Assembly (NCBI RefSeq): GCF_014773365.1
Contig: NZ_JACWUN010000012.1
Location: 1 to 64,000 of the forward strand
Direction of reading: 5' to 3'
From: Pelovirga terrestris
GTDB lineage: Bacteria; Desulfobacterota; Desulfuromonadia; Desulfuromonadales; Geopsychrobacteraceae
DNA: 64,000 bases
Position numbers and translations under genes: made by a program
The notes under the pieces: generated by a model
Databases searched by the model: none
The model's input: the letters and a program-made list of their open reading frames with translations, nothing else
Told to the model about the DNA's origin: nothing
Shown: positions 1-64,000 of the stretch, in pieces
Position numbering within the stretch: the first letter of the stretch is position 1
Layout: the number at the start of each line of letters is the position of its first letter

Positions 1-49
1 TTCTTCGGAGGATGGTATGGTCTATCATGGTCCTTGCCTTTCTTATGGC

Positions 50-98
50 AAGGAGCCCCTTGATATCCGCCAAGATAACTGAGGGGGCTCCTTTTTTA
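50..98 (+). terminator. Rho-independent terminator at window start
   Basis: A 10-bp stem (AAGGAGCCCC at 50-59 pairing with GGGGCTCCTT at 84-93) with a loop of about 24 bases is followed by a T-rich tract. It reads as a plus-strand terminator of a gene or RNA lying before the window. No gene belonging to it is visible. Confidence 0.6.
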
Positions 99-330
99 TT
101 CCCCCACGTATCTTGTCAAATATCTCTGCTTTTTCCATCAATTTTTTTGGCCACGCTCAGAGGATGCTCTTTCCAGAACATCTGGATGACAATTCCATAA
201 AAAGAACTGATCGTCGGCATCGATACCCCCTCAAACAAACTAAAACAAGTGATATTATAGCACTCATTCAGATGAACAACAATTCTTCGTCACATCATCA
301 AACAATGTCCCGCTAAACCAGTCCAATCAT

Positions 331-360
331 TGCCACCAAGTCACCTAGAGCACCAAGAAA
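331..360 (+). repeat. CCACCAAG-family repeat, single degenerate copy
   Basis: One copy of the dispersed repeat with core GCCACCAAG-N8-CACCAAG, followed by the GCTTGGGGGTAAA tail also seen near 4400, 6080, 6975 and 7245. It is the most diverged copy in the window. No gene is supported between 100 and 511, which holds only this repeat, the inverted repeat at 378-435 and a terminator. Confidence 0.6.
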
Positions 361-377
361 AGCTTGGGGGTAAAGGC

Positions 378-435
378 ATAAATGCGGGGACACAATACCA
401 ATAAAGAGCCTATTGGTTTATGTCCCCGCATTTAT
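378..435. repeat. REP-like nested inverted repeat ending in TGTCCCCGCATTT
   Basis: A perfect 15-bp inverted repeat (378-392 and 421-435) encloses a second 6-bp one (398-403 and 411-416). TGTCCCC-containing palindromes of this kind often accompany genes for REP-associated IS200-like transposases in delta-proteobacteria; that link is family knowledge and is not shown here. The window does contain one relative of that transposase family at 26060-27004. Confidence 0.55.
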
Positions 436-444
436 CCTAAATAA

Positions 445-478
445 AACAGCCCTGCTGCCGAAAGGCAACAGGGCTGTT
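445..478 (-). terminator. Terminator of porin gene 1
   Basis: A 15-bp stem (445-459 with 464-478, one wobble pair) with a GAAA-type tetraloop is followed on the minus strand by TTTTATTT. It lies 34 bases past the stop codon of the porin gene at 512-1732. Confidence 0.85.
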
Positions 479-511
479 GGTTGTGCTTGAAATTAACTTC
501 TTAAATAAGGA

Positions 512-1732
512 TTAGAAGTTAACGTTCAGGTTGAAGGCCAGGATCTGCTTGGCATCGTCTTCCAAGGTGCCGTTAACCTTCGGCTTGGCATAGGAGTAGA
601 CGGTGTCCAGGTTGGTTCTGGCGGCCAGCTGATAGCGAGAAGAGATGTTAGCATAGGTGATGCTCTTTACGTAGTCGGTGCCAATCTTCTCGTCAGGCTG
701 GCCGTAGCCAACATTCATGTGGACGCTGAGGGGATCCATGACCTTGGCACGAACATAGCCTTGTACCAGACGGGAACCGGCACTGGCAGTAGCGCTATGG
801 CTAATTCTGAAGATTTGGTTGTTAGAACGATACAGCGGGGTAAATCCAGCAGTAAAGAAGCCATTGGTTTCCGGCATGAAGATACCATTGGAGCGACCAG
901 CGCCATTAGCATAGGCATCATTGGTAAGGTTGGATACCTGGACTTTGTCGTCATAGCCCTTGGCATAGGCCAGAATCAGGCCAGCGTTGACGGTTTCAGT
1001 TACTTTCATGCCGATATCAGTAAAGACCTGGAGACCGCGGTACTTTTCGCCACCGGAAATGTCTTCTTCGCCAGTGAAGTAGTTGGCTTCAAAGTTGATG
1101 TTGACCGGGTCGAGCTTGAAGTTGGCCTGGGTCCCAACAGCGTAAGTGCTAGATTTAGTTGTATTGGTAGGGGAGCCACCGTCGCGCAAGAGACCGCCGA
1201 AAACTACGGCATTGTACATATCGGTCTTGTGGCGAACAGCCAAAGTATAGAAGTCGAGATCGTCATCTTTGGCAACATCGTTCTCCTCTAATTTGAAGTA
1301 GGCAAATTCTACCGGAACCGCACCTTTAAGGGTAAATACGGCACCCCCAGCAACATGGTCAGCAACAATAGCATTGCCAATACGGTAGTACATTCTACCA
1401 GCTTTGATGTTGAACATCCCTTTATCAACATTGAGCCATGCTTCTGGTCTTGTGCTGGTGCTGGGTGTGCCTTTACTTTCATCCCAGGTTCCGGTTGAAA
1501 AATCCTGACGGAAGTGGACGGAAACGCCCTCAGCCGCAGCGATGTTGCCAAAGAGCCGCAGGCGCTGGTTGAAGGTTGAGGTGCTTTTTGCGTCTGTATC
1601 AAACCCGGGGCCATCGGTGTAATAACCACGTACCCGCATCTGGCCGGAGAGGCTCAGGCGCTGCTCTGCAAGAACTGGTGTTGCTACCGCGATCGCCAGC
1701 AGGACGATCAAAAGACTAACTAATCTGCTCAT
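512..1732 (-). CDS. Outer-membrane porin, tandem paralogue 1
   Basis: The 406-residue product starts with a Sec signal peptide of about 22 residues ending in VLA. The mature part is rich in alternating polar and aromatic beta-strand-like stretches and ends in a phenylalanine (NVNF), as expected for an outer-membrane beta-barrel. It resembles general porins of Desulfuromonadales. The ATG at 1732 is preceded by a strong AGGAGG. A paralogue with an almost identical signal peptide and C-terminus but a diverged middle lies immediately upstream (2473-3672). Each gene has its own promoter region and terminator, so they are probably separate units. The substrate is unknown; non-specific diffusion of small solutes or anions is the most that can be inferred. 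Confidence 0.85.
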   Translation of the reverse strand: MSRLVSLLIVLLAIAVATPVLAEQRLSLSGQMRVRGYYTDGPGFDTDAKSTSTFNQRLRLFGNIAAAEGVSVHFRQDFSTGTWDESKGTPSTSTRPEAWLNVDKGMFNIKAGRMYYRIGNAIVADHVAGGAVFTLKGAVPVEFAYFKLEENDVAKDDDLDFYTLAVRHKTDMYNAVVFGGLLRDGGSPTNTTKSSTYAVGTQANFKLDPVNINFEANYFTGEEDISGGEKYRGLQVFTDIGMKVTETVNAGLILAYAKGYDDKVQVSNLTNDAYANGAGRSNGIFMPETNGFFTAGFTPLYRSNNQIFRISHSATASAGSRLVQGYVRAKVMDPLSVHMNVGYGQPDEKIGTDYVKSITYANISSRYQLAARTNLDTVYSYAKPKVNGTLEDDAKQILAFNLNVNF

Positions 1733-2184
1733 TGGTGTTACCTCCTAAGGTAAAGTTTGTGCCGAATCCAATTCGGCGGCTTAAGTTCTGCTCAACTTAA
1801 AGTGTTCCGCTCATGTCATCACACTTTTCATTTGGGTGAAACGAAGTCTGAGGATTAAATTAACAGCAGTATCTGTGCCAAACTTCGGGTGTTTTGCCTA
1901 TGTTGACCTAACTTACCATTTTTTAAATGCTTATCGGTTTTAATGTTGCGCCGGAACAGATGGTGCCGCGGGGCCTTTGTGGTTGCCGTGCAACATGTTG
2001 CTGTAGGTTTTTTGCCACAGCGCGTATTCATCGGCCTTAAATGCGGATGTTTTTTTTCAATGTGTCGGCTCGTCCCTGGTTAGCAGTGGATACGTCTTGG
2101 AGTTCCTGGTGCTTACGGATGCCTGCGTCTATGCGTATGCGAGTCGTAACGGGTTGAGCGGTTGCCGATCTGACAACGCTGGTT
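1733..2184 (-). promoter_or_regulatory. Long conserved leader of porin gene 1
   Basis: This gene-free stretch is partly conserved with the leader of the second porin (3673-4034). Shared blocks include a GCCGAA/TTCGGC hairpin at 1761-1777 just upstream of the Shine-Dalgarno, a TAAGTTGAGCAGAA block, a TTTCACCCAAATGAAAAGTG block and the sigma54-like site at 1865-1881. Between 1882 and 2184 similarity is patchy (GCAAAAAACCTACAGC and GTTGCAC-N3-AACCACAAA, minus strand). No known riboswitch fold was recognised. Confidence 0.5.
1865..1881 (-). promoter_or_regulatory. Sigma54-type promoter of porin gene 1
   Basis: The minus strand reads TTGGCACAGATACTGCT, with the GG and GC dinucleotides separated by exactly 10 bases, as in RpoN promoters. 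The same element occurs at the equivalent place before porin gene 2. The predicted start lies near 1853, leaving a leader of about 120 bases. Confidence 0.6.
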
Positions 2185-2212
2185 AGTATAGTTATCTTTC
2201 TTTTAATGTCGA
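2185..2212 (-). promoter_or_regulatory. Sigma70-type promoter of porin gene 1
   Basis: The minus strand shows TCGACA, a 16-base spacer and TATACT. The paralogous gene has the same arrangement with a perfect TTGACA. If used, it yields a leader of about 445 bases. Confidence 0.6.
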
Positions 2213-2222
2213 TAAAAATTAG

Positions 2223-2367
2223 GTATCTGTTCAGCACCGGGCCTTTGAATCCTATGTCAAGGGACGCTTTTCGTCATCCATGACCGCTTTTTGTCGCCGT
2301 CCATGGCGACAAAAACCCTTGCCACAGGATCCAAAGGCCCTGCGCAAGAATAGAGCTGAATAGTTAC
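2223..2367. repeat. Long imperfect palindromic element, copy A
   Basis: An element of about 145 bp whose ends (GTATCTGTTCAGC and GCTGAATAGTTAC) are inverted repeats. Inner arms GGGCCTTTGAATCCTATG and its near-complement also pair, around a central GTCGCC/GGCGAC hairpin flanked by T5 and A5. Related copies lie at 21551-21797, 43472-43616 and 50549-50705. There is no coding capacity, so it resembles a non-autonomous hairpin element. It lies just upstream of the promoter of porin gene 1. Confidence 0.75.
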
Positions 2368-2402
2368 AAAATTAGAAGGATAAATGACTATAGCCGGGGG
2401 AT

Positions 2403-2438
2403 AAAAAGCCCCGCTGTCAGCGAACAGCGGGGCTTTTT
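2403..2438 (-). terminator. Terminator of porin gene 2
   Basis: A perfect 15-bp stem (AAAAAGCCCCGCTGT paired with ACAGCGGGGCTTTTT) with a 6-base loop lies 34 bases after the stop of the second porin gene. Confidence 0.9.
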
Positions 2439-2472
2439 AGGTTTGTATCAAGATTCAACTAAAGATCGGCTA

Positions 2473-3672
2473 TTAGAAGCGGACGATCAGGTTGAAGGCC
2501 AGCACCTGCTTGGCATCATCTTCCTGTGCAGCAACCCGTGCCTTGGGCTTGTAATAACCGTAAACACCACGCAGGTTGGTGTTGGCGGCCAGTTGGTAGT
2601 TGGCTGAAGCCACACCGTAGGTCATGCTCTTGAAGTTGGACTCACCCTTTTCGTCAGGTTTGGCGTAACCAACCATGGCGCGCACACTAAGGGCATCGAT
2701 GATGCGGGCATGCACGTAACCCTGAACGGCACGGGAACCGGCATTGCGGTCACCGTCTTCAGCAATACGGAAAATGGCGTTATCGCTGTCGGCCCAGGAA
2801 TCATAATCGGTTTCAAAAAAGCCGTAGGTTTCAGGCAGAAAGCTACCGTCATCGGTAAAGCTGGTGACCTGAGTTTTGTCGTCATAGCCCTTGGCATAGG
2901 CCAGTACCAGGCCCGCACTGATCTGCTCGCTTAAGGCCGTGCCGACATCGGTAAAGAGTTGCAGACCGCGATACTTTTCTTTGGTGCCAGTGTTCAGATT
3001 GTTGTTATCATCTTCGCCGGTGAAGTAGTTTAGCTCAAAATTCACACTGACCGGATCAAGGTTGAAGTTGGTCTGGACGCCTGCAACATATTTTTTTGAT
3101 CCATCGTTGCTGCCGGAGGTGCCGCCATCACGCAGGAAGCCACCAAAAACAACGGCATTGTACAGGTCGGTGCCATGCTTGACGGCCAGGGTGTAGAGAT
3201 CGACATCGTCATCTTTGCTGGCATTGTTTTCTTCAAGTTTGAAATAACCAAACTCAACTGGAATAGCGCCATTCATGGTGGCGACAAAGCCGGTTCCAAG
3301 GGTATCAATAGCGATGGCGTTGCCGATGCCATAGTACATTTTACCAGCCTTCAGGTTGAACATCCCCTTGTCAACATTCAGCCAGGCCAGGGGGCGAGTT
3401 TCCGTTGATGAGGTCTCCCATTTACCGTTGGAGAAGTTCTGACGGAAGTGAACGGAGACGCCATCAGCTACGGCGATTTTGCCCAGGATGCGCAGGCGCT
3501 GATCAAAGTAGGACTCACTGCTGTCATTGCTGTTTTTGTCAAAGTTGGTGTTGTCAATGTAGTATCCACGGACGCGCATGTAGCCGGACAGGCTCAGGCG
3601 ATCTTCCGCAAGTACCGGTGTTGCCACCGCGATCGTCAGCAGGACGATCAGTAAACTTACTAATCTGCTCAT
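2473..3672 (-). CDS. Outer-membrane porin, tandem paralogue 2
   Basis: The 399-residue product has the same 22-residue signal peptide as paralogue 1 with one visible change (LLTIAV for LLAIAV). Long blocks are shared, such as GVSVHFRQ, the LNVDKGMFN block, FKLEEN and EKYRGLQ, with variable stretches between them, probably surface loops. It ends in VRF, a typical barrel terminus. The start at 3672 follows AGGAGG. The gene carries its own leader, promoters and terminator, as expected from a duplication that included the regulatory region. Variation is concentrated in loop-like regions, so altered solute preference or phage exposure is plausible but unproven. Confidence 0.85.
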   Translation of the reverse strand: MSRLVSLLIVLLTIAVATPVLAEDRLSLSGYMRVRGYYIDNTNFDKNSNDSSESYFDQRLRILGKIAVADGVSVHFRQNFSNGKWETSSTETRPLAWLNVDKGMFNLKAGKMYYGIGNAIAIDTLGTGFVATMNGAIPVEFGYFKLEENNASKDDDVDLYTLAVKHGTDLYNAVVFGGFLRDGGTSGSNDGSKKYVAGVQTNFNLDPVSVNFELNYFTGEDDNNNLNTGTKEKYRGLQLFTDVGTALSEQISAGLVLAYAKGYDDKTQVTSFTDDGSFLPETYGFFETDYDSWADSDNAIFRIAEDGDRNAGSRAVQGYVHARIIDALSVRAMVGYAKPDEKGESNFKSMTYGVASANYQLAANTNLRGVYGYYKPKARVAAQEDDAKQVLAFNLIVRF

Positions 3673-3802
3673 TGGTTTTACCTCCTAAGGTATTAGTTGT
3701 GCCGAAGCCATTTCGGCGGTTTCAAATTCTGCTCAACTTAAATTCTTGCTATTTAACATTCCATGGCACTTTTCATTTGGGTGAAGCTGGTATGAGATTA
3801 AC

Positions 3803-3819
3803 AGCAGCATCTGTGCCAA
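3803..3819 (-). promoter_or_regulatory. Sigma54-type promoter of porin gene 2
   Basis: The minus strand reads TTGGCACAGATGCTGCT, with GG-N10-GC spacing, and is almost identical to the site before porin gene 1. The predicted start is near 3791, giving a leader of about 120 bases that contains the GCCGAA/TTCGGC hairpin at 3701-3717. Confidence 0.6.
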
Positions 3820-4034
3820 ACTGCTGGTGTTTTGTTCGGTTCTGCTTAACTTGTCAATGTAGCGTTGTTTATAGTTTTTAATCCGGCACCACCGCAGCGC
3901 TCTGAATTATTCATTTGTGGTTACTGTGCAACAGTGGGCTGTAGGTTTTTTGCTACAAAGGGCTTTTATTTGCCAACTGACCCTCTGCGCAAATGGTAAC
4001 AGGCACAGCCGCTGTCCGTCTTTCAACGCAGGTT

Positions 4035-4062
4035 AGTATAGTGATCGCGGTTTTAATGTCAA
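4035..4062 (-). promoter_or_regulatory. Sigma70-type promoter of porin gene 2
   Basis: On the minus strand TTGACA is followed by a 16-base spacer and TATACT, a near-consensus promoter. It would give a leader of about 355 bases. The sequence between this site and the gene (3673-4034) contains no gene. Confidence 0.7.
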
Positions 4063-4148
4063 TAAAAAGTAGGGATTAAATCTGGATGCAGTATGCGGTA
4101 TGCAGGATTTAACGGAGAGGCGCAGGAGAGGGGCTGGGTCAAGGCCAA

Positions 4149-4250
4149 ACCTGATTCAAAGGCATGTTGCCGCGATGAACATCTATGAACATCTGTGACA
4201 AACTGAGGGTAAAACCTTTACTGCTGGAATCTCTGGTTGTGATTGAATTT
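4149..4250 (+). repeat. Island repeat (CTGATTCAAAGGCATGTTGC family), copy 1
   Basis: A block of about 100 bp running from CTGATTCAAAGGCATG to GGTTGTGATTGAATTT, with an internal decamer tandem (TGAACATCTA twice). Further copies lie at 5311-5390, 6094-6186, 6989-7090 and 7257-7357. All lie in the same orientation and only within the toxin-antitoxin island. Confidence 0.8.
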
Positions 4251-4315
4251 TTTAACGCAGAGACGCAAGAGAAGGAGAGGTGGAGAGAAAAACAGTGATT
4301 TACCCCAGATTTTTT

Positions 4316-4393
4316 GCCCTTCTTGGAGTTCTTGGAGTCTGGGCGGCAATTTTTTTTAGAATCCGCCACCAAGGCTCCAAGTACACCAAGAAA
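4316..4393. repeat. CCACCAAG repeat, inverted pair 1
   Basis: A reverse copy (4316-4347, CTTGGAGTTCTTGGAG type) faces a forward copy (4365-4393) across a short T-rich spacer, so the pair can fold into an imperfect hairpin. The stretch 4063-4455 holds only repeats and no supported gene. Confidence 0.75.
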
Positions 4394-4455
4394 AACAAAG
4401 GCTTGGGGTAAAAGCAAAGCCTGAAGACTATTTTCTGCGTTAGCGGTGGGTTGTA

Positions 4456-4701
4456 TTACTTTTCGCGGACGCGATAGATGTTGTGGGCTTCGGTGTCGGC
4501 GCGGTGGGCGCTTAGATCCGCGGCGACGGCATCAATTTTTTTGTTGAGCACTTCGAATTTGAAGTCGACCAGATCAAAACGTTCGGTGGTGCGTTTGTCG
4601 AGATTGTCGATGGCTTGACGCAAGCCGACGTGCCCTTCCAAAATCAAGTCAAACTTGCTGTTCATATCTTCATGGATAATTTCCAAATGCTCTTTTTCCA
4701 T
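4456..4701 (-). CDS. Small coiled-coil protein, paralogue 1 of 3
   Basis: An 81-residue, charged, helical protein with heptad-like spacing (DLILEGHVGLRQAIDNLDKR) and a conserved tail, AADLSAHRADTEAH followed by IYRVRE. The start at 4701 is chosen because GGAGGGG lies 7 bases before it; a start 15 bases upstream would lie inside that site. Two paralogues lie at 5486-5851 and 7434-7712, with near-identical ends and similar flanks. I do not recognise the family and see no catalytic motif, signal or membrane segment. The three copies separate the three toxin-antitoxin pairs of this island. Confidence 0.6.
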   Translation of the reverse strand: MEKEHLEIIHEDMNSKFDLILEGHVGLRQAIDNLDKRTTERFDLVDFKFEVLNKKIDAVAADLSAHRADTEAHNIYRVREK

Positions 4702-4831
4702 GTTGTGCCCCTCCACAGGTCAGGTTGTGAAAGGGCGATTTTAGCCGAAGGTAAGATATATTCCAACCGGAAAAACTTATAAATAATTTAACGCAGAAGA
4801 GTCAGAGTGAGGGGTAAAAATCTGCCCCTTC

Positions 4832-5032
4832 TCAGTTGTCGGAAAAGTCCTTTCGGTCCAGCCCTGACTGTCTGACAATTGACTGGAATGTCCCGTAGGG
4901 AATCTCTTTTTTGGGGTGTGGCACAATGACAATCCTATTATCAGAACGCAATTGTACCTGACTACCCCTTTGCGATACCTGCTGAAATCCGTGTTTGAGA
5001 AGAATCGCAATTATTGCCTTTGATGAGTACAT
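4832..5032 (-). CDS. hicA: HicA-type toxin with an altered active site
   Basis: The 66-residue product matches the HicA mRNA interferase fold (double-stranded-RNA-binding-like): a GFQQV strand, the RGS turn, a VPHP motif and the closing GTFQSIVRQSGL. In HicA toxins the catalytic residue is normally the histidine of a GSH motif. Here residue 25 is glutamine (GSQ, codon CAG), so toxicity may be reduced or lost. The start at 5032 lies one base after the hicB stop, which implies coupled translation. The gene order hicB then hicA is the reverse of the more usual one. Confidence in the family is good; activity is doubtful. Confidence 0.8.
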   Translation of the reverse strand: MYSSKAIIAILLKHGFQQVSQRGSQVQLRSDNRIVIVPHPKKEIPYGTFQSIVRQSGLDRKDFSDN

Positions 5033-5033
5033 A

Positions 5034-5246
5034 TCAGGCATTGATGACAGTTTCTCCGATGAGCGCATCACCAACATGCAGATAATGCTGGTCGCCGACT
5101 TCATTTTCAAAGTAAAGGGCCACCGCTTCCTTGAGATTTGATACCGCCTCGTCGATAGTTGAGCCGAAACTTGACACATCAACATTCAGGCATTGTGATA
5201 CGAAATATTTGCCCTCCTGAAAAACAACATATTTGAGATGGCGCAT
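5034..5246 (-). CDS. hicB: HicB-type antitoxin
   Basis: The 70-residue product has the partial RNase H-like HicB fold: YVVFQEGKYFVSQCLNVDVSSFG, then a helix with DEAVSNLKEAVALYFE. There is no separate C-terminal DNA-binding domain, as in short HicB forms. The start at 5246 is preferred over one 36 bases upstream because GGGAGG lies at proper spacing. It overlaps functionally with hicA, one base downstream, and would bind and neutralise that toxin. Confidence 0.82.
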   Translation of the reverse strand: MRHLKYVVFQEGKYFVSQCLNVDVSSFGSTIDEAVSNLKEAVALYFENEVGDQHYLHVGDALIGETVINA

Positions 5247-5310
5247 CGTATTACCTCCCTGGAACGGTTTTATGGTCAACATCTTTAAACTTCTTTTTTC
5301 GAACGCAGAT

Positions 5311-5390
5311 AAAGGCTTGCCGCGATGAACATCTATGACAAGCTGAGGGTAAAACCTTTACTGCTTGAATCTCTGGTTGTGATTGAATTT
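5311..5390 (+). repeat. Island repeat, copy 2 (shortened)
   Basis: A copy of the approximately 100-bp island block. Its first part is replaced by GAACGCAGATAAAGGC and only one of the two TGAACATCTA decamers is kept. Confidence 0.75.
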
Positions 5391-5485
5391 GTCATACCTT
5401 GATAGACCTTGATAGATGTTGATTGCGGCAAAAAAATGGTTTTTCTCAGCGTTTCTCCATCTCAGCGTTAATCGATTGAGTTTTG

Positions 5486-5851
5486 TCAGGTTTCGCGGAC
5501 GCGATAGATCGTGTGGGCTTCGGTGTCGGCGCGGTGGGCGCTAAGGTCCGTGGCGATGGCGTCGATTTTTGAGCCGAGGCTTTTCTCAACGCCATCGATT
5601 CGGTCACTGAGGCTTTTTTCGACTCCGTCGATTCTTTTCTCAACGCTGTCGATTCGGTCACTTAGGCGTTGATCAACATTGTCGATCTTTTTGTTGAGGG
5701 CTTCGAATTTAGGGTCGACCAGATCAAAGCGCTCGGTCGTGCGCTTGTCCAGATCGTCGATGGCCTGACGCAATCCGACATGGCCTTCAAGGATCAGGTC
5801 GAATTTGCCGTTCATATCTTCAAGAATGATTTGTAAATGCTCCTTTTCCAT
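5486..5851 (-). CDS. Small coiled-coil protein, paralogue 2 of 3 (expanded)
   Basis: A 121-residue protein that shares its first 50 residues and last 25 residues with the paralogue at 4456-4701. Between them is an inserted series of SDRIDGVEKSL-type units, about 11 residues each, that extends the coiled coil. A start with GGAGGG at good spacing supports 5851. The repeated units suggest length variation by recombination or slippage. The function is unknown. Its flanks match those of the other two copies: upstream CAACCGGAAAAACTTATGAG, downstream GATAGATGTTGATTGCGGC. Confidence 0.6.
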   Translation of the reverse strand: MEKEHLQIILEDMNGKFDLILEGHVGLRQAIDDLDKRTTERFDLVDPKFEALNKKIDNVDQRLSDRIDSVEKRIDGVEKSLSDRIDGVEKSLGSKIDAIATDLSAHRADTEAHTIYRVRET

Positions 5852-5991
5852 GTTGTGTCCCTCCGTTGATCAGGTTGTTAGCTTGTGATTTTACGTGAAG
5901 GAGACCTGTCTGCCAACCGGAAAAACTTATGAGAGGTTTAATGCAGAGGCGTAAGAGAAGGAGAGATGAAGAGAAAGACCCTGAATTTTTG

Positions 5992-6068
5992 CCCTTCTTG
6001 GAGTTCTTGGTGTCTTGGCGGCAATTTTTTTAGAATCAGCCACCAAGGCTCCAAGTACACCAAGAAAA
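5992..6068. repeat. CCACCAAG repeat, inverted pair 2
   Basis: A reverse copy at 5992-6022 and a forward copy at 6039-6068 are separated by about 16 bases and form an imperfect hairpin. The gap 5852-6274 contains only this pair, an island repeat and a hairpin. Confidence 0.8.
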
Positions 6069-6093
6069 ACAAAGGCTTGGGGTAAAAGCAAAA

Positions 6094-6186
6094 ACCTGAT
6101 TCAAAGGCATGTTGCCGCGATGAACATCTATGACAATCTGAGGGTAAAATCTTTACTGCCAGGATCTTTGGTTGTGATTGCATTTA
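6094..6186 (+). repeat. Island repeat, copy 3
   Basis: A copy of the approximately 100-bp block with one TGAACATCTA decamer and several substitutions near its end. Confidence 0.75.
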
Positions 6187-6229
6187 TTAGATTTTGATCG
6201 ATGTTGATTGCGGCAAAAAACAGGTTTTT

Positions 6230-6272
6230 CTCTGTGGCTCTGCGGTAGAACCTTTATCGCAGAACCACAGAG
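6230..6272. repeat. Hairpin after brnA (CACAGAG type)
   Basis: A 15-bp stem, CTCTGTGGCTCTGCG against CGCAGAACCACAGAG with one mismatch, begins 2 bases past the brnA stop. It could protect or terminate the brnTA transcript, but no clear T tract follows on the minus strand. Confidence 0.5.
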
Positions 6273-6274
6273 AC

Positions 6275-6520
6275 TTACTGTGCTTCCCGCTCCTTGCAGG
6301 TCTTGGTGTAGCTGTCGAGCAGGCGTCGAATCATTTTCTGGTAATGGGTGTGATTTTTCTGCGCTTCGTGTTTAAAAAAATCGACACTCTCACGGCTCAG
6401 GGCGAGGGTGACTTTGACCGTATCCTCTTTAAATGACAGCTCTGCGGGGGATGGCAGGAAGTCGGAAACAATCCTTACCGGGCCAATCGGTTCATCAGTG
6501 TAGACTATTTTCTTGCTCAT
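6275..6520 (-). CDS. brnA: BrnA-like antitoxin
   Basis: An 81-residue protein with a ribbon-helix-helix-like C-terminal half (VKVTLALSRESVDFFKHEA, then helix YQKMIRRLLDSY), as in BrnA and other CopG-type antitoxins. It overlaps the upstream brnT gene by 26 bases, the usual toxin-first order of brnTA. In this family the antitoxin binds the toxin and represses its own promoter. Confidence 0.8.
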   Translation of the reverse strand: MSKKIVYTDEPIGPVRIVSDFLPSPAELSFKEDTVKVTLALSRESVDFFKHEAQKNHTHYQKMIRRLLDSYTKTCKEREAQ

Positions 6521-6782
6521 AAATTTGCTTCCCCTTTCTCCAGTATCCTGCTCCGATAATTCGAATGCGCTGATGCCGGTAGGTAAATCGCACCGTCATG
6601 ATGCCGTTACTGGTTTGGCCAAAGCAGTAATACCTTTTTTCGTTGGCACTGTGTGCCACATCTTCAGCAATGATACGGTGTTCATCCATGAAGGCATGTT
6701 GTGCCTCACGAAAAGAAACTCCATGCTTTTGTTGATTGAGCAGATCCTTGTCCGGATCCCATTCAAAAGAGACTTTGTGCAT
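6495..6782 (-). CDS. brnT: BrnT family toxin
   Basis: The 95-residue product carries the BrnT signature (FEWDPDK, then N-x2-KHGVSFREA) and the later strand MTVRFTYRHQRIRIIGA. BrnT proteins are RelE-fold ribonucleases that stop translation. The start at 6782 gives the standard N-terminus. The gene is first in a two-gene unit with brnA and sits between copies 2 and 3 of the coiled-coil gene. Confidence 0.87.
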   Translation of the reverse strand: MHKVSFEWDPDKDLLNQQKHGVSFREAQHAFMDEHRIIAEDVAHSANEKRYYCFGQTSNGIMTVRFTYRHQRIRIIGAGYWRKGKQIYEQENSLH

Positions 6783-6785
6783 ATG

Positions 6786-6798
6786 ATGATCGTATCAT
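6786..6798. promoter_or_regulatory. Candidate operator before brnT
   Basis: A short palindrome ATGAT-CGT-ATCAT begins 4 bases upstream of the brnT start. Its placement suits autoregulation by the BrnT-BrnA complex. This rests only on symmetry and position. Confidence 0.3.
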
Positions 6799-6885
6799 GG
6801 ATATGGAGTTTACGCCATACGTCGATATGGCTAAGAAAGCATTTTAACTTAGAGGCGTGGAAGGTTTTACTTAACCCAACCATTT

Positions 6886-6961
6886 TGCCCCTCTTGGAGT
6901 TCTTGGTGTCTTGGTGGCAATTTTTTAGAATCAGCCACCAAGGCTCCAAGTACACCAAGAA
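6886..6961. repeat. CCACCAAG repeat, inverted pair 3
   Basis: A reverse copy at 6886-6918 and a forward copy at 6933-6961, almost identical to pair 2. The region 6783-7433 is made only of repeats, with no supported gene. Confidence 0.8.
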
Positions 6962-6988
6962 AAACAAAGGCTTGGGGTAAAAGCAAAA

Positions 6989-7090
6989 ACCTGATTCAAA
7001 GGCATGTTGCCGCGATGAACATCTATGAACATCTATGACAAACTGAGGGTAAAACCTTTACTGCTGGAATCTCTGGTTGTGATTGAATTT
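6989..7090 (+). repeat. Island repeat, copy 4
   Basis: A full copy with two TGAACATCTA decamers, almost identical to copy 5 at 7257-7357. Direct recombination between the two is possible. Confidence 0.8.
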
Positions 7091-7141
7091 ATCAGACCTT
7101 GATAGATGTGGCGTGGAAGGTTTTACTTAACCCAACCATTT

Positions 7142-7230
7142 CGCCTCTCTTAGTGCTCTTGGTGCCTTGGTGGCAATGGATTGATTGTGATCTTGAATCA
7201 GCCACCAAGGCACTAAGTACACCAAGAAAA
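7142..7230. repeat. CCACCAAG repeat, inverted pair 4
   Basis: A reverse copy at 7142-7174 and a forward copy at 7201-7230, separated by TGGATTGATTGTGATC-like spacer sequence. It lies between two nearly identical island repeats. Confidence 0.78.
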
Positions 7231-7256
7231 ACAAAGGCTTGGGGTAAAAACAAAAA

Positions 7257-7357
7257 CCTGATTCAAAGGCATGTTGCCGCGATGAACATCTATGAACATC
7301 TATGACAAACTGAGGGTAAAACCTTTACTGCTGGAATCTCTGGTTGTGATTGAATTT
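7257..7357 (+). repeat. Island repeat, copy 5
   Basis: A full copy that leads directly into ATCAGACCTTGATAGATGTT, the flank shared by the coiled-coil gene cassettes. This shows that the repeat and the cassette travel or duplicate as one unit. Confidence 0.8.
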
Positions 7358-7433
7358 ATCAGACCTTGATAGATGTTGATTGCGGCAAAAAATGGTTTTT
7401 CTCTGCGTTTCAGCGTTAATCGATGGAATTTTG

Positions 7434-7712
7434 TCAGGTTTCGCGGACGCGATAGATCGTGTGGGCTTCGGTGTCAGCGCGGTGAGCGCTTAGATCCGCG
7501 GCAACGGCGTCGATTTTTTCGCTAAGCCGGCTCTCGACATTGTCAATTTTTACGCCCAGGGCATCAATCCGCACATTGCACAGGGCAATGTCTTCTTTGA
7601 GTTCAGCCCTGAAGGTATCGATCTTGCGGTCGAGGGTATTGTAGCCTTCAATCACCAGATCAAACTTACTGTCGATCGATTCCAGTATTACTTCCAGGTG
7701 TTCTTTTTCCAT
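7434..7712 (-). CDS. Small coiled-coil protein, paralogue 3 of 3
   Basis: A 92-residue helical protein with the same start (MEKEHLE) and the same tail (AADLSAHRADTEAH then IYRVRE) as the copies at 4456 and 5486, but a diverged middle (FRAELKEDIALCNVRID). The start at 7712 follows GGTGGGG. The conservation of both ends together with a variable centre suggests that the ends are functionally constrained, for instance as partner-binding segments. No known function. Confidence 0.6.
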   Translation of the reverse strand: MEKEHLEVILESIDSKFDLVIEGYNTLDRKIDTFRAELKEDIALCNVRIDALGVKIDNVESRLSEKIDAVAADLSAHRADTEAHTIYRVRET

Positions 7713-7826
7713 GCGGTGCCCCACCTTAGTTCAGGTTGTGAGAAGGTGATTTTAATCAAAGGAGCAATATCTGCCAACCGGAAAAACTTATGAGAGGCTT
7801 AACGCAGAGAGCGAAAGATTTAACCA

Positions 7827-8186
7827 CTAATCTGAATTCGTTTTATGCTGCTCCAGCAGAACTGCAACGGCATGTGCCAGTGGTGCGAGATCCTGATGGA
7901 TGGTTTCCCAGACAATGTCGAGGTCGACACCAAAATATTCGTGAATCAGCTTATTGCGCATGGCGCTCATTTCGCTCCATGGAATATCTGGATGTTGCTG
8001 ACGGATCTCTTGAGGAATTTTTCGGGTTGCTTCACCGATAATTTCGAGACTACGAATGACAGCATGGCTGGTTTTTCGGTCATTGACAAAGTTGTCATAG
8101 GGCAATTCGCTAACGAATTCGAGAATATCGCTGATGGCAAGGGCAATGTCTTCGAGGTAGTCGCGGATATCACGCGTGGCGCACAT
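7827..8186 (-). CDS. hepT: HepT-like HEPN ribonuclease toxin
   Basis: The 119-residue helical protein of the HEPN (DUF86) family has the RNKLIHEY motif at residues 77-84. This fits the RX4HXY signature, in which R and H form the RNase site and the tyrosine is the residue that MntA modifies with AMP in characterised HepT-MntA pairs. It overlaps the end of the upstream nucleotidyltransferase gene by 17 bases, so the two are co-translated. It is the third toxin-antitoxin pair of the island. Confidence 0.88.
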   Translation of the reverse strand: MCATRDIRDYLEDIALAISDILEFVSELPYDNFVNDRKTSHAVIRSLEIIGEATRKIPQEIRQQHPDIPWSEMSAMRNKLIHEYFGVDLDIVWETIHQDLAPLAHAVAVLLEQHKTNSD

Positions 8187-8487
8187 GGCGGGTTTCTTTC
8201 AATATCTGTTTGCCGATGTGGGGTTTGAGGGCTTTACGGGTAACCAGGTCGACTTTGCGGCCAAGAAGTTCTTCCAGCCGTTGTTCAAGCCGCAGAAAAG
8301 CGACAAATCCAATGGGTTTGGTAAATTCAACGAGAATATCGACATCACTGTCAGGGCGCTGGTCACCCCGAGCGAACGATCCAAACAGAGCCAGGCCGGC
8401 AACCGCATGTTGCTGTTGTAGTTCCGGCAAATGCTGGTGGAGGAGATCAGTAATATCTTCGCAGGTTTTGGTCTCTTTTATGTTCAT
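8170..8487 (-). CDS. mntA: MntA-like nucleotidyltransferase antitoxin
   Basis: The 105-residue minimal nucleotidyltransferase has the GSFARG loop (residues 36-41) and the metal-binding SDVD (47-50), the catalytic pattern of the MNT family. In HepT-MntA systems it adds AMP units to the HEPN toxin and thereby silences it. It is the first gene of the pair and overlaps hepT. The motif is intact, so it is probably active. Confidence 0.88.
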   Translation of the reverse strand: MNIKETKTCEDITDLLHQHLPELQQQHAVAGLALFGSFARGDQRPDSDVDILVEFTKPIGFVAFLRLEQRLEELLGRKVDLVTRKALKPHIGKQILKETRHVRHA

Positions 8488-8632
8488 TTTATATTTATAA
8501 CATGGGGTAGCCTATGCCGTCAGCAGGTAAATGAGAGAGTCAAAAAATCCAAAGGGGTTTTGTCTCCGTCTCTCCCTCTCCTGCGTCTCTCTGTTAGAGC
8601 ATTTGACTGCGCCCCTCCGTTAGGTTTTTTTT

Positions 8633-9037
8633 TCAGTGCCCACACTGGCAGATTTCGGTCAGCACACCGCCGGTGACTTTCGGGTGCAAAAAGGCGATGA
8701 GGCTGTTGTGGGCGCCTTTTCTTGGGGCTTCGTCGATGAGGCGGACGCCGTCGGCTTTCAGGCGTTGCAGGGTGGCGATAATATCATCAACCTCGTAGGC
8801 CATGTGGTGGATCCCTTCGCCGTTTTTGGTGAGAAATTTTGCGACGGGGGAATCGTCAGCGGTGGCTTCAAGCAGCTCGATGCGGCTTTCCCCGACGAGG
8901 AAAAAAGCGACCTTGACCTTCTGCTCCTCGACGACCTCGGTGCCTTCAAAGGTCATGCCGAGCTGATCACGGTAGAAGGGGATGGAGGTGTCGAGACTGT
9001 TGACGGCGATACCGATGTGGTTGATTTTGGTTAACAT
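8633..9037 (-). CDS. mce: Methylmalonyl-CoA epimerase
   Basis: The 134-residue product of the vicinal-oxygen-chelate fold matches methylmalonyl-CoA epimerase throughout: KINHIGIAV at the start, the EGIHHMAYEV metal-binding block in the middle and a terminal GVLTEICQC. It interconverts the R and S forms of methylmalonyl-CoA, linking propionyl-CoA carboxylation to the mutase encoded at 10916-13066. The start at 9037 follows AAGGAG. It is the last gene of the leftward methylmalonyl-CoA cluster. Confidence 0.93.
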   Translation of the reverse strand: MLTKINHIGIAVNSLDTSIPFYRDQLGMTFEGTEVVEEQKVKVAFFLVGESRIELLEATADDSPVAKFLTKNGEGIHHMAYEVDDIIATLQRLKADGVRLIDEAPRKGAHNSLIAFLHPKVTGGVLTEICQCGH

Positions 9038-9059
9038 AAAAGCTCCTTAAACTTTGATA

Positions 9060-9088
9060 GCCACCAAGGCTCCAAGGGCACCAAGATA
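9060..9088 (+). repeat. CCACCAAG repeat, forward copy
   Basis: A forward copy (GCCACCAAGGCTCCAAGG type) lies directly upstream of the mce start and downstream of the GxxExxY gene. Confidence 0.75.
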
Positions 9089-9104
9089 AGCAGGACATGG
9101 ATTT

Positions 9105-9479
9105 TTAAAGCGAAAATCTTTGTATGCCGGACTTAAAAAGCAAGGTGTTGAAATTGATTAAATACCCCAATTTGATCTCTGTCATTTTCATGTAGCTGAG
9201 TATTTGGGCCTGCCAGATCGGATTGAATTTCTCAACAGCCTTAATCTCAATGATGACGCAGTTATCTACAAGGAGGTCAATTCGAAAACCCTCATCAAAT
9301 GTCAGGTTTCGATACTTCACTGGAATCGCTTTCTGTCGTAAAACCTGATGGCCTCGTGATTCAAGTTCATAGCTCAGGCAGGTTTCATAGATTTTTTCCA
9401 GCAAACCTGGGCCAAGATCTTGTCGTACTTTAAAGGCAGCATCGACGATAGCTTTGCCGATTTGATCAGTGCTCTGCAT
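9105..9479 (-). CDS. GxxExxY family protein
   Basis: The 124-residue product has the name-giving GLLEKIYE motif near residue 30 and the later strand IDLLVDNCVIIEIKA, which resembles a PD-(D/E)XK nuclease core (D, then E-x-K). The start at 9479 is preferred because the upstream 29 codons derive from the CCACCAAG repeat and the G tract. The biological role of the family is not established. It interrupts the methylmalonyl-CoA cluster between mce and meaB, with repeat copies on both sides. A run of ten G lies just before the start codon. Confidence 0.85.
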   Translation of the reverse strand: MQSTDQIGKAIVDAAFKVRQDLGPGLLEKIYETCLSYELESRGHQVLRQKAIPVKYRNLTFDEGFRIDLLVDNCVIIEIKAVEKFNPIWQAQILSYMKMTEIKLGYLINFNTLLFKSGIQRFSL

Positions 9480-9481
9480 TG

Positions 9482-9491
9482 CCCCCCCCCC
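9482..9491 (-). repeat. G10 homopolymer at the ribosome-binding site of the GxxExxY gene
   Basis: A run of ten G on the coding strand ends two bases before the ATG at 9479 and occupies the Shine-Dalgarno position. Slippage would change ribosome-binding-site strength or spacing, and would change the frame of any initiation upstream. Confidence 0.7.
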
Positions 9492-9532
9492 ATCTATAGT
9501 TTGGATTAAATAATTGCGGTAAAGAACAATTT

Positions 9533-9648
9533 GCCACCAAGACACCAAGGTCACCAAGAAAAGCAACAGGTTAAATTGTTAGAGGCAAAAGCTTTTGATT
9601 TTAAGCATAATTATTGTCTCTCTTGGAGTTCTTGGTGTCTTGGCGGCT
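9533..9648. repeat. CCACCAAG repeat, inverted pair 5
   Basis: A forward copy at 9533-9560 and a reverse copy at 9617-9648 face each other and fill the gap between the GxxExxY gene and meaB. Confidence 0.78.
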
Positions 9649-9653
9649 ATTTT

Positions 9654-10634
9654 TTAATGTCTTTTAAATGCCTCCAGTAACCGCTGCGCTGCTGCTCCGG
9701 GGGTGGTGGTGCCGGTGCTGACGGCGGTTTGTAGGGGGTCGATTAAGGGGGCGACCTTTTTGTCGGTCATAAACAGGCTTTTCAGTTCATCCATGACCTG
9801 GGCCCACATCCAGTCGCTGGCCTGGAGGCGGCGCTTCTGTTCGAATTCGCCATGCTCGCGCATGGTGTCGACAAACTCGAGAACGGTCTGCCAGGTTTCA
9901 GTGATCCCCTGGTGTTTAAGGGCGCTGCACAGCAGCACCGGGACAATCCAGTTGCGGCTCTTGGGTTTAAGCAGGTGCAGGGCGTTCTGGTACTGCTTGC
10001 GGGCCAGTTCGGCGCGCGGGCGGTTGTCCCCTTCAGCTTTGTTGATGATGATCGCGTCGGCGATTTCCATCACCCCTTTTTTGATCCCCTGGAGTTCATC
10101 ACCGGCGCCGGTAATCTGCAGCAGCAGGAAGAAATCGACCATCGAGGCGACGGTGATTTCCGACTGACCGACGCCGACGGTTTCAACGATGATGACATCA
10201 AAGCCGGCGGCTTCGCACAGGAGCATGGCCTCGCGGGTTTTGCGCGCGACGCCGCCGAGGGTGTCGCCGGCCGGGGAGGGGCGAATAAAGGCATTGTGTT
10301 CGCGGGCGAGCTCTTCCATGCGGGTTTTGTCGCCGAGGATCGAACCACCGGAGAGCTGGGATGAGGGGTCAACAGCCAAAATGGCGACTTTCCGGCCGCG
10401 ACCAATCAGGTTCATTCCCAGGGCTTCGATAAAGGTGCTCTTGCCGACGCCGGGTACCCCGGAGATGCCGACCCGGATGCTGTTGCCGGTATGCGGCAGC
10501 AGTGAGTCAAGCAGCTCAGTGGCCTTGGCCCCATGGTCAGGATTGCGGCTCTCGATCAGGGTAATGGCCTTGGCAAGGGAGCGGATATTGCCGGAACGTA
10601 CGCCGGCGGCGAGGTGAGTGGTATTAGTCGGCAT
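9654..10634 (-). CDS. meaB: MeaB GTPase, methylmalonyl-CoA mutase chaperone
   Basis: A 326-residue G3E GTPase (MeaB/ArgK). It has the P-loop GVPGVGKST, the AVDPSS Walker-B-type region, ETVGVGQSE and the NKAEGDN specificity motif. MeaB proteins guard methylmalonyl-CoA mutase by gating cofactor loading and ejecting damaged cobalamin. The start at 10634 is chosen because the upstream codons are part of the CCACCAAG repeat and AAGG precedes this ATG. The mutase gene is next upstream on the same strand. Confidence 0.94.
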   Translation of the reverse strand: MPTNTTHLAAGVRSGNIRSLAKAITLIESRNPDHGAKATELLDSLLPHTGNSIRVGISGVPGVGKSTFIEALGMNLIGRGRKVAILAVDPSSQLSGGSILGDKTRMEELAREHNAFIRPSPAGDTLGGVARKTREAMLLCEAAGFDVIIVETVGVGQSEITVASMVDFFLLLQITGAGDELQGIKKGVMEIADAIIINKAEGDNRPRAELARKQYQNALHLLKPKSRNWIVPVLLCSALKHQGITETWQTVLEFVDTMREHGEFEQKRRLQASDWMWAQVMDELKSLFMTDKKVAPLIDPLQTAVSTGTTTPGAAAQRLLEAFKRH

Positions 10635-10648
10635 AAAACCTTTTTTTG

Positions 10649-10910
10649 GCCACCAAGACTCCAGGGACACCAAGAAAGTCTGAAATCTTTTTTGTTAAAG
10701 GCTAAAAGGCCTGTTTAAGCTAAGATTTTGGTTATGTTTTTCTTTGAGCACCTGGTGTCTGGTGCAGTTTTCTGGTTGTAATTGATTTATTTGAGCCACC
10801 AAGACTCCAGGGACACCAAGAAAGTCTGAATACTTTATGATTAAAGGCACAAAGCTTTAAGCCCAGATTTTTTCTTTGTCCCTCTTGGAGTTCTTGGAGC
10901 CTTGGTGGCT
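10649..10910. repeat. CCACCAAG repeats between mutase and meaB genes
   Basis: Forward copies at 10649-10678 and 10795-10823, a reverse copy at 10880-10910 and a degenerate reverse copy near 10740-10765 occupy almost all of the 281-base gap between the two genes. Confidence 0.78.
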
Positions 10911-10915
10911 AATTG

Positions 10916-13066
10916 TTATTTCCCTTCAATCGCATCCAGGGTTTGCATCCCGGATAAGGTAATCGGGGTGCCGGGGCCGAAGATTTTGGCGGCGCCGGCG
11001 GCGTACAGGGCGTCGTAGTCCTGGCGCGGGATGACGCCGCCGCAGACGATGGTGATATCATCGGCGCCGAGTTTTTTCAGCTCAGCGGCCAGTTGCGGCA
11101 CCAGGGTCTTGTGGCCGGCGGCGAGGCTGGAGACGCCGACGACATGGACGTCGTTTTCCACTGCCATCTTGGCAGCTTCGTCCGGGGTCTGGAACAGAGG
11201 GCCGACATCGACATCAAAACCGGCATCGGCGTAGGCGGTGGCCACCACCTTGGCACCCCGGTCGTGGCCGTCCTGCCCCATCTTGGCGATGAGGATGCGC
11301 GGCCGCCGTCCTTCTTTGGCGGCAAAGTCGTCGACCCGTTTTTTCAATGCGGCAAAATCACTGTCTTCACTCACAATCGATCCATAGGCTCCGGAAACTA
11401 GTCTGATTTCGGCCCGGTGGCGGCCATAGACCTTTTCCATGGCATCCGAGATTTCCCCGACACTGGCACGCAGGCGGGCAGCGTTGACGCAGAGCTCGAG
11501 CAGGTTACCGGTTTTATTTTCCGCTGCCGCGGTGATGGCGTCAAGGGCGCTTTGGCAGGCGGCTTCGTCGCGTTCGGCGCGCATCTTGTTGAGGCGGGCG
11601 ATCTGGCTGTCGCGCACCGCCGCGTTATCGACATCGAGGGTATCGATGGGGTCTTCCTTGGCGAGTTTGTACTTGTTGACCCCGACGATGACGTCGCGGC
11701 CGCTGTCAATAGCGGCCTGCTTTTTGGCGGCCGATTCTTCGATGCGCAGTTTCGGCATGCCGGTTTCAATCGCTTTGGTCATGCCGCCAAGTTCTTCAAC
11801 TTCATTGATAATGGTGCGCGCTTCTTCGATCAGGGCGTTAGTCAGGGACTCCACATAGTAGGAGCCGCCCAGGGGGTCGACAACATTGCAGATGCCGGTC
11901 TCTTCCTGGATCACCAGCTGGGTGTTGCGGGCGATGCGCGCGCTGTGGTCGGTCGGCAGGGCGATGGCTTCGTCCAGGGCGTTGGTGTGCAGGGACTGGG
12001 TGCCGCCTAAGACTGCTGCCATGGCTTCGATGGTGGTGCGCACCACGTTGTTGTAGGGGTCCTGCTCGGTCAGGCTCCAGCCGCTGGTCTGACAGTGGGT
12101 GCGCAGCATCGAGGATTTGGGGTTTTTGGGATGGAATTGCGCCATCAGCTCGGCCCACAAGAAGCGCGCCGCCCGCAGTTTTGAGGCTTCCATGAAGAAG
12201 TTCATACCGATGGCAAAGAAGAATGACAGGCGCGGAGCAAAGGCGTCAATATCAAGCCCTTTGGCAATGGCAGTGCGCACGTACTCGAGACCGTCGGCGA
12301 GGGTAAAGGCCAGCTCGAGGGCGTTGTTGGCCCCGGCTTCCTGGATGTGATAGCCGGAAATGGAGATGGAGTTGAACTTGGGCATGTACTTGCTGGTGTA
12401 CTCGATGATGTCACCGATGATGCGCATGGAGGGTTCGGGCGGATAGATATAGGTGTTGCGCACCATGAACTCTTTAAGGATATCGTTCTGAATGGTGCCG
12501 GCCAGCTGCTGCGGGGTGACCCCCTGCTCCTCGGCGGCGATGATGTAGTTGGCCATGATCGGCAGCACCGCACCGTTCATGGTCATGGAGACCGATACCT
12601 TGTCCAGCGGGATGTCGCCGAACAGGATCTTCATGTCCTCGACCGAGTCGATGGCGACCCCGGCCTTGCCGACATCACCGACAACGCGCGGATGGTCGGA
12701 GTCGTAGCCGCGGTGGGTGGCCAGGTCAAAAGCGACCGACAGCCCCTGCTGGCCGGCGGCGAGATTGCGCTTGTAGAAGGCGTTGGACTCCTCCGCGGTG
12801 GAAAAACCGGCGTACTGGCGCACCGTCCAGGGCCGCCCGGCATACATGGTTGCCATCGGTCCGCGGATGAAGGGAGCAAGACCGGGCAGGGTATCGGTGT
12901 GGGGAAGATTGGCGGTGTCAGCGGCAGTATACAGAGGCTTGACGTCGATACCTTCCGGTGTCTGCCAGGTCAGGGCGGAAAGGTTGTCGGCTTTGAGCTC
13001 TTTTTTTGCCTGAGCTTCCCAGTCCGCAACCGTCTTCTTTTCACAATGGCTCATGGTTTTGGGCAT
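10916..13066 (-). CDS. scpA: Methylmalonyl-CoA mutase, single-chain
   Basis: The 716-residue adenosylcobalamin enzyme interconverts methylmalonyl-CoA and succinyl-CoA. The N-terminal barrel has the substrate-binding [16 protein letters not shown]-like block near residue 75. The C-terminal cobalamin domain has the DGHDRG motif near residue 599, whose histidine replaces the dimethylbenzimidazole ligand. The length is that of the catalytic chain of two-subunit enzymes or of a homodimeric form; no small subunit gene is visible. The start at 13066 is preceded by AAGGAAGG; a second ATG four codons later is possible. With meaB and mce downstream it forms the propionate/succinate interconversion set. 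Confidence 0.95.
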
Positions 13067-13107
13067 CCTTCCTTAAAAATGGAATGTTCTGGGCACAATC
13101 TTTTTTA

Positions 13108-13226
13108 GCCACCAAGGCTCCAAGACCACCAAGAGAAACAAAAAGACTGATTTGTTAAAGGCAAGAACTTTTGTTTTTAATCCTATTTTCTTTGATCTTC
13201 TTGGAGCTCTTGGTGTCTTGGTGGCT
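13108..13226. repeat. CCACCAAG repeat, inverted pair around the mutase-regulator gap
   Basis: A forward copy at 13108-13136 and a reverse copy at 13197-13226 fill the gap between the XRE-cupin gene and the mutase gene. Confidence 0.78.
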
Positions 13227-13232
13227 ATTTTT

Positions 13233-13793
13233 TTAACGGGTCACCACCGCAAGAACCTGAACGGTCTCGCCATCCTTGGCGAGCAGTCGGTGTTTGACGG
13301 TGGAATCGAAATAAACGGCATCCCCTTCTTCAAGGGAAAAACGCTCGTCATTGAGAATAATCTCGGCATTGCCCTTTAAAATCAGCAAAAACTCCTCCCC
13401 CTCGTGATTATAGAGGGTCTCCTCCTGGGCGCGCTCGGTGACGGTGAGGACAAAGGGCTCCATCTTTTTGTTGCGCTTGCGGTAGGAGAGGGTCTCGTAG
13501 GTGTAGCCGTGACTGGTGCCGTCCTTGGAGATAACGCGACTGACAATGCGTCGCTCGCCGCGGCGGACAATCTCGTAGCGGTTAGTCTCTTCCCCTTCCT
13601 CAAAGAAATGACTCATCTTGATATCGAAAAAACGGGCGATTTTCGACAGGGTGGCGATGGGAGGGGAAACATTGTTGTTTTCGATCTGGGAAATCAGTGC
13701 CGGTGAAAACCCGGTTTCAGTGGCGACATCCTGCAGGGTCAGCTTGCGCTGCTTGCGCAGGGTTTTGATTTTCTGGCCGATGTTGAAGTCCAT
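13233..13793 (-). CDS. XRE-family transcriptional regulator with cupin sensor domain
   Basis: The 186-residue product has an N-terminal Cro/C1-type helix-turn-helix (residues 5-60; LTLQDVATETGFSPALISQIE) and a C-terminal cupin (about 105-184; HEGEEFLLILKG and an EEGDAVYFDSTVKHR block). Such proteins bind a small ligand in the cupin and regulate nearby metabolic genes. Its position directly upstream of the methylmalonyl-CoA mutase gene on the same strand suggests control of that cluster; this is inference. The ATG at 13793 fits the family N-terminus. Confidence 0.85.
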   Translation of the reverse strand: MDFNIGQKIKTLRKQRKLTLQDVATETGFSPALISQIENNNVSPPIATLSKIARFFDIKMSHFFEEGEETNRYEIVRRGERRIVSRVISKDGTSHGYTYETLSYRKRNKKMEPFVLTVTERAQEETLYNHEGEEFLLILKGNAEIILNDERFSLEEGDAVYFDSTVKHRLLAKDGETVQVLAVVTR

Positions 13794-14076
13794 GGGTTTC
13801 CTTGCAGTTGCGGCAATATAAAGCTGTTTTGTTCCCGTTTCCTATAGCGAACATGGTCAAAAATGTCAACCGGAATAACTTTATTCACAGTAAAAACAAT
13901 GAAAGAATTATGCCCCTCCTGAAACGCCGAACCTGCCGATTGTACCGGCGATGTTCTCGATCTTTTGGGGGTGCTGTCAGGGGTTGAGGGGAATATTGTC
14001 GAACGGGTTTGATTTAAGTCTGCCTTAAATATAGGCCCGTTGCCAATTGCTCCGGCAGCCCCTTGTGTTTTTTTGC

Positions 14077-14104
14077 TTGACAATCGTGGAACAGGGATTA
14101 TTAT
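14077..14104 (+). promoter_or_regulatory. Sigma70-type promoter of groESL
   Basis: TTGACA at 14077-14082, a 16-base spacer and TATTAT at 14099-14104. The predicted start falls at the edge of the CIRCE element. The rest of the gap 13794-14250 shows no gene. Confidence 0.7.
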
Positions 14105-14113
14105 TACCCGTTG

Positions 14114-14140
14114 TTAGCACTCGATTGGGTTGAGTGCTAA
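14114..14140 (+). promoter_or_regulatory. CIRCE operator
   Basis: A perfect TTAGCACTC-N9-GAGTGCTAA lies just downstream of the promoter. This is the binding site of the heat-shock repressor HrcA and implies that groESL is derepressed by heat or misfolded protein. Confidence 0.97.
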
Positions 14141-14250
14141 CAAGAGGAAAGGAAGGGTCGGACGCAACATCATGCCCGATTCCGGCTTTGTTGACAACTG
14201 TTGCGGATAAAATTTTCCGCGGATTGAAGCTTGAAAGGAGAACACAACGT

Positions 14251-14541
14251 ATGAACATCAGACCAATGCAGGATCGTATCATCGTCGAGCGTGTCGAAGA
14301 AGAAACCAAAACAGCCGGGGGCATCATCATCCCTGACACGGTTTCCAAAGAAAAACCCCAGGAAGGTAAAGTTGTAGCTGCCGGTAAGGGGAAAGTGACC
14401 CCCGAAGGCAAGGTGCTGCCCCTCGATGTTAAAGTCGGTGACCGGGTGCTGTTCGGCAAGTATGCCGGTAGCGAAATCAAGGTTGACGGCAAGGAATATC
14501 TGATTATGCGTGAGGACGACATCCTAGGCGTTCTTGGTTGA
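14251..14541 (+). CDS. groES: Co-chaperonin GroES
   Basis: The 96-residue Hsp10 begins [10 protein letters not shown], has the mobile-loop region [15 protein letters not shown] and ends in [15 protein letters not shown], as usual. It caps the GroEL barrel during ATP-driven protein folding. The ATG at 14251 follows AAAGGAG. It is the first gene of the groESL operon, with groEL 82 bases downstream and CIRCE upstream. Confidence 0.97.
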
Positions 14542-14617
14542 TTTAACGCTTCGTGGCAAAGATGATTGACGATCAGCAATCAATACAACTAAATAACTAA
14601 TCAAATGGAGGATATAA

Positions 14618-16273
<1,656 letters not shown>

Positions 16274-16305
16274 GCCCAAAAGCCTCACCTGACGTTAAGC
16301 AAAAA

Positions 16306-16352
16306 CACCAAAGCCCCCGTCGAGAACGAACCCTCGGCGGGGGCTTTGTGTT
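16306..16352 (+). terminator. Terminator of groESL
   Basis: A 15-bp stem with one mismatch (310-324 against 333-347 in the 16 kb block; GCCCCCG against CGGGGGC core) with an 8-base loop, followed by TTTGTGTTG. Confidence 0.75.
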
Positions 16353-16377
16353 GTCACTGATTATCTAAAAACTTTTA

Positions 16378-16613
16378 GCCACCAAGGCTCCAAGGACACC
16401 AAGAGAAGCAAAAGCTGGTTTTTGGTTAAATCAATAAACTGATTTGTTTGGTTTATCTTGGAGACCTTGGTGGCTTGGTGGCTATTTTCTGGTCATGATT
16501 TTTTTGCCACCAAGACTCCAAGTGAAGCAGGCTGACTAAATTGTTGTGGGCTAAAAATTTTGATTTTAAACAACAATTTTTTCTCTTCTTGGTGCTCTTT
16601 GTGTCTTGGTGGC
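16378..16613. repeat. CCACCAAG repeats, two inverted pairs
   Basis: A forward copy at 16378-16406, a reverse copy at 16456-16482, a truncated forward copy at 16505-16528 and a reverse copy at 16583-16613. They fill the gap between groEL and the convergent PP-loop gene. These are the last copies of this family in the window. Confidence 0.78.
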
Positions 16614-16645
16614 CAACAGATTATGTATGCTTTGATGTGAGATTT

Positions 16646-17623
16646 TCAGCGCAACAGCATCCTGATCGATTCTTCCCGGCGCATGGGGGGGACGGTCAGG
16701 CTTGAATCGCCCTCCTGAGCAAAACAGAGGACCTCTACCAGTGGTTCGTCTTTGCCCTGGCCGTAGGATGCGACAATGGCGGCCGCACGCTCCAGGGTGG
16801 TCTGCTCAGCGTCACCACAGAGTACGCCCAAGGGACCACTGAAATTGCGGCAGCGCAGCAGTCGTCTGGACTCTGTCAAAAAAGCTTCCAGCGCCTGATT
16901 GTCTTCCTTGTTTCTGCCCACTACCAGTTTGGTGGTGGGATTAAGGCGGAACTGGCGACCAATCTTGAGCAGTTCGACATCGCTGACATCGGCGTCGCCA
17001 TGATGGCTGAGCAGATCCCGCAGTTGATTGGAAAACCCCCGTTCCGTCAGTAAGCAGCCCCCGGCAACGGCAGGAAGCTCTTGCAACCCCCATTCTCCGG
17101 CCAAGGCTTGCTGACGTTTGCGCGAGCGCCCCTGGATATTGAGCAGTTGCCGGCGATCAACCAGGCCGTTTTCTTCCATCACTGTTGGCGGCAGCAGGCG
17201 CGCACTTAAGGGACGCAAAATCCGCTCAGGAAAACCTGAGTGTTTAGCTACCGCCTTCAGGGCGGTAGCGTTCTGGCTCATGGGACGCTGACCTAAGACC
17301 TCACCGGAAAAGAGAAAATCAAAGCCACCTTCCTGCATTTTTTCCCCGGCGAGACGGAACATCATGGCATGGCAGTCGATGCACGGGTTCATATGGCGCC
17401 CGTAGCCATATTGGGGCTGCTTGAGCATTTCCAGATGAATGATACTGATGTCGGCAATGATCAGCGGGTGACCAATGGCTGCGGCGGTTTTGCGCGCTTT
17501 ATCGGCCCCAAAAAAGGGGGTGACAAAGGATATGCCGGTCACCTCGATCCCCTGACGCATCAGGACCATGGCAGCGAGGGTGCTGTCGAGTCCTCCCGAC
17601 ATGAGGCCCAGTGCTTTGGTCAT
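16646..17623 (-). CDS. PP-loop ATPase, tRNA thiolation-like
   Basis: The 325-residue product begins with the PP-loop LMSGGLDSTLA, which binds ATP for adenylation. It contains a CIDCHAMMF cysteine motif near residue 81 and a KHSGFPERILRPLSA block, as in thiolation enzymes related to MnmA and ThiI. The C-terminal part (about 205-260; LNPTTKLVVGRNKEDN) resembles the NFACT-R RNA-binding module. It probably activates a tRNA nucleotide for sulfur transfer, but the exact target is unknown. The start follows AGGAGA at good spacing. It is not an orthologue of canonical MnmA, which lacks this C-terminus. Confidence 0.75.
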   Translation of the reverse strand: MTKALGLMSGGLDSTLAAMVLMRQGIEVTGISFVTPFFGADKARKTAAAIGHPLIIADISIIHLEMLKQPQYGYGRHMNPCIDCHAMMFRLAGEKMQEGGFDFLFSGEVLGQRPMSQNATALKAVAKHSGFPERILRPLSARLLPPTVMEENGLVDRRQLLNIQGRSRKRQQALAGEWGLQELPAVAGGCLLTERGFSNQLRDLLSHHGDADVSDVELLKIGRQFRLNPTTKLVVGRNKEDNQALEAFLTESRRLLRCRNFSGPLGVLCGDAEQTTLERAAAIVASYGQGKDEPLVEVLCFAQEGDSSLTVPPMRREESIRMLLR

Positions 17624-17652
17624 TGATTTGTTCTCCTGTGTGGTAAATGAAA

Positions 17653-17678
17653 AACCCCGCCGGTTAAGGGGCAGGGTT
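17653..17678 (-). terminator. Terminator after tatA
   Basis: The minus strand shows AACCCTGCC pairing with GGCGGGGTT (one wobble pair), followed by TTTTCATTT. It lies between tatA and the PP-loop gene. Confidence 0.7.
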
Positions 17679-17692
17679 GGTTGTTGGTGGTC

Positions 17693-17727
17693 GTGGGTAG
17701 TGGGTAGTGGGTAGTGGGTAGTGGGTA
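17693..17727. repeat. Heptanucleotide tandem repeat GTGGGTA x5
   Basis: Five perfect contiguous copies of GTGGGTA, followed by a degenerate sixth, lie 9 bases downstream of the tatA stop. It is a slippage-prone intergenic array. Confidence 0.9.
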
Positions 17728-17735
17728 GTGGGGGG

Positions 17736-17969
17736 TCAGGATTGTTTGTCCTGTTCTTTTTCTTCTTCCTTGATCTCTTTTTTCTTCCGGTCGGCGACGT
17801 CTTCGATGTCCCCTTCTTCGATGTCCTCGTCGCTGTCGTTCACCCCTTTTTTGAAATTGCGCAGCCCTTTGCCCAGAGCGCTGCCGACCTGTGGCAGTTT
17901 GCCGGCACCGAAGATGATCATTACCAGTACCAGGATGATGAGCAGTTCCTGTGTTCCCAGTCCGAACAT
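17736..17969 (-). CDS. tatA: Sec-independent translocase protein TatA/E
   Basis: The 77-residue product has a short N-terminus (MFGLGTQE), one membrane helix (residues 8-22), the FGAGKLPQVGSALGKGL hinge and amphipathic helix, and a highly charged acidic/lysine-rich tail. This is standard for the TatA pore-forming subunit that exports folded proteins with twin-arginine signals. AGGAGG precedes the start. No tatC is nearby. Confidence 0.92.
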   Translation of the reverse strand: MFGLGTQELLIILVLVMIIFGAGKLPQVGSALGKGLRNFKKGVNDSDEDIEEGDIEDVADRKKKEIKEEEKEQDKQS

Positions 17970-18151
17970 GGCGTTCCTCCTTGTAGATACAACCGTTGCT
18001 CTTGCAGTGATTCAGACCCATGACGTTACACCGGCTGAAGGAAAAAAACAATCACCCATAGCAAGCAGGAACCGATTTCTTTTGCTGCTGCTGGGTGCTT
18101 AAGGTATTTTGTGTCAGGGTGTTTTCAGCTTGGACCATGATGGGAGTGAAT

Positions 18152-18391
18152 ATGATGAAGCGTCAACTGATTGAAGTGGTTTATCCTGATGGAACCAGTG
18201 GTCAGGTCAGTAACGATGTGCTTGATGTATTGATTGCTACCGGGAAAATACTGAAATTTCGCCGTGCCGCCGGCTGGGTCGATATTATTCGTGATCAGGC
18301 GTACTTGCGTGACTACCGCAACGGCGGAGGCTTCAGCGGTCAGGATCGGCGTACGCCGTGGCAAACAGCAGGGACGGACCTGAATGATTAA
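18152..18391 (+). CDS. Small conserved protein, GSU3473-like
   Basis: A 79-residue protein, MMKRQLIEVVYPDG, with a central LIATGKILKFRRAAGWVDI stretch. It resembles the short uncharacterised Geobacter proteins grouped as the GSU3473 family, in which a similar segment ending in GWV is conserved. I am only moderately sure of that match. The start at 18152 follows GGGAG; an adjacent ATG at 18155 is equally possible. No signal or membrane segment. It stands alone between divergently read tatA and convergent dksA. Function unknown. Confidence 0.6.
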   Translation: MMKRQLIEVVYPDGTSGQVSNDVLDVLIATGKILKFRRAAGWVDIIRDQAYLRDYRNGGGFSGQDRRTPWQTAGTDLND

Positions 18392-18418
18392 GCGCGAGCC
18401 CGTCCCTGGCGGTCTGGT

Positions 18419-18775
18419 TTAACCGATGCGCTCGAGACGTTCCTGCTCGGTTTTACATTCGATGCACAGGGTCGTCACCGGGCGGGCGCGTAGACGCTCC
18501 GGACTGATTTCAACATCGCAGCTTTCGCAGTGGCCGTAGCTGCCGTCGTCGATACGCTCTAAGGCCTGACGAATCTTGCTGATTAATTTCCGTTCGCGGT
18601 CACGAATGCGCAGCTCAAAATTGCGGTCCGATTCAAGCGATGCGCGATCGGTCGGGTCGGCAAAGTTGACATTTTCCTCATTCATTTCCGATACGGTTTT
18701 GCCGGCTTCCTGCAGCAGTTCCTCGAGCTGAAGGTTCAGCAGCTCCCTGAATTCCCCCAATGTTTGCTTGTCCAT
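18419..18775 (-). CDS. dksA: RNA polymerase-binding protein DksA family
   Basis: The 118-residue product has an N-terminal coiled coil and a C-terminal C4 zinc finger (CESC, then CIEC). The coiled-coil tip carries DPTDRASLE, close to the functional DxxDxA motif of DksA, which inserts into the RNA polymerase secondary channel and acts with ppGpp. The start at 18775 follows AAGGGGA. A second, shorter relative is encoded at 36519-36875. Confidence 0.88.
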   Translation of the reverse strand: MDKQTLGEFRELLNLQLEELLQEAGKTVSEMNEENVNFADPTDRASLESDRNFELRIRDRERKLISKIRQALERIDDGSYGHCESCDVEISPERLRARPVTTLCIECKTEQERLERIG

Positions 18776-18843
18776 AGATGTCCCCTTGTTGTTCCTTTTG
18801 CGGACCGGCTCGGCAGCCGTTAAAAGGTTACGGTTAACGATGG

Positions 18844-19368
18844 TTAAAAAATACTTCGCAGTTGTACCGCGATGACCAGCAACAGGACGGCGACAGCGAG
18901 CCAGGCAGAGAAGATATCGCTGCATTTGCGCGGCGGATCAGCCGCCAGTTCACGGGCTTCATTGCTTAAGGTTGGTTGCGGCACCAGGTCAATCAGCCGG
19001 CGAACCAGTTCGTCGAAACGGTCGTAGCTGTTGGAGATGATCATAAAGCTGTTTTCGGTGGTCAGGCTGATAAAAACGCGTTTGCGAACCCTGACCGCGT
19101 CGACCGAGGTCAACTCGCTGAAGAGGAGCTGTTTTTTGCCGAGGGTTCGTTCCATCAGGATATGATCGTTGTGCAGATGCACCCGCCGGCGGCTGCTCTC
19201 AATGAAAATTAACAGGGCTGGAGCGATAAAAGCAGCAAGCAGATAGAGACGACCCGCCGGCAGTTGTACTGCCATGCCGATGAGCAGCAATGCCACGCCA
19301 AGGACAACGGTGATTGCCATGGGGATCAGAAAACCTTTGCGGATTCTGTAGGTGGTACTACTATTCAT
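18844..19368 (-). CDS. Membrane protein with PH-like domain
   Basis: A 174-residue protein with two adjacent membrane helices near the N-terminus (about residues 12-55), a cytoplasmic PH-like stretch (RRVHLHNDHILMERTLGKKQ, then FSELTSVDAV) and one C-terminal helix. The start at 19368 places a short charged leader before the first helix. It lies 26 bases downstream of moaC on the same strand and is probably the last gene of the radA-moaC unit. Function unknown. Confidence 0.6.
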   Translation of the reverse strand: MNSSTTYRIRKGFLIPMAITVVLGVALLLIGMAVQLPAGRLYLLAAFIAPALLIFIESSRRRVHLHNDHILMERTLGKKQLLFSELTSVDAVRVRKRVFISLTTENSFMIISNSYDRFDELVRRLIDLVPQPTLSNEARELAADPPRKCSDIFSAWLAVAVLLLVIAVQLRSIF

Positions 19369-19393
19369 AGGGTGTTCCCTTGTGCCGGGAGAA

Positions 19394-19879
19394 TCAACCG
19401 GCATTGCGCTCAAAGGTACCGCTTTTGCCGCCGGTCTTTTTCAACAAGCAAATCTGCCCGATTACCATCTCCTTGTCAATTGCTTTACACATATCGTAGA
19501 TCGTTAGCCCCGCTACCGAGGCTGCCGTGAGAGCTTCCATCTCGATTCCAGTCTGGCCGGTGACCCTGGCACTGGCTCTAATGGTAACAATGCCGGCTGC
19601 TGGATCGCTGGTGAAATCGACCTCAACCGAGGTCAGGGGCAGGGGGTGACACAGGGGAATCAGGTGTGCGGTCTGCTTGGCGGCCATGATGCCGGCCAGG
19701 CGGGCGACTGCAAAGACATCCCCTTTTTGAATTGACTGGTCAAGAATCCGCTGCAGGGTTTGGGGTTTCATCCGCACTTCTGCCCCGGCAACAGCCTGGC
19801 GGTGGGTGGCCGGCTTGGCGGTAATGTCGACCATGATCGCCTTGCCGTCATGATCAAAATGGGTCAGTTGATCGCTCAT
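19394..19879 (-). CDS. moaC: Cyclic pyranopterin monophosphate synthase
   Basis: The 161-residue product has the MoaC hallmarks: MVDITAK near the start, [26 protein letters not shown]-like core (here [14 protein letters not shown]), and [10 protein letters not shown] with the catalytic lysine. It makes cyclic pyranopterin in molybdenum-cofactor synthesis. Its Shine-Dalgarno overlaps the radA stop, so the two genes are probably co-transcribed. No other mo-genes are visible. Confidence 0.95.
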
Positions 19880-19888
19880 CTGGTCTCC

Positions 19889-21244
19889 TCAAATAAAAAT
19901 GATGTCGAGGGCCTCGCTGACCTGGTCGATGCCGGTCAGGGTGATCCCCTCGGGTACCTCGAGATTTTTGATGCTTTTGCGTGGCAGGACGCATTCAGAA
20001 AAACCCAGCCGCGCAGCTTCCTTGACCCGCAATTCCGGCTGGGTGACGGCTCGCACCTCACCGGTCAGGCCGACCTCGCCGAAGATCACCAGTTTGGGGT
20101 TGATGATGCGGTTGAGGTGACTGGATGCCAGCACTGCCATCGCCGCCAGATCGATGGCCGGTTCATCAAGACGTACGCCGCCGGCGACATTGAGAAAAAT
20201 ATCCTGCCCGGCCAGGGACATCTCGACTTTTTTTTCGAGGATGGCAATCAACAGGGCAATACGTTTGTGGTCGATGCCGATGGCGGTGCGCTGGGGGGTG
20301 CCAAAGGAACTGGCCGAGACCAGCGCCTGCAGCTCAACCAGGATCGGTCGACTGCCTTCAAGGGCGGGCACCACAACGCTACCGGCGCTTTTATCGGGAC
20401 GTTCAGCAAGGAACAATTCCGACGGATTGGTAACTTCACGTAACCCTTGTCCGCGCATCTCAAAGACACCAATCTCGTTGGTTGAACCGAAGCGGTTTTT
20501 TACCGTGCGCAGAATGCGGTAGGGATAACCCGGATCGCCCTCAAAATAGAGGACGGTATCGACGATATGTTCCAGCACGCGCGGTCCGGCGATGGCGCCG
20601 TCTTTGGTGACATGGCCAACGATAAAGGTCGGTAGTCCCAGGCTCTTGGCCTGGATCATCAGTTGGCCGGAACATTCCCGCACCTGGCTGACGCTACCGG
20701 GGGCAGAATCGAGGTTGCTGGTAAAGATGGTCTGGATCGAGTCGATGACCAGAAAGGCCGGTTTGAGTTCAACAATGCGTTGTTTGATCTGCTCGAGCGA
20801 GGTCTCAGCCAGCAGGTAAAGATGCTCTGTAGCGATGTCGAGACGGTCAGCGCGCATTTTGACCTGACGCACCGATTCTTCAGCGGTAACGTACAGAGCA
20901 ATGCCGTTGGCGGCAAGGTGAGCAAATGCCTGCAACAGCAGGGTCGATTTACCGATACCGGGATCGCCACCGACCAGGATCAGGGAGCCGGGCACGATAC
21001 CGCCACCTAAGGTGCGATCAAGTTCACCCAGGCCGGTACGCAACCGGTCTTCGGAGCGACAATCCACCGTGGCCAGCTGGATCGGACGCCCCGGTTCAGC
21101 CAAGGCACGGCTGTGAGAGGTCACCGGCAGCGACTGCTCTTCGACCAGACTGTTCCATTGTTGGCAGTCAGGGCAGCGTCCGTGCCATTTGGGACTCTGA
21201 TAGCCGCAGTGCTGACAGCTGTAAACAGTTTTCGCGCGTGCCAC
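19889..21244 (-). CDS. radA: DNA repair protein RadA
   Basis: The 451-residue product has an N-terminal C4 zinc finger (CQHC, then CPDC), a RecA-type ATPase core with GGDPGIGKSTL, the RadA-specific KNRFG motif and a C-terminal Lon-like domain. RadA drives branch migration in recombinational repair. It starts with GTG at 21244 behind GGGAG. It is the first gene of the leftward radA-moaC-membrane-protein unit. Confidence 0.96.
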   Translation of the reverse strand: MARAKTVYSCQHCGYQSPKWHGRCPDCQQWNSLVEEQSLPVTSHSRALAEPGRPIQLATVDCRSEDRLRTGLGELDRTLGGGIVPGSLILVGGDPGIGKSTLLLQAFAHLAANGIALYVTAEESVRQVKMRADRLDIATEHLYLLAETSLEQIKQRIVELKPAFLVIDSIQTIFTSNLDSAPGSVSQVRECSGQLMIQAKSLGLPTFIVGHVTKDGAIAGPRVLEHIVDTVLYFEGDPGYPYRILRTVKNRFGSTNEIGVFEMRGQGLREVTNPSELFLAERPDKSAGSVVVPALEGSRPILVELQALVSASSFGTPQRTAIGIDHKRIALLIAILEKKVEMSLAGQDIFLNVAGGVRLDEPAIDLAAMAVLASSHLNRIINPKLVIFGEVGLTGEVRAVTQPELRVKEAARLGFSECVLPRKSIKNLEVPEGITLTGIDQVSEALDIIFI

Positions 21245-21438
21245 AATAACTCCCGGTGCGGGTGCCTGCCAAAAGGAGTCGCCATCCTATTCTTAATGAC
21301 CTGAAGGTGTCAATTGATGGGTGTTGATCTTGTCTGATTGTTTGTGTGACTCTTTCTTTCCTGAGAGGAGTGAACCTATAATGTTCATTTGTGGTTAAAC
21401 CCTTCACTCGCACGATGATTCGGGCTCATCAAACATTG

Positions 21439-21536
21439 ACCACAAAGGCACAGAGGCACTGGGACGTTCATAAAAAAACCAGTGTTCTCAGTTCTCCCCG
21501 TGTCTCTGTGTCTCCAGTGAGCGAAGCGAGCGGGTG
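21439..21536. repeat. CACAGAGGCAC-type inverted repeat
   Basis: ACCACAAAGGCACAGAGGCAC faces CCCGTGTCTCTGTGTCTCC across about 35 bases. This is a common kind of dispersed intergenic repeat. It shares the CACAGAG core with the hairpin at 6230-6272. Confidence 0.5.
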
Positions 21537-21550
21537 GTGACATAATTTAG

Positions 21551-21797
21551 AATCTGTTCAGCACCGGGCCTTTGAATCCTATGTCAAGGGACACTTTTCG
21601 TCATCCATGACCGCTATCCGGAAGAGCAGCTGCGTGAGCAGTGTTATAGTGAGAATCTGTGGGCGGCGAAATAAGCGTTATTTCACACAAAAAGCCTGTA
21701 GCCAGGTGACCGTTGTGTGGTAACCTGACCAACTTTGTCAGAAGGTACTTTGTATCTATTCAGCACCGGATCCAAAGGCCCGGTGCTGAATAGATAC
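21551..21797. repeat. Long palindromic element, copy B, interrupted
   Basis: The left arm (21551-21615) matches copy A, but the centre is replaced by about 130 unrelated bases. That insert contains an open tail reading YPEEQLREQCYSENLWAAK and a stop. The right end is a perfect 18-bp inverted repeat (21752-21769 with 21780-21797), followed by TTTTTTATTT, which could act as a terminator or attenuator in front of the gene at 21811. No intact gene lies in 21245-21810. Confidence 0.65.
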
Positions 21798-21810
21798 CTT
21801 TTTTATTTAG

Positions 21811-24333
21811 GTGGATGATGTGAAGAATGATCAAACAGCCGCGCTGACCGAAGTCAGTCGCCCCTCCCGCTATACCGGGGGCGAGTTGGGAAGTATATGT
21901 AAGCCCGACGAACAGGTTGACGTGCGCATGGCGCTGGCGTTCCCCGATGTCTACGATGTCGGCATGAGCCATATCGGTTTTCCGATCCTTTATACTATCC
22001 TTAATCAGCTTGAGGGGGTTGCCGCCGAGCGGGTGTTTTCCCCCTGGACCGACATGGAATCCTGGCTGCGTGAACAGGATCAGCCCCTCTGCTCCCTGGA
22101 ATCCCAACGGCCACTGGCACAGTTTGACATCATCGGTTTTACCCTGCAGTACGAGCTCAGTTATACCAACCTGCTGACCATACTCGACCTGGCCGGTGTG
22201 CCGCGTCGCCGCGAGCAGCGAGGTGAGGACGCCCCGCTGGTGGTGGTGGGCGGGCCCTGTGCTTTTAACCCGGAACCGCTGGCCGATTTTTTCGATGTGG
22301 CGCTGATCGGTGACGGAGAAGAAGCGGTGGTTGAGCTGGTCGAACTGGTCCGTAACCGTCGGCATTCCGGCTGGTCAAAAACGCGTCTTTTAAGTGAACT
22401 GGCGCGCCTCGAAGGATTTTATGTTCCTGCCTTTTATCAGGTTGATTACTTAAAAGACGGGCGGGTGAGCTCCATCGTTCCGATCACTGATGAGTTTCCG
22501 TCGCGGGTGCGTCGCCGTTTTCTTGCTGATCTTGATAACGCGGTGTTTCCGACCAACCCCATCGTTCCTTTTCTGCAGACGGTGCACAACCGTGTGGCGG
22601 TGGAAATAGCCCGTGGCTGCACCCGTGGCTGCCGTTTCTGTCAGGCCGGTTATATCTATCGCCCGGTGCGCGAGCGTGAACCGGAGACCATCCGTCGGTT
22701 GATCAATGAATCCCTCGACCAGTCGGGCTTTGAGGAAGTTTCCCTGTTGTCCCTGTCCACCGGTGATTACAGTTGCATTGAGCCCTTGCTGCAGCGCCTG
22801 ATGCGCGAGCATGCCGGGGAACAGGTGGCGGTCTCTTTGCCCAGTTTGCGGGTCGGTACCCTGACCCCGGAGCTGATGGATGAGATTAAAAAAGTCCGCA
22901 AAACCGGCTTCACCCTGGCCCCCGAGGCCGGCAGTGAGCGCTTGCGTCAGGTCATCAATAAAGGGATCCGGGAAGAGGATTTGCTGACCGCCACCGCCCA
23001 GGCCTACCAGGCCGGTTGGCGCTTGATCAAACTCTATTTTATGCAGGGGTTGCCGACGGAAACCGATGCCGACCTTGAAGCGATTATCGCTCTGGCGGCG
23101 GCGGTTAAACGAAGCGGCAAGGGCACCGGCGGCAATGATGTCAATGTGGCGGTATCAACCTTTGTCCCCAAGCCTCATACCCCGTTTCAGTGGGAGGCGC
23201 AGATCGGCCTTGATGAGACCCGCCGCCGCCAGTCGTTGCTGCGGGATGGGTTGCGGCAGAAAAAACTGCGCTTTAAGTATCATGAAGCGGAGCTGTCTTT
23301 CCTCGAAGGGGTCTTTGCCCGGGGTGATCGGCGCCTGGGCCGGGTGATTGAGGTCGCGACCGATCTGGGCTGCCGTTTTGATGGCTGGCGCGAACATTTC
23401 AACTTTGGCCGTTGGCAGCAGGCCTTTGCCACCTGTCAGCTGGAGCCGGAGTGGTATCTGCGTCGGCGTGATGAGGATGAAGTGCTGCCCTGGGACCATA
23501 TCGACTGTGGACTGCCCAAGGATTTCTTCAGTGCCGAGCGACGTAAGGCGCTGGAGTTGGCACCAACCCTTGATTGCCGCGATGGTGATTGTCACGCTTG
23601 CGGGGTCTGCGACTTTGAGCAACTGCGCATGCGTTTTGCGCGTGGCGCGGCGCTTGAGTCGGCTGCTGCGAGGGTCGAGGTTGCCACCCCCCGGGAGGAA
23701 CCGGAGCGTTTTACCCGGGTTCGCTTGACCTTGAGCAAGCTGGGGAGGGCGCGCATGATCGGGCATCTGGAATATCTCAAGATGTTTCAGCGGGCGCTGC
23801 GCCGGGCCCGCTTGCCGCTGCGTTTTTCGCAAGGATTTCACCCGACCCCGAAGGTTTCTTACCTGGAAGCACTACCCCTTGGGGTTGCCAGCCAGGCCGA
23901 GCTGATTGATCTGGAACTGTTCTACCCTGTCCCGATTGACCAGATTGTGAGTGATATCAATGTTCAGCTTCCCGAAGGGTTCAGAATTATTGATGGTGCT
24001 GTTATCCCCTGGAAGGCGCCGTCACCCTCGGCGGCGGTGGCTTCCAGTCGTTATCTGGTGCCGTTGCCGGAGCGCCCACCGGAGGACCTTGAACAGCGGA
24101 TCAACAACCTGCTGGCAGCGTCACAGCAACTGGTGACGCGGATGAAAAAAGGTGAACCCCTTGCGGTAGATGTGCGGGAGTCACTGGTCGCCATCGCCCT
24201 GACCCCGGAGGGGCTGGAGATTGAGTTGACCAAAGGTGGGCCGCTGCTCGTTGCGGCTTGGTTGCTCGACCTGGAGGTGGAGCAGGTGCGCCGCCTGGGA
24301 GTGGTGAAAACGGGGAATAAGCTGAGAGACTGA
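21811..24333 (+). CDS. TIGR03960 radical SAM protein with DUF2344 domain
   Basis: An 840-residue protein. The N-terminal part (about 40-190) is cobalamin-binding-like, with PDVYDVGMSHIG and VVGGPCAFNPEPLADF. A radical SAM core follows, with CTRGCRFC near residue 270 giving the CxxxCxxC cluster. The last approximately 210 residues form the TIGR03936/DUF2344 domain (SKLGRARMIGHLE, then RFSQGFHPTPK). The substrate is not established; RNA modification is often suspected because the gene precedes rng here and elsewhere. GTG starts at 21811 or 21820 are possible; the palindrome of element B ends 13 bases before the first one. Confidence 0.85.
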   Translation: MDDVKNDQTAALTEVSRPSRYTGGELGSICKPDEQVDVRMALAFPDVYDVGMSHIGFPILYTILNQLEGVAAERVFSPWTDMESWLREQDQPLCSLESQRPLAQFDIIGFTLQYELSYTNLLTILDLAGVPRRREQRGEDAPLVVVGGPCAFNPEPLADFFDVALIGDGEEAVVELVELVRNRRHSGWSKTRLLSELARLEGFYVPAFYQVDYLKDGRVSSIVPITDEFPSRVRRRFLADLDNAVFPTNPIVPFLQTVHNRVAVEIARGCTRGCRFCQAGYIYRPVREREPETIRRLINESLDQSGFEEVSLLSLSTGDYSCIEPLLQRLMREHAGEQVAVSLPSLRVGTLTPELMDEIKKVRKTGFTLAPEAGSERLRQVINKGIREEDLLTATAQAYQAGWRLIKLYFMQGLPTETDADLEAIIALAAAVKRSGKGTGGNDVNVAVSTFVPKPHTPFQWEAQIGLDETRRRQSLLRDGLRQKKLRFKYHEAELSFLEGVFARGDRRLGRVIEVATDLGCRFDGWREHFNFGRWQQAFATCQLEPEWYLRRRDEDEVLPWDHIDCGLPKDFFSAERRKALELAPTLDCRDGDCHACGVCDFEQLRMRFARGAALESAAARVEVATPREEPERFTRVRLTLSKLGRARMIGHLEYLKMFQRALRRARLPLRFSQGFHPTPKVSYLEALPLGVASQAELIDLELFYPVPIDQIVSDINVQLPEGFRIIDGAVIPWKAPSPSAAVASSRYLVPLPERPPEDLEQRINNLLAASQQLVTRMKKGEPLAVDVRESLVAIALTPEGLEIELTKGGPLLVAAWLLDLEVEQVRRLGVVKTGNKLRD

Positions 24334-24345
24334 AATACTGAATTC

Positions 24346-24380
24346 AGAATATAGAATATAGAATATAGAATATAGAATAC
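24346..24380. repeat. Heptanucleotide tandem repeat AGAATAT x5
   Basis: Five contiguous heptamers, the last ending in C, lie between the radical SAM gene and rng, just upstream of the rng ribosome-binding site. Copy-number change would alter intercistronic spacing without touching coding sequence. Confidence 0.88.
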
Positions 24381-24398
24381 TACAAGTCAGGAGCGAGT

Positions 24399-25904
24399 AT
24401 GACCAAGGAGCTGGTAATCAATACCACCTCCCACGAAACCCGGGTCGCATTGTTGGAAGGGGGGCATATTGCCGAACTTTATATCGAGCGGGAGCGGGAA
24501 CGGGGGATGGTGGGAAATATCTACAAAGGGCGGGTGATCCGGGTATTGCCGGGGATGCAGGCGGCCTTTGTCGATATCGGGCTGGAGAAGGCGGCATTTT
24601 TGTATGTTGCCGATGTTTTCGATGAAATTGAGCAGGTTGAACGCCACATCGATGGGGATGAGATGGTTGCCGGACAGAGTGACGGGGAAACCTCTTCGCC
24701 ACTGCCCCCTATTGAGGATCTGCTCAAAGAAGGGCAGGAGCTGCTGGTGCAGGTGTCGAAAGAGCCGATCGGCACCAAAGGCGCCCGTATTACCTCCCAT
24801 GTGTCCCTGCCCGGGCGGCATCTGGTGTATATGCCGACGGTGGATCATATCGGAATTTCGCGCCGGATTGAGTGTGAAGCCGAGCGTGAGCGCCTGCGCA
24901 AGGTGGTTGAAGAGATGCGTGAGCCGGGGACCGGCTTTATTGTCCGGACCGTGTCGGAGGGCAAAAGTGCCGATGATCTGCGTCAGGACATGGAGTTTCT
25001 GGTCGGCCTGTGGAAGAACATCAGTCGCGGGGTTGACAGTGTCAGTGCGCCGGAACTGATCCACTCGGATCTGGATGTCACCAGCAAGGTATTGCGTGAT
25101 ATCCTCACCGAAGAGGTACAGCGTATCGTGGTTGACGACCTCGATGAGTACAACAAGATTCTTCGTTTTCTGCGTACTTTCATGCCGCGCATCAACTATC
25201 GTGTTGATCTGTACGAAGCAGAAGAGCCGATCTTTGATGCCTACGGACTGGAAGTTGAGATTTCACGCGCCTTGGGGCGCAAGGTCTGGCTGAAAAGTGG
25301 CGGCTCGATTATCATTGAACAGACGGAAGCGTTAACCGCCATCGATGTCAATACCGGCCGCTATGTCGGCAAGCACAATCTTGAAGATACCATCCTTAAA
25401 ACCAATCTCGAGGCGTTAAAAGAGATCGCTTTTCAGCTGCGTCTGCGCAACATTGGCGGCCTGATCATTATCGATTTTATCGATATGGAAAAAGAGGCCC
25501 ACCGCGAGAAGGTGCATGCGGCGCTGGAAGAGGCGCTAAAAGGGGATAAAAACAAAACCAACATCCTGAAGATTTCGGAACTGGGGCTGGTAGAGATGAC
25601 CCGCAAGCGGGTGCGTGAGAGTATTGGTCGCACCCTCTGTGAGCCCTGCCCTTATTGTGAGGGAAAGGGGTATGTCAAGGGGAAGCTGACCATTATTTAT
25701 GAAATTCTGCGGGAACTGCATCGTGAGCTTGCTGATCTGCCGACCGGCCCGGTGACCCTGCTTGCTCATCCACGCATCGCCGGCCTGCTGGTGGATGAGG
25801 AGCGCAGCGGTATTGATGTGCTTGAAAAGCGCTTCAAGCGCTCGGTCCAGATCAATCCCCACCCGGAGTTTCATATTGAGCAGTATGAGATTCAGCTGGG
25901 TTGA
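24399..25904 (+). CDS. rng: Ribonuclease E/G family
   Basis: The 501-residue product has an N-terminal S1 domain (GNIYKGRVIRVLPGMQAAFVDIG-like), an RNase H-like part, the DNase-I-like catalytic core with AIDVNTGRYVG and GLIIIDFIDM containing the metal-binding aspartates, and the Zn-link cysteines CPYC near residue 415. The length matches RNase G or short RNase E forms without the long scaffold tail. It processes rRNA and mRNA. It follows the TIGR03960 gene and probably shares its transcript. Confidence 0.93.
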   Translation: MTKELVINTTSHETRVALLEGGHIAELYIERERERGMVGNIYKGRVIRVLPGMQAAFVDIGLEKAAFLYVADVFDEIEQVERHIDGDEMVAGQSDGETSSPLPPIEDLLKEGQELLVQVSKEPIGTKGARITSHVSLPGRHLVYMPTVDHIGISRRIECEAERERLRKVVEEMREPGTGFIVRTVSEGKSADDLRQDMEFLVGLWKNISRGVDSVSAPELIHSDLDVTSKVLRDILTEEVQRIVVDDLDEYNKILRFLRTFMPRINYRVDLYEAEEPIFDAYGLEVEISRALGRKVWLKSGGSIIIEQTEALTAIDVNTGRYVGKHNLEDTILKTNLEALKEIAFQLRLRNIGGLIIIDFIDMEKEAHREKVHAALEEALKGDKNKTNILKISELGLVEMTRKRVRESIGRTLCEPCPYCEGKGYVKGKLTIIYEILRELHRELADLPTGPVTLLAHPRIAGLLVDEERSGIDVLEKRFKRSVQINPHPEFHIEQYEIQLG

Positions 25905-25935
25905 TGCTGTTGTTGTGGCGATTAAATATTGAAAC

Positions 25936-25982
25936 GTAGGGGCAGGGTCACCCTGCCCTGGGAGCGAAAACCGCGCCCCTAC
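25936..25982. repeat. REP-like palindrome GTAGGGG...CCCCTAC
   Basis: An outer inverted repeat GTAGGGG/CCCCTAC (25936-25942, 25976-25982) surrounds an inner one GGGCAGGG/CCCTGCCC (25940-25947, 25951-25958). It lies between rng and the transposase-like gene and could serve as rng terminator structure. Confidence 0.7.
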
Positions 25983-26059
25983 ACCACCGCATAATTCCGC
26001 TATTTGTACACCGGCTTTGATTTAAACGAGACATTCCCTTTTTGACAACAGGGTTGATG

Positions 26060-27004
26060 ATGGCACGTAAACCGCGACTGCATTTTCCCGGCGCTATCTA
26101 CCATGTGAGCCTGCGCGCCAATGGTGCTCAGCAGGTCTGTACCGATGTCGCTGATTACACCCGGTTGTTGCTGCTGATACAGGAGGGGATAGAAAAGTTC
26201 GGCCACCGGGTTCACGCCTACGTGCTGCTGCCGACGGAAGTTCGGCTGGTGGTGGAGGTTGATGACGTGCCCCTGGCGCGGATAATGCAGCAGCTGGGAT
26301 TTCGCTACACCCGTTGGTTTAATGATCGTCATCAGCAGCAGGGGCATCTGTTTCAGGGGCGCTACAAGGCGATTTTGATCGATCCGGAGCGCTATCTGCT
26401 GTCTTTGGTGCGTGATCTGCATCTGGCGGCGGTGACCGGCGCGGTTGATAGTGATCCGATGGGTTATCCGTGGAGCAGCCATCGTGCCTATTGTGGCCGG
26501 GAGCAGGTGCTGTGGCTGACCCGGACCCTGGTATTCTCTCACTTTGAAGAAACCGGCATCCGCGCCCTGATGCGTTTTCATGCCTATGTCAATGAGGGTC
26601 TGGTTGAACCGGCAGGGTTGAGTTTTTATTGCGGTGGGGACTATGATCCGCGGATCCTGGGAGATAAAGATTATGCCCGCAGTGCCCTCAAGCTGGCACG
26701 CCAGATCTGCCCTCCGGAGGTTGAGCCGGAACGGTTGCTGGCACTGGTGCTGAGGGATTTTGGTCTGACCGAAGCAGAGCTGGCGGCGGCCGGCAAGAAC
26801 CGTCAATGCGCGCAGGCACGGGCCTTTTTAGGCTGGCTGTGTCTGGAAACGGCCGGTATGACCCTGACCGCTCTGGGTCAGCGGCTGGGCCGCGACGTCT
26901 CCTCATTAAGTTCGGCGATCCGCCGTTTGCAACTGGCAGCAAAAACAGATACACAGCTGCTCGAGCGTTATCAATACTTGTATGAAAAATCCCTGAAGCC
27001 ATAG
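26060..27004 (+). CDS. REP-associated (Y1/IS200-like) transposase relative lacking the HUH motif
   Basis: A 314-residue protein. Residues 1-130 align well with REP-associated tyrosine transposases: MARKPRLHFPGAIYHVSLR, FGHRVHAYVLLP, then GHLFQGRYKAILID and YPWSSHRAYCG. At the position where the family has its catalytic NHxH (HUH) motif the protein reads TEVR, near residues 58-61, so both metal-binding histidines are gone. The tyrosine helix (RYTRWFN) persists. The C-terminal approximately 100 residues end in LGQRLGRDVSSLSSAIRRL, like the DnaA-type DNA-binding module often fused to this family. It is probably a DNA-binding protein without transposase activity. ATG at 26057 or 26060. Confidence 0.8.
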   Translation: MARKPRLHFPGAIYHVSLRANGAQQVCTDVADYTRLLLLIQEGIEKFGHRVHAYVLLPTEVRLVVEVDDVPLARIMQQLGFRYTRWFNDRHQQQGHLFQGRYKAILIDPERYLLSLVRDLHLAAVTGAVDSDPMGYPWSSHRAYCGREQVLWLTRTLVFSHFEETGIRALMRFHAYVNEGLVEPAGLSFYCGGDYDPRILGDKDYARSALKLARQICPPEVEPERLLALVLRDFGLTEAELAAAGKNRQCAQARAFLGWLCLETAGMTLTALGQRLGRDVSSLSSAIRRLQLAAKTDTQLLERYQYLYEKSLKP

Positions 27005-27025
27005 CCCTGCACAGCACTCTATCGT

Positions 27026-28366
27026 TCAGCTTTCTTCCTCCTCCATCAGTTCTTCATCTGCTTCTCTGAAGTCGAGCAGGATCATGCCGCTGAACATACT
27101 GCCGCGATAAATTTCGAGCCGCAATAAGCGACCGCTGCGATCAACCGAGCCCTTGTCCCCTTCAATCGGGGTCGCCAGATCGGGCCACTCTTCCCCATGT
27201 CCGGCCAGGGTGAACCGATAATCGGGCAGGGGTTCAATCCGGACGTGGGAACTGATCGGCAAAATGGTGCCCGGGATGACCTCCAGCTGGTTGCCGTCGA
27301 TGATCATGGGGATCTTTGTGAGATCGGCGGCAATCTCTATCGGGCGCGGGTGGAGCAGGGCCAGACGGTTGTTGCCGTAGTGGATGCGATAGCCCTCCCC
27401 TTCGGGCTGCAGGGAAATCAGCGGATTGACCACGCTGATGCTGGTCTGGGGATTGACGGGCAGAGGAAAGTCATAGAGGTTGCGGTTCATCTGGTTCAGA
27501 TCAAGGTGGATGCGTCCCTGCGCCAACGTCATTTGAGCATCTTCGCGGATAACCCGGGCAACGGCCTGGGGGGTCAGTTCAAAATCCCGGCTGAAGGTGA
27601 TACCGAGCTGGTTCATCAAGGCTTCGAGGGCCAGCAGGTGATAGTAGGTGCGGAGACTTACCGGGTGGGTTTTGCTGGCTTCAAAGGAGAGGGCCGGCTT
27701 GCCGTGGCGCAGGGCAAACCAGCTTAAGGACTGACGGGTTGCAGCGTCATGCTCCAGGGTGGCAGTACGCATATTCTTGATTTCAAAAAGGTCGTCGGCG
27801 CCAAGGACCTGGGGTTCAATGTGGGCGGCAACAGCCGCAGCCAGCCGCTGCAGCTCGCCGAAACGGGTGCCGGGCAGGCGTTCCTGGTCGATCACAACCG
27901 ACTGTCCCCAGCTGTCAGGATTCTTCAGTCGGCTGATCCGTTCGGGGTGGTAGAAACCACTGCCGTCATGGAGGTTGACGAGTAAGTCGACCTGCTGATC
28001 CAGCACCATCTCCTTGATTCTGGCGATGCTGTCATAAAGGGGATCGCTGCGCTCGATGTGGGCAAACTTCAGATTCATCTCGCCGCGCTCGCGCAGCAGG
28101 ATAGCCCGGGGGTGAAGATCAGGGACAACCCACAGCTGGCCGGATGTGATCTGATAGCGGGTGATCAGGGTTGCCGCCGCATGGATACCACCGGGCTCAT
28201 CGCCATCGATGCCGGCGGTGACCAGCAGGGTCGGCCCGGGGGCAACCCCGGAGTTGCGGACAAAGGAAAAATCTGCCGAAGCCGGTGCCGTGCAGATAAG
28301 GATGAGCATGAGGGCGCACAGCAGGTGGTGCATATCGGCTGCGACAGGTGAAGTTAACGGGCGCAT
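27026..28366 (-). CDS. M99-type (Csd4-like) carboxypeptidase, exported
   Basis: A 446-residue protein with a signal peptide (hydrophobic LLCALMLILICTA, cleavage after ASA). It has the AGIDGDEPGG block and the NLHDGSGFYHP block that mark the Csd4/M99 family of zinc carboxypeptidases, which trim peptidoglycan tripeptides and affect cell shape. In Csd4 the zinc ligands are Gln, Glu and His; here the first is aspartate (GIDGDE) while Glu and His remain. The C-terminal half is beta-rich with an acidic tail. AAGGA supports the ATG at 28366; a second ATG at 28333 would start the signal peptide more tightly. It stands alone, convergent with the preceding gene. Confidence 0.75.
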   Translation of the reverse strand: MRPLTSPVAADMHHLLCALMLILICTAPASADFSFVRNSGVAPGPTLLVTAGIDGDEPGGIHAAATLITRYQITSGQLWVVPDLHPRAILLRERGEMNLKFAHIERSDPLYDSIARIKEMVLDQQVDLLVNLHDGSGFYHPERISRLKNPDSWGQSVVIDQERLPGTRFGELQRLAAAVAAHIEPQVLGADDLFEIKNMRTATLEHDAATRQSLSWFALRHGKPALSFEASKTHPVSLRTYYHLLALEALMNQLGITFSRDFELTPQAVARVIREDAQMTLAQGRIHLDLNQMNRNLYDFPLPVNPQTSISVVNPLISLQPEGEGYRIHYGNNRLALLHPRPIEIAADLTKIPMIIDGNQLEVIPGTILPISSHVRIEPLPDYRFTLAGHGEEWPDLATPIEGDKGSVDRSGRLLRLEIYRGSMFSGMILLDFREADEELMEEEES

Positions 28367-28500
28367 GGACGATTCCTTCGTAAGTAAGCGGGGAACGAAG
28401 GTCTATCCTAGAGAAGGGAGCGGGTCCCTGTAAAGATGATTTATCATCACCCGGAGAGATCGACAGGTGCTCGACCTCTCCGGGCTGTTGGCTTGCTGCC

Positions 28501-30243
28501 TTAAGGCGTTATTGCAGCCCAGGCCGGGATGACATTGATGGTAATGTCAAAAATCGGAATGGCGAGCAGATAGGTGAACACAACCGCAATAATAATGCTG
28601 AGGATATTCAAACCAAAACCGCTTTTGGCCATCTGCGGAATGGTGACATAGCCGGAACCGAACACAATGGCATTCGGTGGTGTCGCAACCGGTAGCATAA
28701 AGGCGCAACTTGCAGCGACCGCGGCCGGAATCAGCAACAGCATCGGGTTCTGTCCCAGTCCGATGGCAATGGCAGCGAGGATCGGCATGACCATGGCTGC
28801 TGTTGCCGTGTTGGACGTCAGTTCGGTGAGAAAAATAATCAACGCGGTCACCGCGATAACCAGCACCAGAACCGGTGCATTTTCCAGCAAGGTTACCTGC
28901 TGACCGATCCATTCCGCCAGTTTGGTGACCTTAAAGCCCTCCGCCAACGCGAGACCGCCACCAAAAAGCACCAGAACCCCCCAGGGCATTTTGCTCGCCC
29001 AATGCCAGTCCATGACAAAGATATTTTTCTTTAAATTGATGGGGATCAGAAACAGAACCAGAGCGCCGGTCATGGCGATGGCCGCATCGGTGATCATGGC
29101 CGGATCGGGAAACAGAAAACCAAGTTGTTTGCGAAAAATCCAGGAGAGCGCGGTCAACCCAAAAACCAGCGCTGTCCAGCGTTCCCCGGCATTCATGCTG
29201 CCCATTTTGCGCAATTCTTCGGTGATCAGATCGCGACCGCCGGGAACTTTTTTCAATTTCATCGGATTGGCAACCCGGGTCAGCCACAACCAGCACAGCG
29301 GCAGCATGATAACAACCAGGGGGACGCCAAAGCTCATCCAGGTGGCAAAAGTGATTTCATAGCCGTAGGTCTTGTTCAGATAACCGGCCAGAACCGTATT
29401 CGGGGGGGTGCCGATCAGGGTCGCGACGCCGCCGATAGATGCAGCATAGGCGATACCGAGCATCAGGTTGAGGCCAAAGTTAAAGTTGCCTTGGGAAAAA
29501 TCGATGGTTTTGTCGAGCCCCTCTTTTTTTCCCTCGTCGATCACATGGGCAATGATCGCCAGGCCGATCGGCATCATCATGACGGTGGTGGCGGTATTGG
29601 AAACAAAAGCCGAGAGGGCGGCGGTGGCGACCATGAAACCGAAGATCAGTCGGGGTGGTGAAAAGCCGACGACCTTAACGATATTCATGGCAATCCGTCG
29701 ATGCAGGTTCCAGCGCTGCATCGCCAGAGCGATGATAAATCCACCCATAAACAGATAGATGAGATGGCTGGCGTAAGGGGCGGTGGCCTTGCCCGTCGCC
29801 ATAATCCCCATCAGCGGAAACAAAGCGATCGGTAACAAACTGGTGGCGGGTATCGGCAATGATTCACACATCCACCAGGTGGCCATCAAAAAAGCGATTG
29901 CGGCCATTTTCTGGGCGGTTGGTTCCATCCCCGCCGGGGTTGGAATAATCAACATCAGCGCAAACAACAATGGTCCCAGCCAAAGGCCGATCATCTGGCG
30001 GCGGTTGTATTCACGGGGGTCCCCTTCTTCAATCCCCCCCGGTCCCGATTTAAGCCGAGAAGAATGCTCAGCCGGGGCTTCTTCCAGCTCATCAGCAAGG
30101 TCAGCATCGCGCTCCAGTTGGTTCTTGCTGAACAGCAGATGTTCTTTAGTCAGGCGCCTGGCCATCGCTTTCGGACTGAAAACAAACAGGGATTTGGTTT
30201 CATCGTGCATTCGCCAGAGGCGATCCCATACAGGTGCGATCAT
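28501..30243 (-). CDS. DASS (SLC13) family sodium:dicarboxylate transporter
   Basis: A 580-residue protein with a charged cytoplasmic N-terminus of about 85 residues and at least 11 predicted membrane segments. Both signature SNT motifs are present (SNTATTVMM and TSNTATAAM), which bind sodium and substrate in this family, along with two TPPN turns. The likely substrates are succinate, malate or other C4-dicarboxylates, or sulfate; this cannot be decided from sequence. The start at 30243 is chosen for the AAGGAG at proper spacing. The extended N-terminus is longer than in most relatives. A transporter for dicarboxylates would suit the methylmalonyl-CoA/succinate metabolism seen at 8.6-13 kb. 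Confidence 0.88.
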   Translation of the reverse strand: MIAPVWDRLWRMHDETKSLFVFSPKAMARRLTKEHLLFSKNQLERDADLADELEEAPAEHSSRLKSGPGGIEEGDPREYNRRQMIGLWLGPLLFALMLIIPTPAGMEPTAQKMAAIAFLMATWWMCESLPIPATSLLPIALFPLMGIMATGKATAPYASHLIYLFMGGFIIALAMQRWNLHRRIAMNIVKVVGFSPPRLIFGFMVATAALSAFVSNTATTVMMMPIGLAIIAHVIDEGKKEGLDKTIDFSQGNFNFGLNLMLGIAYAASIGGVATLIGTPPNTVLAGYLNKTYGYEITFATWMSFGVPLVVIMLPLCWLWLTRVANPMKLKKVPGGRDLITEELRKMGSMNAGERWTALVFGLTALSWIFRKQLGFLFPDPAMITDAAIAMTGALVLFLIPINLKKNIFVMDWHWASKMPWGVLVLFGGGLALAEGFKVTKLAEWIGQQVTLLENAPVLVLVIAVTALIIFLTELTSNTATAAMVMPILAAIAIGLGQNPMLLLIPAAVAASCAFMLPVATPPNAIVFGSGYVTIPQMAKSGFGLNILSIIIAVVFTYLLAIPIFDITINVIPAWAAITP

Positions 30244-30487
30244 TGATTGAACTCCTTTGTGGCAGGTTAAGGGCGCGAAAAAGCGCTCAGATAAAATTTG
30301 AAAAGCCATCCACCTTCAGCAAAAGCGGCGCCAACGCTGTCAGTAGAACAATAGATTAGTTTGAATCTGGAGCTAAATGACTGATATTGAATAAGTTAAA
30401 AAATAATGGGAACGGCTATGCCGGTGGCTGGATAACGCTGTTAGGCACCAGTGATCATAGCTGCCCCGAGGTGGATTTGCGCAATAT

Positions 30488-30505
30488 ATGGCTAAATTTA
30501 GCCAT
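30488..30505. promoter_or_regulatory. Perfect 18-bp palindrome, candidate operator
   Basis: ATGGCTAAATTTAGCCAT is fully symmetric and lies in the divergent gap between the DASS transporter and rplU, about 245 bases upstream of the transporter start. It has the size of a dimeric regulator site. The rest of 30310-30700 holds no gene; a diverged fragment like element A (GGTATCTGATCAGC) occurs near 30563. Confidence 0.45.
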
Positions 30506-30708
30506 AAGTGGTTGGCGCCGAGTGTGCAGGGTAAAGTTAAAACGTTAGTTGAAAAATGGACCAGGTATCTGATCAGCATAAGGGCCGAAGGTCCGGTGGT
30601 GATTTCGACAGCTTGGGGGCTGAGCCTTTGGTAGGTGGCGATACCTGTGAAAAAAAGTTGTAGATTCGTAATCAGCTGCGCGCGGGGAAGTTTTTGCCGG
30701 CAAATTTC

Positions 30709-30737
30709 TTGACAGGGTCCTGGTGTATGGTTATAGT
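30709..30737 (+). promoter_or_regulatory. Sigma70-type promoter of rplU-rpmA
   Basis: TTGACA, a 17-base spacer and TATAGT, close to consensus, 65 bases upstream of the rplU start. It suits a strongly expressed ribosomal operon. Confidence 0.85.
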
Positions 30738-30801
30738 CCTGCGTTGCGGCGCAATTCCTGCGTTTGCAGTATGAAGACTTTTCAAGAGGAGAATGTCAAC
30801 A

Positions 30802-31110
30802 ATGTATGCGGTGATCAAGACCGGAGGAAAACAGTACAAAGTTTCCGAAGGCGACCTGTTCAAGGTCGAAATGATCGATGGCGCGGTGGGTGATACCATC
30901 GAGCTCGATCAAGTCCTCATGGTCGGTGGCGCAGAGGTTAAACTCGGAACACCTCTCGTACCAGGTGCCAAGGTTAAGGCACAGATCGTTGCCCAGGAAA
31001 AAGACAAGAAGATTCTGGTCTTTAAATCCAAGCGACGTGGAGGTAATCGTAAGAAATACGGCCACCGTCAACCCATTACCCGGCTTAAAGTCGCGGCGAT
31101 TGAAGCTTAA
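30802..31110 (+). CDS. rplU: 50S ribosomal protein L21
   Basis: The 102-residue product begins MYAVIKTGGKQYKV and contains the basic RRGGNRKKYGHRQP stretch of L21, which binds 23S rRNA. The ATG at 30802 is chosen to match the family start; another ATG nine bases earlier sits too close to the AGAGGAG. It is the first gene of the L21-L27-Obg group. Confidence 0.97.
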   Translation: MYAVIKTGGKQYKVSEGDLFKVEMIDGAVGDTIELDQVLMVGGAEVKLGTPLVPGAKVKAQIVAQEKDKKILVFKSKRRGGNRKKYGHRQPITRLKVAAIEA

Positions 31111-31122
31111 GGAGGCGATCTC

Positions 31123-31377
31123 ATGGCTCATAAGAAAGCTGCCGGTAGTTCGAGAAACGGCCGGGACAGTGCAGGTAAAAGGCTCGGTGTCAAGCGCTTT
31201 GGCGGCCAGCAGGTAAGCGCCGGTTCAATCCTGGTGCGTCAGCGTGGTACCACCTTCCACCCCGGCAACAATGTCGGTTGTGGTAAAGACTATACCCTGT
31301 TTGCTCTTGTTGACGGGGTGGTGACGTTTGAAACAAAAGCCAAAGGACGGAAACAGATCAGCGTTTACGCGGCCTGA
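31123..31377 (+). CDS. rpmA: 50S ribosomal protein L27
   Basis: The 84-residue product begins [16 protein letters not shown], the standard L27 N-terminus that reaches the peptidyl-transferase centre, with no cleavable extension. It follows rplU by 12 bases and has AAGGAGG before the start. Confidence 0.98.
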
Positions 31378-31400
31378 TCCTTTTGCGTGATCACTGGTTC

Positions 31401-31440
31401 TGAAAAACCCGGTACTGCCTGTCAGTTGCCGGGTTTTTCA
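31401..31440 (+). terminator. Terminator of rplU-rpmA
   Basis: A perfect 12-bp stem TGAAAAACCCGG/CCGGGTTTTTCA with a 16-base loop, followed by GTTTG. It may partly uncouple obgE from the ribosomal protein genes. Confidence 0.8.
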
Positions 31441-31477
31441 GTTTGAGCACAGGTCTTCGGGTGCGGGTTAAGGCGAT

Positions 31478-32509
31478 ATGAAGTTTGTTGATCAGGTAAA
31501 AATTGACGTCAAGGCCGGCGATGGCGGACGCGGTTGTCTGTCGTTCCGGCGCGAGAAGTTTATCCCCAGAGGTGGCCCTGATGGCGGCGATGGCGGTCGT
31601 GGTGGCGACGTGGTATTTATTGTCGACAGTGGCCTTTCGACCCTGCTTGATTACCGCTATATGCGTCATTACCGGGCGCAGAACGGCGCGCCGGGGATGG
31701 GAAAAAACATGCACGGCAAGAGTGGTGAACGGCTGGAGCTGAGGGTGCCGCCGGGAACCCTGATCTACGATGACGCCAGCGGAGAAATCCTGGCTGATTT
31801 GACCGATGAAAATACCGAATTGCTGCTGCTTAAGGGTGGCCAGGGGGGGCGTGGTAATGCCCGTTTTGCCACCAGCACGAATCGTGCCCCGCGACATGCC
31901 CAGCCGGGCATCGCCGGCGAGGAAAAAACCCTGCGGCTGGAACTGAAACTCCTTGCTGATGTTGGCCTGGTCGGTCTGCCCAATGCCGGCAAGTCGACCC
32001 TGATTTCAGCCATTTCTGCCGCCCGCCCGAAGATTGCCGATTATCCATTTACCACCCTGATTCCCAATCTGGGGGTTGTGCGTTATGGTGGTTACAAGAC
32101 ACTGGTAGTGGCCGATATCCCCGGCCTGATCGCCGGCGCCAGTCAGGGGCAGGGGCTGGGTACCCGCTTTTTGCGCCACGTTGAGCGCACCGATCTGTTT
32201 CTGCATCTGGTTGATCTGTCCTGTATGCAAAGTGGGGATGCCTTCGATAATTTCCAGATGATCAATAACGAGTTGCGCCGGCATGATGAATCCCTGGCCT
32301 TAAAGCCGCAGCTGGTGGTGTTGACCAAGATCGATGTGCCCGAGGTGCGTGAGGGGATCGATGAATACCGGCAGCATTTTGAAGCCCTGGGCTATCCGGT
32401 GCTGGCCATTTCGGCGGTGACTGGTGAGGGAGTCAAGGAGCTGGTTCATGCCCTTGGCCGCGAACTGGAGCGACTGCGCCGCGGCGCAGAGGATGAAGAG
32501 GATGAGTGA
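31478..32509 (+). CDS. obgE: GTPase ObgE/CgtA
   Basis: The 343-residue product has a glycine-rich Obg fold (residues 1-158; GDGGRGCLSF, GGDGGRGGDV), then a G domain with GLPNAGKST, DIPGLI and the TKID specificity motif. It acts in late 50S subunit assembly and stress control. It lacks the C-terminal extension of some Obg proteins and ends in a short acidic tail. It lies 100 bases after rpmA, the usual order. Confidence 0.97.
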   Translation: MKFVDQVKIDVKAGDGGRGCLSFRREKFIPRGGPDGGDGGRGGDVVFIVDSGLSTLLDYRYMRHYRAQNGAPGMGKNMHGKSGERLELRVPPGTLIYDDASGEILADLTDENTELLLLKGGQGGRGNARFATSTNRAPRHAQPGIAGEEKTLRLELKLLADVGLVGLPNAGKSTLISAISAARPKIADYPFTTLIPNLGVVRYGGYKTLVVADIPGLIAGASQGQGLGTRFLRHVERTDLFLHLVDLSCMQSGDAFDNFQMINNELRRHDESLALKPQLVVLTKIDVPEVREGIDEYRQHFEALGYPVLAISAVTGEGVKELVHALGRELERLRRGAEDEEDE

Positions 32510-32583
32510 TTCTGATCCTTCACTGCTTGTTGCGGGTAGATCTTTTCAAGTAACTCTGATGAATTGATATAGAATTAAACCTT

Positions 32584-33729
32584 ATGCGAAATGCTTTGTT
32601 TGCCCATGTAAAGCGGGTTGTCATCAAGATTGGCAGTGGCGTTATTTCTAATGCCGCCGGTCTTGAGAATGATCGGGTGGCGTCTATCTCCGAGGATATC
32701 TGCCGGTTGCTCAAATGTGGTCTCGAGGTCGTGGTGGTCTCATCCGGGGCGGTAGCCGCCGGCAAGGGGTCTCTCGGGATTGTTGGGCGACCGCAGACGA
32801 TCCCGCAGAAACAGGCGGCAGCGGCCATTGGCCAGACCCGGATCATGCGCGAGTATCGCGAAACCTTTCAGGCTCACGATTATAATGTTGCCCAGGTGCT
32901 GCTGACCCGCGACGATCTCTCGAATCGCCGCCGTTATTTAAATGCCCGCAATACCGTCATGACCCTGCTGGAGTATGGGGTCACCCCGATCGTTAATGAA
33001 AACGATACGGTGGTGGTGGAGGAAATCCGCTTTGGAGATAACGACAACCTCTCCGCCCTGGTTGCCAGTCTGGTCGAGGCCGATCTGCTGGTAATCCTCT
33101 CTGACGTTGACGGTTTTTACGATCGTGATCCCTCGGCCGATCCGCTGGCGCGGCTGATTCCGCTGGTTGAGCGGGTGACTCCGGAGATCGAAGCCATGGG
33201 TGGCGACTCCCACGGGGTGCTTGGTACCGGCGGCATGAGGAGTAAGCTCAAGGCGGCCAAGCGGGCGGCATTAAGCGGTATCGGCACCCTGATCGTCAAC
33301 GGTCGCACCCCTCATATTGTTACCCGGGTTTTTGCCTGCGAAGAGGTTGGTACTTACGTGTTGCCGGCCCAGTGCAAGTTGACGGCAAAAAAACACTGGA
33401 TCGCTTTTTCCAAAAAGCCGCGGGGCAAGCTGCTGATCGATGCCGGCGGCAAGCGTGCTGTTCTCTATCGTGGCAAGAGCCTGTTGCCGTCGGGCATCAT
33501 TGGTGTTGATGGTGGTTTTGAGCGCGGTGATGCGGTGCGCCTGTGTGACCAGGAGGGTAAGGAGTTTGCCCGTGGCATTACCAGTTATTCGTTGGCTGAA
33601 ATCTTGCGGATTATGGGGAAGCAGTGTTCCCAGATCGAACAGGTTCTCGGCTATAAGTATCGTGATGAGGTGATCTGTCGCGATGATCTGGTGGTGACGG
33701 CAGATCAGGAAGAGGAGGATAGACAATGA
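32584..33729 (+). CDS. proB: Glutamate 5-kinase
   Basis: The 381-residue product has an amino-acid-kinase domain ([24 protein letters not shown]) and a C-terminal PUA domain (about residues 280-365). It carries out the first step of proline synthesis, ATP-dependent phosphorylation of glutamate, and is usually inhibited by proline. It overlaps proA by four bases (ATGA), so the two are translated together. Confidence 0.96.
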
Positions 33730-34982
33730 CAATTGCAGAGCAGATGCGTACTCTGGCGGTGGCGGCACGGCAAGCTTCACGGCGCATGGCGACCCTGTCG
33801 ACCAGCACAAAAAATCAGTTACTGGTGACCATGGCAACAAGCCTGGAAACTCATCAGCAGTGGCTTCAGCAGGAAAACAACAAGGATCTGGAGCGCGCCG
33901 GACAAACCGGCATGGCGGCTGCCATGGTTGATCGTTTAACCTTGACCAGTGAGCGCATTGTTGCCATGGCCGACGGTTTGCGCGAAGTTGCCGCCCTGCC
34001 TGATCCGGTTGGCGAAATTACCGGCATGTGGCTGCGACCCAATGGGATTCAGGTCGGTCGCCAGCGGATTCCGCTGGGGGTGATCGGAATCATCTATGAA
34101 TCGCGCCCTAACGTCACTGCCGATGCCGCCGGACTCTGTCTGAAAAGCGGTAACGCAGTTATTCTGCGCGGCGGCTCCGAAGCCCTGGCGTCCAACCAGG
34201 CGATCGGCAAGTTGCTGCAGCAATGTCTGGCTGAACAGGGGCTGCCTGAGGCCGCCTTGCAGGTGGTGACGACCAGTGACCGCAACGCCGTGACCGCATT
34301 GCTCACGCTCGAAGAACAGATTGATCTGATTATCCCGCGTGGCGGGGAGGGGTTGATTCGTTTTGTTGCTGAACATTCACGGATTCCAGTGATTAAACAC
34401 TATAAAGGGGTCTGCCACGTCTATGTTGATGGTGAGGCGGACCTGACCATGGCCGAAGAGATCTGTCTTAACGCCAAGGTCCAACGTCCGGGGGTGTGTA
34501 ACGCCATGGAGACCCTGCTGGTGCATCGGGACAGTGCGGCGGTTTTCGTCCCGCAGATTGTCGCGGCCATGCGTCAGGCCGGGGTTGAGGTGCGTGGTTG
34601 TGACAAAGCCCGACAGCTGGTTGCCGATCTGGTTCCGGCGACGGAGGAAGACTGGTACGCAGAGTATCTTGATCTGATCCTGGCGTTGCGGGTAGTGGAC
34701 GACTTTGATCAGGCCCGTGACCATATCGAAGCCTACGGTTCGTTGCATACCGAAGTGATCGTCACCACCAATTATCAACGTTCCCGGCAGTTTTTGCGTG
34801 AAATCAATTCCAGCGTGGTGATGGTCAATGCCTCCTCGCGCTTTTCCGACGGTAATCAATTGGGGCTGGGGGCGGAGATCGGTATTTCCACCACCAAGCT
34901 TCACTCCTTCGGGCCGATGGGACTTGAGGATCTGACGACGCGTAAATTCGTGGTGTTGGGTCAGGGACAGGTGCGCCCATAA
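33726..34982 (+). CDS. proA: Glutamate-5-semialdehyde dehydrogenase
   Basis: The 418-residue product is the gamma-glutamyl phosphate reductase of proline synthesis. It shows [14 protein letters not shown], the [16 protein letters not shown] segment with the catalytic cysteine, and a closing [17 protein letters not shown]-like block (here SSRFSDG). It overlaps proB at its start and precedes nadD by two bases. Confidence 0.97.
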
Positions 34983-34984
34983 CC

Positions 34985-35623
34985 ATGCGTATCGGTCTGC
35001 TCGGGGGCACCTTTAACCCTATCCACAACGGTCACCTGCACATCGCCCAGGAGGTGCGCAAGAGCTGTCAGCTTGATCAGGTCTGGTTCCTGCCGACCTG
35101 GCAGCCTCCCCACAAGGAGGTTGCGGCAGATGTTTCCTTCGCCCAGCGGCTGGCCATGGTTGAGGCGGCGCTGGCCGATCAGCCTGATTTCGTTGTTTGC
35201 GACCTGGAAGGACAGCGCAAAGGGACCAGCTTTTCGGTGGAAACCCTGTTGCAGCTGCGGCGGGAATATCCGCACCATGAGTTTTTCTTTATCATGGGAC
35301 TCGACTCCTTTCGCGAAATCAGCCTGTGGCACCGTTACCAGGAATTATTCGAACTGGCGCATATTGTTGTGACGGCCCGACCGGGCTTTGCCGGTACCCT
35401 TCAGGAGATGCTCCCGGTTGCTATCGCCGATCGCTTCTGCTATGATTCCCAATCCAAAAAGCTGCGGTTTGACAAGGGTTTTTCCCTCATTCTGGTTGAC
35501 CATACCAGTTATGACATATCCTCTACCCGGATCCGTCAATGGGTTGCGCAGCAGCGCAGCATTGATGGGGTCGTACCGCCGGCCGTGAGCTCTTATATTG
35601 CCACTCACCAACTCTATATTTAG
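34985..35623 (+). CDS. nadD: Nicotinate-nucleotide adenylyltransferase
   Basis: The 212-residue product has the nucleotidyltransferase motif GGTFNPIHNGHL at the start and SSTRIR near the end. It adenylates nicotinate mononucleotide in NAD synthesis. It lies immediately after proA and is followed by rsfS, a common bacterial pairing. Confidence 0.97.
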   Translation: MRIGLLGGTFNPIHNGHLHIAQEVRKSCQLDQVWFLPTWQPPHKEVAADVSFAQRLAMVEAALADQPDFVVCDLEGQRKGTSFSVETLLQLRREYPHHEFFFIMGLDSFREISLWHRYQELFELAHIVVTARPGFAGTLQEMLPVAIADRFCYDSQSKKLRFDKGFSLILVDHTSYDISSTRIRQWVAQQRSIDGVVPPAVSSYIATHQLYI

Positions 35624-35643
35624 CTGATAAAAAGGGAAAGAAT

Positions 35644-35997
35644 TTGCAAGCCAGAGAAATAGCATTTGCTGCTGTCGACTACGCCCGCGACAAAAAAGGG
35701 GACAACCTGATTCTGCTCGACCTGCGTGGTCGCTCCACCCTGACCGATTATCTGTTGCTGGTTTCCGGTCGCTCCGATCGTCAAGTCCTGGCCATCGCTG
35801 AAAACATTCATACTGAATTCAAGCGTCAGCATCAGCTCTACCCCCTGTCAATTGAGGGGATGGACAAGGGACGCTGGGTTCTGCTTGATTATGGCGATGT
35901 GACAATCCACGTATTTCAACAACCGATCCGTGAGTTTTATGATCTCGAAGGGTTGTGGAGCGAGGCTCCGGAAGTTGACCTGGAGCAGGATGTCTGA
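35644..35997 (+). CDS. rsfS: Ribosomal silencing factor RsfS
   Basis: The 117-residue product has the RsfS fold: DNLILLDLRGRSTLTDYLLL-like strand pair, the SGRSDRQVLAIA block and the GWVLLDYGDVTIHVF segment (here GRWVLLDYGDV). It binds L14 on the 50S subunit and blocks subunit joining in starvation. TTG is the apparent start at 35644. Confidence 0.95.
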   Translation: MQAREIAFAAVDYARDKKGDNLILLDLRGRSTLTDYLLLVSGRSDRQVLAIAENIHTEFKRQHQLYPLSIEGMDKGRWVLLDYGDVTIHVFQQPIREFYDLEGLWSEAPEVDLEQDV

Positions 35998-35999
35998 CC

Positions 36000-36470
36000 G
36001 TGAAATTGCGCCTGATCTGTGTCGGCAAGCTTAATGCCTGGCAGCGTGCCGCCGCCGCCGATTACAGTGAACGTCTGCAACATTATCTCGGTTTTGAATT
36101 GGTCGAACTCAAGGAGGAAAAAGGAGGGCGCAAAGATTCGCCGGCGGTATTGCTCAAACGGGAAGGGGAGCGCATCCTGGCCAGGGTGGGGAGCACAGAA
36201 CAGGTTGTGGTGCTGGATGAGGGGGGACGCCAGTTCGACTCTGAAGGCTTAGCGGCGTTACTGGAAGCAGCGATGCTGCACGCAGGCCGGGACTGGTGCC
36301 TGATTATCGGTGGGGCTTGCGGGATTGACCCGGAGGTGCGCAAACGTGCTGATCTATGCCTGTCCCTTTCAAAAATGACCTTTACCCATCAGATGGCGCG
36401 TATTTTTTTGTTGGAACAACTGTACCGTAGCGTTACCATCATTCGACATGAGCCTTATCATAATCCCTGA
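36000..36470 (+). CDS. rlmH: 23S rRNA (pseudouridine1915-N3)-methyltransferase
   Basis: The 156-residue SPOUT methyltransferase has the IIGGACGIDPEV glycine loop and the C-terminal LEQLYRSVTIIRHEPYHN stretch typical of RlmH. It methylates Psi1915 in helix 69 of 23S rRNA on 70S ribosomes. It starts with GTG two bases after rsfS. Confidence 0.97.
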   Translation: MKLRLICVGKLNAWQRAAAADYSERLQHYLGFELVELKEEKGGRKDSPAVLLKREGERILARVGSTEQVVVLDEGGRQFDSEGLAALLEAAMLHAGRDWCLIIGGACGIDPEVRKRADLCLSLSKMTFTHQMARIFLLEQLYRSVTIIRHEPYHNP

Positions 36471-36518
36471 CCACATCAGCTTGATCCTGAACTGGACAGG
36501 GCAGCATAGAGGAACAAG

Positions 36519-36875
36519 GTGCAAAGTAAAGAAAATCTGGAAAAAATAAAGCAGGAATTACTCCGCTTACGCAAAGAAATTATCGACAGTGCGCGCAAGG
36601 CCCGGGCCGAATCTCTGACCCTGGGTAATGACGGGGTTGCCGATATTGGTGATATGTCGGCGAACAGTTATTCTCAGGATGTGTTGATGAGCCTCAGCCA
36701 GACCCAGTTGGGGCGCATCCGCGATATTGATGCCGCCCTGGAGCGGATTGAACAGGGGGCCTATGGTATCTGTATCGCCTGTGAAGAGGAAATTGCCCCA
36801 CGCCGGCTTGAGGTTCGCCCTTTTTCCCGTTACTGTATTGACTGCAAAGAAGAATTTGAAAAGTTTGGTGAATAA
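36519..36875 (+). CDS. TraR/DksA family zinc-finger protein
   Basis: A 118-residue protein with a coiled-coil N-terminal half and a C4 zinc finger (CIAC, then CIDC). The tip region has DIGDMSANSYSQD in place of the DxxDxA of true DksA, so it may bind RNA polymerase differently from the product at 18419-18775. GTG start at 36519 behind GAGG. It sits between rlmH and the LapB-like gene in a rightward operon. Confidence 0.85.
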   Translation: MQSKENLEKIKQELLRLRKEIIDSARKARAESLTLGNDGVADIGDMSANSYSQDVLMSLSQTQLGRIRDIDAALERIEQGAYGICIACEEEIAPRRLEVRPFSRYCIDCKEEFEKFGE

Positions 36876-36920
36876 TTTGACCCTGTTGCCGATGGTAGCT
36901 GGTCCAGCCAGGAGATGGTC

Positions 36921-38294
36921 ATGATTCTAGTCGCTTTTTTTGTGCTGCTGTTTATTGTCTTTGCTTTGGGTTTTCTCTACTTCTGGGGGATCAATCCTGG
37001 TGATATCACCGTTTATCTGACCAGTGACACCAGCTATACCGTGCCGGGCGCCATTATGCTGATGGCGGTTCTGCTGATCGGTTTGCTGATCGGTAATCTG
37101 GTCCATATTGCCAGCGCTTTTCTTCTGTCATTCAAGGGGTGGAAGAAAGGGCGTGATCTGCGTAGAGGTGAAGAGATCAGTACTATCTATCGCAGTGGCG
37201 TAGGCCGTTTGTTGTCCGGCGACCTGAAAAAGGCGCGGACTCTGCTCAAAAAGGCGCTGGATCGTGATCCACGGCGGGTTGACAGTCATCTGGCCCTGGC
37301 CAGTGTTGCCCTGCAGGAAGGCAATACCCAGGAAGGGATCGACCTGTTACAGAAAGCCCGCAAGCTCGACCCGAAGGGGATTGAGGTGCTGTTCAAGCTG
37401 GCGACCACCTACGAGGATCAGGAGCAGCACCCTGAAGCCATGGCGATCTACAAGGAGCTGTTGGCGAGCGATGCCGACAATCGCAAGGCCATGCGGGCCC
37501 TGCGCGACATCATGAGCAAGCTCGGTCAGTGGGATGACGCTCTGGGACTGCAAAAACGCATTCTCAAAGCGACGTCCGCCGGTCCCAAGGTTGAGTTGGA
37601 AAAGCAGACCATGTTGCAATTACGTTATGAAGTGGCACGTCAGGCCCTGGAACAGGGGGAACTCGACCAGGCGATTGATACCTGTCGCGATATCATCAAG
37701 CAGGATGCCGCCTGTACCCCGGCGCGGGTCACCCTTGGCGATGCCTACCGGCAAGCCGACCGGATTGCTGACGCTGTCAAGGTCTATCAGGAAGGATATC
37801 GCGCCCTGCAGAAAAGTGTCTTTCTGGCGCGCCTTGAAGATCTCTATATCAATGCCGAAGATCCTGCCGCGCTGCTGGCTTTTTATCGCAGTCAGATGGA
37901 GCGGGATCCGCAGGATCTGCTCCTCAAGCTTTACCTCGGACGTTTGTGCCTGCGTCTGGAAATGGTCGATGAGGCGATGCAGCATCTGACCGATGTGGAG
38001 GCCACCGGCATCGATTTTACCAAGCTCCATCTGCTTCTGGCGGAAGGTCAGCGGCGGCGTAATCGTATCGATGAGGCCATAACGGAATACCAGAAAGCCT
38101 TGAAAATCGACAGTCATTTGTTGCTCGGCTTTGTCTGCGATGCCTGCGGTGCCTTCTTCAGCGAATGGCATAGTCGTTGTCCGCAGTGTAAAAGCTGGGA
38201 TACCCTGATTCTGCCTGAACGCAAGCAAATTCAAGAGGCGCGCATTGCCGATTATCCGCAGATGATCCCCCATGGGGCCCGGGAGGCGGTATGA
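36921..38294 (+). CDS. LapA-LapB-like fusion: membrane anchor, TPRs and rubredoxin-type zinc site
   Basis: A 457-residue protein. Residues 1-80 hold two membrane helices with a short loop, as in LapA (DUF1049). The central part (about 95-395) is a TPR array, and the C-terminus has a rubredoxin-like C4 site (CDACG near 407, then CPQC). In Escherichia coli LapA and LapB are separate proteins; LapB brings LpxC to FtsH and so controls lipopolysaccharide synthesis. Here both parts are in one chain. The start at 36921 is chosen because CAGGAG lies six bases upstream. It overlaps gpmI by four bases. Confidence 0.8.
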
Positions 38295-39820
38295 CACCAA
38301 CGCTGGTCGCTCTGGTTATTCTCGATGGTTGGGGAAAGAATGACAGCTGTGTCGGTAATGCTGTCTGTCAAGCGCGCACCCCGGTGATGGATCGTTTGGT
38401 GGCGCAGTGGCCTCATGCTCACTTAAGCGCTTCCGGGCGGGATGTCGGGTTGCCGGACGGGCAGATGGGTAACTCCGAGGTCGGCCACCTGAATATCGGG
38501 GCCGGTCGTATTGTCTATCAGGATCTGACCCGCATCAGTCTGGCGATTGAGGACGGCAGTTTTTTTAGCAACCCGGCCTTGTCAGCCGTCTGCGCCCAGA
38601 CCGCACATTCAGGTAAAAAGCTTCACTTGCTGGGTCTGGTGTCGGATGGCGGGGTTCATTCCCACATCAGCCATATTGATGCCCTGGTGAACATGGCAGG
38701 GCAGGCCGGTGTCACCCAGATCTGTATCCACGCTTTCATGGATGGGCGTGATACCCCGCCGTCGAGTGGACGGGGTTTTCTGGCGGATCTTGAACAACGT
38801 CTACAACAGCTGGGAGCCGGTAGAATTGCTACGGTGACCGGACGTTATTGGGCCATGGATCGTGACAATCGCTGGGATCGGGTTGAGCGCGCTTACCGGG
38901 CCATGGTGGAAGGTGTCGGCACCCAGGTAGACAGCGCCGAGGCTGCCATGGAGCAGGCCTATGCGGCAGGGCAGACCGATGAATTTGTTGAACCCTGTAT
39001 TATTGGTGCTCCGGCAACCATCGATGATGGTGACGGGGTGATCTTTTTTAACTTTCGAGCGGACCGCGCCCGGGAGATTACCCGCGCCCTGACCTCTGTC
39101 AACTTCGATAGTTTTGAACGCCGCAAGGTGCCGCAACTCGCCAGTTATGTTTGCCTTACCGAGTATGACGAGACCTTCAATCTGCCGGTTGCGTTTGCCA
39201 CCGAAAGTTATCCCGCTATCCTGGCCGATGTGCTTGCCAACGCCGGTTTGAGGCAGTTGCGCATTGCCGAAACGGAAAAATATGCCCATGTCACCTTTTT
39301 CTTCAATGGTGGCGTTGAGCGCGCCTGGCCCGGGGAGGACCGGGTGCTGATTCCCTCCCCCCAAGAGGTGGCAACCTACGACCAGAAACCGTCGATGAGC
39401 GCGTTCGAATTGACGGATGAGATGCTCAAACGGGTGGCGACCGGCAATTATCAGTTTATTGTGCTGAACTTTGCTAACTGTGACATGGTTGGCCACACCG
39501 GGGTTCTGTCTGCAGCGATTGAGGCCGTTGAAACGGTCGATACCTGTCTCGGCCGGGTTGTCGATGCCGTTACCGCCGCCGGTGGAGCCTTACTGATTAC
39601 TGCCGATCACGGCAATTGTGAGCAGATGACAGACGCCGGCGGCCAATCTCATACCGCTCACACCAGCAATCGGGTGCCGTTGGTTCTGGTTGACCCGCAA
39701 CGTCCCAAACAGCCTTTAGCTGACGGGATTCTCGCCGATCTGGCTCCGACCGTAATCGAGTTGCTGGGGTTAGAGCAGCCACCTGCGATGACTGGTCGAT
39801 CTCTGCTGGTTGATGCATAG
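38291..39820 (+). CDS. gpmI: Phosphoglycerate mutase, cofactor-independent
   Basis: The 509-residue product of the alkaline-phosphatase superfamily has DGWG at the start, the catalytic serine in [10 protein letters not shown] near residue 62, [11 protein letters not shown]-type binding segment, and metal ligands in ITADHGNCE and [11 protein letters not shown]. It interconverts 3- and 2-phosphoglycerate with manganese. It overlaps the LapB-like gene (ATGA), so it is co-translated. Confidence 0.97.
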
Positions 39821-39885
39821 GATAAATTTGTCTGATTCCCCGCAGCTTGTAGCGGGGAAGAACATTGCAGGAGCTGGAGGGGGGG

Positions 39886-40605
39886 ATGAAGCTCACTGTT
39901 TGTTGGAACTGGCTGGGCCACCTGCTGCCGCCCGCCTGTTCACTGTGTGGCGGCGCTTTTTCGCACCTGGCGGAAGAGCCTTTTTGCCCTGGCTGTATGG
40001 CAACCATCATCTGTTTGCCGCAGGCCCGGTGTTCGTGCTGCGCCCTTCCCTTTGCTTCTTCCTCTGCTTTATCTCCTCATCTTTGTGGCCGTTGTGTTCA
40101 GCAACTACCAGCCTATGCCGTCACCTATGCTGCAGCCCTTTATCAGGGGCCGTTACGTAGCGTCATCGGTCGTTTCAAGTTTCAGCAGCATCCCAACCTG
40201 GATCGCCCCCTTGCCGGATTGCTGCTGAAGTATCTGCCGGCGCAACTGGATGTTGATCTGCTCGTTCCGGTTCCCCTGCACCCTTTTCGTCTGCGCGAAC
40301 GCACCTACAATCAGGCGTTGCTGTTAGCCCGTGAGCTTGGTCGCGTGCGCCGCCTGCCGACGGCACATGATGTGCTGGGCAAGTGCCGCAGCACTAGCCC
40401 GCAGCAGAGTCTGTCGGCAGCGCAGCGGCGCGTCAATCTGCGTGGAGCTTTTGTTCTGAACCGGGATGTCAGAGGAAAAAAAATTCTTCTGGTTGATGAT
40501 GTCATGACGACCGGAGTGACTGTCGATTTGTGCAGTCAAGTGCTGCTTGCCGGAGGGGCCGCTCGGGTTGATGTAGCGGTTGTGGCGCGGGCTCCGTTGG
40601 GATAG
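39886..40605 (+). CDS. comF: ComF family protein
   Basis: The 239-residue product has an N-terminal C4 zinc finger (CSLC, CPGC, CSCC, CGRC) and a phosphoribosyltransferase-type domain with the PRPP loop ILLVDDVMTTGVT. ComF family members act in DNA uptake or recombination-linked processes in competent bacteria; here the role is unknown. The ATG at 39886 follows GGAGGGGGG. Confidence 0.93.
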   Translation: MKLTVCWNWLGHLLPPACSLCGGAFSHLAEEPFCPGCMATIICLPQARCSCCALPFASSSALSPHLCGRCVQQLPAYAVTYAAALYQGPLRSVIGRFKFQQHPNLDRPLAGLLLKYLPAQLDVDLLVPVPLHPFRLRERTYNQALLLARELGRVRRLPTAHDVLGKCRSTSPQQSLSAAQRRVNLRGAFVLNRDVRGKKILLVDDVMTTGVTVDLCSQVLLAGGAARVDVAVVARAPLG

Positions 40606-40714
40606 AGCAGGAACCCTGAAAATTTGAAAAAGATTTATGGTGTTGGCGATCAATTCAGAAGTGATATAGTGACAAGGCTGAGCAAATAATCATCTAACCT
40701 TTTCGGGCTGCCTG

Positions 40715-42139
40715 ATGACCTCAGAACTCTATCGCCTCATCGCACACTATCCCCTGGAAAAACTCCTGCAGTTTGTTCCGGCCGGGGTCTTTGTTGTCAC
40801 CCCGGATCAGAAGATTGTCTACTGGAGTGAAGAAGCGGAACGGATCACCGGCTATAGCGCGGCTGACGTGATCGGTCGTTCCTGCCTGGAATTCCATGGA
40901 GATTCCTGCTGCCATGACTGTGCCCTGTTTGACCAGGCAGTAAGCAAGCCGCTCCTGGAAAAAAAATGCGTCTTAATCAGTAAACAAGGCCGTCGATTGA
41001 TAATAAGTAAAAATGCTGACCTGCTGCGTGTCGCAGACGGGACCGTGATCGGTGGTATCGAGGCGTTTGTCGATCGCACCGGGCTTAAGGAGTTGGAGAT
41101 TGAACGTGATTCCTTGCGTTCGGTGCTCAACGGCATGACGGATCCGATTTATATTTGTGACCGTAATTATCGACTGCTTTTTTTCAACCGGGCGATGGAC
41201 AGGCTGATCGGCAAAATGACCGATCGACCCTGTTATGAGGTATTGTATGGCCGTGCTGATGTCTGCCCCGACTGTCCCATGGCGGAGGTGTTTGACGGGG
41301 AGCTGTGCCGACAGGAAACCCACCTGATTGGAACCGGACGCACCTACGAGGTGCTTCATTCCGCCTGTCATTTCCATCAGCAGCCCCAGTGCAAGCTCGG
41401 GGTCTGTCGCGATATTACCGAGCGCCTGGCCATCAGACAGCGCCTGCAGCAGGTAAATCGCGAGCTCGATGCTTTTGTTTCCATGGTTTCCCACGACTTG
41501 CGTTCCCCCCTGACGCCTTTGATCGGCTACGCTGATTTGCTGCACGAACGTTACAGTTCGGTGCTCGACGATCTCGGTCGCGAGTCGGTCAGTGAGATTC
41601 GCTCGACCGCAGAAGGGATGAAGGACCTGCTCGAAGATCTGTTGTGCCTGGCACGCGTTGGTCAGGTACCGGTTCCGGCCGAACCGATTGCTACCCTTCG
41701 AGTCGTGGCCGATGTGGTTGCTGAACTCGGCGAATTTATTCAGCGCCGCCAGGCCCGCATCGACATCGGCTGTTTGCCGGATGTGCTGATTCCGGAAACG
41801 TTTCTTGCCGATCTTTTTCGTAACCTGATTACCAACGCATTGAAATACGGAGTGGGTAACGAGGATTCGCGGATTGAAATCTTCGGGCATGTCGTTGGGA
41901 GTCGGGTTGAACTGCTGGTGCGTGATCATGGTGCGGGGGTGACAGCATCAGAACGAGAGAAAATTTTTGAGCCTTTTGCTCGTGGCGAGGTTGCACATAA
42001 ATGCAGCGGAACCGGTATCGGTCTGGCGACTGTGGCGAAAATTGCCCGGGTCTATCATGGGCGGGTCTGGGTTGAGGAAACCTCCGGTGGTGGGGCAACC
42101 TTCGTGGTTGAGCTGCCGAACCCGCAGTCGGAATGTTGA
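40715..42139 (+). CDS. Orphan PAS-domain sensor histidine kinase
   Basis: A 474-residue soluble protein with two PAS domains (about 12-125 and 130-240), a HisKA segment with SMVSHDLRSPL carrying the phosphorylatable histidine, and a HATPase (NLITNALKYG; DHGAGV; GTGIGLATVAKI). Both PAS domains contain cysteine clusters (CCHDC and CPDC), which might sense metal, haem or redox state. No membrane segment and no response regulator gene adjoins it. A bidirectional terminator follows. Confidence 0.9.
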   Translation: MTSELYRLIAHYPLEKLLQFVPAGVFVVTPDQKIVYWSEEAERITGYSAADVIGRSCLEFHGDSCCHDCALFDQAVSKPLLEKKCVLISKQGRRLIISKNADLLRVADGTVIGGIEAFVDRTGLKELEIERDSLRSVLNGMTDPIYICDRNYRLLFFNRAMDRLIGKMTDRPCYEVLYGRADVCPDCPMAEVFDGELCRQETHLIGTGRTYEVLHSACHFHQQPQCKLGVCRDITERLAIRQRLQQVNRELDAFVSMVSHDLRSPLTPLIGYADLLHERYSSVLDDLGRESVSEIRSTAEGMKDLLEDLLCLARVGQVPVPAEPIATLRVVADVVAELGEFIQRRQARIDIGCLPDVLIPETFLADLFRNLITNALKYGVGNEDSRIEIFGHVVGSRVELLVRDHGAGVTASEREKIFEPFARGEVAHKCSGTGIGLATVAKIARVYHGRVWVEETSGGGATFVVELPNPQSEC

Positions 42140-42166
42140 GCTAACAGGTTTGTGTTTCATCCAAAT

Positions 42167-42201
42167 AAAAAGACCGCTGCTTTAACTGCAGCGGTCTTTT
42201 T
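42167..42201. terminator. Bidirectional terminator
   Basis: A perfect 14-bp stem AAAAAGACCGCTGC/GCAGCGGTCTTTTT with a 7-base loop lies between the convergent histidine kinase and rubrerythrin-like genes. Confidence 0.92.
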
Positions 42202-42232
42202 GCATCAAGCGGCTTGAGGCAGGGTGCCGGCA

Positions 42233-42736
42233 CTACTCGCGCACGAAGGTGTCGATGTCGGTTTCGTGAACCATCCCCATCAGTCGGGCATATTCTGACT
42301 CGATAATAATATAGTGGTTTTCAGTGGATTTGGCATTTTCTTCAAAGATCGAGCGAACAGCAGGATCTTCGATTTTAGCTGCCATGGCGCGCAGGCTTTC
42401 AGCAAGGCGCTTTTCCTTGTCCATGGCCAGTTCCATTGCCTTGCGGTCATCAAACTTCTGCAGCAGGGCCTTGTCGAGATCGGACAGCCACTCACTGTTT
42501 TTCTCAGGCGGGGCGGCGATAAACTCATCGAAGGGGGGGAGCATGTCGCTGCAGTTGGTGCATTTGTCAAAGAAGTGCTTGGCGTGCTCACGCTCTTCTC
42601 TGGCCAGTAGTTCGAAGGTGGCGATGGCATCCTTGTCCTTCATCTGCTTGGCGGCAATCTGGTAGAAGTTCATGGCGTTTTTTTCCGTCTTGACCGAACT
42701 GACCAAGGCGCTTTTGACTTCGGCTTCGTTAAGCAT
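42233..42736 (-). CDS. Rubrerythrin-like ferritin-fold protein
   Basis: A 167-residue four-helix protein with di-iron ligand pairs: E in TEKNAMNFY, EEREHAKHFF, and the second-half EKRLAESL and TENHYIIIESEY. The rubredoxin domain of classical rubrerythrins is absent. Related proteins remove peroxide in anaerobes or store iron. The start at 42736 follows AGGAGGAG. It lies after the ferritin gene on the same strand with a 95-base gap. Confidence 0.85.
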   Translation of the reverse strand: MLNEAEVKSALVSSVKTEKNAMNFYQIAAKQMKDKDAIATFELLAREEREHAKHFFDKCTNCSDMLPPFDEFIAAPPEKNSEWLSDLDKALLQKFDDRKAMELAMDKEKRLAESLRAMAAKIEDPAVRSIFEENAKSTENHYIIIESEYARLMGMVHETDIDTFVRE

Positions 42737-42831
42737 GGGTAGCTCCTCCTGTGTAATGAACTGAATAAAATACCAGTTAGTTTCCATCCGGACTTTCCAG
42801 ATGGATATAAATACAGTTTGCGTCCTAAGGA

Positions 42832-43344
42832 TTAATTTGCCGCTGCCGGTGGAACGTAGGTCCGTTGAGCAAGTTCCTGGTCGATCATCATCAGTCCGCG
42901 GCCATCTCCTTGAACTCTTTTTAGCTTGGCGATAATGTGATTGGCGGTGGCTTCCTCTTCAATCTGTTCCGTGACAAACCACTGCAGGAAAATCTGCGCG
43001 GCATGGTTTTTTTCCTGCTGCGCCAGATCCATCAGGGCATTGATACGCTTGGTAACGATCTGTTCGTGCTCGAGGGCGACCTCAAAGACTTCCAACGGCG
43101 AAGCGTAATCACGATGGGGGGAGTCCATCCCTTGCAGAACAACACGATTGCCCGTTTCACAGATAAAATCAAACATTTTTTCTGCATGAGTCATCTCTTC
43201 CTGAAACTGGATATTCATCCAGTTGGCCATGCCGGGAAGATCTCCTGACTCAAAATAGGCCTGCATCGACTTGTAGATGAAGGCAGAATAGTGTTCAAAC
43301 TGGATCTGGTCGTTAATTGCATTAACGAGGCTGTCACTGAGCAT
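42832..43344 (-). CDS. ftnA: Bacterial non-haem ferritin
   Basis: The 170-residue product shows the ferroxidase ligands E (QFEHYSAFIY), ExxH (EEMTHAEKM) and E/Q (EQIEEEATA) of FtnA-type ferritins. It stores iron as a 24-mer shell. AAGGAG lies before the start at 43344. With the rubrerythrin-like gene it forms an iron and oxidative-stress pair. Confidence 0.93.
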   Translation of the reverse strand: MLSDSLVNAINDQIQFEHYSAFIYKSMQAYFESGDLPGMANWMNIQFQEEMTHAEKMFDFICETGNRVVLQGMDSPHRDYASPLEVFEVALEHEQIVTKRINALMDLAQQEKNHAAQIFLQWFVTEQIEEEATANHIIAKLKRVQGDGRGLMMIDQELAQRTYVPPAAAN

Positions 43345-43471
43345 TGATTGATCTCCTTGTCATTATCGATATTGAGGTTAACGCCCAGTATAGACGAAGT
43401 TGCCACGCTACTGCAAAGTTTGATTTGGCACAATAACAGATTCCTGGCTCTGATATCACTAAAAAACTAAC

Positions 43472-43616
43472 GTATCTATTCAGCACCGGATCGTCGGTTC
43501 CTGTGTCAAGGGACACTTTTCGTCATCCCTGACCGCTTGTGGTCGCCGTCCATGGCGACAAACACCCTGGCCACAGAAACCCCGACCCGGCGCAAGGACA
43601 GTGGTGTATAGTTACA
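43472..43616. repeat. Long palindromic element, copy C
   Basis: This copy keeps the termini (GTATCTATTCAGCACCGG and GTATAGTTAC) and the central GTCGCC/GGCGAC hairpin. Its inner arms are changed in a compensating way (ATCGTCGGTTCCTGTG against CACAGAAACCCCGAC), which suggests selection or gene conversion for pairing. It lies in the divergent gap between ferritin and engB. Confidence 0.75.
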
Positions 43617-43725
43617 AACGAACAATGGATGTGACTTTAGGACCGGCCAATCCATAGTTGTCAGGCCCGCTATGGATCAGGTATGCTGCAGGTCCTTGAT
43701 GCATTCCTCCTGCCAGGACAAACCG

Positions 43726-44349
43726 ATGAAGATTAGCTCCGCCGAGTTTATCAAGAGCGCGACCAGGCCCGCGCATTACCCTGATCCCCAATTGCCTGAA
43801 ATTGCCTTTGCCGGGCGCAGTAATGTCGGCAAAAGCACCCTGATCAATGTGCTGCTGAACCGCAAGAATCTGGTGCGCACATCGGCGACCCCGGGGCGAA
43901 CCCAGTTGATCAATTTTTTCAATGTCAACCAGCGGTTTGTTCTGGTCGATTTGCCCGGCTACGGTTTTGCCAAGGTGCCGGTGGCAGTCAAAAAGGCCTG
44001 GGGGCCCATGATCAGAACCTACCTGGAGATCCGCGACTGTCTCGCGGCAACGGTATTTATTATCGATATCCGCCGCACCCCTGGTGAGGAAGATCTGGAT
44101 CTGCTCGACTGGCTTGAAGAATTCGGTGTGCCGACGATTCCGGTGCTTTCCAAAATCGACAAGGTCAGTCGTTCTCAGCGTCGTCAACATGTCGAGCGGA
44201 TAGCTGCGGTAACCGGTTTGCCGGTGGACGCTTTTAGTCTGTTCTCAGCCTTAAGCCGTGAAGGTATCGAGGATATTCGTGAACGGATTGATCTGGTTCT
44301 TGAACAACAATCCACGGATGAAACATCAGTGGATGGTAAGAGCAGATGA
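43726..44349 (+). CDS. engB: Ribosome biogenesis GTPase EngB/YsxC
   Basis: The 207-residue product has [19 protein letters not shown], and SKIDKVS in place of the common TKxD. It assists 50S subunit assembly. The start at 43726 gives the usual MKISSAEF N-terminus behind AGGA. It overlaps the next gene by four bases (ATGA). Confidence 0.96.
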
Positions 44350-44951
44350 GCAAACCGACGCGGGTTCACCTGTTGCGTCATGGCCAGGTCGAAGGTTTTG
44401 AGGAAAAACGGTACAACGGTCAGGCCGATACCCCGCTGACTGTCCTCGGGCGCCGCCAATCCGCCGGTTTTGCCGGGCGTTTTCAGTATCGCCGGTTGGC
44501 TGCCATCTACGCCAGTGATCTGCAGCGATGCCGCTTTGCCGCGGACCAGATCGCTCTGTTTCAGCGGGCCCAACCGGTTTATCGAAGTGAATTGCGCGAA
44601 CTTTGTGCCGGTGACTGGGAGGGAATCCCATGGGAGGTGCTGCAGCGCGATGCCGCCCAGTTGTGGCAGGCGCGGCTGCGTGATATCGTCCATATCGCTC
44701 CGCCTGGTGGTGAGAGTTTCTACTCCCTGGCCGAGCGCGTGCGGCCTGAGTTACAGCAGATAATTTCCTCACATCCGGGAGGTGAAATTGTTATAGTGTC
44801 CCATGGCGGGGTGAATCGTTTGATTCTTCTTGACGCTTTGGGGGCGCCGCTCGACAGTCTGGTGCGGATCGAGCAGGATTACGCCTGTCACAATATTATC
44901 GACTATTATCCGGACGGTCGCACCAGCGTATCCTTGCTCAACGGCAAGTAA
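44346..44951 (+). CDS. cobC: Histidine phosphatase, alpha-ribazole phosphatase-like
   Basis: The 201-residue product of the phosphoglycerate-mutase superfamily has LLRHGQV with the catalytic histidine at the start and SHGGVNR near residue 155. The CobC-type function, removal of phosphate from alpha-ribazole phosphate in cobalamin assembly, is suggested by the cobalamin methyltransferase gene that follows. Similar proteins have other substrates, so this remains probable rather than certain. Confidence 0.8.
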
Positions 44952-44990
44952 TTTTCATCTGGATAGACACCAACCAAGGGAGATCAAACC

Positions 44991-46205
44991 ATGAAGTCAA
45001 TTCATGTCATCGGCGCGGGTATGGCGGGACAGGAAGGTTTTACCGCCCAGGCGTTAGAGCTGATCGCTGCCGGCGATATTCTTTTTGGCGCGCCCCGCCT
45101 GCTGGCCCTGTTTCCCGACTATCGGGGAGAAAAACAGCAGATCGATGATGGGTCAATGGCGGCGATGATTGAGCGTCTGCGTCATTTTGACGGCAATGCC
45201 GTGGTGCTGGCTTCGGGGGACCCGCTTTTTTTCGGTGTCGGGCGCTACCTGTTGCGCAATCTGCCCGAAACCTTGATCGATTTTCTGCCCAATGTAACGT
45301 CGGTTCAGTACGCCTTTGCCAAGATTCGTGAGCCCTGGGACGATGCCATTTTTGTTTCCACCCATAGCCGTGATGTTAAAAGTGTTGTGGATCGGGTGGT
45401 CGCCAACGATAAGGCCGCTATCCTGACCGACGAACAGGTCACACCCAAGATGATTGCCGCTGACCTGGCCGGACGTGCTCGTTTTGGTTATCGGGTCTAC
45501 CTGTGCGAGAATCTTGGAACAACGCAAGAGCGGATACGTCTGACCAGCGTCAAGGGGTTGCTGGATCTGGATGTTGCCGCGCTGAATGTGTTGATTCTGA
45601 TCCGTGAATACGAAGATGAAGAGCGACAGTCGCTGCCGGCCTTCGGTATTCCGGATGATCAGTTTTTAAGTGTCAAAAAAACCATGACCCGCGAAGAGGT
45701 GCGGGTCGTGACCCTGGCCAAGCTGCGCCTGCGCCATGATATGTGTCTGTGGGATATCGGCGCCGGTTCCGGCTCCATCAGTATCGAGGCTGACTACCTG
45801 CTGCCCCAGGGGCGGGTGTTCGCAATTGAACGCAATGATGAAAGCCTGGGTTTCCTGCGCGAGAACTTGCGTCGTTTTAACGCCCGTAACGTCACCCTGG
45901 TGACCGGCAGCGCGCCCGATTGTCTGGACGCCTTGCCCGATCCCGATCGGGTGTTTATCGGCGGCAGTGGTGGTCACCTTTGGGAGATCCTTGAGCAGGT
46001 TGACCAGCGCCTGGCGATTGGCGGATTGATTGTCCTCAATGCCGTCACCCTTGATACCCTGACAGCTACCAATGACTATTTCGATAATGCCGGCTATCAG
46101 GTCGAAGTGGTGGCACTGAACATTGCCCGCACTCGCCCGGACACCAATTACAAGATGTTTGAGGCCTATAATCCTGTCTATATTATTACTGGAATGAAAC
46201 AATAA
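44991..46205 (+). CDS. cobL: Precorrin-6Y methyltransferase/decarboxylase (CbiE-CbiT fusion)
   Basis: The 404-residue product has an N-terminal CbiE tetrapyrrole methylase (residues 1-200; IHVIGAGMAGQEGFT, ASGDPLFFGVGRYL) and a C-terminal CbiT methyltransferase (about 225-400; MTREEVRVVTLAKLRL, DIGAGSGSISIE). It methylates C5 and C15 and decarboxylates the C12 acetate of the corrin ring. AGGGAG precedes the start. No other corrin-ring gene is in the window, so it is detached from the main cluster. Confidence 0.94.
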   Translation: MKSIHVIGAGMAGQEGFTAQALELIAAGDILFGAPRLLALFPDYRGEKQQIDDGSMAAMIERLRHFDGNAVVLASGDPLFFGVGRYLLRNLPETLIDFLPNVTSVQYAFAKIREPWDDAIFVSTHSRDVKSVVDRVVANDKAAILTDEQVTPKMIAADLAGRARFGYRVYLCENLGTTQERIRLTSVKGLLDLDVAALNVLILIREYEDEERQSLPAFGIPDDQFLSVKKTMTREEVRVVTLAKLRLRHDMCLWDIGAGSGSISIEADYLLPQGRVFAIERNDESLGFLRENLRRFNARNVTLVTGSAPDCLDALPDPDRVFIGGSGGHLWEILEQVDQRLAIGGLIVLNAVTLDTLTATNDYFDNAGYQVEVVALNIARTRPDTNYKMFEAYNPVYIITGMKQ

Positions 46206-46213
46206 GTCCGATT

Positions 46214-47203
46214 GTGAGTGCCAAGGATAACCTGTCAGGTGATACTGTCCTCCCCTGGAGTGTCGGGCAGCGCCCGCTGATGCTGGCACCGATGCAGGGG
46301 CTGACCAACTCGGCCTTGCGGCGGCTGTATCTGCAGAAATATCAGCCGGATCTGGTCTTTACCGAGTTTGTCCGGGTGCAGGCTCAGACCAGAAAAAGGG
46401 TCGCTAAAAATGAGTTAAGCGATATGCAGGATCATAGCGCGGTCGCGCCGCTGGTGGTGCAACTGATCGGTAATGACCCTGAGGCCCTGGCTGATGCTGC
46501 GCTACTGTTGCAGGCGCAGGGAATACAGCACATCAACTTGAACCTGGGGTGTCCCTACGGGCGGATGACCACCGGCGCCACCGGTGGCGAACTGCTGCGC
46601 CAGCCGCAGCGGCTGGCCTTGATGCTGAAGGCGTTGCGGCGTGTTTGCCGGGGCAGTTTTTCGGTAAAATGCCGTGCCGGTTACGAGGACTTGCTTCAGT
46701 GGCAGAGTCTGCTTCCGCTGTTTGAAGAGTCCGCTGTCGATTTCATTGTCCTTCATCCCCGGACGGTAGCGCAGCGCTACAATGGTACTGCTGATCACCG
46801 GATCAGTGCCGCCATGGCGGCAGCAACCTCTCTACCGGTCATTGCCAACGGCGATATCAACTCGCCCCAAGCGGCACGGACGTTGTTGACCCGGACCGGT
46901 GTCGCCGGACTGATGATCGGTCGTGGCGCCCTGGCCGACCCGATGATTTTTCAGCGGATCCGCGGCACCGCACCCCTTGAGGTTGATCCCGCGCAGCGGA
47001 GGCGGGATCTCGGGCTCTTTATCGGCGACTTGTGGCCTGACTATCTGCAGAAATTTTGTGGTGAACGCCAGGCGCTGATGAAGATCAAGGACGTGCTGAA
47101 TTTTATTCCCGATGTCGATCTGCAGCGGGATCTCGGCAAGCTTAAGCGAACAACATCCGGCGCGGCCTTTCTCGCCAGACTGCAGCATACCTTTCCGGTT
47201 TAG
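46214..47203 (+). CDS. tRNA-dihydrouridine synthase family
   Basis: The 329-residue FMN-barrel protein has LMLAPMQGLTNSALRRL, the active-site cysteine in NLGCPYGRMTTGATGG, and GLMIGRGALADP. The TEFVRVQ stretch recalls DusC, but the exact class is uncertain. It reduces uridine in tRNA with NADPH. It probably starts with GTG at 46214, eight bases after the cobL stop. Confidence 0.9.
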   Translation: MSAKDNLSGDTVLPWSVGQRPLMLAPMQGLTNSALRRLYLQKYQPDLVFTEFVRVQAQTRKRVAKNELSDMQDHSAVAPLVVQLIGNDPEALADAALLLQAQGIQHINLNLGCPYGRMTTGATGGELLRQPQRLALMLKALRRVCRGSFSVKCRAGYEDLLQWQSLLPLFEESAVDFIVLHPRTVAQRYNGTADHRISAAMAAATSLPVIANGDINSPQAARTLLTRTGVAGLMIGRGALADPMIFQRIRGTAPLEVDPAQRRRDLGLFIGDLWPDYLQKFCGERQALMKIKDVLNFIPDVDLQRDLGKLKRTTSGAAFLARLQHTFPV

Positions 47204-47299
47204 CCAATCCCTGATTATCTTTTTTTAAAAATCCCTCAAAAATAGTGTCATTGTAGTGGTTTAGCCTCCCCCTGTCCACAACAAATCAACAGGTATCTG

Positions 47300-47345
47300 A
47301 CAAGATGTAGTATTAACTTTCTGACTCATCTACTAGATATAGTGT
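47300..47345 (+). promoter_or_regulatory. Tandem NrdR boxes upstream of nrdD
   Basis: Two sites, ACAAGATGTAGTAT at 47300-47313 and ACTAGATATAGTGT at 47332-47345, resemble the NrdR consensus (ACACTATATCTTGTGT-like). They are 32 bases apart start to start, about three helical turns, as usual for this repressor. They imply control of the anaerobic reductase operon by cellular dATP/ATP levels. The remaining gap 47204-47496 shows no gene. Confidence 0.75.
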
Positions 47346-47496
47346 TTTAGTCATTGTCTTGGTGTTGTTGCCTGTGCTAGCCTCTGCTACTGTGATTTTT
47401 CCAGTTGTACGCATCGATAAGGGGGGATGCCCCTTGTTGATAACCGCTGTTTTTATTGACGGGTGACCTTGGGTCACGACTGTTGGGAGAGAGGGT

Positions 47497-49485
47497 ATGC
47501 TGACATATATTCGTAAGCGCGATGGGCGTTTGGCCCCTTACGACGAAAACAAGATCACCCAGGCGATTTGCAATGCGGTTAAAGCCGTGGGGGGGAGCGA
47601 TTTTGAAAAGCCGGCGGAAATTACCCGTCAGGTCGGTGGTATCCTCGCTGTTCTTTATAAGGACAACAACCTCCCTTCCGTTGAGAATGTCCAGGATCTG
47701 GTCGAGAAAATCCTGATTGAAAACGGCCATGCCCAGACCGCCAAAGCCTACATCCTCTATCGTAAACAGCGTGAAGGCTTGCGGCGCACCCAGGAATTTA
47801 TGGAAGAGTCGATCGCTTCGATCGATTCCTATCTGGTGCGGGAGGACTGGCGGGTCAACGAAAATGCCAATATGGGCTATTCCCTGCAGGGGCTCAATAA
47901 TCATATCGCTGCCAATATTACCAGTAACTACTGGCTCAATAAAATTTACCCCGAGGATATTGCTCGCGCTCATCGTGAAGGCGATTTTCACATTCACGAT
48001 CTGGGAATGCTGTCGGTTTATTGCTGTGGCTGGGATCTGAAGGATCTGCTCCTGAAAGGTTTCTGTGGTGCTTACGGCAAGGTTCAGAGTGATCCGCCCA
48101 AACATTTCCGTACTGCCCTTGGTCAGGTGGTCAATTTCTTTTATACCCTGCAGGGAGAAGCGGCGGGGGCCCAGGCCTTTGCCGGCTTTGATACCCTGCT
48201 GGCACCCTTTATTGCCTATGACCAGTTGAGCTACAAGGAAATCCGTCAGTGCCTGCAGGAGTTTGTTTTTAATATGAACGTGCCGACCCGGGTTGGCTTC
48301 CAGACCCCCTTTACCAACATCACCATGGATATGATGGTGCCTGCCAATATGGCCGCTGAAGCGGTGGTGATCGGTGGCCGTCTGATGGATCGCTGTTATG
48401 GTGAGTTCCAGGCGGAGATGGATCTGTTCAATCAGGCCTTCTGCGAGGTGATGATGGAAGGAGATGCCTCGGGAAGGATCTTCTCGTTTCCGATTCCGAC
48501 CTACAACATCACCAAAGATCTCGACTGGGATAGTGATCGACTGCGCCCGGTGTTTGAAATGACTGCCAAGTACGGCATCCCTTATTTCAGCAATTTTGTT
48601 AACTCCGACATGGATCCGGAGGATGCCCGTTCCATGTGCTGTCGTTTGCGCTTGGATAACCGCGAACTGCGTCGCCGCGGCGGTGGCCTATTCGGCTCCA
48701 ATCCGATGACCGGATCGATCGGGGTGGTGACCGTCAATCTGCCGCGCGCTGCCTATCTGGCTGCAACCACGGCCGACTTTTTCAGTCGCATCAGCGAGTT
48801 GATGGACAGCGCCTTCCGTTCCCTGGAGATCAAACGTAAACAACTTGAACGTTTTACCGAAGAGGGCCTCTATCCTTACAGCAAGTTTTATCTGGATTCA
48901 ATCCGCCAGCGTAGCGGCAACTACTGGGATAACCACTTTTCCACTATCGGACTGATCGGCATGCATGAAGCTTGTCTTAACCTGATTGGCGCAGGGATCG
49001 ACAGTGTCGCAGGGCAGGCACTGGCCAAAGAGACCCTGGATTTTATGCGCCGGCAGCTCGAGGCCTTTCAGGATAAAACCGGCCATCTGTACAATCTTGA
49101 GGCAACCCCGGCCGAAGGAACCAGCTTCCGTCTTGCCAGTGGGGACCGCAAGCGCTTCCCCGATATTCATTGTGCCGGCACCAGCGAACCCTATTACACC
49201 AACTCAACCCAGCTGCCGGTGGGTACTACAGAAGATATCTTTGCTGCCCTGACCCATCAGGATGACTTGCAGACCCGCTATACCGGGGGTACGGTTTTTC
49301 ACGGCTTTCTTGGTGAGCGGCTTGAGGACTGGCGCAGCGCGCGTCTGCTGGTCAGGCGGATCGCGGAAAATTTCCATTTGCCCTATTTTACCTTGAGCCC
49401 GACTTTTACTATTTGTCCTGTCCATGGATATATCAGTGGTGAGCACTTTGCCTGTCCCCATGAACATGTTGAGCGGGCCGCCTGA
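47497..49485 (+). CDS. nrdD: Class III ribonucleotide reductase, catalytic chain without glycyl-radical tail
   Basis: The 662-residue product begins with an ATP cone (residues 3-90; IRKRDGRLAPYDENKI), followed by the NrdD barrel with substrate and allosteric-site segments. It ends in TICPVHGYISGEHFACPHEH, the first half of the C-terminal zinc site. The glycyl-radical loop that should follow is missing; it is encoded by a separate gene at 49674-49820. Reduction of ribonucleotides should therefore need both polypeptides and the activase NrdG. The stop is followed after two bases by a palindromic repeat. Tandem NrdR boxes lie upstream. Confidence 0.93.
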   Translation: MLTYIRKRDGRLAPYDENKITQAICNAVKAVGGSDFEKPAEITRQVGGILAVLYKDNNLPSVENVQDLVEKILIENGHAQTAKAYILYRKQREGLRRTQEFMEESIASIDSYLVREDWRVNENANMGYSLQGLNNHIAANITSNYWLNKIYPEDIARAHREGDFHIHDLGMLSVYCCGWDLKDLLLKGFCGAYGKVQSDPPKHFRTALGQVVNFFYTLQGEAAGAQAFAGFDTLLAPFIAYDQLSYKEIRQCLQEFVFNMNVPTRVGFQTPFTNITMDMMVPANMAAEAVVIGGRLMDRCYGEFQAEMDLFNQAFCEVMMEGDASGRIFSFPIPTYNITKDLDWDSDRLRPVFEMTAKYGIPYFSNFVNSDMDPEDARSMCCRLRLDNRELRRRGGGLFGSNPMTGSIGVVTVNLPRAAYLAATTADFFSRISELMDSAFRSLEIKRKQLERFTEEGLYPYSKFYLDSIRQRSGNYWDNHFSTIGLIGMHEACLNLIGAGIDSVAGQALAKETLDFMRRQLEAFQDKTGHLYNLEATPAEGTSFRLASGDRKRFPDIHCAGTSEPYYTNSTQLPVGTTEDIFAALTHQDDLQTRYTGGTVFHGFLGERLEDWRSARLLVRRIAENFHLPYFTLSPTFTICPVHGYISGEHFACPHEHVERAA

Positions 49486-49487
49486 TT

Positions 49488-49613
49488 GGTGGCGTCGCAA
49501 AAACTCACCAACGGCTGCGTTGCCACCATTGTCTCACTGCTTCGACGTACGTAAGTACGCCTCATTGTTCAACAATGGCGCGCCTTGCCTTTGGCGCTTT
49601 TTGCTTAGCCACC
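49488..49613. repeat. Palindromic repeat of the GGCGTCGCAAAAA type inside the nrd operon
   Basis: A 126-bp element with imperfect inverted ends (GGTGGCGTCGCAAAAA and TTTTTGCTTAGCCACC) and a near-symmetric centre CGACGTACGTAAGTACGCC. It begins two bases after the nrdD stop. A second small hairpin GATGCTTT-N5-AAAGCATC follows at 49620-49640. Confidence 0.75.
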
Positions 49614-49673
49614 CAACCTGATGCTTTTTGCGAAAGCATCCACATGACCCTGAAATAATAACAGGAGGAAATA

Positions 49674-49820
49674 ATGGCAACCAGATGTGATTCAAAGACC
49701 GAAGTATATTCGCGGGTGTGTGGATTTTTCCGCCCGGTGCAGCAATGGAATCGGGGTAAAAAGGAAGAGTTCAAGGATCGCTCCGAATATATTGTCGCAC
49801 CGACCGAGTTGAAGCGCTGA
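49674..49820 (+). CDS. Separate glycyl-radical polypeptide of the class III ribonucleotide reductase
   Basis: A 48-residue protein whose middle is the NrdD C-terminus: CDSKTEVYSRVCGFF with the radical glycine at residue 17 (RVCG), then RPVQQWNRGKKEEFKDR. It contains one cysteine (residue 5) that would complete the zinc site begun at the end of nrdD. It has its own strong ribosome-binding site, AGGAGG seven bases before the ATG, so it is a true translation unit and not an untranslated remnant. Its stop overlaps the apparent nrdG start (CTGA). By analogy with the autonomous glycyl-radical protein GrcA it may dock onto NrdD. Confidence 0.88.
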   Translation: MATRCDSKTEVYSRVCGFFRPVQQWNRGKKEEFKDRSEYIVAPTELKR

Positions 49821-50521
49821 AACCGATTTCTATTAAAGGGTTCCAGGGTACCAGCCTGCTCGATTTTCCCGGGCGGGTAGCGTCCCTGGTGTTTACCGGT
49901 GGCTGTAACCTGACCTGCCCCTTTTGTCATAATGGCGGGCTGGTGTTAGAACCTGACGGCTACCCGGATATCCCTCTAGACGAGTTGCTGGCAGATCTCA
50001 AGGCACGCAGGAACTTCATCGATGGGGTCGTTGTATCGGGCGGAGAACCGACCATCGAAGCCGGTCTGCCGGCATTTTTAGCTGAGCTTAAAAGGCTGGA
50101 TCTGCAGGTCAAGCTCGACACCAACGGGCTTTTACCCAAGGTCATTGCCCATCTGCTCGAACATCATCTGCTGGATTATATTGCCGTTGATATTAAAACG
50201 TCCCCCGAGCGCTATTCCGAACTGCACAGCGTCGCGGTTGATCCCGCCGGTCTTATCGCAACCGTCGAGTTGCTGAGCCAGGTTGCGATTGAGGTTGAAT
50301 ATCGCACCACTTGTATCCCCGGGTTGGTAACCCGGCAGGAGATTGACGCGATCGGAGACCTGCTGCGCGGAGCACCCCTGTGGGTGTTGCAGCAGTATGT
50401 TGCCGAGCATGCCATGGATACAGACTGGCAAGGGCTGGAAAAATACCCGCCGGAGCAGTTGCAGCAGTTCGCTGCCGGTGCGCAAGAGTATGTGCAGCAG
50501 GTGCAGGTGCGCGGAATCTAA
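49817..50521 (+). CDS. nrdG: Anaerobic ribonucleotide reductase activating protein NrdG
   Basis: A radical SAM enzyme of 234 residues with CNLTCPFC at residues 30-37 (cluster ligands), GGEPT and a conserved N-terminal IKGFQGTSLLDFPGR. It makes the glycyl radical on the reductase. The conserved N-terminus requires a start before the GTG at 49889. The only suitable codon is CTG at 49817, which overlaps the stop of the preceding gene as CTGA, so initiation is probably by translational coupling. This start is an inference; the gene itself is certain. Confidence 0.9.
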   Translation: MKPISIKGFQGTSLLDFPGRVASLVFTGGCNLTCPFCHNGGLVLEPDGYPDIPLDELLADLKARRNFIDGVVVSGGEPTIEAGLPAFLAELKRLDLQVKLDTNGLLPKVIAHLLEHHLLDYIAVDIKTSPERYSELHSVAVDPAGLIATVELLSQVAIEVEYRTTCIPGLVTRQEIDAIGDLLRGAPLWVLQQYVAEHAMDTDWQGLEKYPPEQLQQFAAGAQEYVQQVQVRGI

Positions 50522-50548
50522 AAACGCCGGATCATCGCAACGCAGTTG

Positions 50549-50705
50549 GTAACTGTTCAGCACCCGGTTGGGAATCCTATGTCAAGGGACGCGATTGTTT
50601 CCCGTTGGGTCATCCATGACCGCTTTGTGTCGCCGTCCATGGCGACACAAAGCCTTGCCGGAGGATCCAAAGACCCTGCGCGAAGGACTGCAGCTGAATA
50701 ATTAC
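50549..50705. repeat. Long palindromic element, copy D
   Basis: This copy has termini GTAACTGTTCAGC and GCTGAATAATTAC, the central GTCGCC/GGCGAC hairpin, and an extra 12 bases (GATTGTTTCCCG) in the left arm. Its right end contains the stop codon of the convergent cytochrome gene at 50702. Confidence 0.75.
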
Positions 50706-50953
50706 TGCAGTTTATGACAGAACAAGCACCTAAAGGTGGTGGGGTGATTCTCCGAGAAGGGGACCATCTCTTCGTTGTGACAATCAGTACAGGATGCTTC
50801 TGCGGCTTTTCGCCCCTCTTTTGCTGCGATCTCATAAAAAGACTCATGGGTTTCGTCCCGCGGAACCGGGGCCGTTGTCTCTTCCGGAGCCATCCACAAA
50901 AAAGTGACGATGGCTATCGCTCCGAGTAGAAGAAAAATATCGCGTTTTTTCAT
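50702..50953 (-). CDS. Small membrane-anchored di-haem c-type cytochrome
   Basis: An 83-residue protein with one N-terminal hydrophobic segment (residues 5-21) and two CxxCH haem motifs (CTDCH, CLFCH). The segment may be an uncleaved anchor or a signal peptide. It would carry electrons at the periplasmic face. The stop codon lies inside palindromic element D. The membrane protein gene at 51004-51336 lies 50 bases upstream on the same strand and could be its partner. Confidence 0.85.
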   Translation of the reverse strand: MKKRDIFLLLGAIAIVTFLWMAPEETTAPVPRDETHESFYEIAAKEGRKAAEASCTDCHNEEMVPFSENHPTTFRCLFCHKLQ

Positions 50954-51003
50954 AACTTGACTCCGATTTCAAGGTCGTTTAAACGAAAGCGTTTTAGACG
51001 TCT

Positions 51004-51336
51004 TCATTCTGTTTTAATAAACAGCAAATAAATGAACAACATCACCGCGACGGCACCACCAATGACGATAATATAAAGCCCTCCACCTTCAAGCCCTTCA
51101 GTGCCGGTGCCTTTGGCCAATGTCAATGAAATGGTAAGGATAAAGCCGCCGAGGCCGGCAACAACGGCAGAAATGGCGCGCCAGCCGATCATATAGGTAA
51201 TGAGAATGACAGCAATAAAAATGCCGATGAACCAGGGACTGCTGTGCAGATCGCCGACGTTCCAGGCGTTGAGTTGCTCAATGAGCCGATCCGTACGAAA
51301 TTTTTCAAAAAAATCAGCGATCGTTTCCCCGTTCAT
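51004..51336 (-). CDS. Three-helix membrane protein beside the cytochrome
   Basis: A 110-residue protein with an amphipathic N-terminus (about 30 residues) followed by three membrane helices. The last two are separated by a glycine-rich loop (GTGTEGLEGGG). The start at 51336 follows GGAGG; an ATG four codons earlier overlaps that site. Together with the downstream di-haem cytochrome it may form a small respiratory module, but no known family is recognised. Confidence 0.65.
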   Translation of the reverse strand: MNGETIADFFEKFRTDRLIEQLNAWNVGDLHSSPWFIGIFIAVILITYMIGWRAISAVVAGLGGFILTISLTLAKGTGTEGLEGGGLYIIVIGGAVAVMLFIYLLFIKTE

Positions 51337-51532
51337 CGAATCCTCCACGAAGATGTGCTGAAAAGCCTGCTAATACTAGCAGATCGTTGCCTTGCAAAAA
51401 AGCACTAATGTCAGATCGCAGTGGTGTCACCCGCAGTCTTGACTTTGACCATCTCCTTCTCTACCATGACCCGTCACGTCAGAGCCCTGGAAGGCGCTGT
51501 TTTTTCGAGATGAATTGTCGGTGGAGACTGTG

Positions 51533-52327
51533 GTGCTGGGTAAGGCAATAGGTATTTTTGATTCCGGGGTCGGCGGTTTGACCGTCTTTAAAGAGGTAGC
51601 TGACCTGCTGCCGCGCGAAAACCTCATCTATCTGGGGGACACAGCACGGGTTCCCTACGGCAGCAAAAGTGTCAAGACGGTTCAGCGCTATGCGCTGGAG
51701 GCAGCTGAGTTTCTTGTAGATCGTGGCGTAAAACTGCTGGTTGTTGCTTGTAACACCGCATCAGCAGTGGCTCTGGAGCAACTGCGCGAGCGTTTTCAGT
51801 TGCCGGTCATCGGTGTTATTGAGCCAGGTGCCCGGCGTGCTTGTGCCAGTCGTAACCGCCGCATCGGCGTTATCGGTACCGAGGGTACCATCAACAGTGG
51901 ACGCTATCCCCAGGCGATCAGTGCCCTGGTGCCTGATGCCCGGATCTTTTCGATTGCGTGTCCGCTGTTTGTTCCCCTGGCCGAGGAGGGGTGGGCTGAA
52001 CACGAGATTGCCCGACTCACCGCCCTTGAGTATCTGCAACCGCTGCTTAAGGCGCAGATTGACACCCTGGTTCTTGGTTGTACCCATTACCCGCTGTTAC
52101 ATAATACCTTGCGTGGTATCTTCGGCGCTGATGTTCTGCTGGTTGATTCAGCTGAGGAGACAGCCAAAACCGTTCAGCAGTTATTTTGCCGGCAGGGACT
52201 TGAAAATCCCGATAGCGGTGGCCGTCGCGAATTTTATGTGACCGACGTACCAACCCGTTTTGAGCGGGTAGGCCAGGCCTTTTTGGGCGCAGAACTGGGA
52301 CGGGTTGTTCAGGTCGAGATTGGTTAA
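51533..52327 (+). CDS. murI: Glutamate racemase
   Basis: The product of about 264 residues has IGIFDSGVGGLTV, the two catalytic cysteine motifs VVACNTASAVAL and LVLGCTHYPLL, and the GVIEPGARRA block. It makes D-glutamate for peptidoglycan. Several in-frame GTG or TTG starts exist (51515, 51530, 51533); GGAG at 51523 fits 51533 best. Confidence 0.95.
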   Translation: MLGKAIGIFDSGVGGLTVFKEVADLLPRENLIYLGDTARVPYGSKSVKTVQRYALEAAEFLVDRGVKLLVVACNTASAVALEQLRERFQLPVIGVIEPGARRACASRNRRIGVIGTEGTINSGRYPQAISALVPDARIFSIACPLFVPLAEEGWAEHEIARLTALEYLQPLLKAQIDTLVLGCTHYPLLHNTLRGIFGADVLLVDSAEETAKTVQQLFCRQGLENPDSGGRREFYVTDVPTRFERVGQAFLGAELGRVVQVEIG

Positions 52328-52353
52328 GGCGAGTAAACAGGGAAGGACGATTG

Positions 52354-53004
52354 ATGAAACGAGTGGTTTTCATCCTGGCCGCAGTGCTGATCACCGGCAT
52401 TGCTCTCGGGTATATCCTCGGCTGGTTTTTTCAGGCCGCCAGAGATGAAGAGGCGCCGGTTCCCGAATTAATCGAGGAAACCCTGGCAGAGCGGGAAGTC
52501 ACCCTGTACTTTGCCGATCCTCGGGGGCGTTACCTGGCCAGGGAGACGACCATCATCAGTGGTTGTGAGGATGATCGTGATTGTGTCCGTGCTCTGCTTG
52601 AACAGCTGATCAACGGACCAAGGGGTGACAATGTGCGAGTGCTGCCGGCGGCGACGCGGATCGAAGGGGTGGAGCTGGAAAATGATCTGGTGCGGATCAA
52701 TTTTTCACGCCATTTAGTCGATCATCATCCCGGTGGCAGTATCACCGAGCTGCTGTCAATCTATAGTCTGATCAACAGTTTGAGCGAAAGTTTCCCCTAC
52801 CTGCGGCAGATGCAGATTCTGGTGGAAGGGGAGGTGCGCCAGACGTTGAAAGGGCACGTGCGGATTGATCACCCGGTCTACGCGGATTACACCTTGACCG
52901 AACCTCCGCGCATCGATGGCGGCGATAACCCGCCAACGCATGATGAAAAAGACTATCGCGAGATTGAACGGTTGATCGAGGAGGCTACCATCGATGCGAA
53001 TTGA
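52354..53004 (+). CDS. GerMN-domain membrane-anchored protein
   Basis: A 216-residue protein with an N-terminal membrane anchor (residues 4-24) and a GerMN domain (about 45-165: VTLYFADPRGRYL, ALLEQLINGPR, VRINFSRHLVDHHPGGS, LLSIYSLINSL). GerMN domains occur in sporulation and cell-envelope proteins; in this Gram-negative context a periplasmic role linked to murI, 27 bases upstream, is likely but unproven. The ATG at 52354 follows GGAAGGA. Confidence 0.82.
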   Translation: MKRVVFILAAVLITGIALGYILGWFFQAARDEEAPVPELIEETLAEREVTLYFADPRGRYLARETTIISGCEDDRDCVRALLEQLINGPRGDNVRVLPAATRIEGVELENDLVRINFSRHLVDHHPGGSITELLSIYSLINSLSESFPYLRQMQILVEGEVRQTLKGHVRIDHPVYADYTLTEPPRIDGGDNPPTHDEKDYREIERLIEEATIDAN

Positions 53005-53144
53005 ACGGTTCTCCCGTTTTAACACTACTTTTGTCGCCATTGATTGTGCTCAAATAGTCCTCAGCCGACTTCTTCTTGCTCAGCCGCCAGAGGTTGCAGT
53101 ATAAATAGAAAAATTCGAATGCTGCGGCACATCAAGGAGCCAGG

Positions 53145-53648
53145 ATGATCGTCGGCTACAATCACAATGTCAGTTACCGTGGGAAGACTTTCCATGTGCA
53201 GACCGAAGACAGCGGTCCGCTGCGCCCGCAGCTGGTGACCTTGCTGTACTTGGGGGGCACCATTATCTCGTCCAAAAAGACTGTCTACGCCGACATTATC
53301 AAGGTCGATCATCTCGACAAGGTGGTTGAAGAATTGGCCAAGGAGCAGCATAAAGGAATGCTGCGTGGCTTGACCCGTGGCGAGTTTGATCAGCGCATAG
53401 CTGAATTGGGAATCGCCCTGGAACCGGCACCGGTCAAAGCCGAAGAGGCGGTTAGACCGGTTGCGCAAACACTGGACGACCCCGGTGAAAGAGTTACCGA
53501 AGAGACTGCAGCTGGATCGGCGGACCACAGTAGCGCGGCGATTGTTGCTGAACCCGGCATCGACAAGTTCAAAAAGTCCAAACCCACCGAACCTTCCCTC
53601 GAACAGTTGATTTATGCCTATCTGACCGCCGGACAAAAGGGATCCTGA
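53145..53648 (+). CDS. Conserved hypothetical protein of Desulfuromonadales type
   Basis: A 167-residue protein. The N-terminal 90 residues have a compact conserved-looking stretch (GYNHNVSYRGKTFHVQTEDS, then LGGTIISSKKTVYADIIKVD and EQHKGMLRGL). The rest is a low-complexity acidic/alanine linker ending in a short helix (LEQLIYAYLTAG). I recall similar N-termini in hypothetical proteins of related bacteria, but no function. No signal or membrane segment. It could be a ligand- or partner-binding module with a tethered tail. Confidence 0.65.
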   Translation: MIVGYNHNVSYRGKTFHVQTEDSGPLRPQLVTLLYLGGTIISSKKTVYADIIKVDHLDKVVEELAKEQHKGMLRGLTRGEFDQRIAELGIALEPAPVKAEEAVRPVAQTLDDPGERVTEETAAGSADHSSAAIVAEPGIDKFKKSKPTEPSLEQLIYAYLTAGQKGS

Positions 53649-53739
53649 TCGCCTGTGGCCTATTAATTGCCATAAGATCGCCACAATGTTAACGAGTCAA
53701 CAGAGCACCAGGACAAGTTGGTCGATGGGTTGCCGACTA

Positions 53740-54240
53740 CTAACGCCACAACCCACGTTTTTGGTTGCGTGCTTTATCCTCTGCCGCCAGAAACTGATCT
53801 TTTAATTCAAATTCAGCCCGGCGAAAGACTGCCGCCAGCCCTTCTTCCACCAGCAACTGATTAAGCAGACGGCCATCAGGCAGGTAGACGTACGCCAGGG
53901 TTCGCTCGTACTGATCCGTTCGTTCCCGGTCGAATTCCAGGCGAACGATCTGGTTGCGGCTGTGGCGAATTACAAATTGGCCGGCCTGGCGTGCGACTGT
54001 GCGCAGTGTTGCCGGCGAAATCTTGAACCGGTGCCGATAAAAGCGATCACGATCGGACGCTTCTGCTTCCGGCGCATCAATTCCCAGCAGGCGGACGCGT
54101 CCAATATGTTCCACCTCGATGGTGTCGCCATCGTAGACCCAGGTCACCCGCCCGGAAACCGCCTCGGCCTGCCGGCAGGCGCACAGCTGGACCAGCAGAA
54201 GCAGAACGAGAAGGATACGACCAGGCACTAACGTCCCCAC
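53740..54240 (-). CDS. Exported thermonuclease (SNase)-family nuclease
   Basis: A 166-residue protein with an N-terminal hydrophobic segment ending in VQLCACRQ, a probable lipobox. Catalytic residues of the staphylococcal nuclease fold are visible: R in VRLLGIDAPE with D and E, then the later RTLAYVYLPDG. It probably degrades nucleic acid in the periplasm. It overlaps the upstream membrane protein gene by 13 bases, so the two are co-translated. Confidence 0.88.
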   Translation of the reverse strand: MGTLVPGRILLVLLLLVQLCACRQAEAVSGRVTWVYDGDTIEVEHIGRVRLLGIDAPEAEASDRDRFYRHRFKISPATLRTVARQAGQFVIRHSRNQIVRLEFDRERTDQYERTLAYVYLPDGRLLNQLLVEEGLAAVFRRAEFELKDQFLAAEDKARNQKRGLWR

Positions 54241-54650
54241 AGCAGACGGGCAAAAAAGCCGGTGAACAATCCCCAGATCAGCCAGCTTATGATGATCAGC
54301 CCTGGCATCAGCAAGCCGAGATTAATCCCGCCGATCCCCTGATTCTGTAGTTGCGGATAAATATAGACCATATCGACCAGAGCTGGAATCATGGCGACCC
54401 ATAGACTTTTGCGAATCCAGTAACGTCTGCTCCGGGGTGATGCCACGGTCAGAAAGAACAGCAGCCCCCACAGACCGCCGGCAAATAGCGGGGCATATAA
54501 TGTCGGCAGGGCGATACTGCGGGAAAAGCTGATGCCGAGCAGGCGGATAACCCCCCATTCACCGCCGAGCCATAAAAACAGACTGCTGAACAGAGCTCCC
54601 AGCAGGCCGGCAACAAAACAGACGGCAAATAACGCGCTGGCTTTCGGCAT
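54228..54650 (-). CDS. Four-helix membrane protein of unknown function
   Basis: A 140-residue protein with four hydrophobic segments and a basic loop (SPRSRRYWIRKS). Not recognised as a named family. It precedes and overlaps the SNase gene. The 226 bases upstream (54651-54876) hold no supported gene, only a coding-like fragment that I could not place. Confidence 0.6.
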   Translation of the reverse strand: MPKASALFAVCFVAGLLGALFSSLFLWLGGEWGVIRLLGISFSRSIALPTLYAPLFAGGLWGLLFFLTVASPRSRRYWIRKSLWVAMIPALVDMVYIYPQLQNQGIGGINLGLLMPGLIIISWLIWGLFTGFFARLLWGR

Positions 54651-54876
54651 GGGCTCTCCTTATTGACAGTGAGGTAGGCACCAATCGGTTTCGTGCCGTG
54701 GAAAAACCGGCGAGCTAGATGTCAGAACCAGAACCTGCTGCGGGTCAAGTAGATCACTTGATGCCTTAAGTAACAGGGTCGAATCAACTCTCCGGATAAA
54801 GGGATGGCAACTCGGGTCAGCTCTGTCAGATTCTCCCGCAGGTTCTGGTCCTTGTTTGCCAGTGATATCGACAGAA

Positions 54877-55353
54877 TCAGATAAAGTACATAAAGCGGTG
54901 GTCAAGTTCCTTTTCCAGACCCATCTGCTGTCCCTGGTCGCACATGTCCTTGAGGGTGATGGATTCAAAATAATCACCAAGGATCTTGCTCCCTTCGGCC
55001 CAGATATGCTGGGTCAGACACTGGTTGTCAAATTCACAGCAAGGTTGTGATTCGCCATCCTTGCGCCGCCCTTTGACACAATTAACCAACATCAGTTCAC
55101 CCTCTGCTGCCAGCACGATTTCTTTCACGGTAATGTTTTCCGGTGGTTTGGCCAGGCTGTAACCGCCCTGCGGACCGCGCCGACTTTTCAGCAGGCCGGC
55201 TTTTTTCAGATCCTGAAAGATCTGCTCCAGATAGCGTGGCGAAATATTCTGGCGCCGGGAAATATCCTTGATCTGGGCCGGCATGGAACCGGCGTGGTAG
55301 GCCATATCAAACAGGGCGCGAACACCATAGCGGCTTTTGGTCGATAATTTCAT
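54877..55353 (-). CDS. Rrf2/IscR-type transcriptional regulator
   Basis: The 158-residue winged-helix protein begins MKLSTKSRYGVRAL and has PQGGYSLAKPP in the wing. Cysteines in NCVKG, PCCEF and NQCLTQ resemble the three-cysteine cluster site of IscR, with one additional cysteine adjoining. It probably binds an iron-sulfur cluster. The usual iscS/iscU neighbours are absent, so its targets are not evident from context. Confidence 0.88.
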   Translation of the reverse strand: MKLSTKSRYGVRALFDMAYHAGSMPAQIKDISRRQNISPRYLEQIFQDLKKAGLLKSRRGPQGGYSLAKPPENITVKEIVLAAEGELMLVNCVKGRRKDGESQPCCEFDNQCLTQHIWAEGSKILGDYFESITLKDMCDQGQQMGLEKELDHRFMYFI

Positions 55354-55490
55354 TATTTATACCTCCGTCATTGAATTATTGAGACTATAAAAATCTTCAG
55401 TGATGTTGTCAAGAATAAAAGCTCGTTTTTAGTGTGGGATTGTTGGCAGGCAAACGCAGGTAAACAGACCAGTTGGATGTAGTAACCGTT

Positions 55491-56312
55491 TCAGCTCCGC
55501 CGAATGCCCTCCGGCGTCAGGGTGATTTTGCCCTCTTTATAAAGGGAGCCGACAGCTTTTTTAAACAGTTTTTTGCTGATGCCGAGGCGACTGCGGATCA
55601 TTTCGGGTGGGCTGGCGTCAGTCAGGGGGAGCAGGTCCTGCTGTTCCAGTTGTTTCAGTAACATTGTGCAGGCAAGGTCAATGCCTGCGGTTCCTGCCGG
55701 CTGCAGACTGATGTCGAGCTTGCCGTCATCACGGATTTTAGCCACATAGCCGATGCGTTTGTCACCACGTTTCATGCCGGGCAGCAGGTCATCACGGTAA
55801 ATCACCCCGGTATAGAGATGATTGACGATCACTTTGGCGCCCAGGTCGGTAAATTGCCAGACGATCAGATCAACCTCGTCCCCCCGGCTTAAGTCACAGT
55901 TTTCTTCGCGCAGATATTTCTCCAGCCGGGCTGAAGCAATGGGGCGCTGCTGATCATCGTGGCAGATGCGCACCAGATAGCGTCGGCCGACCTGCATCGG
56001 CTCTAGCTGTTCCGCGCAGGGTAGCAGGAGATCTTTGGCGAGACCCCAGTCGAGGAAGGCCCCTTGAAGGGTGGTGTTTTTTACTGTCAACAGGGCAAAT
56101 TCTCCGACCTGCGCCGACGGTTTGTCCCTTGTGGCACACAGCTTCTGGTGGCGATCCAGATAGAGGAATACGGTCAGCTTCTCACCGTCCCCGATATTCA
56201 CCGGGCATTCCTTCAGCGGCAGGAGGATTTCTGTTCCTGCGGCATCCAGCCAGGCCCCTTGATGGGTCTTCCGGATAACAGTCAGTTGGTAATAATAGCC
56301 GGGTAGCAACAT
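55491..56312 (-). CDS. cvfB: CvfB-type S1 RNA-binding protein
   Basis: The 273-residue product has three S1-like domains and a C-terminal winged helix (PPEMIRSRLGISKKLFKKAVGSLYK). This architecture matches CvfB/YitL, RNA-binding proteins that affect virulence-gene and stress expression in Firmicutes. It starts three bases after the stop of the MFS transporter gene, so the two form one unit. Confidence 0.88.
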   Translation of the reverse strand: MLLPGYYYQLTVIRKTHQGAWLDAAGTEILLPLKECPVNIGDGEKLTVFLYLDRHQKLCATRDKPSAQVGEFALLTVKNTTLQGAFLDWGLAKDLLLPCAEQLEPMQVGRRYLVRICHDDQQRPIASARLEKYLREENCDLSRGDEVDLIVWQFTDLGAKVIVNHLYTGVIYRDDLLPGMKRGDKRIGYVAKIRDDGKLDISLQPAGTAGIDLACTMLLKQLEQQDLLPLTDASPPEMIRSRLGISKKLFKKAVGSLYKEGKITLTPEGIRRS

Positions 56313-56315
56313 GGG

Positions 56316-57497
56316 TCACTGATCTCCTGGGTGCGAGGCTGTCGTTGCGGGAAGCGAGATCTGTCGACCACAGCCATAACCGATGAGACAGATCAGTGTC
56401 AGCAGCAGCAGAAAAATATTCCAGCCGAATTGTTGGTAAACAATGCCCGGAGCAAAAGATCCGATGCTGCCCCCGGCGTAGTAAAAGGCGACATAGAGCC
56501 CGTTGGTGAGGCCCCGATGCTGACTTCCCGCCATCTGATTGACCAGGCCGGAAGCGGTGGTATGCACCAGAAACATGACGCCACAGAAGAGGAACATGGC
56601 AGCAAACAGAACGCCGACGTAAGGGGTGGCAAGGGTGACCAGAATGCCGCCCATGACCAGCATCCCGGTGCGGATTGTCCGGACTTCACCACCCAGATGA
56701 CGGATAAACCAGGGCGCACCTAAAGAGGTGACGATACCCATCATATAGCCGGAATACATCAGGCCGATGCGCATGGAATCAGCCTTTTCGTTGAGTTCCG
56801 TCAGGCGGAAAGGGATAAAGTTCATGACTGCCGAAAAGACCAGAAACAGGCAGAAGACTCCCAGATAGAGGGGGAGAAAGTCAGGCTTACGCAGAATCTC
56901 CAGCATGGCCTGCGGATGCGGGCGAACAAACCTGGTGCCGCTGGCCGGTCTGAGTCTGGTCAACAGGGCAAAGGCAATAAACAGACTCAAAGCCAGGACC
57001 ACAAAGCTGAAACGCCAGCCAAAAATATTGGCAATCAATCCCGACATTGCGCGTCCGGCGAAACCACCAAAGATGGTGGCAGCGATATACAGCGCCATGG
57101 TGCGCTGCAGGTCTTCGGCGCTGGACCGGGCCGACAACCAGGTCATCAGGGAGGTCAGCAGGGCCGGAATCAGCACGCCTTGAAACAACCGGATAGCAAG
57201 CAGTTGGGGGTAGCTGGTGGCAATGGCAAAGAGCAGGGCAGAAAGGGCGAGTAACGGCACCGCCAGCTTGAGAATGCGGATGGGCGAAACGGTTTCCAGC
57301 AGATAACCGTAGACCAGAGGTGCCAGAGCCAGGGGAATAAAGGTGACGGTGGTCAGCGCCGCTGCTGCTTCGCGACTGACCCCGAACTCCAGTTGCAGGG
57401 CCGGCAGCAGGGGTTGATGGGCATACAGGGCGGATAACGCCAGCACGGAGGTCAGGATAATGGGAACAAGTTCGAGATAACGACGTTGGGGCATCAT
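56316..57497 (-). CDS. MFS transporter, YnfM-like
   Basis: A 393-residue protein with 12 predicted membrane helices and the MFS loop pattern (GYLLETVSPIRILKLAV between helices 2 and 3, LLFAIATSYPQLLAIRLFQG). It resembles drug or metabolite exporters of the YnfM group. The substrate is unknown. It is followed directly by cvfB. Confidence 0.82.
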   Translation of the reverse strand: MMPQRRYLELVPIILTSVLALSALYAHQPLLPALQLEFGVSREAAAALTTVTFIPLALAPLVYGYLLETVSPIRILKLAVPLLALSALLFAIATSYPQLLAIRLFQGVLIPALLTSLMTWLSARSSAEDLQRTMALYIAATIFGGFAGRAMSGLIANIFGWRFSFVVLALSLFIAFALLTRLRPASGTRFVRPHPQAMLEILRKPDFLPLYLGVFCLFLVFSAVMNFIPFRLTELNEKADSMRIGLMYSGYMMGIVTSLGAPWFIRHLGGEVRTIRTGMLVMGGILVTLATPYVGVLFAAMFLFCGVMFLVHTTASGLVNQMAGSQHRGLTNGLYVAFYYAGGSIGSFAPGIVYQQFGWNIFLLLLTLICLIGYGCGRQISLPATTASHPGDQ

Positions 57498-57576
57498 GTT
57501 TCTGCTTCATTGAAGATGGGTTGATCAGTGTCTGCCTCTTGCTCTAGCAGAAAAGGGTGAGGAAAGTACAGGGAAT

Positions 57577-58971
57577 TCAGCGTTCGAGATGCCAGCCGCC
57601 GCCCAGGGCTTTATACAGATCGACCGTGGCGTTCAGGCGTGAGAGCTTCTGCTGAATCAGCTGATCTTCAACCGCAAACAAACTGCGCTGGGCATCAAGC
57701 AAGGTGGTCAGGCCGTCACTGCCTTCTTTATAGCGCAGCTCCGATAACTCCAGAGAACGGGCAGTTTCGTCCCGGATGGCGCGCTGCGTCTGCTCCTGGA
57801 TCTGACTGCGGTGGACGAGGGCCAGGGCATCATCAACCTCTTTGAGGGAATTAAGTACTACCTTGCGCCAGTTTTCAACCAGCACCCGTTGTTCTGATTC
57901 CCGCGTGGCAACCTGACTACGCAGACGGCCGCCGTCAAACAGGGCGCGGGTCAGGGACACAAGCGCATCCGCTGAATGCAGCGGGCTGCCCAGCCCCATA
58001 AAGGCAAATTCGCTGCTCGACAGCAGGCTCGATAAACCAAGGTTGAGCTTGAGGGGGAACAGGGCGGCACGGGCGACATAAATATTGGCACTGGCAGTAA
58101 CCAGCCGTTCCTCAGCGACGGCAATGTCAGGGCGCCGAACCAACAGTTCAGCGGGCAATGCGCTGGTCACCGTTGGCACCACCACCTCATCAAGGCCGTT
58201 GCCTGCTACGTTAAACCCTTGCGGCGTCATCCCCACCAGCAGGGCCAGCGCCCGCAAGCTCTGGCGTTCCTGTATCTCCAATGGTAACAGGGCGTCGCGC
58301 TGTACCATCACTGCCGTGCGCTGACGGCTCAGATCGAGAGCGCTGGCAGCACCGTAGCGCCGGCGCGCTTCGACAATGGTAAAAAGACGTTCGGCGATTT
58401 CCAGATTCCGGTGGGCGATGGCGAGCCGGTCGCGGATCGCCAGGATCTGCCAATAGGCATTGGCAACGCCGGCAATCAGCGACAGACGGGTCGCTTCATA
58501 ATCGTGGCGACTGGCGGCATAAGCGGCCTGCCCACCCTGCCAGGTGGCGATGTTGCTGCCCCAGACATCGATTTCATAATTGATCGCCAGTCCGGCGCGG
58601 GAGCTTTCCGTGCGTACCGAAGTGTCGCTGGTTTCACTGCGCCCGACCCCTGTTGACGCATTGAAGCCGAGGGTAGGAAACAGCGGTGCCCGACTATTGC
58701 GCAGGGCGATTTCTGCCTGTACTACCCGCTCCGTCGCAATGCGGATATCGGGGCTGGCGCTGAGGGTCTCGGTGATCAGTCGTTCCAGTTCGGCCGAGTT
58801 AAACCCTTGCCACCAGTCTTTTTCCAGAGGGAGCGTGACGTGCGCGGTGGCTTCGTCCCAAGTCGGTGGCGGGGTAAATTCCGGTGCCTGGTGCTTGACC
58901 GGTAGCGCGCAAGCGCTGAGCAGTGTCGCCAGGATGACCATGATCAGGGGAGGTAAGCATTTCATCAACAT
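57577..58971 (-). CDS. Outer-membrane efflux lipoprotein (NodT/OprM type)
   Basis: The 464-residue product has a lipoprotein signal (LLSAC near residue 21) and two outer-membrane-efflux repeats with long coiled helices. It forms the TolC-like exit duct for the MacAB-type pump encoded just upstream (gap of 5 bases). The start may be at the second methionine, two codons in. Confidence 0.92.
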   Translation of the reverse strand: MLMKCLPPLIMVILATLLSACALPVKHQAPEFTPPPTWDEATAHVTLPLEKDWWQGFNSAELERLITETLSASPDIRIATERVVQAEIALRNSRAPLFPTLGFNASTGVGRSETSDTSVRTESSRAGLAINYEIDVWGSNIATWQGGQAAYAASRHDYEATRLSLIAGVANAYWQILAIRDRLAIAHRNLEIAERLFTIVEARRRYGAASALDLSRQRTAVMVQRDALLPLEIQERQSLRALALLVGMTPQGFNVAGNGLDEVVVPTVTSALPAELLVRRPDIAVAEERLVTASANIYVARAALFPLKLNLGLSSLLSSSEFAFMGLGSPLHSADALVSLTRALFDGGRLRSQVATRESEQRVLVENWRKVVLNSLKEVDDALALVHRSQIQEQTQRAIRDETARSLELSELRYKEGSDGLTTLLDAQRSLFAVEDQLIQQKLSRLNATVDLYKALGGGWHLER

Positions 58972-58976
58972 TTCAC

Positions 58977-60917
58977 CTAGTCCGACGCCAGCGCTACCAC
59001 CGGGTCGAGACGGGCAGCTTTGCGCGCGGGAAAATAACCGAATACCAGGCCGGTAACAAAAGCGCAGCCAAAAGCCAGAAAGACCGGAGTCGGCGAGTAT
59101 TGAATCGGTGTGTCAAAAGTCGCAATAACAGCTGCGGTGGCGAGACCGACGATGACGCCGATGGCACCTCCCAGCGCTGTGACGACCAGCGCCTCAATCA
59201 GAAACTGTTGTTGAATGTTACGCATCCGGGCACCGGTGGCCATGCGGATGCCGATCTCCCTGGTCCGTTCGGTGACACTGACGAGCATGATATTCATCAC
59301 CCCGATGCCGCCGACTAAGAGTGAAATGGCAGCAATAGAGCCGAGCAGGATGGTCAGGGTGTTCTGGGTTTCGGTGATGCTGTCGATGATCGAGGCCATG
59401 TTGCGGATCTGGAAATCCTCAATGCCCCCATGGCGCAACAGCAGCAGTTGTTGCAGTTGCTCCTGGGTTTCATCGACCCGATTCACATCCTTGACGGCAA
59501 CCGTGATGTTACGCAGGTGGCGCTGACCGATCAGGCGCAGGCTGCCGGTGGTATAGGGAACAAAGACCACGTCATCCTGATCGCTACCACCCATACCGGC
59601 CCCCATGGGAGCCATGGTGCCGATGATCTGAAAAGGGATATTGTTGATCAGCAGGTATTTCCCCAAAGGCTCGCTGTCGGGAAACAGGGCGCGGGCGACG
59701 GTCTGGCCGAGTACCGCAACGGTGGCGTAGTTGCGCTCATCCGCTTCAGTAAAAAAGGTGCCGCTGGCCGGCCTCCAGTTACGGGCAATAACGAAATCGC
59801 TGGAAGTGCTGTTGAGGCTGGTACGGTGATCAAATTCTCCGGCCCGCACGGTGATGGCGCTGCTTTGCTCCGGAATGGCGGCCAGCACATTGGGGATCTC
59901 GCGGACCGCCACAGCATCTTCCGGCACCAGGGTAGCGACGCCGCTGAACCCGCGCAGGTTGGGGGCGCCGGGTCTGACCATCAAAAGATTACTGCCCAGC
60001 ACGCTGATTCGCTCCACCACCGCCTGTTTGGCCCCGTCACCAATGGCGAGCATGGTGATGACCGAGGCCACGCCGATGACGATGCCGAGCAGAGTCAGAA
60101 TCGTGCGAAAAATATTGCTGCGTAGTGAACGAACCGCAGTCCGGGTGGCTTCGAACAATTCTGCCGGATAGGAATGAGCCACTGCAGGTCTTTCCAACTC
60201 AAGGGACGTGGGGACTGGCGGGGTTGGGTTGTTATCTGCGATGATCAGGCCGTCGCGGATCTCGATAATGCGGTCGGCATGGTTGGCTACCTCCTGCTCA
60301 TGGGTAATCAGAATCACCGTGTGACCACGTTGCGCCAGATCGCTCAGCAGCTTCATCACTTCGGCCCCACTGTGGCTGTCCAGCGCCCCGGTCGGCTCAT
60401 CGGCCAGGATGATGCGGCCGCCATTCATCAGCGCCCGGGCGATCGATACCCGCTGTTGCTGTCCGCCCGAGAGCTGGGTCGGTCGGTAGGTGAGGCGCTC
60501 CTCTAGTCCCAGTTCAGTCAGCAGCTGGATGGCTCGGCTGCGTCGCTGCGCTCGGGGTACGCCGGCATACACCGAGGGTACCTCGACATTCTCAACAGCG
60601 GTAGCGGTCGCAATCAGGTGGTAACTCTGGAACACAAAACCGAATTCTTCACGGCGCAACCGCGCCAGTTCATCCCTGGACAGGGTCGCGACTTTCTTCC
60701 CCATGAACAGATAGTCGCCGCTGGTTGGTTGGTCGAGGCAGCCGAGCAGGTTCATCAGGGTGGTTTTACCGGAGCCGGAGGTCCCCATGATGGCGATAAA
60801 CTCCCCCGGAAAAATTTGCAGATCGATCCCGTGCAGCACCCTGGTTGCCAGATCGCCGCGGTAGTAGGTTTTGGTGACCTGCCGCAGTTCAATCAGGGCT
60901 TGAGACATGGTCGTCAT
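58977..60917 (-). CDS. macB: MacB-type ABC transporter (fused ATPase and permease)
   Basis: The 646-residue product has an N-terminal ATPase ([10 protein letters not shown] Walker A, LSGGQQQR signature, [11 protein letters not shown] Walker B). The C-terminal membrane part has one helix near residue 270, a large periplasmic MacB domain and three final helices. It works mechanically to push substrates through the outer-membrane duct. It overlaps the macA stop by one base. Confidence 0.95.
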
Positions 60918-62119
60918 CAGCGCATCCGCATGCCCATGGGTGGGCGGGCCGGGTTGGTGCGCTGGCCACTACCATCAGCCATTGAGGTGACGACCTGATC
61001 GCCCTCATTGAGCCCTTCTAATATCTGAACCTGGATGCGATTGCTGATGCCGACCCTGATCCGGCGTTCTACCGGATTAGCATTTTGATCAGGTACCATC
61101 ACTGTTGCCGGCGTGCCGTTGTCGGGTGCGGGAGATTGAGGTGGGCGCTGATCCGTCAGGGCCGATACCGGCAGCAGCAGGGTATCTTCGGCGGCAGCGA
61201 TGACAAAAAATACCTGGGCGGTCATCTGTGGCAACAGCTTGCGGTCGCGGTTGTCGACGTCAAAGAGGGCGCTGTAAAGGACCACATTATTTTCTACTGT
61301 CGGGGTTGGTTCAATCCGGTAAAGGGTGCCGTACCAGCGTTGGTTACGCCCACCCAAGGTGGTGAAATAGGCTTCCATCCCGATTTGCAATCGGCTGATA
61401 TCGGCCTCGGAGACCCGGGTTTTGACTGTCATGGTTGCCAGATCAGCAATCTGCATCAACACCGGGGCCTGCTGCGTGGCATTGATCGTCTGCCCCTGGC
61501 GGGCGCTGATAGAGACCACCGTACCGTCCATCGGCGCATAAATCTGCGCGTAGCTTAAGTTGGCCTCATCAGCCCGCAGGCTGGATTCATTCTGCTCGAT
61601 CTGGGCCATCAGCATCTCGATTTGGGCTTTAGCCGACTGATAGGCGGCCGCTGTGTTCTGGGCATTTTCTTCGGTCGTGGCTTGCGCGGCGAGGAGGTTC
61701 TGCTGGCGCTGGTGCTGAATCCGTGCCAGCTCCAGTTGTGTCTGCCGATCAGCCAGGAGCGCACGCTGATAACGCAACTGGGCGCGGCCGGCATCCACCT
61801 TGGCCATGAACAGGGTCGGATCAATCTCGGCCAGCAGATCCCCTCTGTTTATCTGATCACCGACCTCAACGTGGATCCGGTGCAACTGCCCGGACACCTG
61901 GGCTCCGACATCGACATAATCCCGTGGCTGGAGGACGCCGGTGGCGGTGACCAGATCTTCGATGGAGCCGCGTTGGACGGTGGCAAAGGTGGGCAGAGCA
62001 GGTTTGTCTTTCTGCGTCGCCAGATAGTACCAGCCACCAGCGACGGCGCTGATCAGCAGCAGGACGATGACGACAGGCAGCAGAAATCTGCCGTGCTGAT
62101 TGGAACCGGGAATGCGCAT
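60917..62119 (-). CDS. macA: MacA-type periplasmic adaptor
   Basis: The 400-residue product has an N-terminal membrane anchor ([18 protein letters not shown]), a [19 protein letters not shown] lipoyl half-motif, a coiled-coil hairpin and a beta-barrel domain. It joins MacB to the outer-membrane duct. The start at 62119 is chosen over 62173 because it places the anchor near the N-terminus as in known MacA; the ribosome-binding site is weak in either case. It is the first gene of the operon. Confidence 0.93.
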
Positions 62120-62194
62120 GAAGGTAAAAAATCCTTGTTGCAGTGAAAAAACTCTACACATTTTTGTCAGCATAGCGCCAATAACAACTTCACA

Positions 62195-63208
62195 CTATAG
62201 CGCATTCCCGGGTTGATGTGTGTGCATTTGTGCAGGATCACATTCGCGGCAGAGCAGCACTTCGATGACCGGATGGTGGATCTGGGGCATATCGTCGAGA
62301 TTGTTCTTATAGTCTTCCGGTGTCGCATCGCCGTGGCAAACCACACCTGCCACCAGAATCCAGCTGTTTTGCCCGACCGACCAGAGATGCAGATCCACGA
62401 CCCGGCTTGCGGGTACTGATTCCAGCCGCTTACGCACCTGATCGCGCATGGCTTCGGGAGCCTCCGCATCGAGCAGGATCGCTCCGGTCTGGCGCAGCAG
62501 TTCAAGCGCCCAGCGTAGAATCACCACCGAGGCAACCAGGGCGATGACCGGATCCAGCCAGTTCCAGCCCCAGGCCCAGGCGGCAATCAGGCCAAGGATG
62601 GCAGCGACCGAGGTGACCGCATCGGCAATCACGTGGACCAGTGCGGCGCGCAGATTGTGATCCTGATGGGCGTGGCTGTGACTATCGGCATGATCGTGGT
62701 CATGATGATGGTCATGATGATGGTCGCCGCTTCCCGCCAGCAGCCAGGCACAGAGCAGGTTGATGATCAGACCGATGACCGCTACCAACAAGGCTTCGCG
62801 GGCATGGAGAACGGTGGGGTTGAGCAGGCGCTGGATCGACTCATACACCAGCCAGATGACCGACAGTCCCAACAGCAGCGCGCTGGTATAGGCTGCCAGG
62901 TCGCCGATCTTGCCGCTGCCAAGGCTTAAGCGACGGTTGGTAGCGTGATGACGGGTCAGATAGTACGCTCCTGCCGCCAATCCCAGGGCAACGGTGTGGC
63001 CGCCCATGTGCACCCCGTCAGCCAGTAAAGCCATAGAACCTGTCAGCCAGCCGCCGATGATTTCAGCGATCATGGTCGCCAGGGTCAGCACCGTGGCGAT
63101 CAAGGTGCGGCTCTCCGCTTTACTCTTTTTACCGTGACCAAAATCATGGTGATAGCAGAGTTGCCCGACAATGCAGTTGTTGTTGGTAGGTGGTGCCGTC
63201 ATGGTCAA
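62195..63208 (-). CDS. dmeF: CDF metal-efflux transporter, DmeF-like
   Basis: The 337-residue cation-diffusion protein has six membrane helices, HxxxD/DxxxD metal sites (HMGGHTVALG; HVIADAVTSVAAI), a histidine-rich loop (residues about 160-180: HHHDHHHDHDH) and an N-terminal HHDFGHG. These features match the DmeF group, which exports cobalt and nickel, sometimes zinc or cadmium. It lies upstream of macA on the same strand. Confidence 0.88.
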   Translation of the reverse strand: MTMTAPPTNNNCIVGQLCYHHDFGHGKKSKAESRTLIATVLTLATMIAEIIGGWLTGSMALLADGVHMGGHTVALGLAAGAYYLTRHHATNRRLSLGSGKIGDLAAYTSALLLGLSVIWLVYESIQRLLNPTVLHAREALLVAVIGLIINLLCAWLLAGSGDHHHDHHHDHDHADSHSHAHQDHNLRAALVHVIADAVTSVAAILGLIAAWAWGWNWLDPVIALVASVVILRWALELLRQTGAILLDAEAPEAMRDQVRKRLESVPASRVVDLHLWSVGQNSWILVAGVVCHGDATPEDYKNNLDDMPQIHHPVIEVLLCRECDPAQMHTHQPGNAL

Positions 63209-63302
63209 GATCTCGCGGGTTAAATGCTGAAATGAGAATCTCAGCGTGGCACATGGGTTTGCTTCTGGTCAACCAGAAAGCCCGTATCACCGCAATTACG
63301 CT

Positions 63303-63460
63303 GCAACTTGCCTGGAACGGCACATCTACCTGGCGGTGCAGTTTCTTGAGATCGGTAAGCCGGTTGTGCTGGCGCTCAATGGTTAAGGAGGTTGTAACAT
63401 GATAAATGTTGATGCTCTGGTGGTGCTGGGTAGCGTGGCGGGGCTTCCGGCACCGTTTGT
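63303..63460 (+). pseudogene. Decayed feoB fragment
   Basis: One frame reads ATCLERHIYLAVQFLEIG, then KPVVLALNG, a stop, and INVDALVVLGSVAGLPAPF. This matches the end of the FeoB G domain (LERNLYLTLQLLELG, then VALNM, then IDVDALSxxLGxPVVPTVA). Start, membrane part and reading frame are lost. It is a remnant of a ferrous-iron transporter gene. Confidence 0.65.
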
Positions 63461-63673
63461 AGCAAAGCGATGGACGTTGATTGTCTACCGAAAATCTTTG
63501 CAATAATCATCCCTTTGCGGTACTTTTGAAAGTGAAAATCAAAAGTTAATATTGTTGACCGGTTCAAAGGTCAGGCTGGTCCAGTGGGTGGCAAGGGATG
63601 AAAACAGGGGTTTCTGTATGGATCCATTGAAAATGAACATCAAAAGCGTTCAAGGGGGTGTTGCCGGTTCTAT

Positions 63674-63886
63674 GTGCCCAGTGTCGGTTTGCAGCACGCA
63701 GGCAAGATCGTGCTGCGCCCCATCGGCCTGACCGCCCAGGCGCTGGGGATGGCGCGTGAAACCCTGTCGCGTAGCCTGCAGCGTCTGGTGTGGATGGATG
63801 GAATCAGTTACCAGCGTGGTCAGGTGCATATAACCGACCCTGGTTGGTTGGAACAGCTAAAGCAAGACCCTGAAAAAAAGGAGTAT
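63674..63886 (+). pseudogene. Truncated Crp/FNR-family regulator
   Basis: The readable part (GLTAQALGMARETLSRSLQRL, about 70 residues in all) is the C-terminal helix-turn-helix of a Crp/FNR regulator, ending in ITDPGWLEQL. The N-terminal effector domain is absent: upstream sequence shows only short, frame-shifted pieces. A free DNA-binding domain could still be made, but there is no convincing ribosome-binding site. The coding frame runs on past the regulator part into the start of the flavodoxin gene. Confidence 0.65.
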
Positions 63887-63890
63887 AACA

Positions 63891-64000
63891 ATGAAAATAG
63901 GCATTTTTTATGGTAGTACCACCGGCAAAACGGCAGCCGTGGCCCGGCAGCTGGGGCAATTGATCAGCACGGCAAAACTGTATCCGGTGGCCGAGGCCAC
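63891..64000 (+). CDS. Flavodoxin, 5' end only
   Basis: The first 36 codons are visible: MKIGIFYGSTTGKTAAVA, where the STTGKT loop binds the FMN phosphate. The gene runs past the window end. A strong AAAAAGGAG precedes the ATG. Its position after feoB and FNR-type remnants suggests a former iron-limitation locus, as flavodoxin replaces ferredoxin when iron is scarce. Confidence 0.9.
   Translation, partial: MKIGIFYGSTTGKTAAVARQLGQLISTAKLYPVAEA

Follow-up and report, generated by a model that had tools for sequence, protein, structure and literature searches.

The 64,000-nucleotide stretch of Pelovirga terrestris DNA analysed here (the window) encodes a class III (anaerobic) ribonucleotide reductase (RNR) whose catalytic protein, NrdD, is divided between two genes. 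We consider it highly probable (probability about 0.86) that these genes specify a working enzyme with its radical subunit in trans; assembly of the chains, bridging by zinc, radical formation and activity are inferred. What is observed is that the two genes are conserved, selected and adjacent, and that the genome holds no other NrdD.

The large ORF encodes an NrdD with an ATP cone (PF03477 at residues 4–93, E 3.7e-20) and terminates in CPVHGYISGEHFACPHEHVERAA. Its C-terminal end reads TICPVHGYISGEHFACPHEHVERAA and is followed directly by the stop codon, which divides the CPxC half of the zinc motif between its two cysteines. The cysteine that the large chain lacks, the RVCGFF radical loop and the C-terminus are on the 48-residue protein encoded downstream, MATRCDSKTEVYSRVCGFFRPVQQWNRGKKEEFKDRSEYIVAPTELKR. 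The nrdD stop codon and the small ORF are separated by a gap of 188 nt, and their reading frames differ. The large chain matches positions 1–526 of the Pfam family NRDD (PF13597, 562 positions) with an E-value of 1.8e-177, and the small chain matches positions 526–562. The two chains thus span the family from end to end, and no part of it is missing. A similar division was obtained with NCBIfam NF006126 (684 positions), matched at 3–646 by the large chain and at 645–682 by the small chain. Since the catalytic protein lies on two ORFs, the locus does not meet the one-polypeptide criterion of NrdD and represents a split variant, not a standard member.

Table 1. Features of the split nrdD locus, with positions in the window.
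Feature	Position	Strand	Evidence
nrdD large chain, 662 aa: ATP cone, barrel and first part of the zinc motif, without glycyl-radical loop	47497-49485	+	
Cys-Cys, residues 381-382, in RSMCCRL stretch, like SCCR of T. maritima NrdD	48637-48642	+	28/28 rows of alignment A4
Large-chain part of the zinc motif, CPVHGYISGEHFACPH: Cys640, His643, Cys653	49414-49461	+	28-row alignment A4, 32-row alignment A1
Spacer: copy of a genome-wide repeat with hairpin potential	49486-49640		Repeat matches in the genome
Shine-Dalgarno AGGAGG	49663-49668	+	5 nt upstream of the small-gene ATG
Gene of the putative 48-aa glycyl-radical subunit	49674-49820	+	PF13597 526-562, E 1.5e-10; relatives; dN/dS about 0.1
Cys5 of the small chain, candidate fourth zinc ligand	49686-49688	+	98/98 distinct pairs
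Gly17 of the small chain (RVCGFF), expected radical site	49722-49724	+	Homology with the NrdD radical loop
nrdG-type radical-SAM activase	49817-50521	+	TIGR02495, E 1.2e-52

The likely CTG start codon of nrdG overlaps the stop codon of the small gene (CTGA), and the same CTGA overlap was seen in three close relatives (L051, L052 and L053). A second complete nrdD in the genome, part of one of the two conditions that the earlier note had named as refuting a two-part enzyme, was not found: apart from the two parts, the P. terrestris genome (99.99% complete) contains no NRDD match. The class I/II RNR large-chain family is represented at two loci in this genome. No Rfam RNA, such as a cobalamin riboswitch, was detected near the operon (positions 46800–50900) at E-values up to 0.5; a B12-element before nrdDG has been reported for Desulfuromonas, according to the accessible part of the source.

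The claim that nrdD ends inside its zinc motif was borne out by the end of the ORF and by the relatives, in which the second cysteine of CPxC is missing from all 97 distinct large-chain tails of split pairs. Seven of the 97 tails read CPC, so that a cysteine one place off exists in those tails. The three large-chain ligand positions were invariant in 28/28 rows of alignment A4 and in the 32 rows of A1. The small-chain cysteine was present in all distinct pairs and in 100/100 core sequences, the core pattern having required it. The glycine of the radical loop (RVCGFFRP), which matches the end of PF13597, was found in 13/13 rows of alignment A2 and in 100/100 core sequences, again with a pattern that required it. 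In single-chain NrdD of the same phylum the region reads roughly CPxHGY..GE...CPxCGxxTEVYSRVVGYLRPV. Zinc binding has been described for T. maritima NrdD (CxxxHx6CxxC) and for the T4 and E. coli enzymes (CxxCx14CxxC) in the available text of PMC4493059, which also describes the SCCR motif of T. maritima NrdD. The Zn-ribbon ligand positions are distributed in the sequence as three on the large chain and one on the small chain, without any metal-binding data. Because of the homology to known NrdD zinc motifs, the two chains are likely to form one zinc site with 3 + 1 ligands, an inference made without zinc data. In a second kind of split described below (type B), the large chain retains all four candidate ligands, so that sharing of the zinc site between chains is not general.

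The repeat, which makes up most of the spacer between the two genes, matches at 31 places in the genome; 21 of these matches, the spacer copy included, exceed 100 nt. Among the three close relatives, L052 has the same repeat, L051 another palindrome and L053 only a short stretch of 86 nt. Because spacer content varies in this way, the repeat is not the cause of the split, and its insertion as the origin of the split was ruled out. An inverted-repeat search around the spacer found none; hairpins were seen in a script-based fold of the spacer.

Whether the split is peculiar to this genome or lineage-wide had been left undecided, and it turned out to be lineage-wide, with splits nearby in the protein also in other lineages. 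By profile search, 56 of 60 relatives have an NRDD match, a few of them fragments, and none of these 56 genomes contains a continuous match to positions 1–562 without in-frame stops. Of 88 genomes sampled from the class, 50 gave an NRDD match and 38 did not. The only uninterrupted 1–562 match in this sample (G073, contig C2) agrees with the Geoalkalibacter subterraneus plasmid NZ_CP010312; the Geoalkalibacter genome holds a single-chain NrdD on the plasmid plus a split pair. As 4 of the 60 relatives and 38 of the 88 genomes of the class lack an NRDD match, and class I/II loci are present in the P. terrestris genome, the split NrdD need not be essential.

The search for small proteins beside nrdD that the earlier note had proposed recovered 126 split pairs (98 distinct) among 132 places with a glycyl domain, a number that includes duplicates between collections. 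The six places not scored as split are one single-chain NrdD (L041) and five loci without a large chain in reach of the script (L059, L085, L102, L111 and L187); L187 comes from G035, where the search of relatives found the small part only. One locus (L100) was counted as a pair despite a masked large chain. The two ORFs occur in all three relative frames (54, 49 and 23 pairs), with gaps of 11–290 nt (median 50.5). The good ribosome-binding site noted earlier, AGGAGG in the window, has its counterpart in 125/126 small genes, which are preceded by a Shine-Dalgarno-like string (a pattern of at least four bases). The placement of the radical loop on a separate protein, also part of the earlier note, is supported both by the match to the end of PF13597 and by the conserved sequence, place and start signal in the relatives, which rule out a chance ORF.

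The median dN/dS was 0.105 for the small core (136 pairs) and 0.142 for the large chain (71 pairs). The small-gene estimates come from 100 of 115 small ORFs, the others not fitting the pattern, and include some stand-alone copies. By these ratios the split pairs are under strong purifying selection, and the suggestion of a working enzyme rather than a recent break is supported by the comparison, activity itself being inferred. A scan of named genomes yielded 172 matches, of which the best 80 were retained. Most of these bear the name of the Desulfuromonadales, of a genus within that order or of Deltaproteobacteria; Desulfuromusa kysingii, Malonomonas rubra and Geothermobacter hydrogeniphilus are among them. 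A handful of metagenome bins in this set are titled Geobacteraceae, Desulfobacteraceae, Chloroflexi (one) or Gammaproteobacteria (one); the off-lineage titles are perhaps misnamings. The split layout was found in isolates as well as in metagenome bins. Going by the titles of the named hits, the split is lineage-wide in the order Desulfuromonadales.

Breaks were also found outside the order. In a phylum sample of 89 genomes, 60 have an NRDD match, and in 44 of these (counted from the table) the match is continuous to the end of the family (559–562) without stops. Besides the genome of the window, seven have a separate C-terminal piece adjoining the large chain (G134, G136, G149, G171, G185, G196 and G206), of which G134 is uncertain since its junction is masked; the two overlapping pieces of G202 are unresolved. 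In type B splits, found mainly in another order of the class, the whole CPxC is on the large chain and the small chain contains ...QPCEVWTRVMGYHRPV. In type C splits (L171 and L172), both chains have what we read from the sequence as helix-like extensions at the break, which may pair with each other. By our reading of the sequence, the split in G196 is in an NrdD of a different subtype.

Of 29 plasmid records, seven were examined. Five carry type B pairs (Cupriavidus necator H16, C. metallidurans, Bradyrhizobium ottawaense, Sulfuricurvum kujiense and Paracoccus denitrificans), the Actinomyces oris record has a single-chain NrdD, and Allochromatium vinosum pALVIN01 has a small gene with no large one adjoining. 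Cultured bacteria are thus included, with the large, small and activase genes consecutive. On the annotated type B plasmids the small gene is named nrdD and the large one 'ribonucleoside triphosphate reductase'. In a 1999 J. Bacteriol. study of Alcaligenes eutrophus H16, nrdD/nrdG were reportedly needed for anaerobic growth. The breaks in other lineages recur nearby, in the same short linker after the first zinc half. On a tree of 53 cores, parsimony gives six changes between single and split forms, of which the starred branches alone force two, so that several fissions are likely and their number is not settled. This tree is a quick one, midpoint-rooted and with several long branches.

Structure prediction for the P. 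terrestris large chain alone gave a mean pLDDT of 82.8, with only 60–72 for residues 631–660. The L007 pair was modelled as a read-through product, with the stop codon read as Ser and an 8-residue junction (pLDDT 81.8, pTM 0.77). This model aligned with P. copri NrdD (8p2s_B; Z 34.3, rmsd 2.6, 561 residues, model 95–708 on chain 85–735) and with T. maritima NrdD (4u3e_B; Z 33.7, rmsd 3.2, model 91–710), and both alignments reach into the small-chain part of the model (669–720). The pLDDT of the L007 model is below 50 at 660–670 and 66–79 over most of the small chain. As the chains are joined by a translated spacer with low pLDDT at the junction, the model cannot show that separate chains bind. 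The pLDDT of the zinc region was 60–72 in the large chain alone versus 71–84 in the joined model, which only hints that the small chain orders this region, because sequences and alignments differ between the two models. A search with the small chain alone against PDB sequences returned nothing but one chance match. In the single-chain NrdD of P. copri the glycyl domain is mobile when dATP is bound, as stated in the accessible text of PMC11226230, which makes a detached version plausible.

In the mechanism we propose, three of the zinc-ligand positions would come from the large chain, along with the ATP cone and the barrel that holds the active-site cysteines. The 48-residue chain, made from a ribosome-binding site of its own, would add the fourth zinc-ligand cysteine, the glycine that takes the radical and the C-terminal tail. 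The small chain is predicted to dock where the glycyl-radical domain is located in single-chain NrdD, with zinc probably bridging the two chains. NrdG would then install the glycyl radical on Gly17, and passage of the radical from the small chain to a large-chain cysteine would start catalysis. The zinc-bridged site, the function and any exchange of subunits are inferred in the absence of expression, complex, zinc, radical or activity data.

Two explanations that deny the existence of separate working chains were rejected. A sequencing error or a decaying gene can practically be dismissed, as we found no evidence in its support, the layout is the same in isolates and metagenome bins, and the dN/dS of about 0.1 indicates purifying selection across genomes. 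It is very improbable that frameshifting, readthrough, RNA splicing or protein splicing makes a single chain of the two ORFs. Introns and inteins do interrupt phage nrdD, according to the published excerpts available, and both ORFs are in the same frame in 49 of the 126 pairs; however, this idea has to accommodate all three relative frames, the range of spacer lengths, the separate Shine-Dalgarno sequence and start codon, the repeats inserted in the spacer, the absence of an Rfam match and a phage in which the two genes are 69 kb apart.

Stand-alone copies of the glycyl-radical gene, away from nrdD, were found in six genomes of the order that also have a split pair. Copies L180, L183 and L185 adjoin the phage family phrog_286, L185 being also near a DNA transposition protein, and L182 is near Mu Gam and terminase genes. 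Viral contigs L202 and L212 encode the same proteins, residue for residue, as L181 and L182, and L184, which adjoins a CobT-like gene, is not clearly phage. With the window protein as query, 41 loci were recovered from viral contigs; queries of type B, type C and a 103-aa relative added a further 108, making 149 loci from four scans, with some contigs hit twice and 20 loci without a regex match. All 41 records of the first scan and 50 of the other 108, chosen mostly for size, were searched whole. Only the C-terminal end of the family was found in 40 of the 41 (two below the cut-off), and nothing in the remaining one. Among the 50, 47 have the C-terminal end only and three also have a large chain, always split, at a distance of 0.2 kb (G298), 2 kb (G276) or 69 kb (G287). 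A lone glycyl-radical gene without a large chain on the contig is thus present in 87 of the 91 viral contigs searched whole.

The longest frame holding the lone domain in these 91 contigs has at most 263 aa, and those phage genes are therefore not single-chain enzymes. Near L297, L309 and L324 a large-chain motif had been seen, but searching the records whole did not confirm it. Two loci (L312 and L329) are ordinary single-chain NrdD, showing that the viral scans are able to detect this form; neither these two nor L325 and L344, which have a large-chain motif nearby, were among the 50. Terminase, portal, primase, Sak4, RusA and helicase genes are neighbours of three phage copies that were checked. 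The type A cysteine is present in 40 of 115 short phage frames, 12 of which have the type B cysteine too; 72 frames have the type B cysteine alone and three have neither, so that phages share both main cellular layouts. A PHROGs search with nine small proteins gave matches only to the tail of the NrdD family, these being weak, or to a family of unknown function. In phage GenBank records, type A, type B and one phage-borne query retrieved three records in all: Bacteriophage sp. MT835493 and Oceanotoga phage, both with single-chain NrdD, and the ANMV-1 virus. Overall, the phage genes look like a widespread host-takeover function.

These copies bear on what the split is for. The glycyl radical is the Achilles heel of glycyl-radical enzymes. 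It is established that oxygen cuts the single-chain enzyme at the radical glycine and destroys it (accessible parts of PMC3019208 and PMC2795772), and with a separate small chain such damage would cost only the 48-residue part. We tentatively suggest that the split makes the radical subunit replaceable, in the manner of YfiD and Y06I: cells would exchange an oxygen-killed subunit for a fresh copy of their own or of a phage, and phages would ship their own to keep or restart host dNTP synthesis. This would add a purpose to the two-gene enzyme without excluding anything said of it above, and it would account for the presence of the small gene by itself in phages, comparable to that of Y06I in T4. 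It is supported by the lone genes of the viral contigs, by their phage neighbourhoods at the checked loci, by the orphan copies in genomes with a split pair, and by the phage copies having the same cysteine arrangements as the two main types of cellular split. However, there are no exchange data, and a phage copy could simply raise the dose. The viral contigs may also be incomplete (G245, one of the 87, ends inside the gene), a few of the phage genes are disrupted, with a stop in L203 and L204 and a change of frame in L241, and phage hosts are not identified apart from prophages. A neutral fission is possible too, at something less than even odds: the gene would have broken at a tolerant linker and left two obligate partners without exchange or new regulation. 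The recurrence of breaks in the short linker after the first zinc half speaks for it, as do the known split NrdA and NrdJ proteins, described in sources of which parts were available; however, phage carriage of the small part alone is then left unexplained.

The two-gene enzyme has much in common with the single-chain NrdD of T. maritima, T4, E. coli and P. copri, namely PF13597, NF006126, the ATP cone (in most members), the NrdG partner, the cysteine pair in an SCCR-like stretch (as in T. maritima), the Zn-ribbon motif and the glycyl loop. It differs in having a separate glycyl-radical gene and, in this lineage, the fourth zinc-ligand position on the second chain. RNR catalytic chains on two genes, accepted as functional, are already in print for class II (NrdJa/NrdJb of P. 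aeruginosa) and class I (NrdA of phage Aeh1), as far as the accessible literature goes, but these belong to other classes, without a glycyl-radical site or a radical mini-protein. Phage nrdD in pieces, broken by introns, inteins and homing endonucleases, is likewise in print (available text of PMC3653736 and of a preprint on Jug phages, PMC12363816); the interrupted phage genes are mostly spliceable or decaying, whereas here separate translation units persist across an order. In the open-access full-text literature we found neither a separate glycyl-radical subunit of NrdD nor its phage copies described, most subscription journals being outside the scope of the search. Some of the small genes do carry the label nrdD in NCBI annotation, and since both chains can bear NrdD-like names, surveys of NrdD may count wrongly. 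A radical on its own mini-protein would allow clean tests of radical installation, inter-chain transfer and repair.

If the radical subunit is indeed exchangeable, this would be, to our knowledge, the first spare-part system for ribonucleotide reductase. The closest parallels are YfiD (GrcA) and T4 Y06I, which serve pyruvate formate-lyase and are also small stand-alone proteins with a radical glycine, a phage version existing in both cases. According to the accessible part of PMC8683613, only these two have been validated as spare parts and others are thought possible; the small genes described here are concrete candidates for such parts beyond pyruvate formate-lyase. Unlike YfiD and Y06I, of about 14 kDa, the window protein has 48 aa and matches NrdD in Pfam: a search against Pfam-A at E-values up to 1 returned only PF13597 and no relation to the C-terminus of pyruvate formate-lyase. 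YfiD and Y06I are extras beside an intact enzyme, whereas the window gene, the sole source of the radical site in a genome without a further NrdD, does not fit that description; the phage copies may be such extras.

In the window, the nrdG gene, which encodes the radical-SAM activase, seems to start at a CTG codon overlapping the stop codon of the small radical-subunit gene. An overlap of this CTGA type was scored by script at 23 loci. At the other junction, the large chain ends in Ala-Ala (codons 49477-49482) in 66 of 72 sequences, and the preceding residues are variable. The repeat in the spacer between the large-chain gene and the small gene is matched at 31 places in the genome, over more than 100 nt in 21 of these. 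Close relatives differ from one to the next, with repeat copies in the spacer present or absent.

Features of the window and of two comparison loci
Feature	Position	Location	Remark
Apparent nrdG start, CTG	49817-49820	window	overlaps small-gene stop (CTGA)
Repeat	49486-49640	window, spacer	hairpin potential; 31 genome matches
103-aa stand-alone protein	5096-5404 (-)	L186, genome G191	NrdD-type radical loop at C-terminus
Stand-alone radical-subunit gene	3495-3704	L357, Allochromatium vinosum plasmid pALVIN01	annotated nrdD

Inteins may interrupt two NrdD frames, L174 and G159:C1:925993-928116 (1076 and 842 aa): around position 157-165 their alignment to the family is broken by a gap.

The 187-kb viral record G287 (L352 and L353) carries an NrdD large chain, ending in ...CPYDT, and its radical-subunit gene 69 kb apart, and viral record G217 (L209) carries two separate radical-subunit genes, at positions 2252 and 26945. 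The pALVIN01 gene has no adjoining large-chain gene. Genome G191 encodes a single-chain NrdD in addition to the 103-aa protein. The latter, be it chromosomal or phage-borne, is a candidate spare part, by analogy with YfiD/Y06I for pyruvate formate-lyase.
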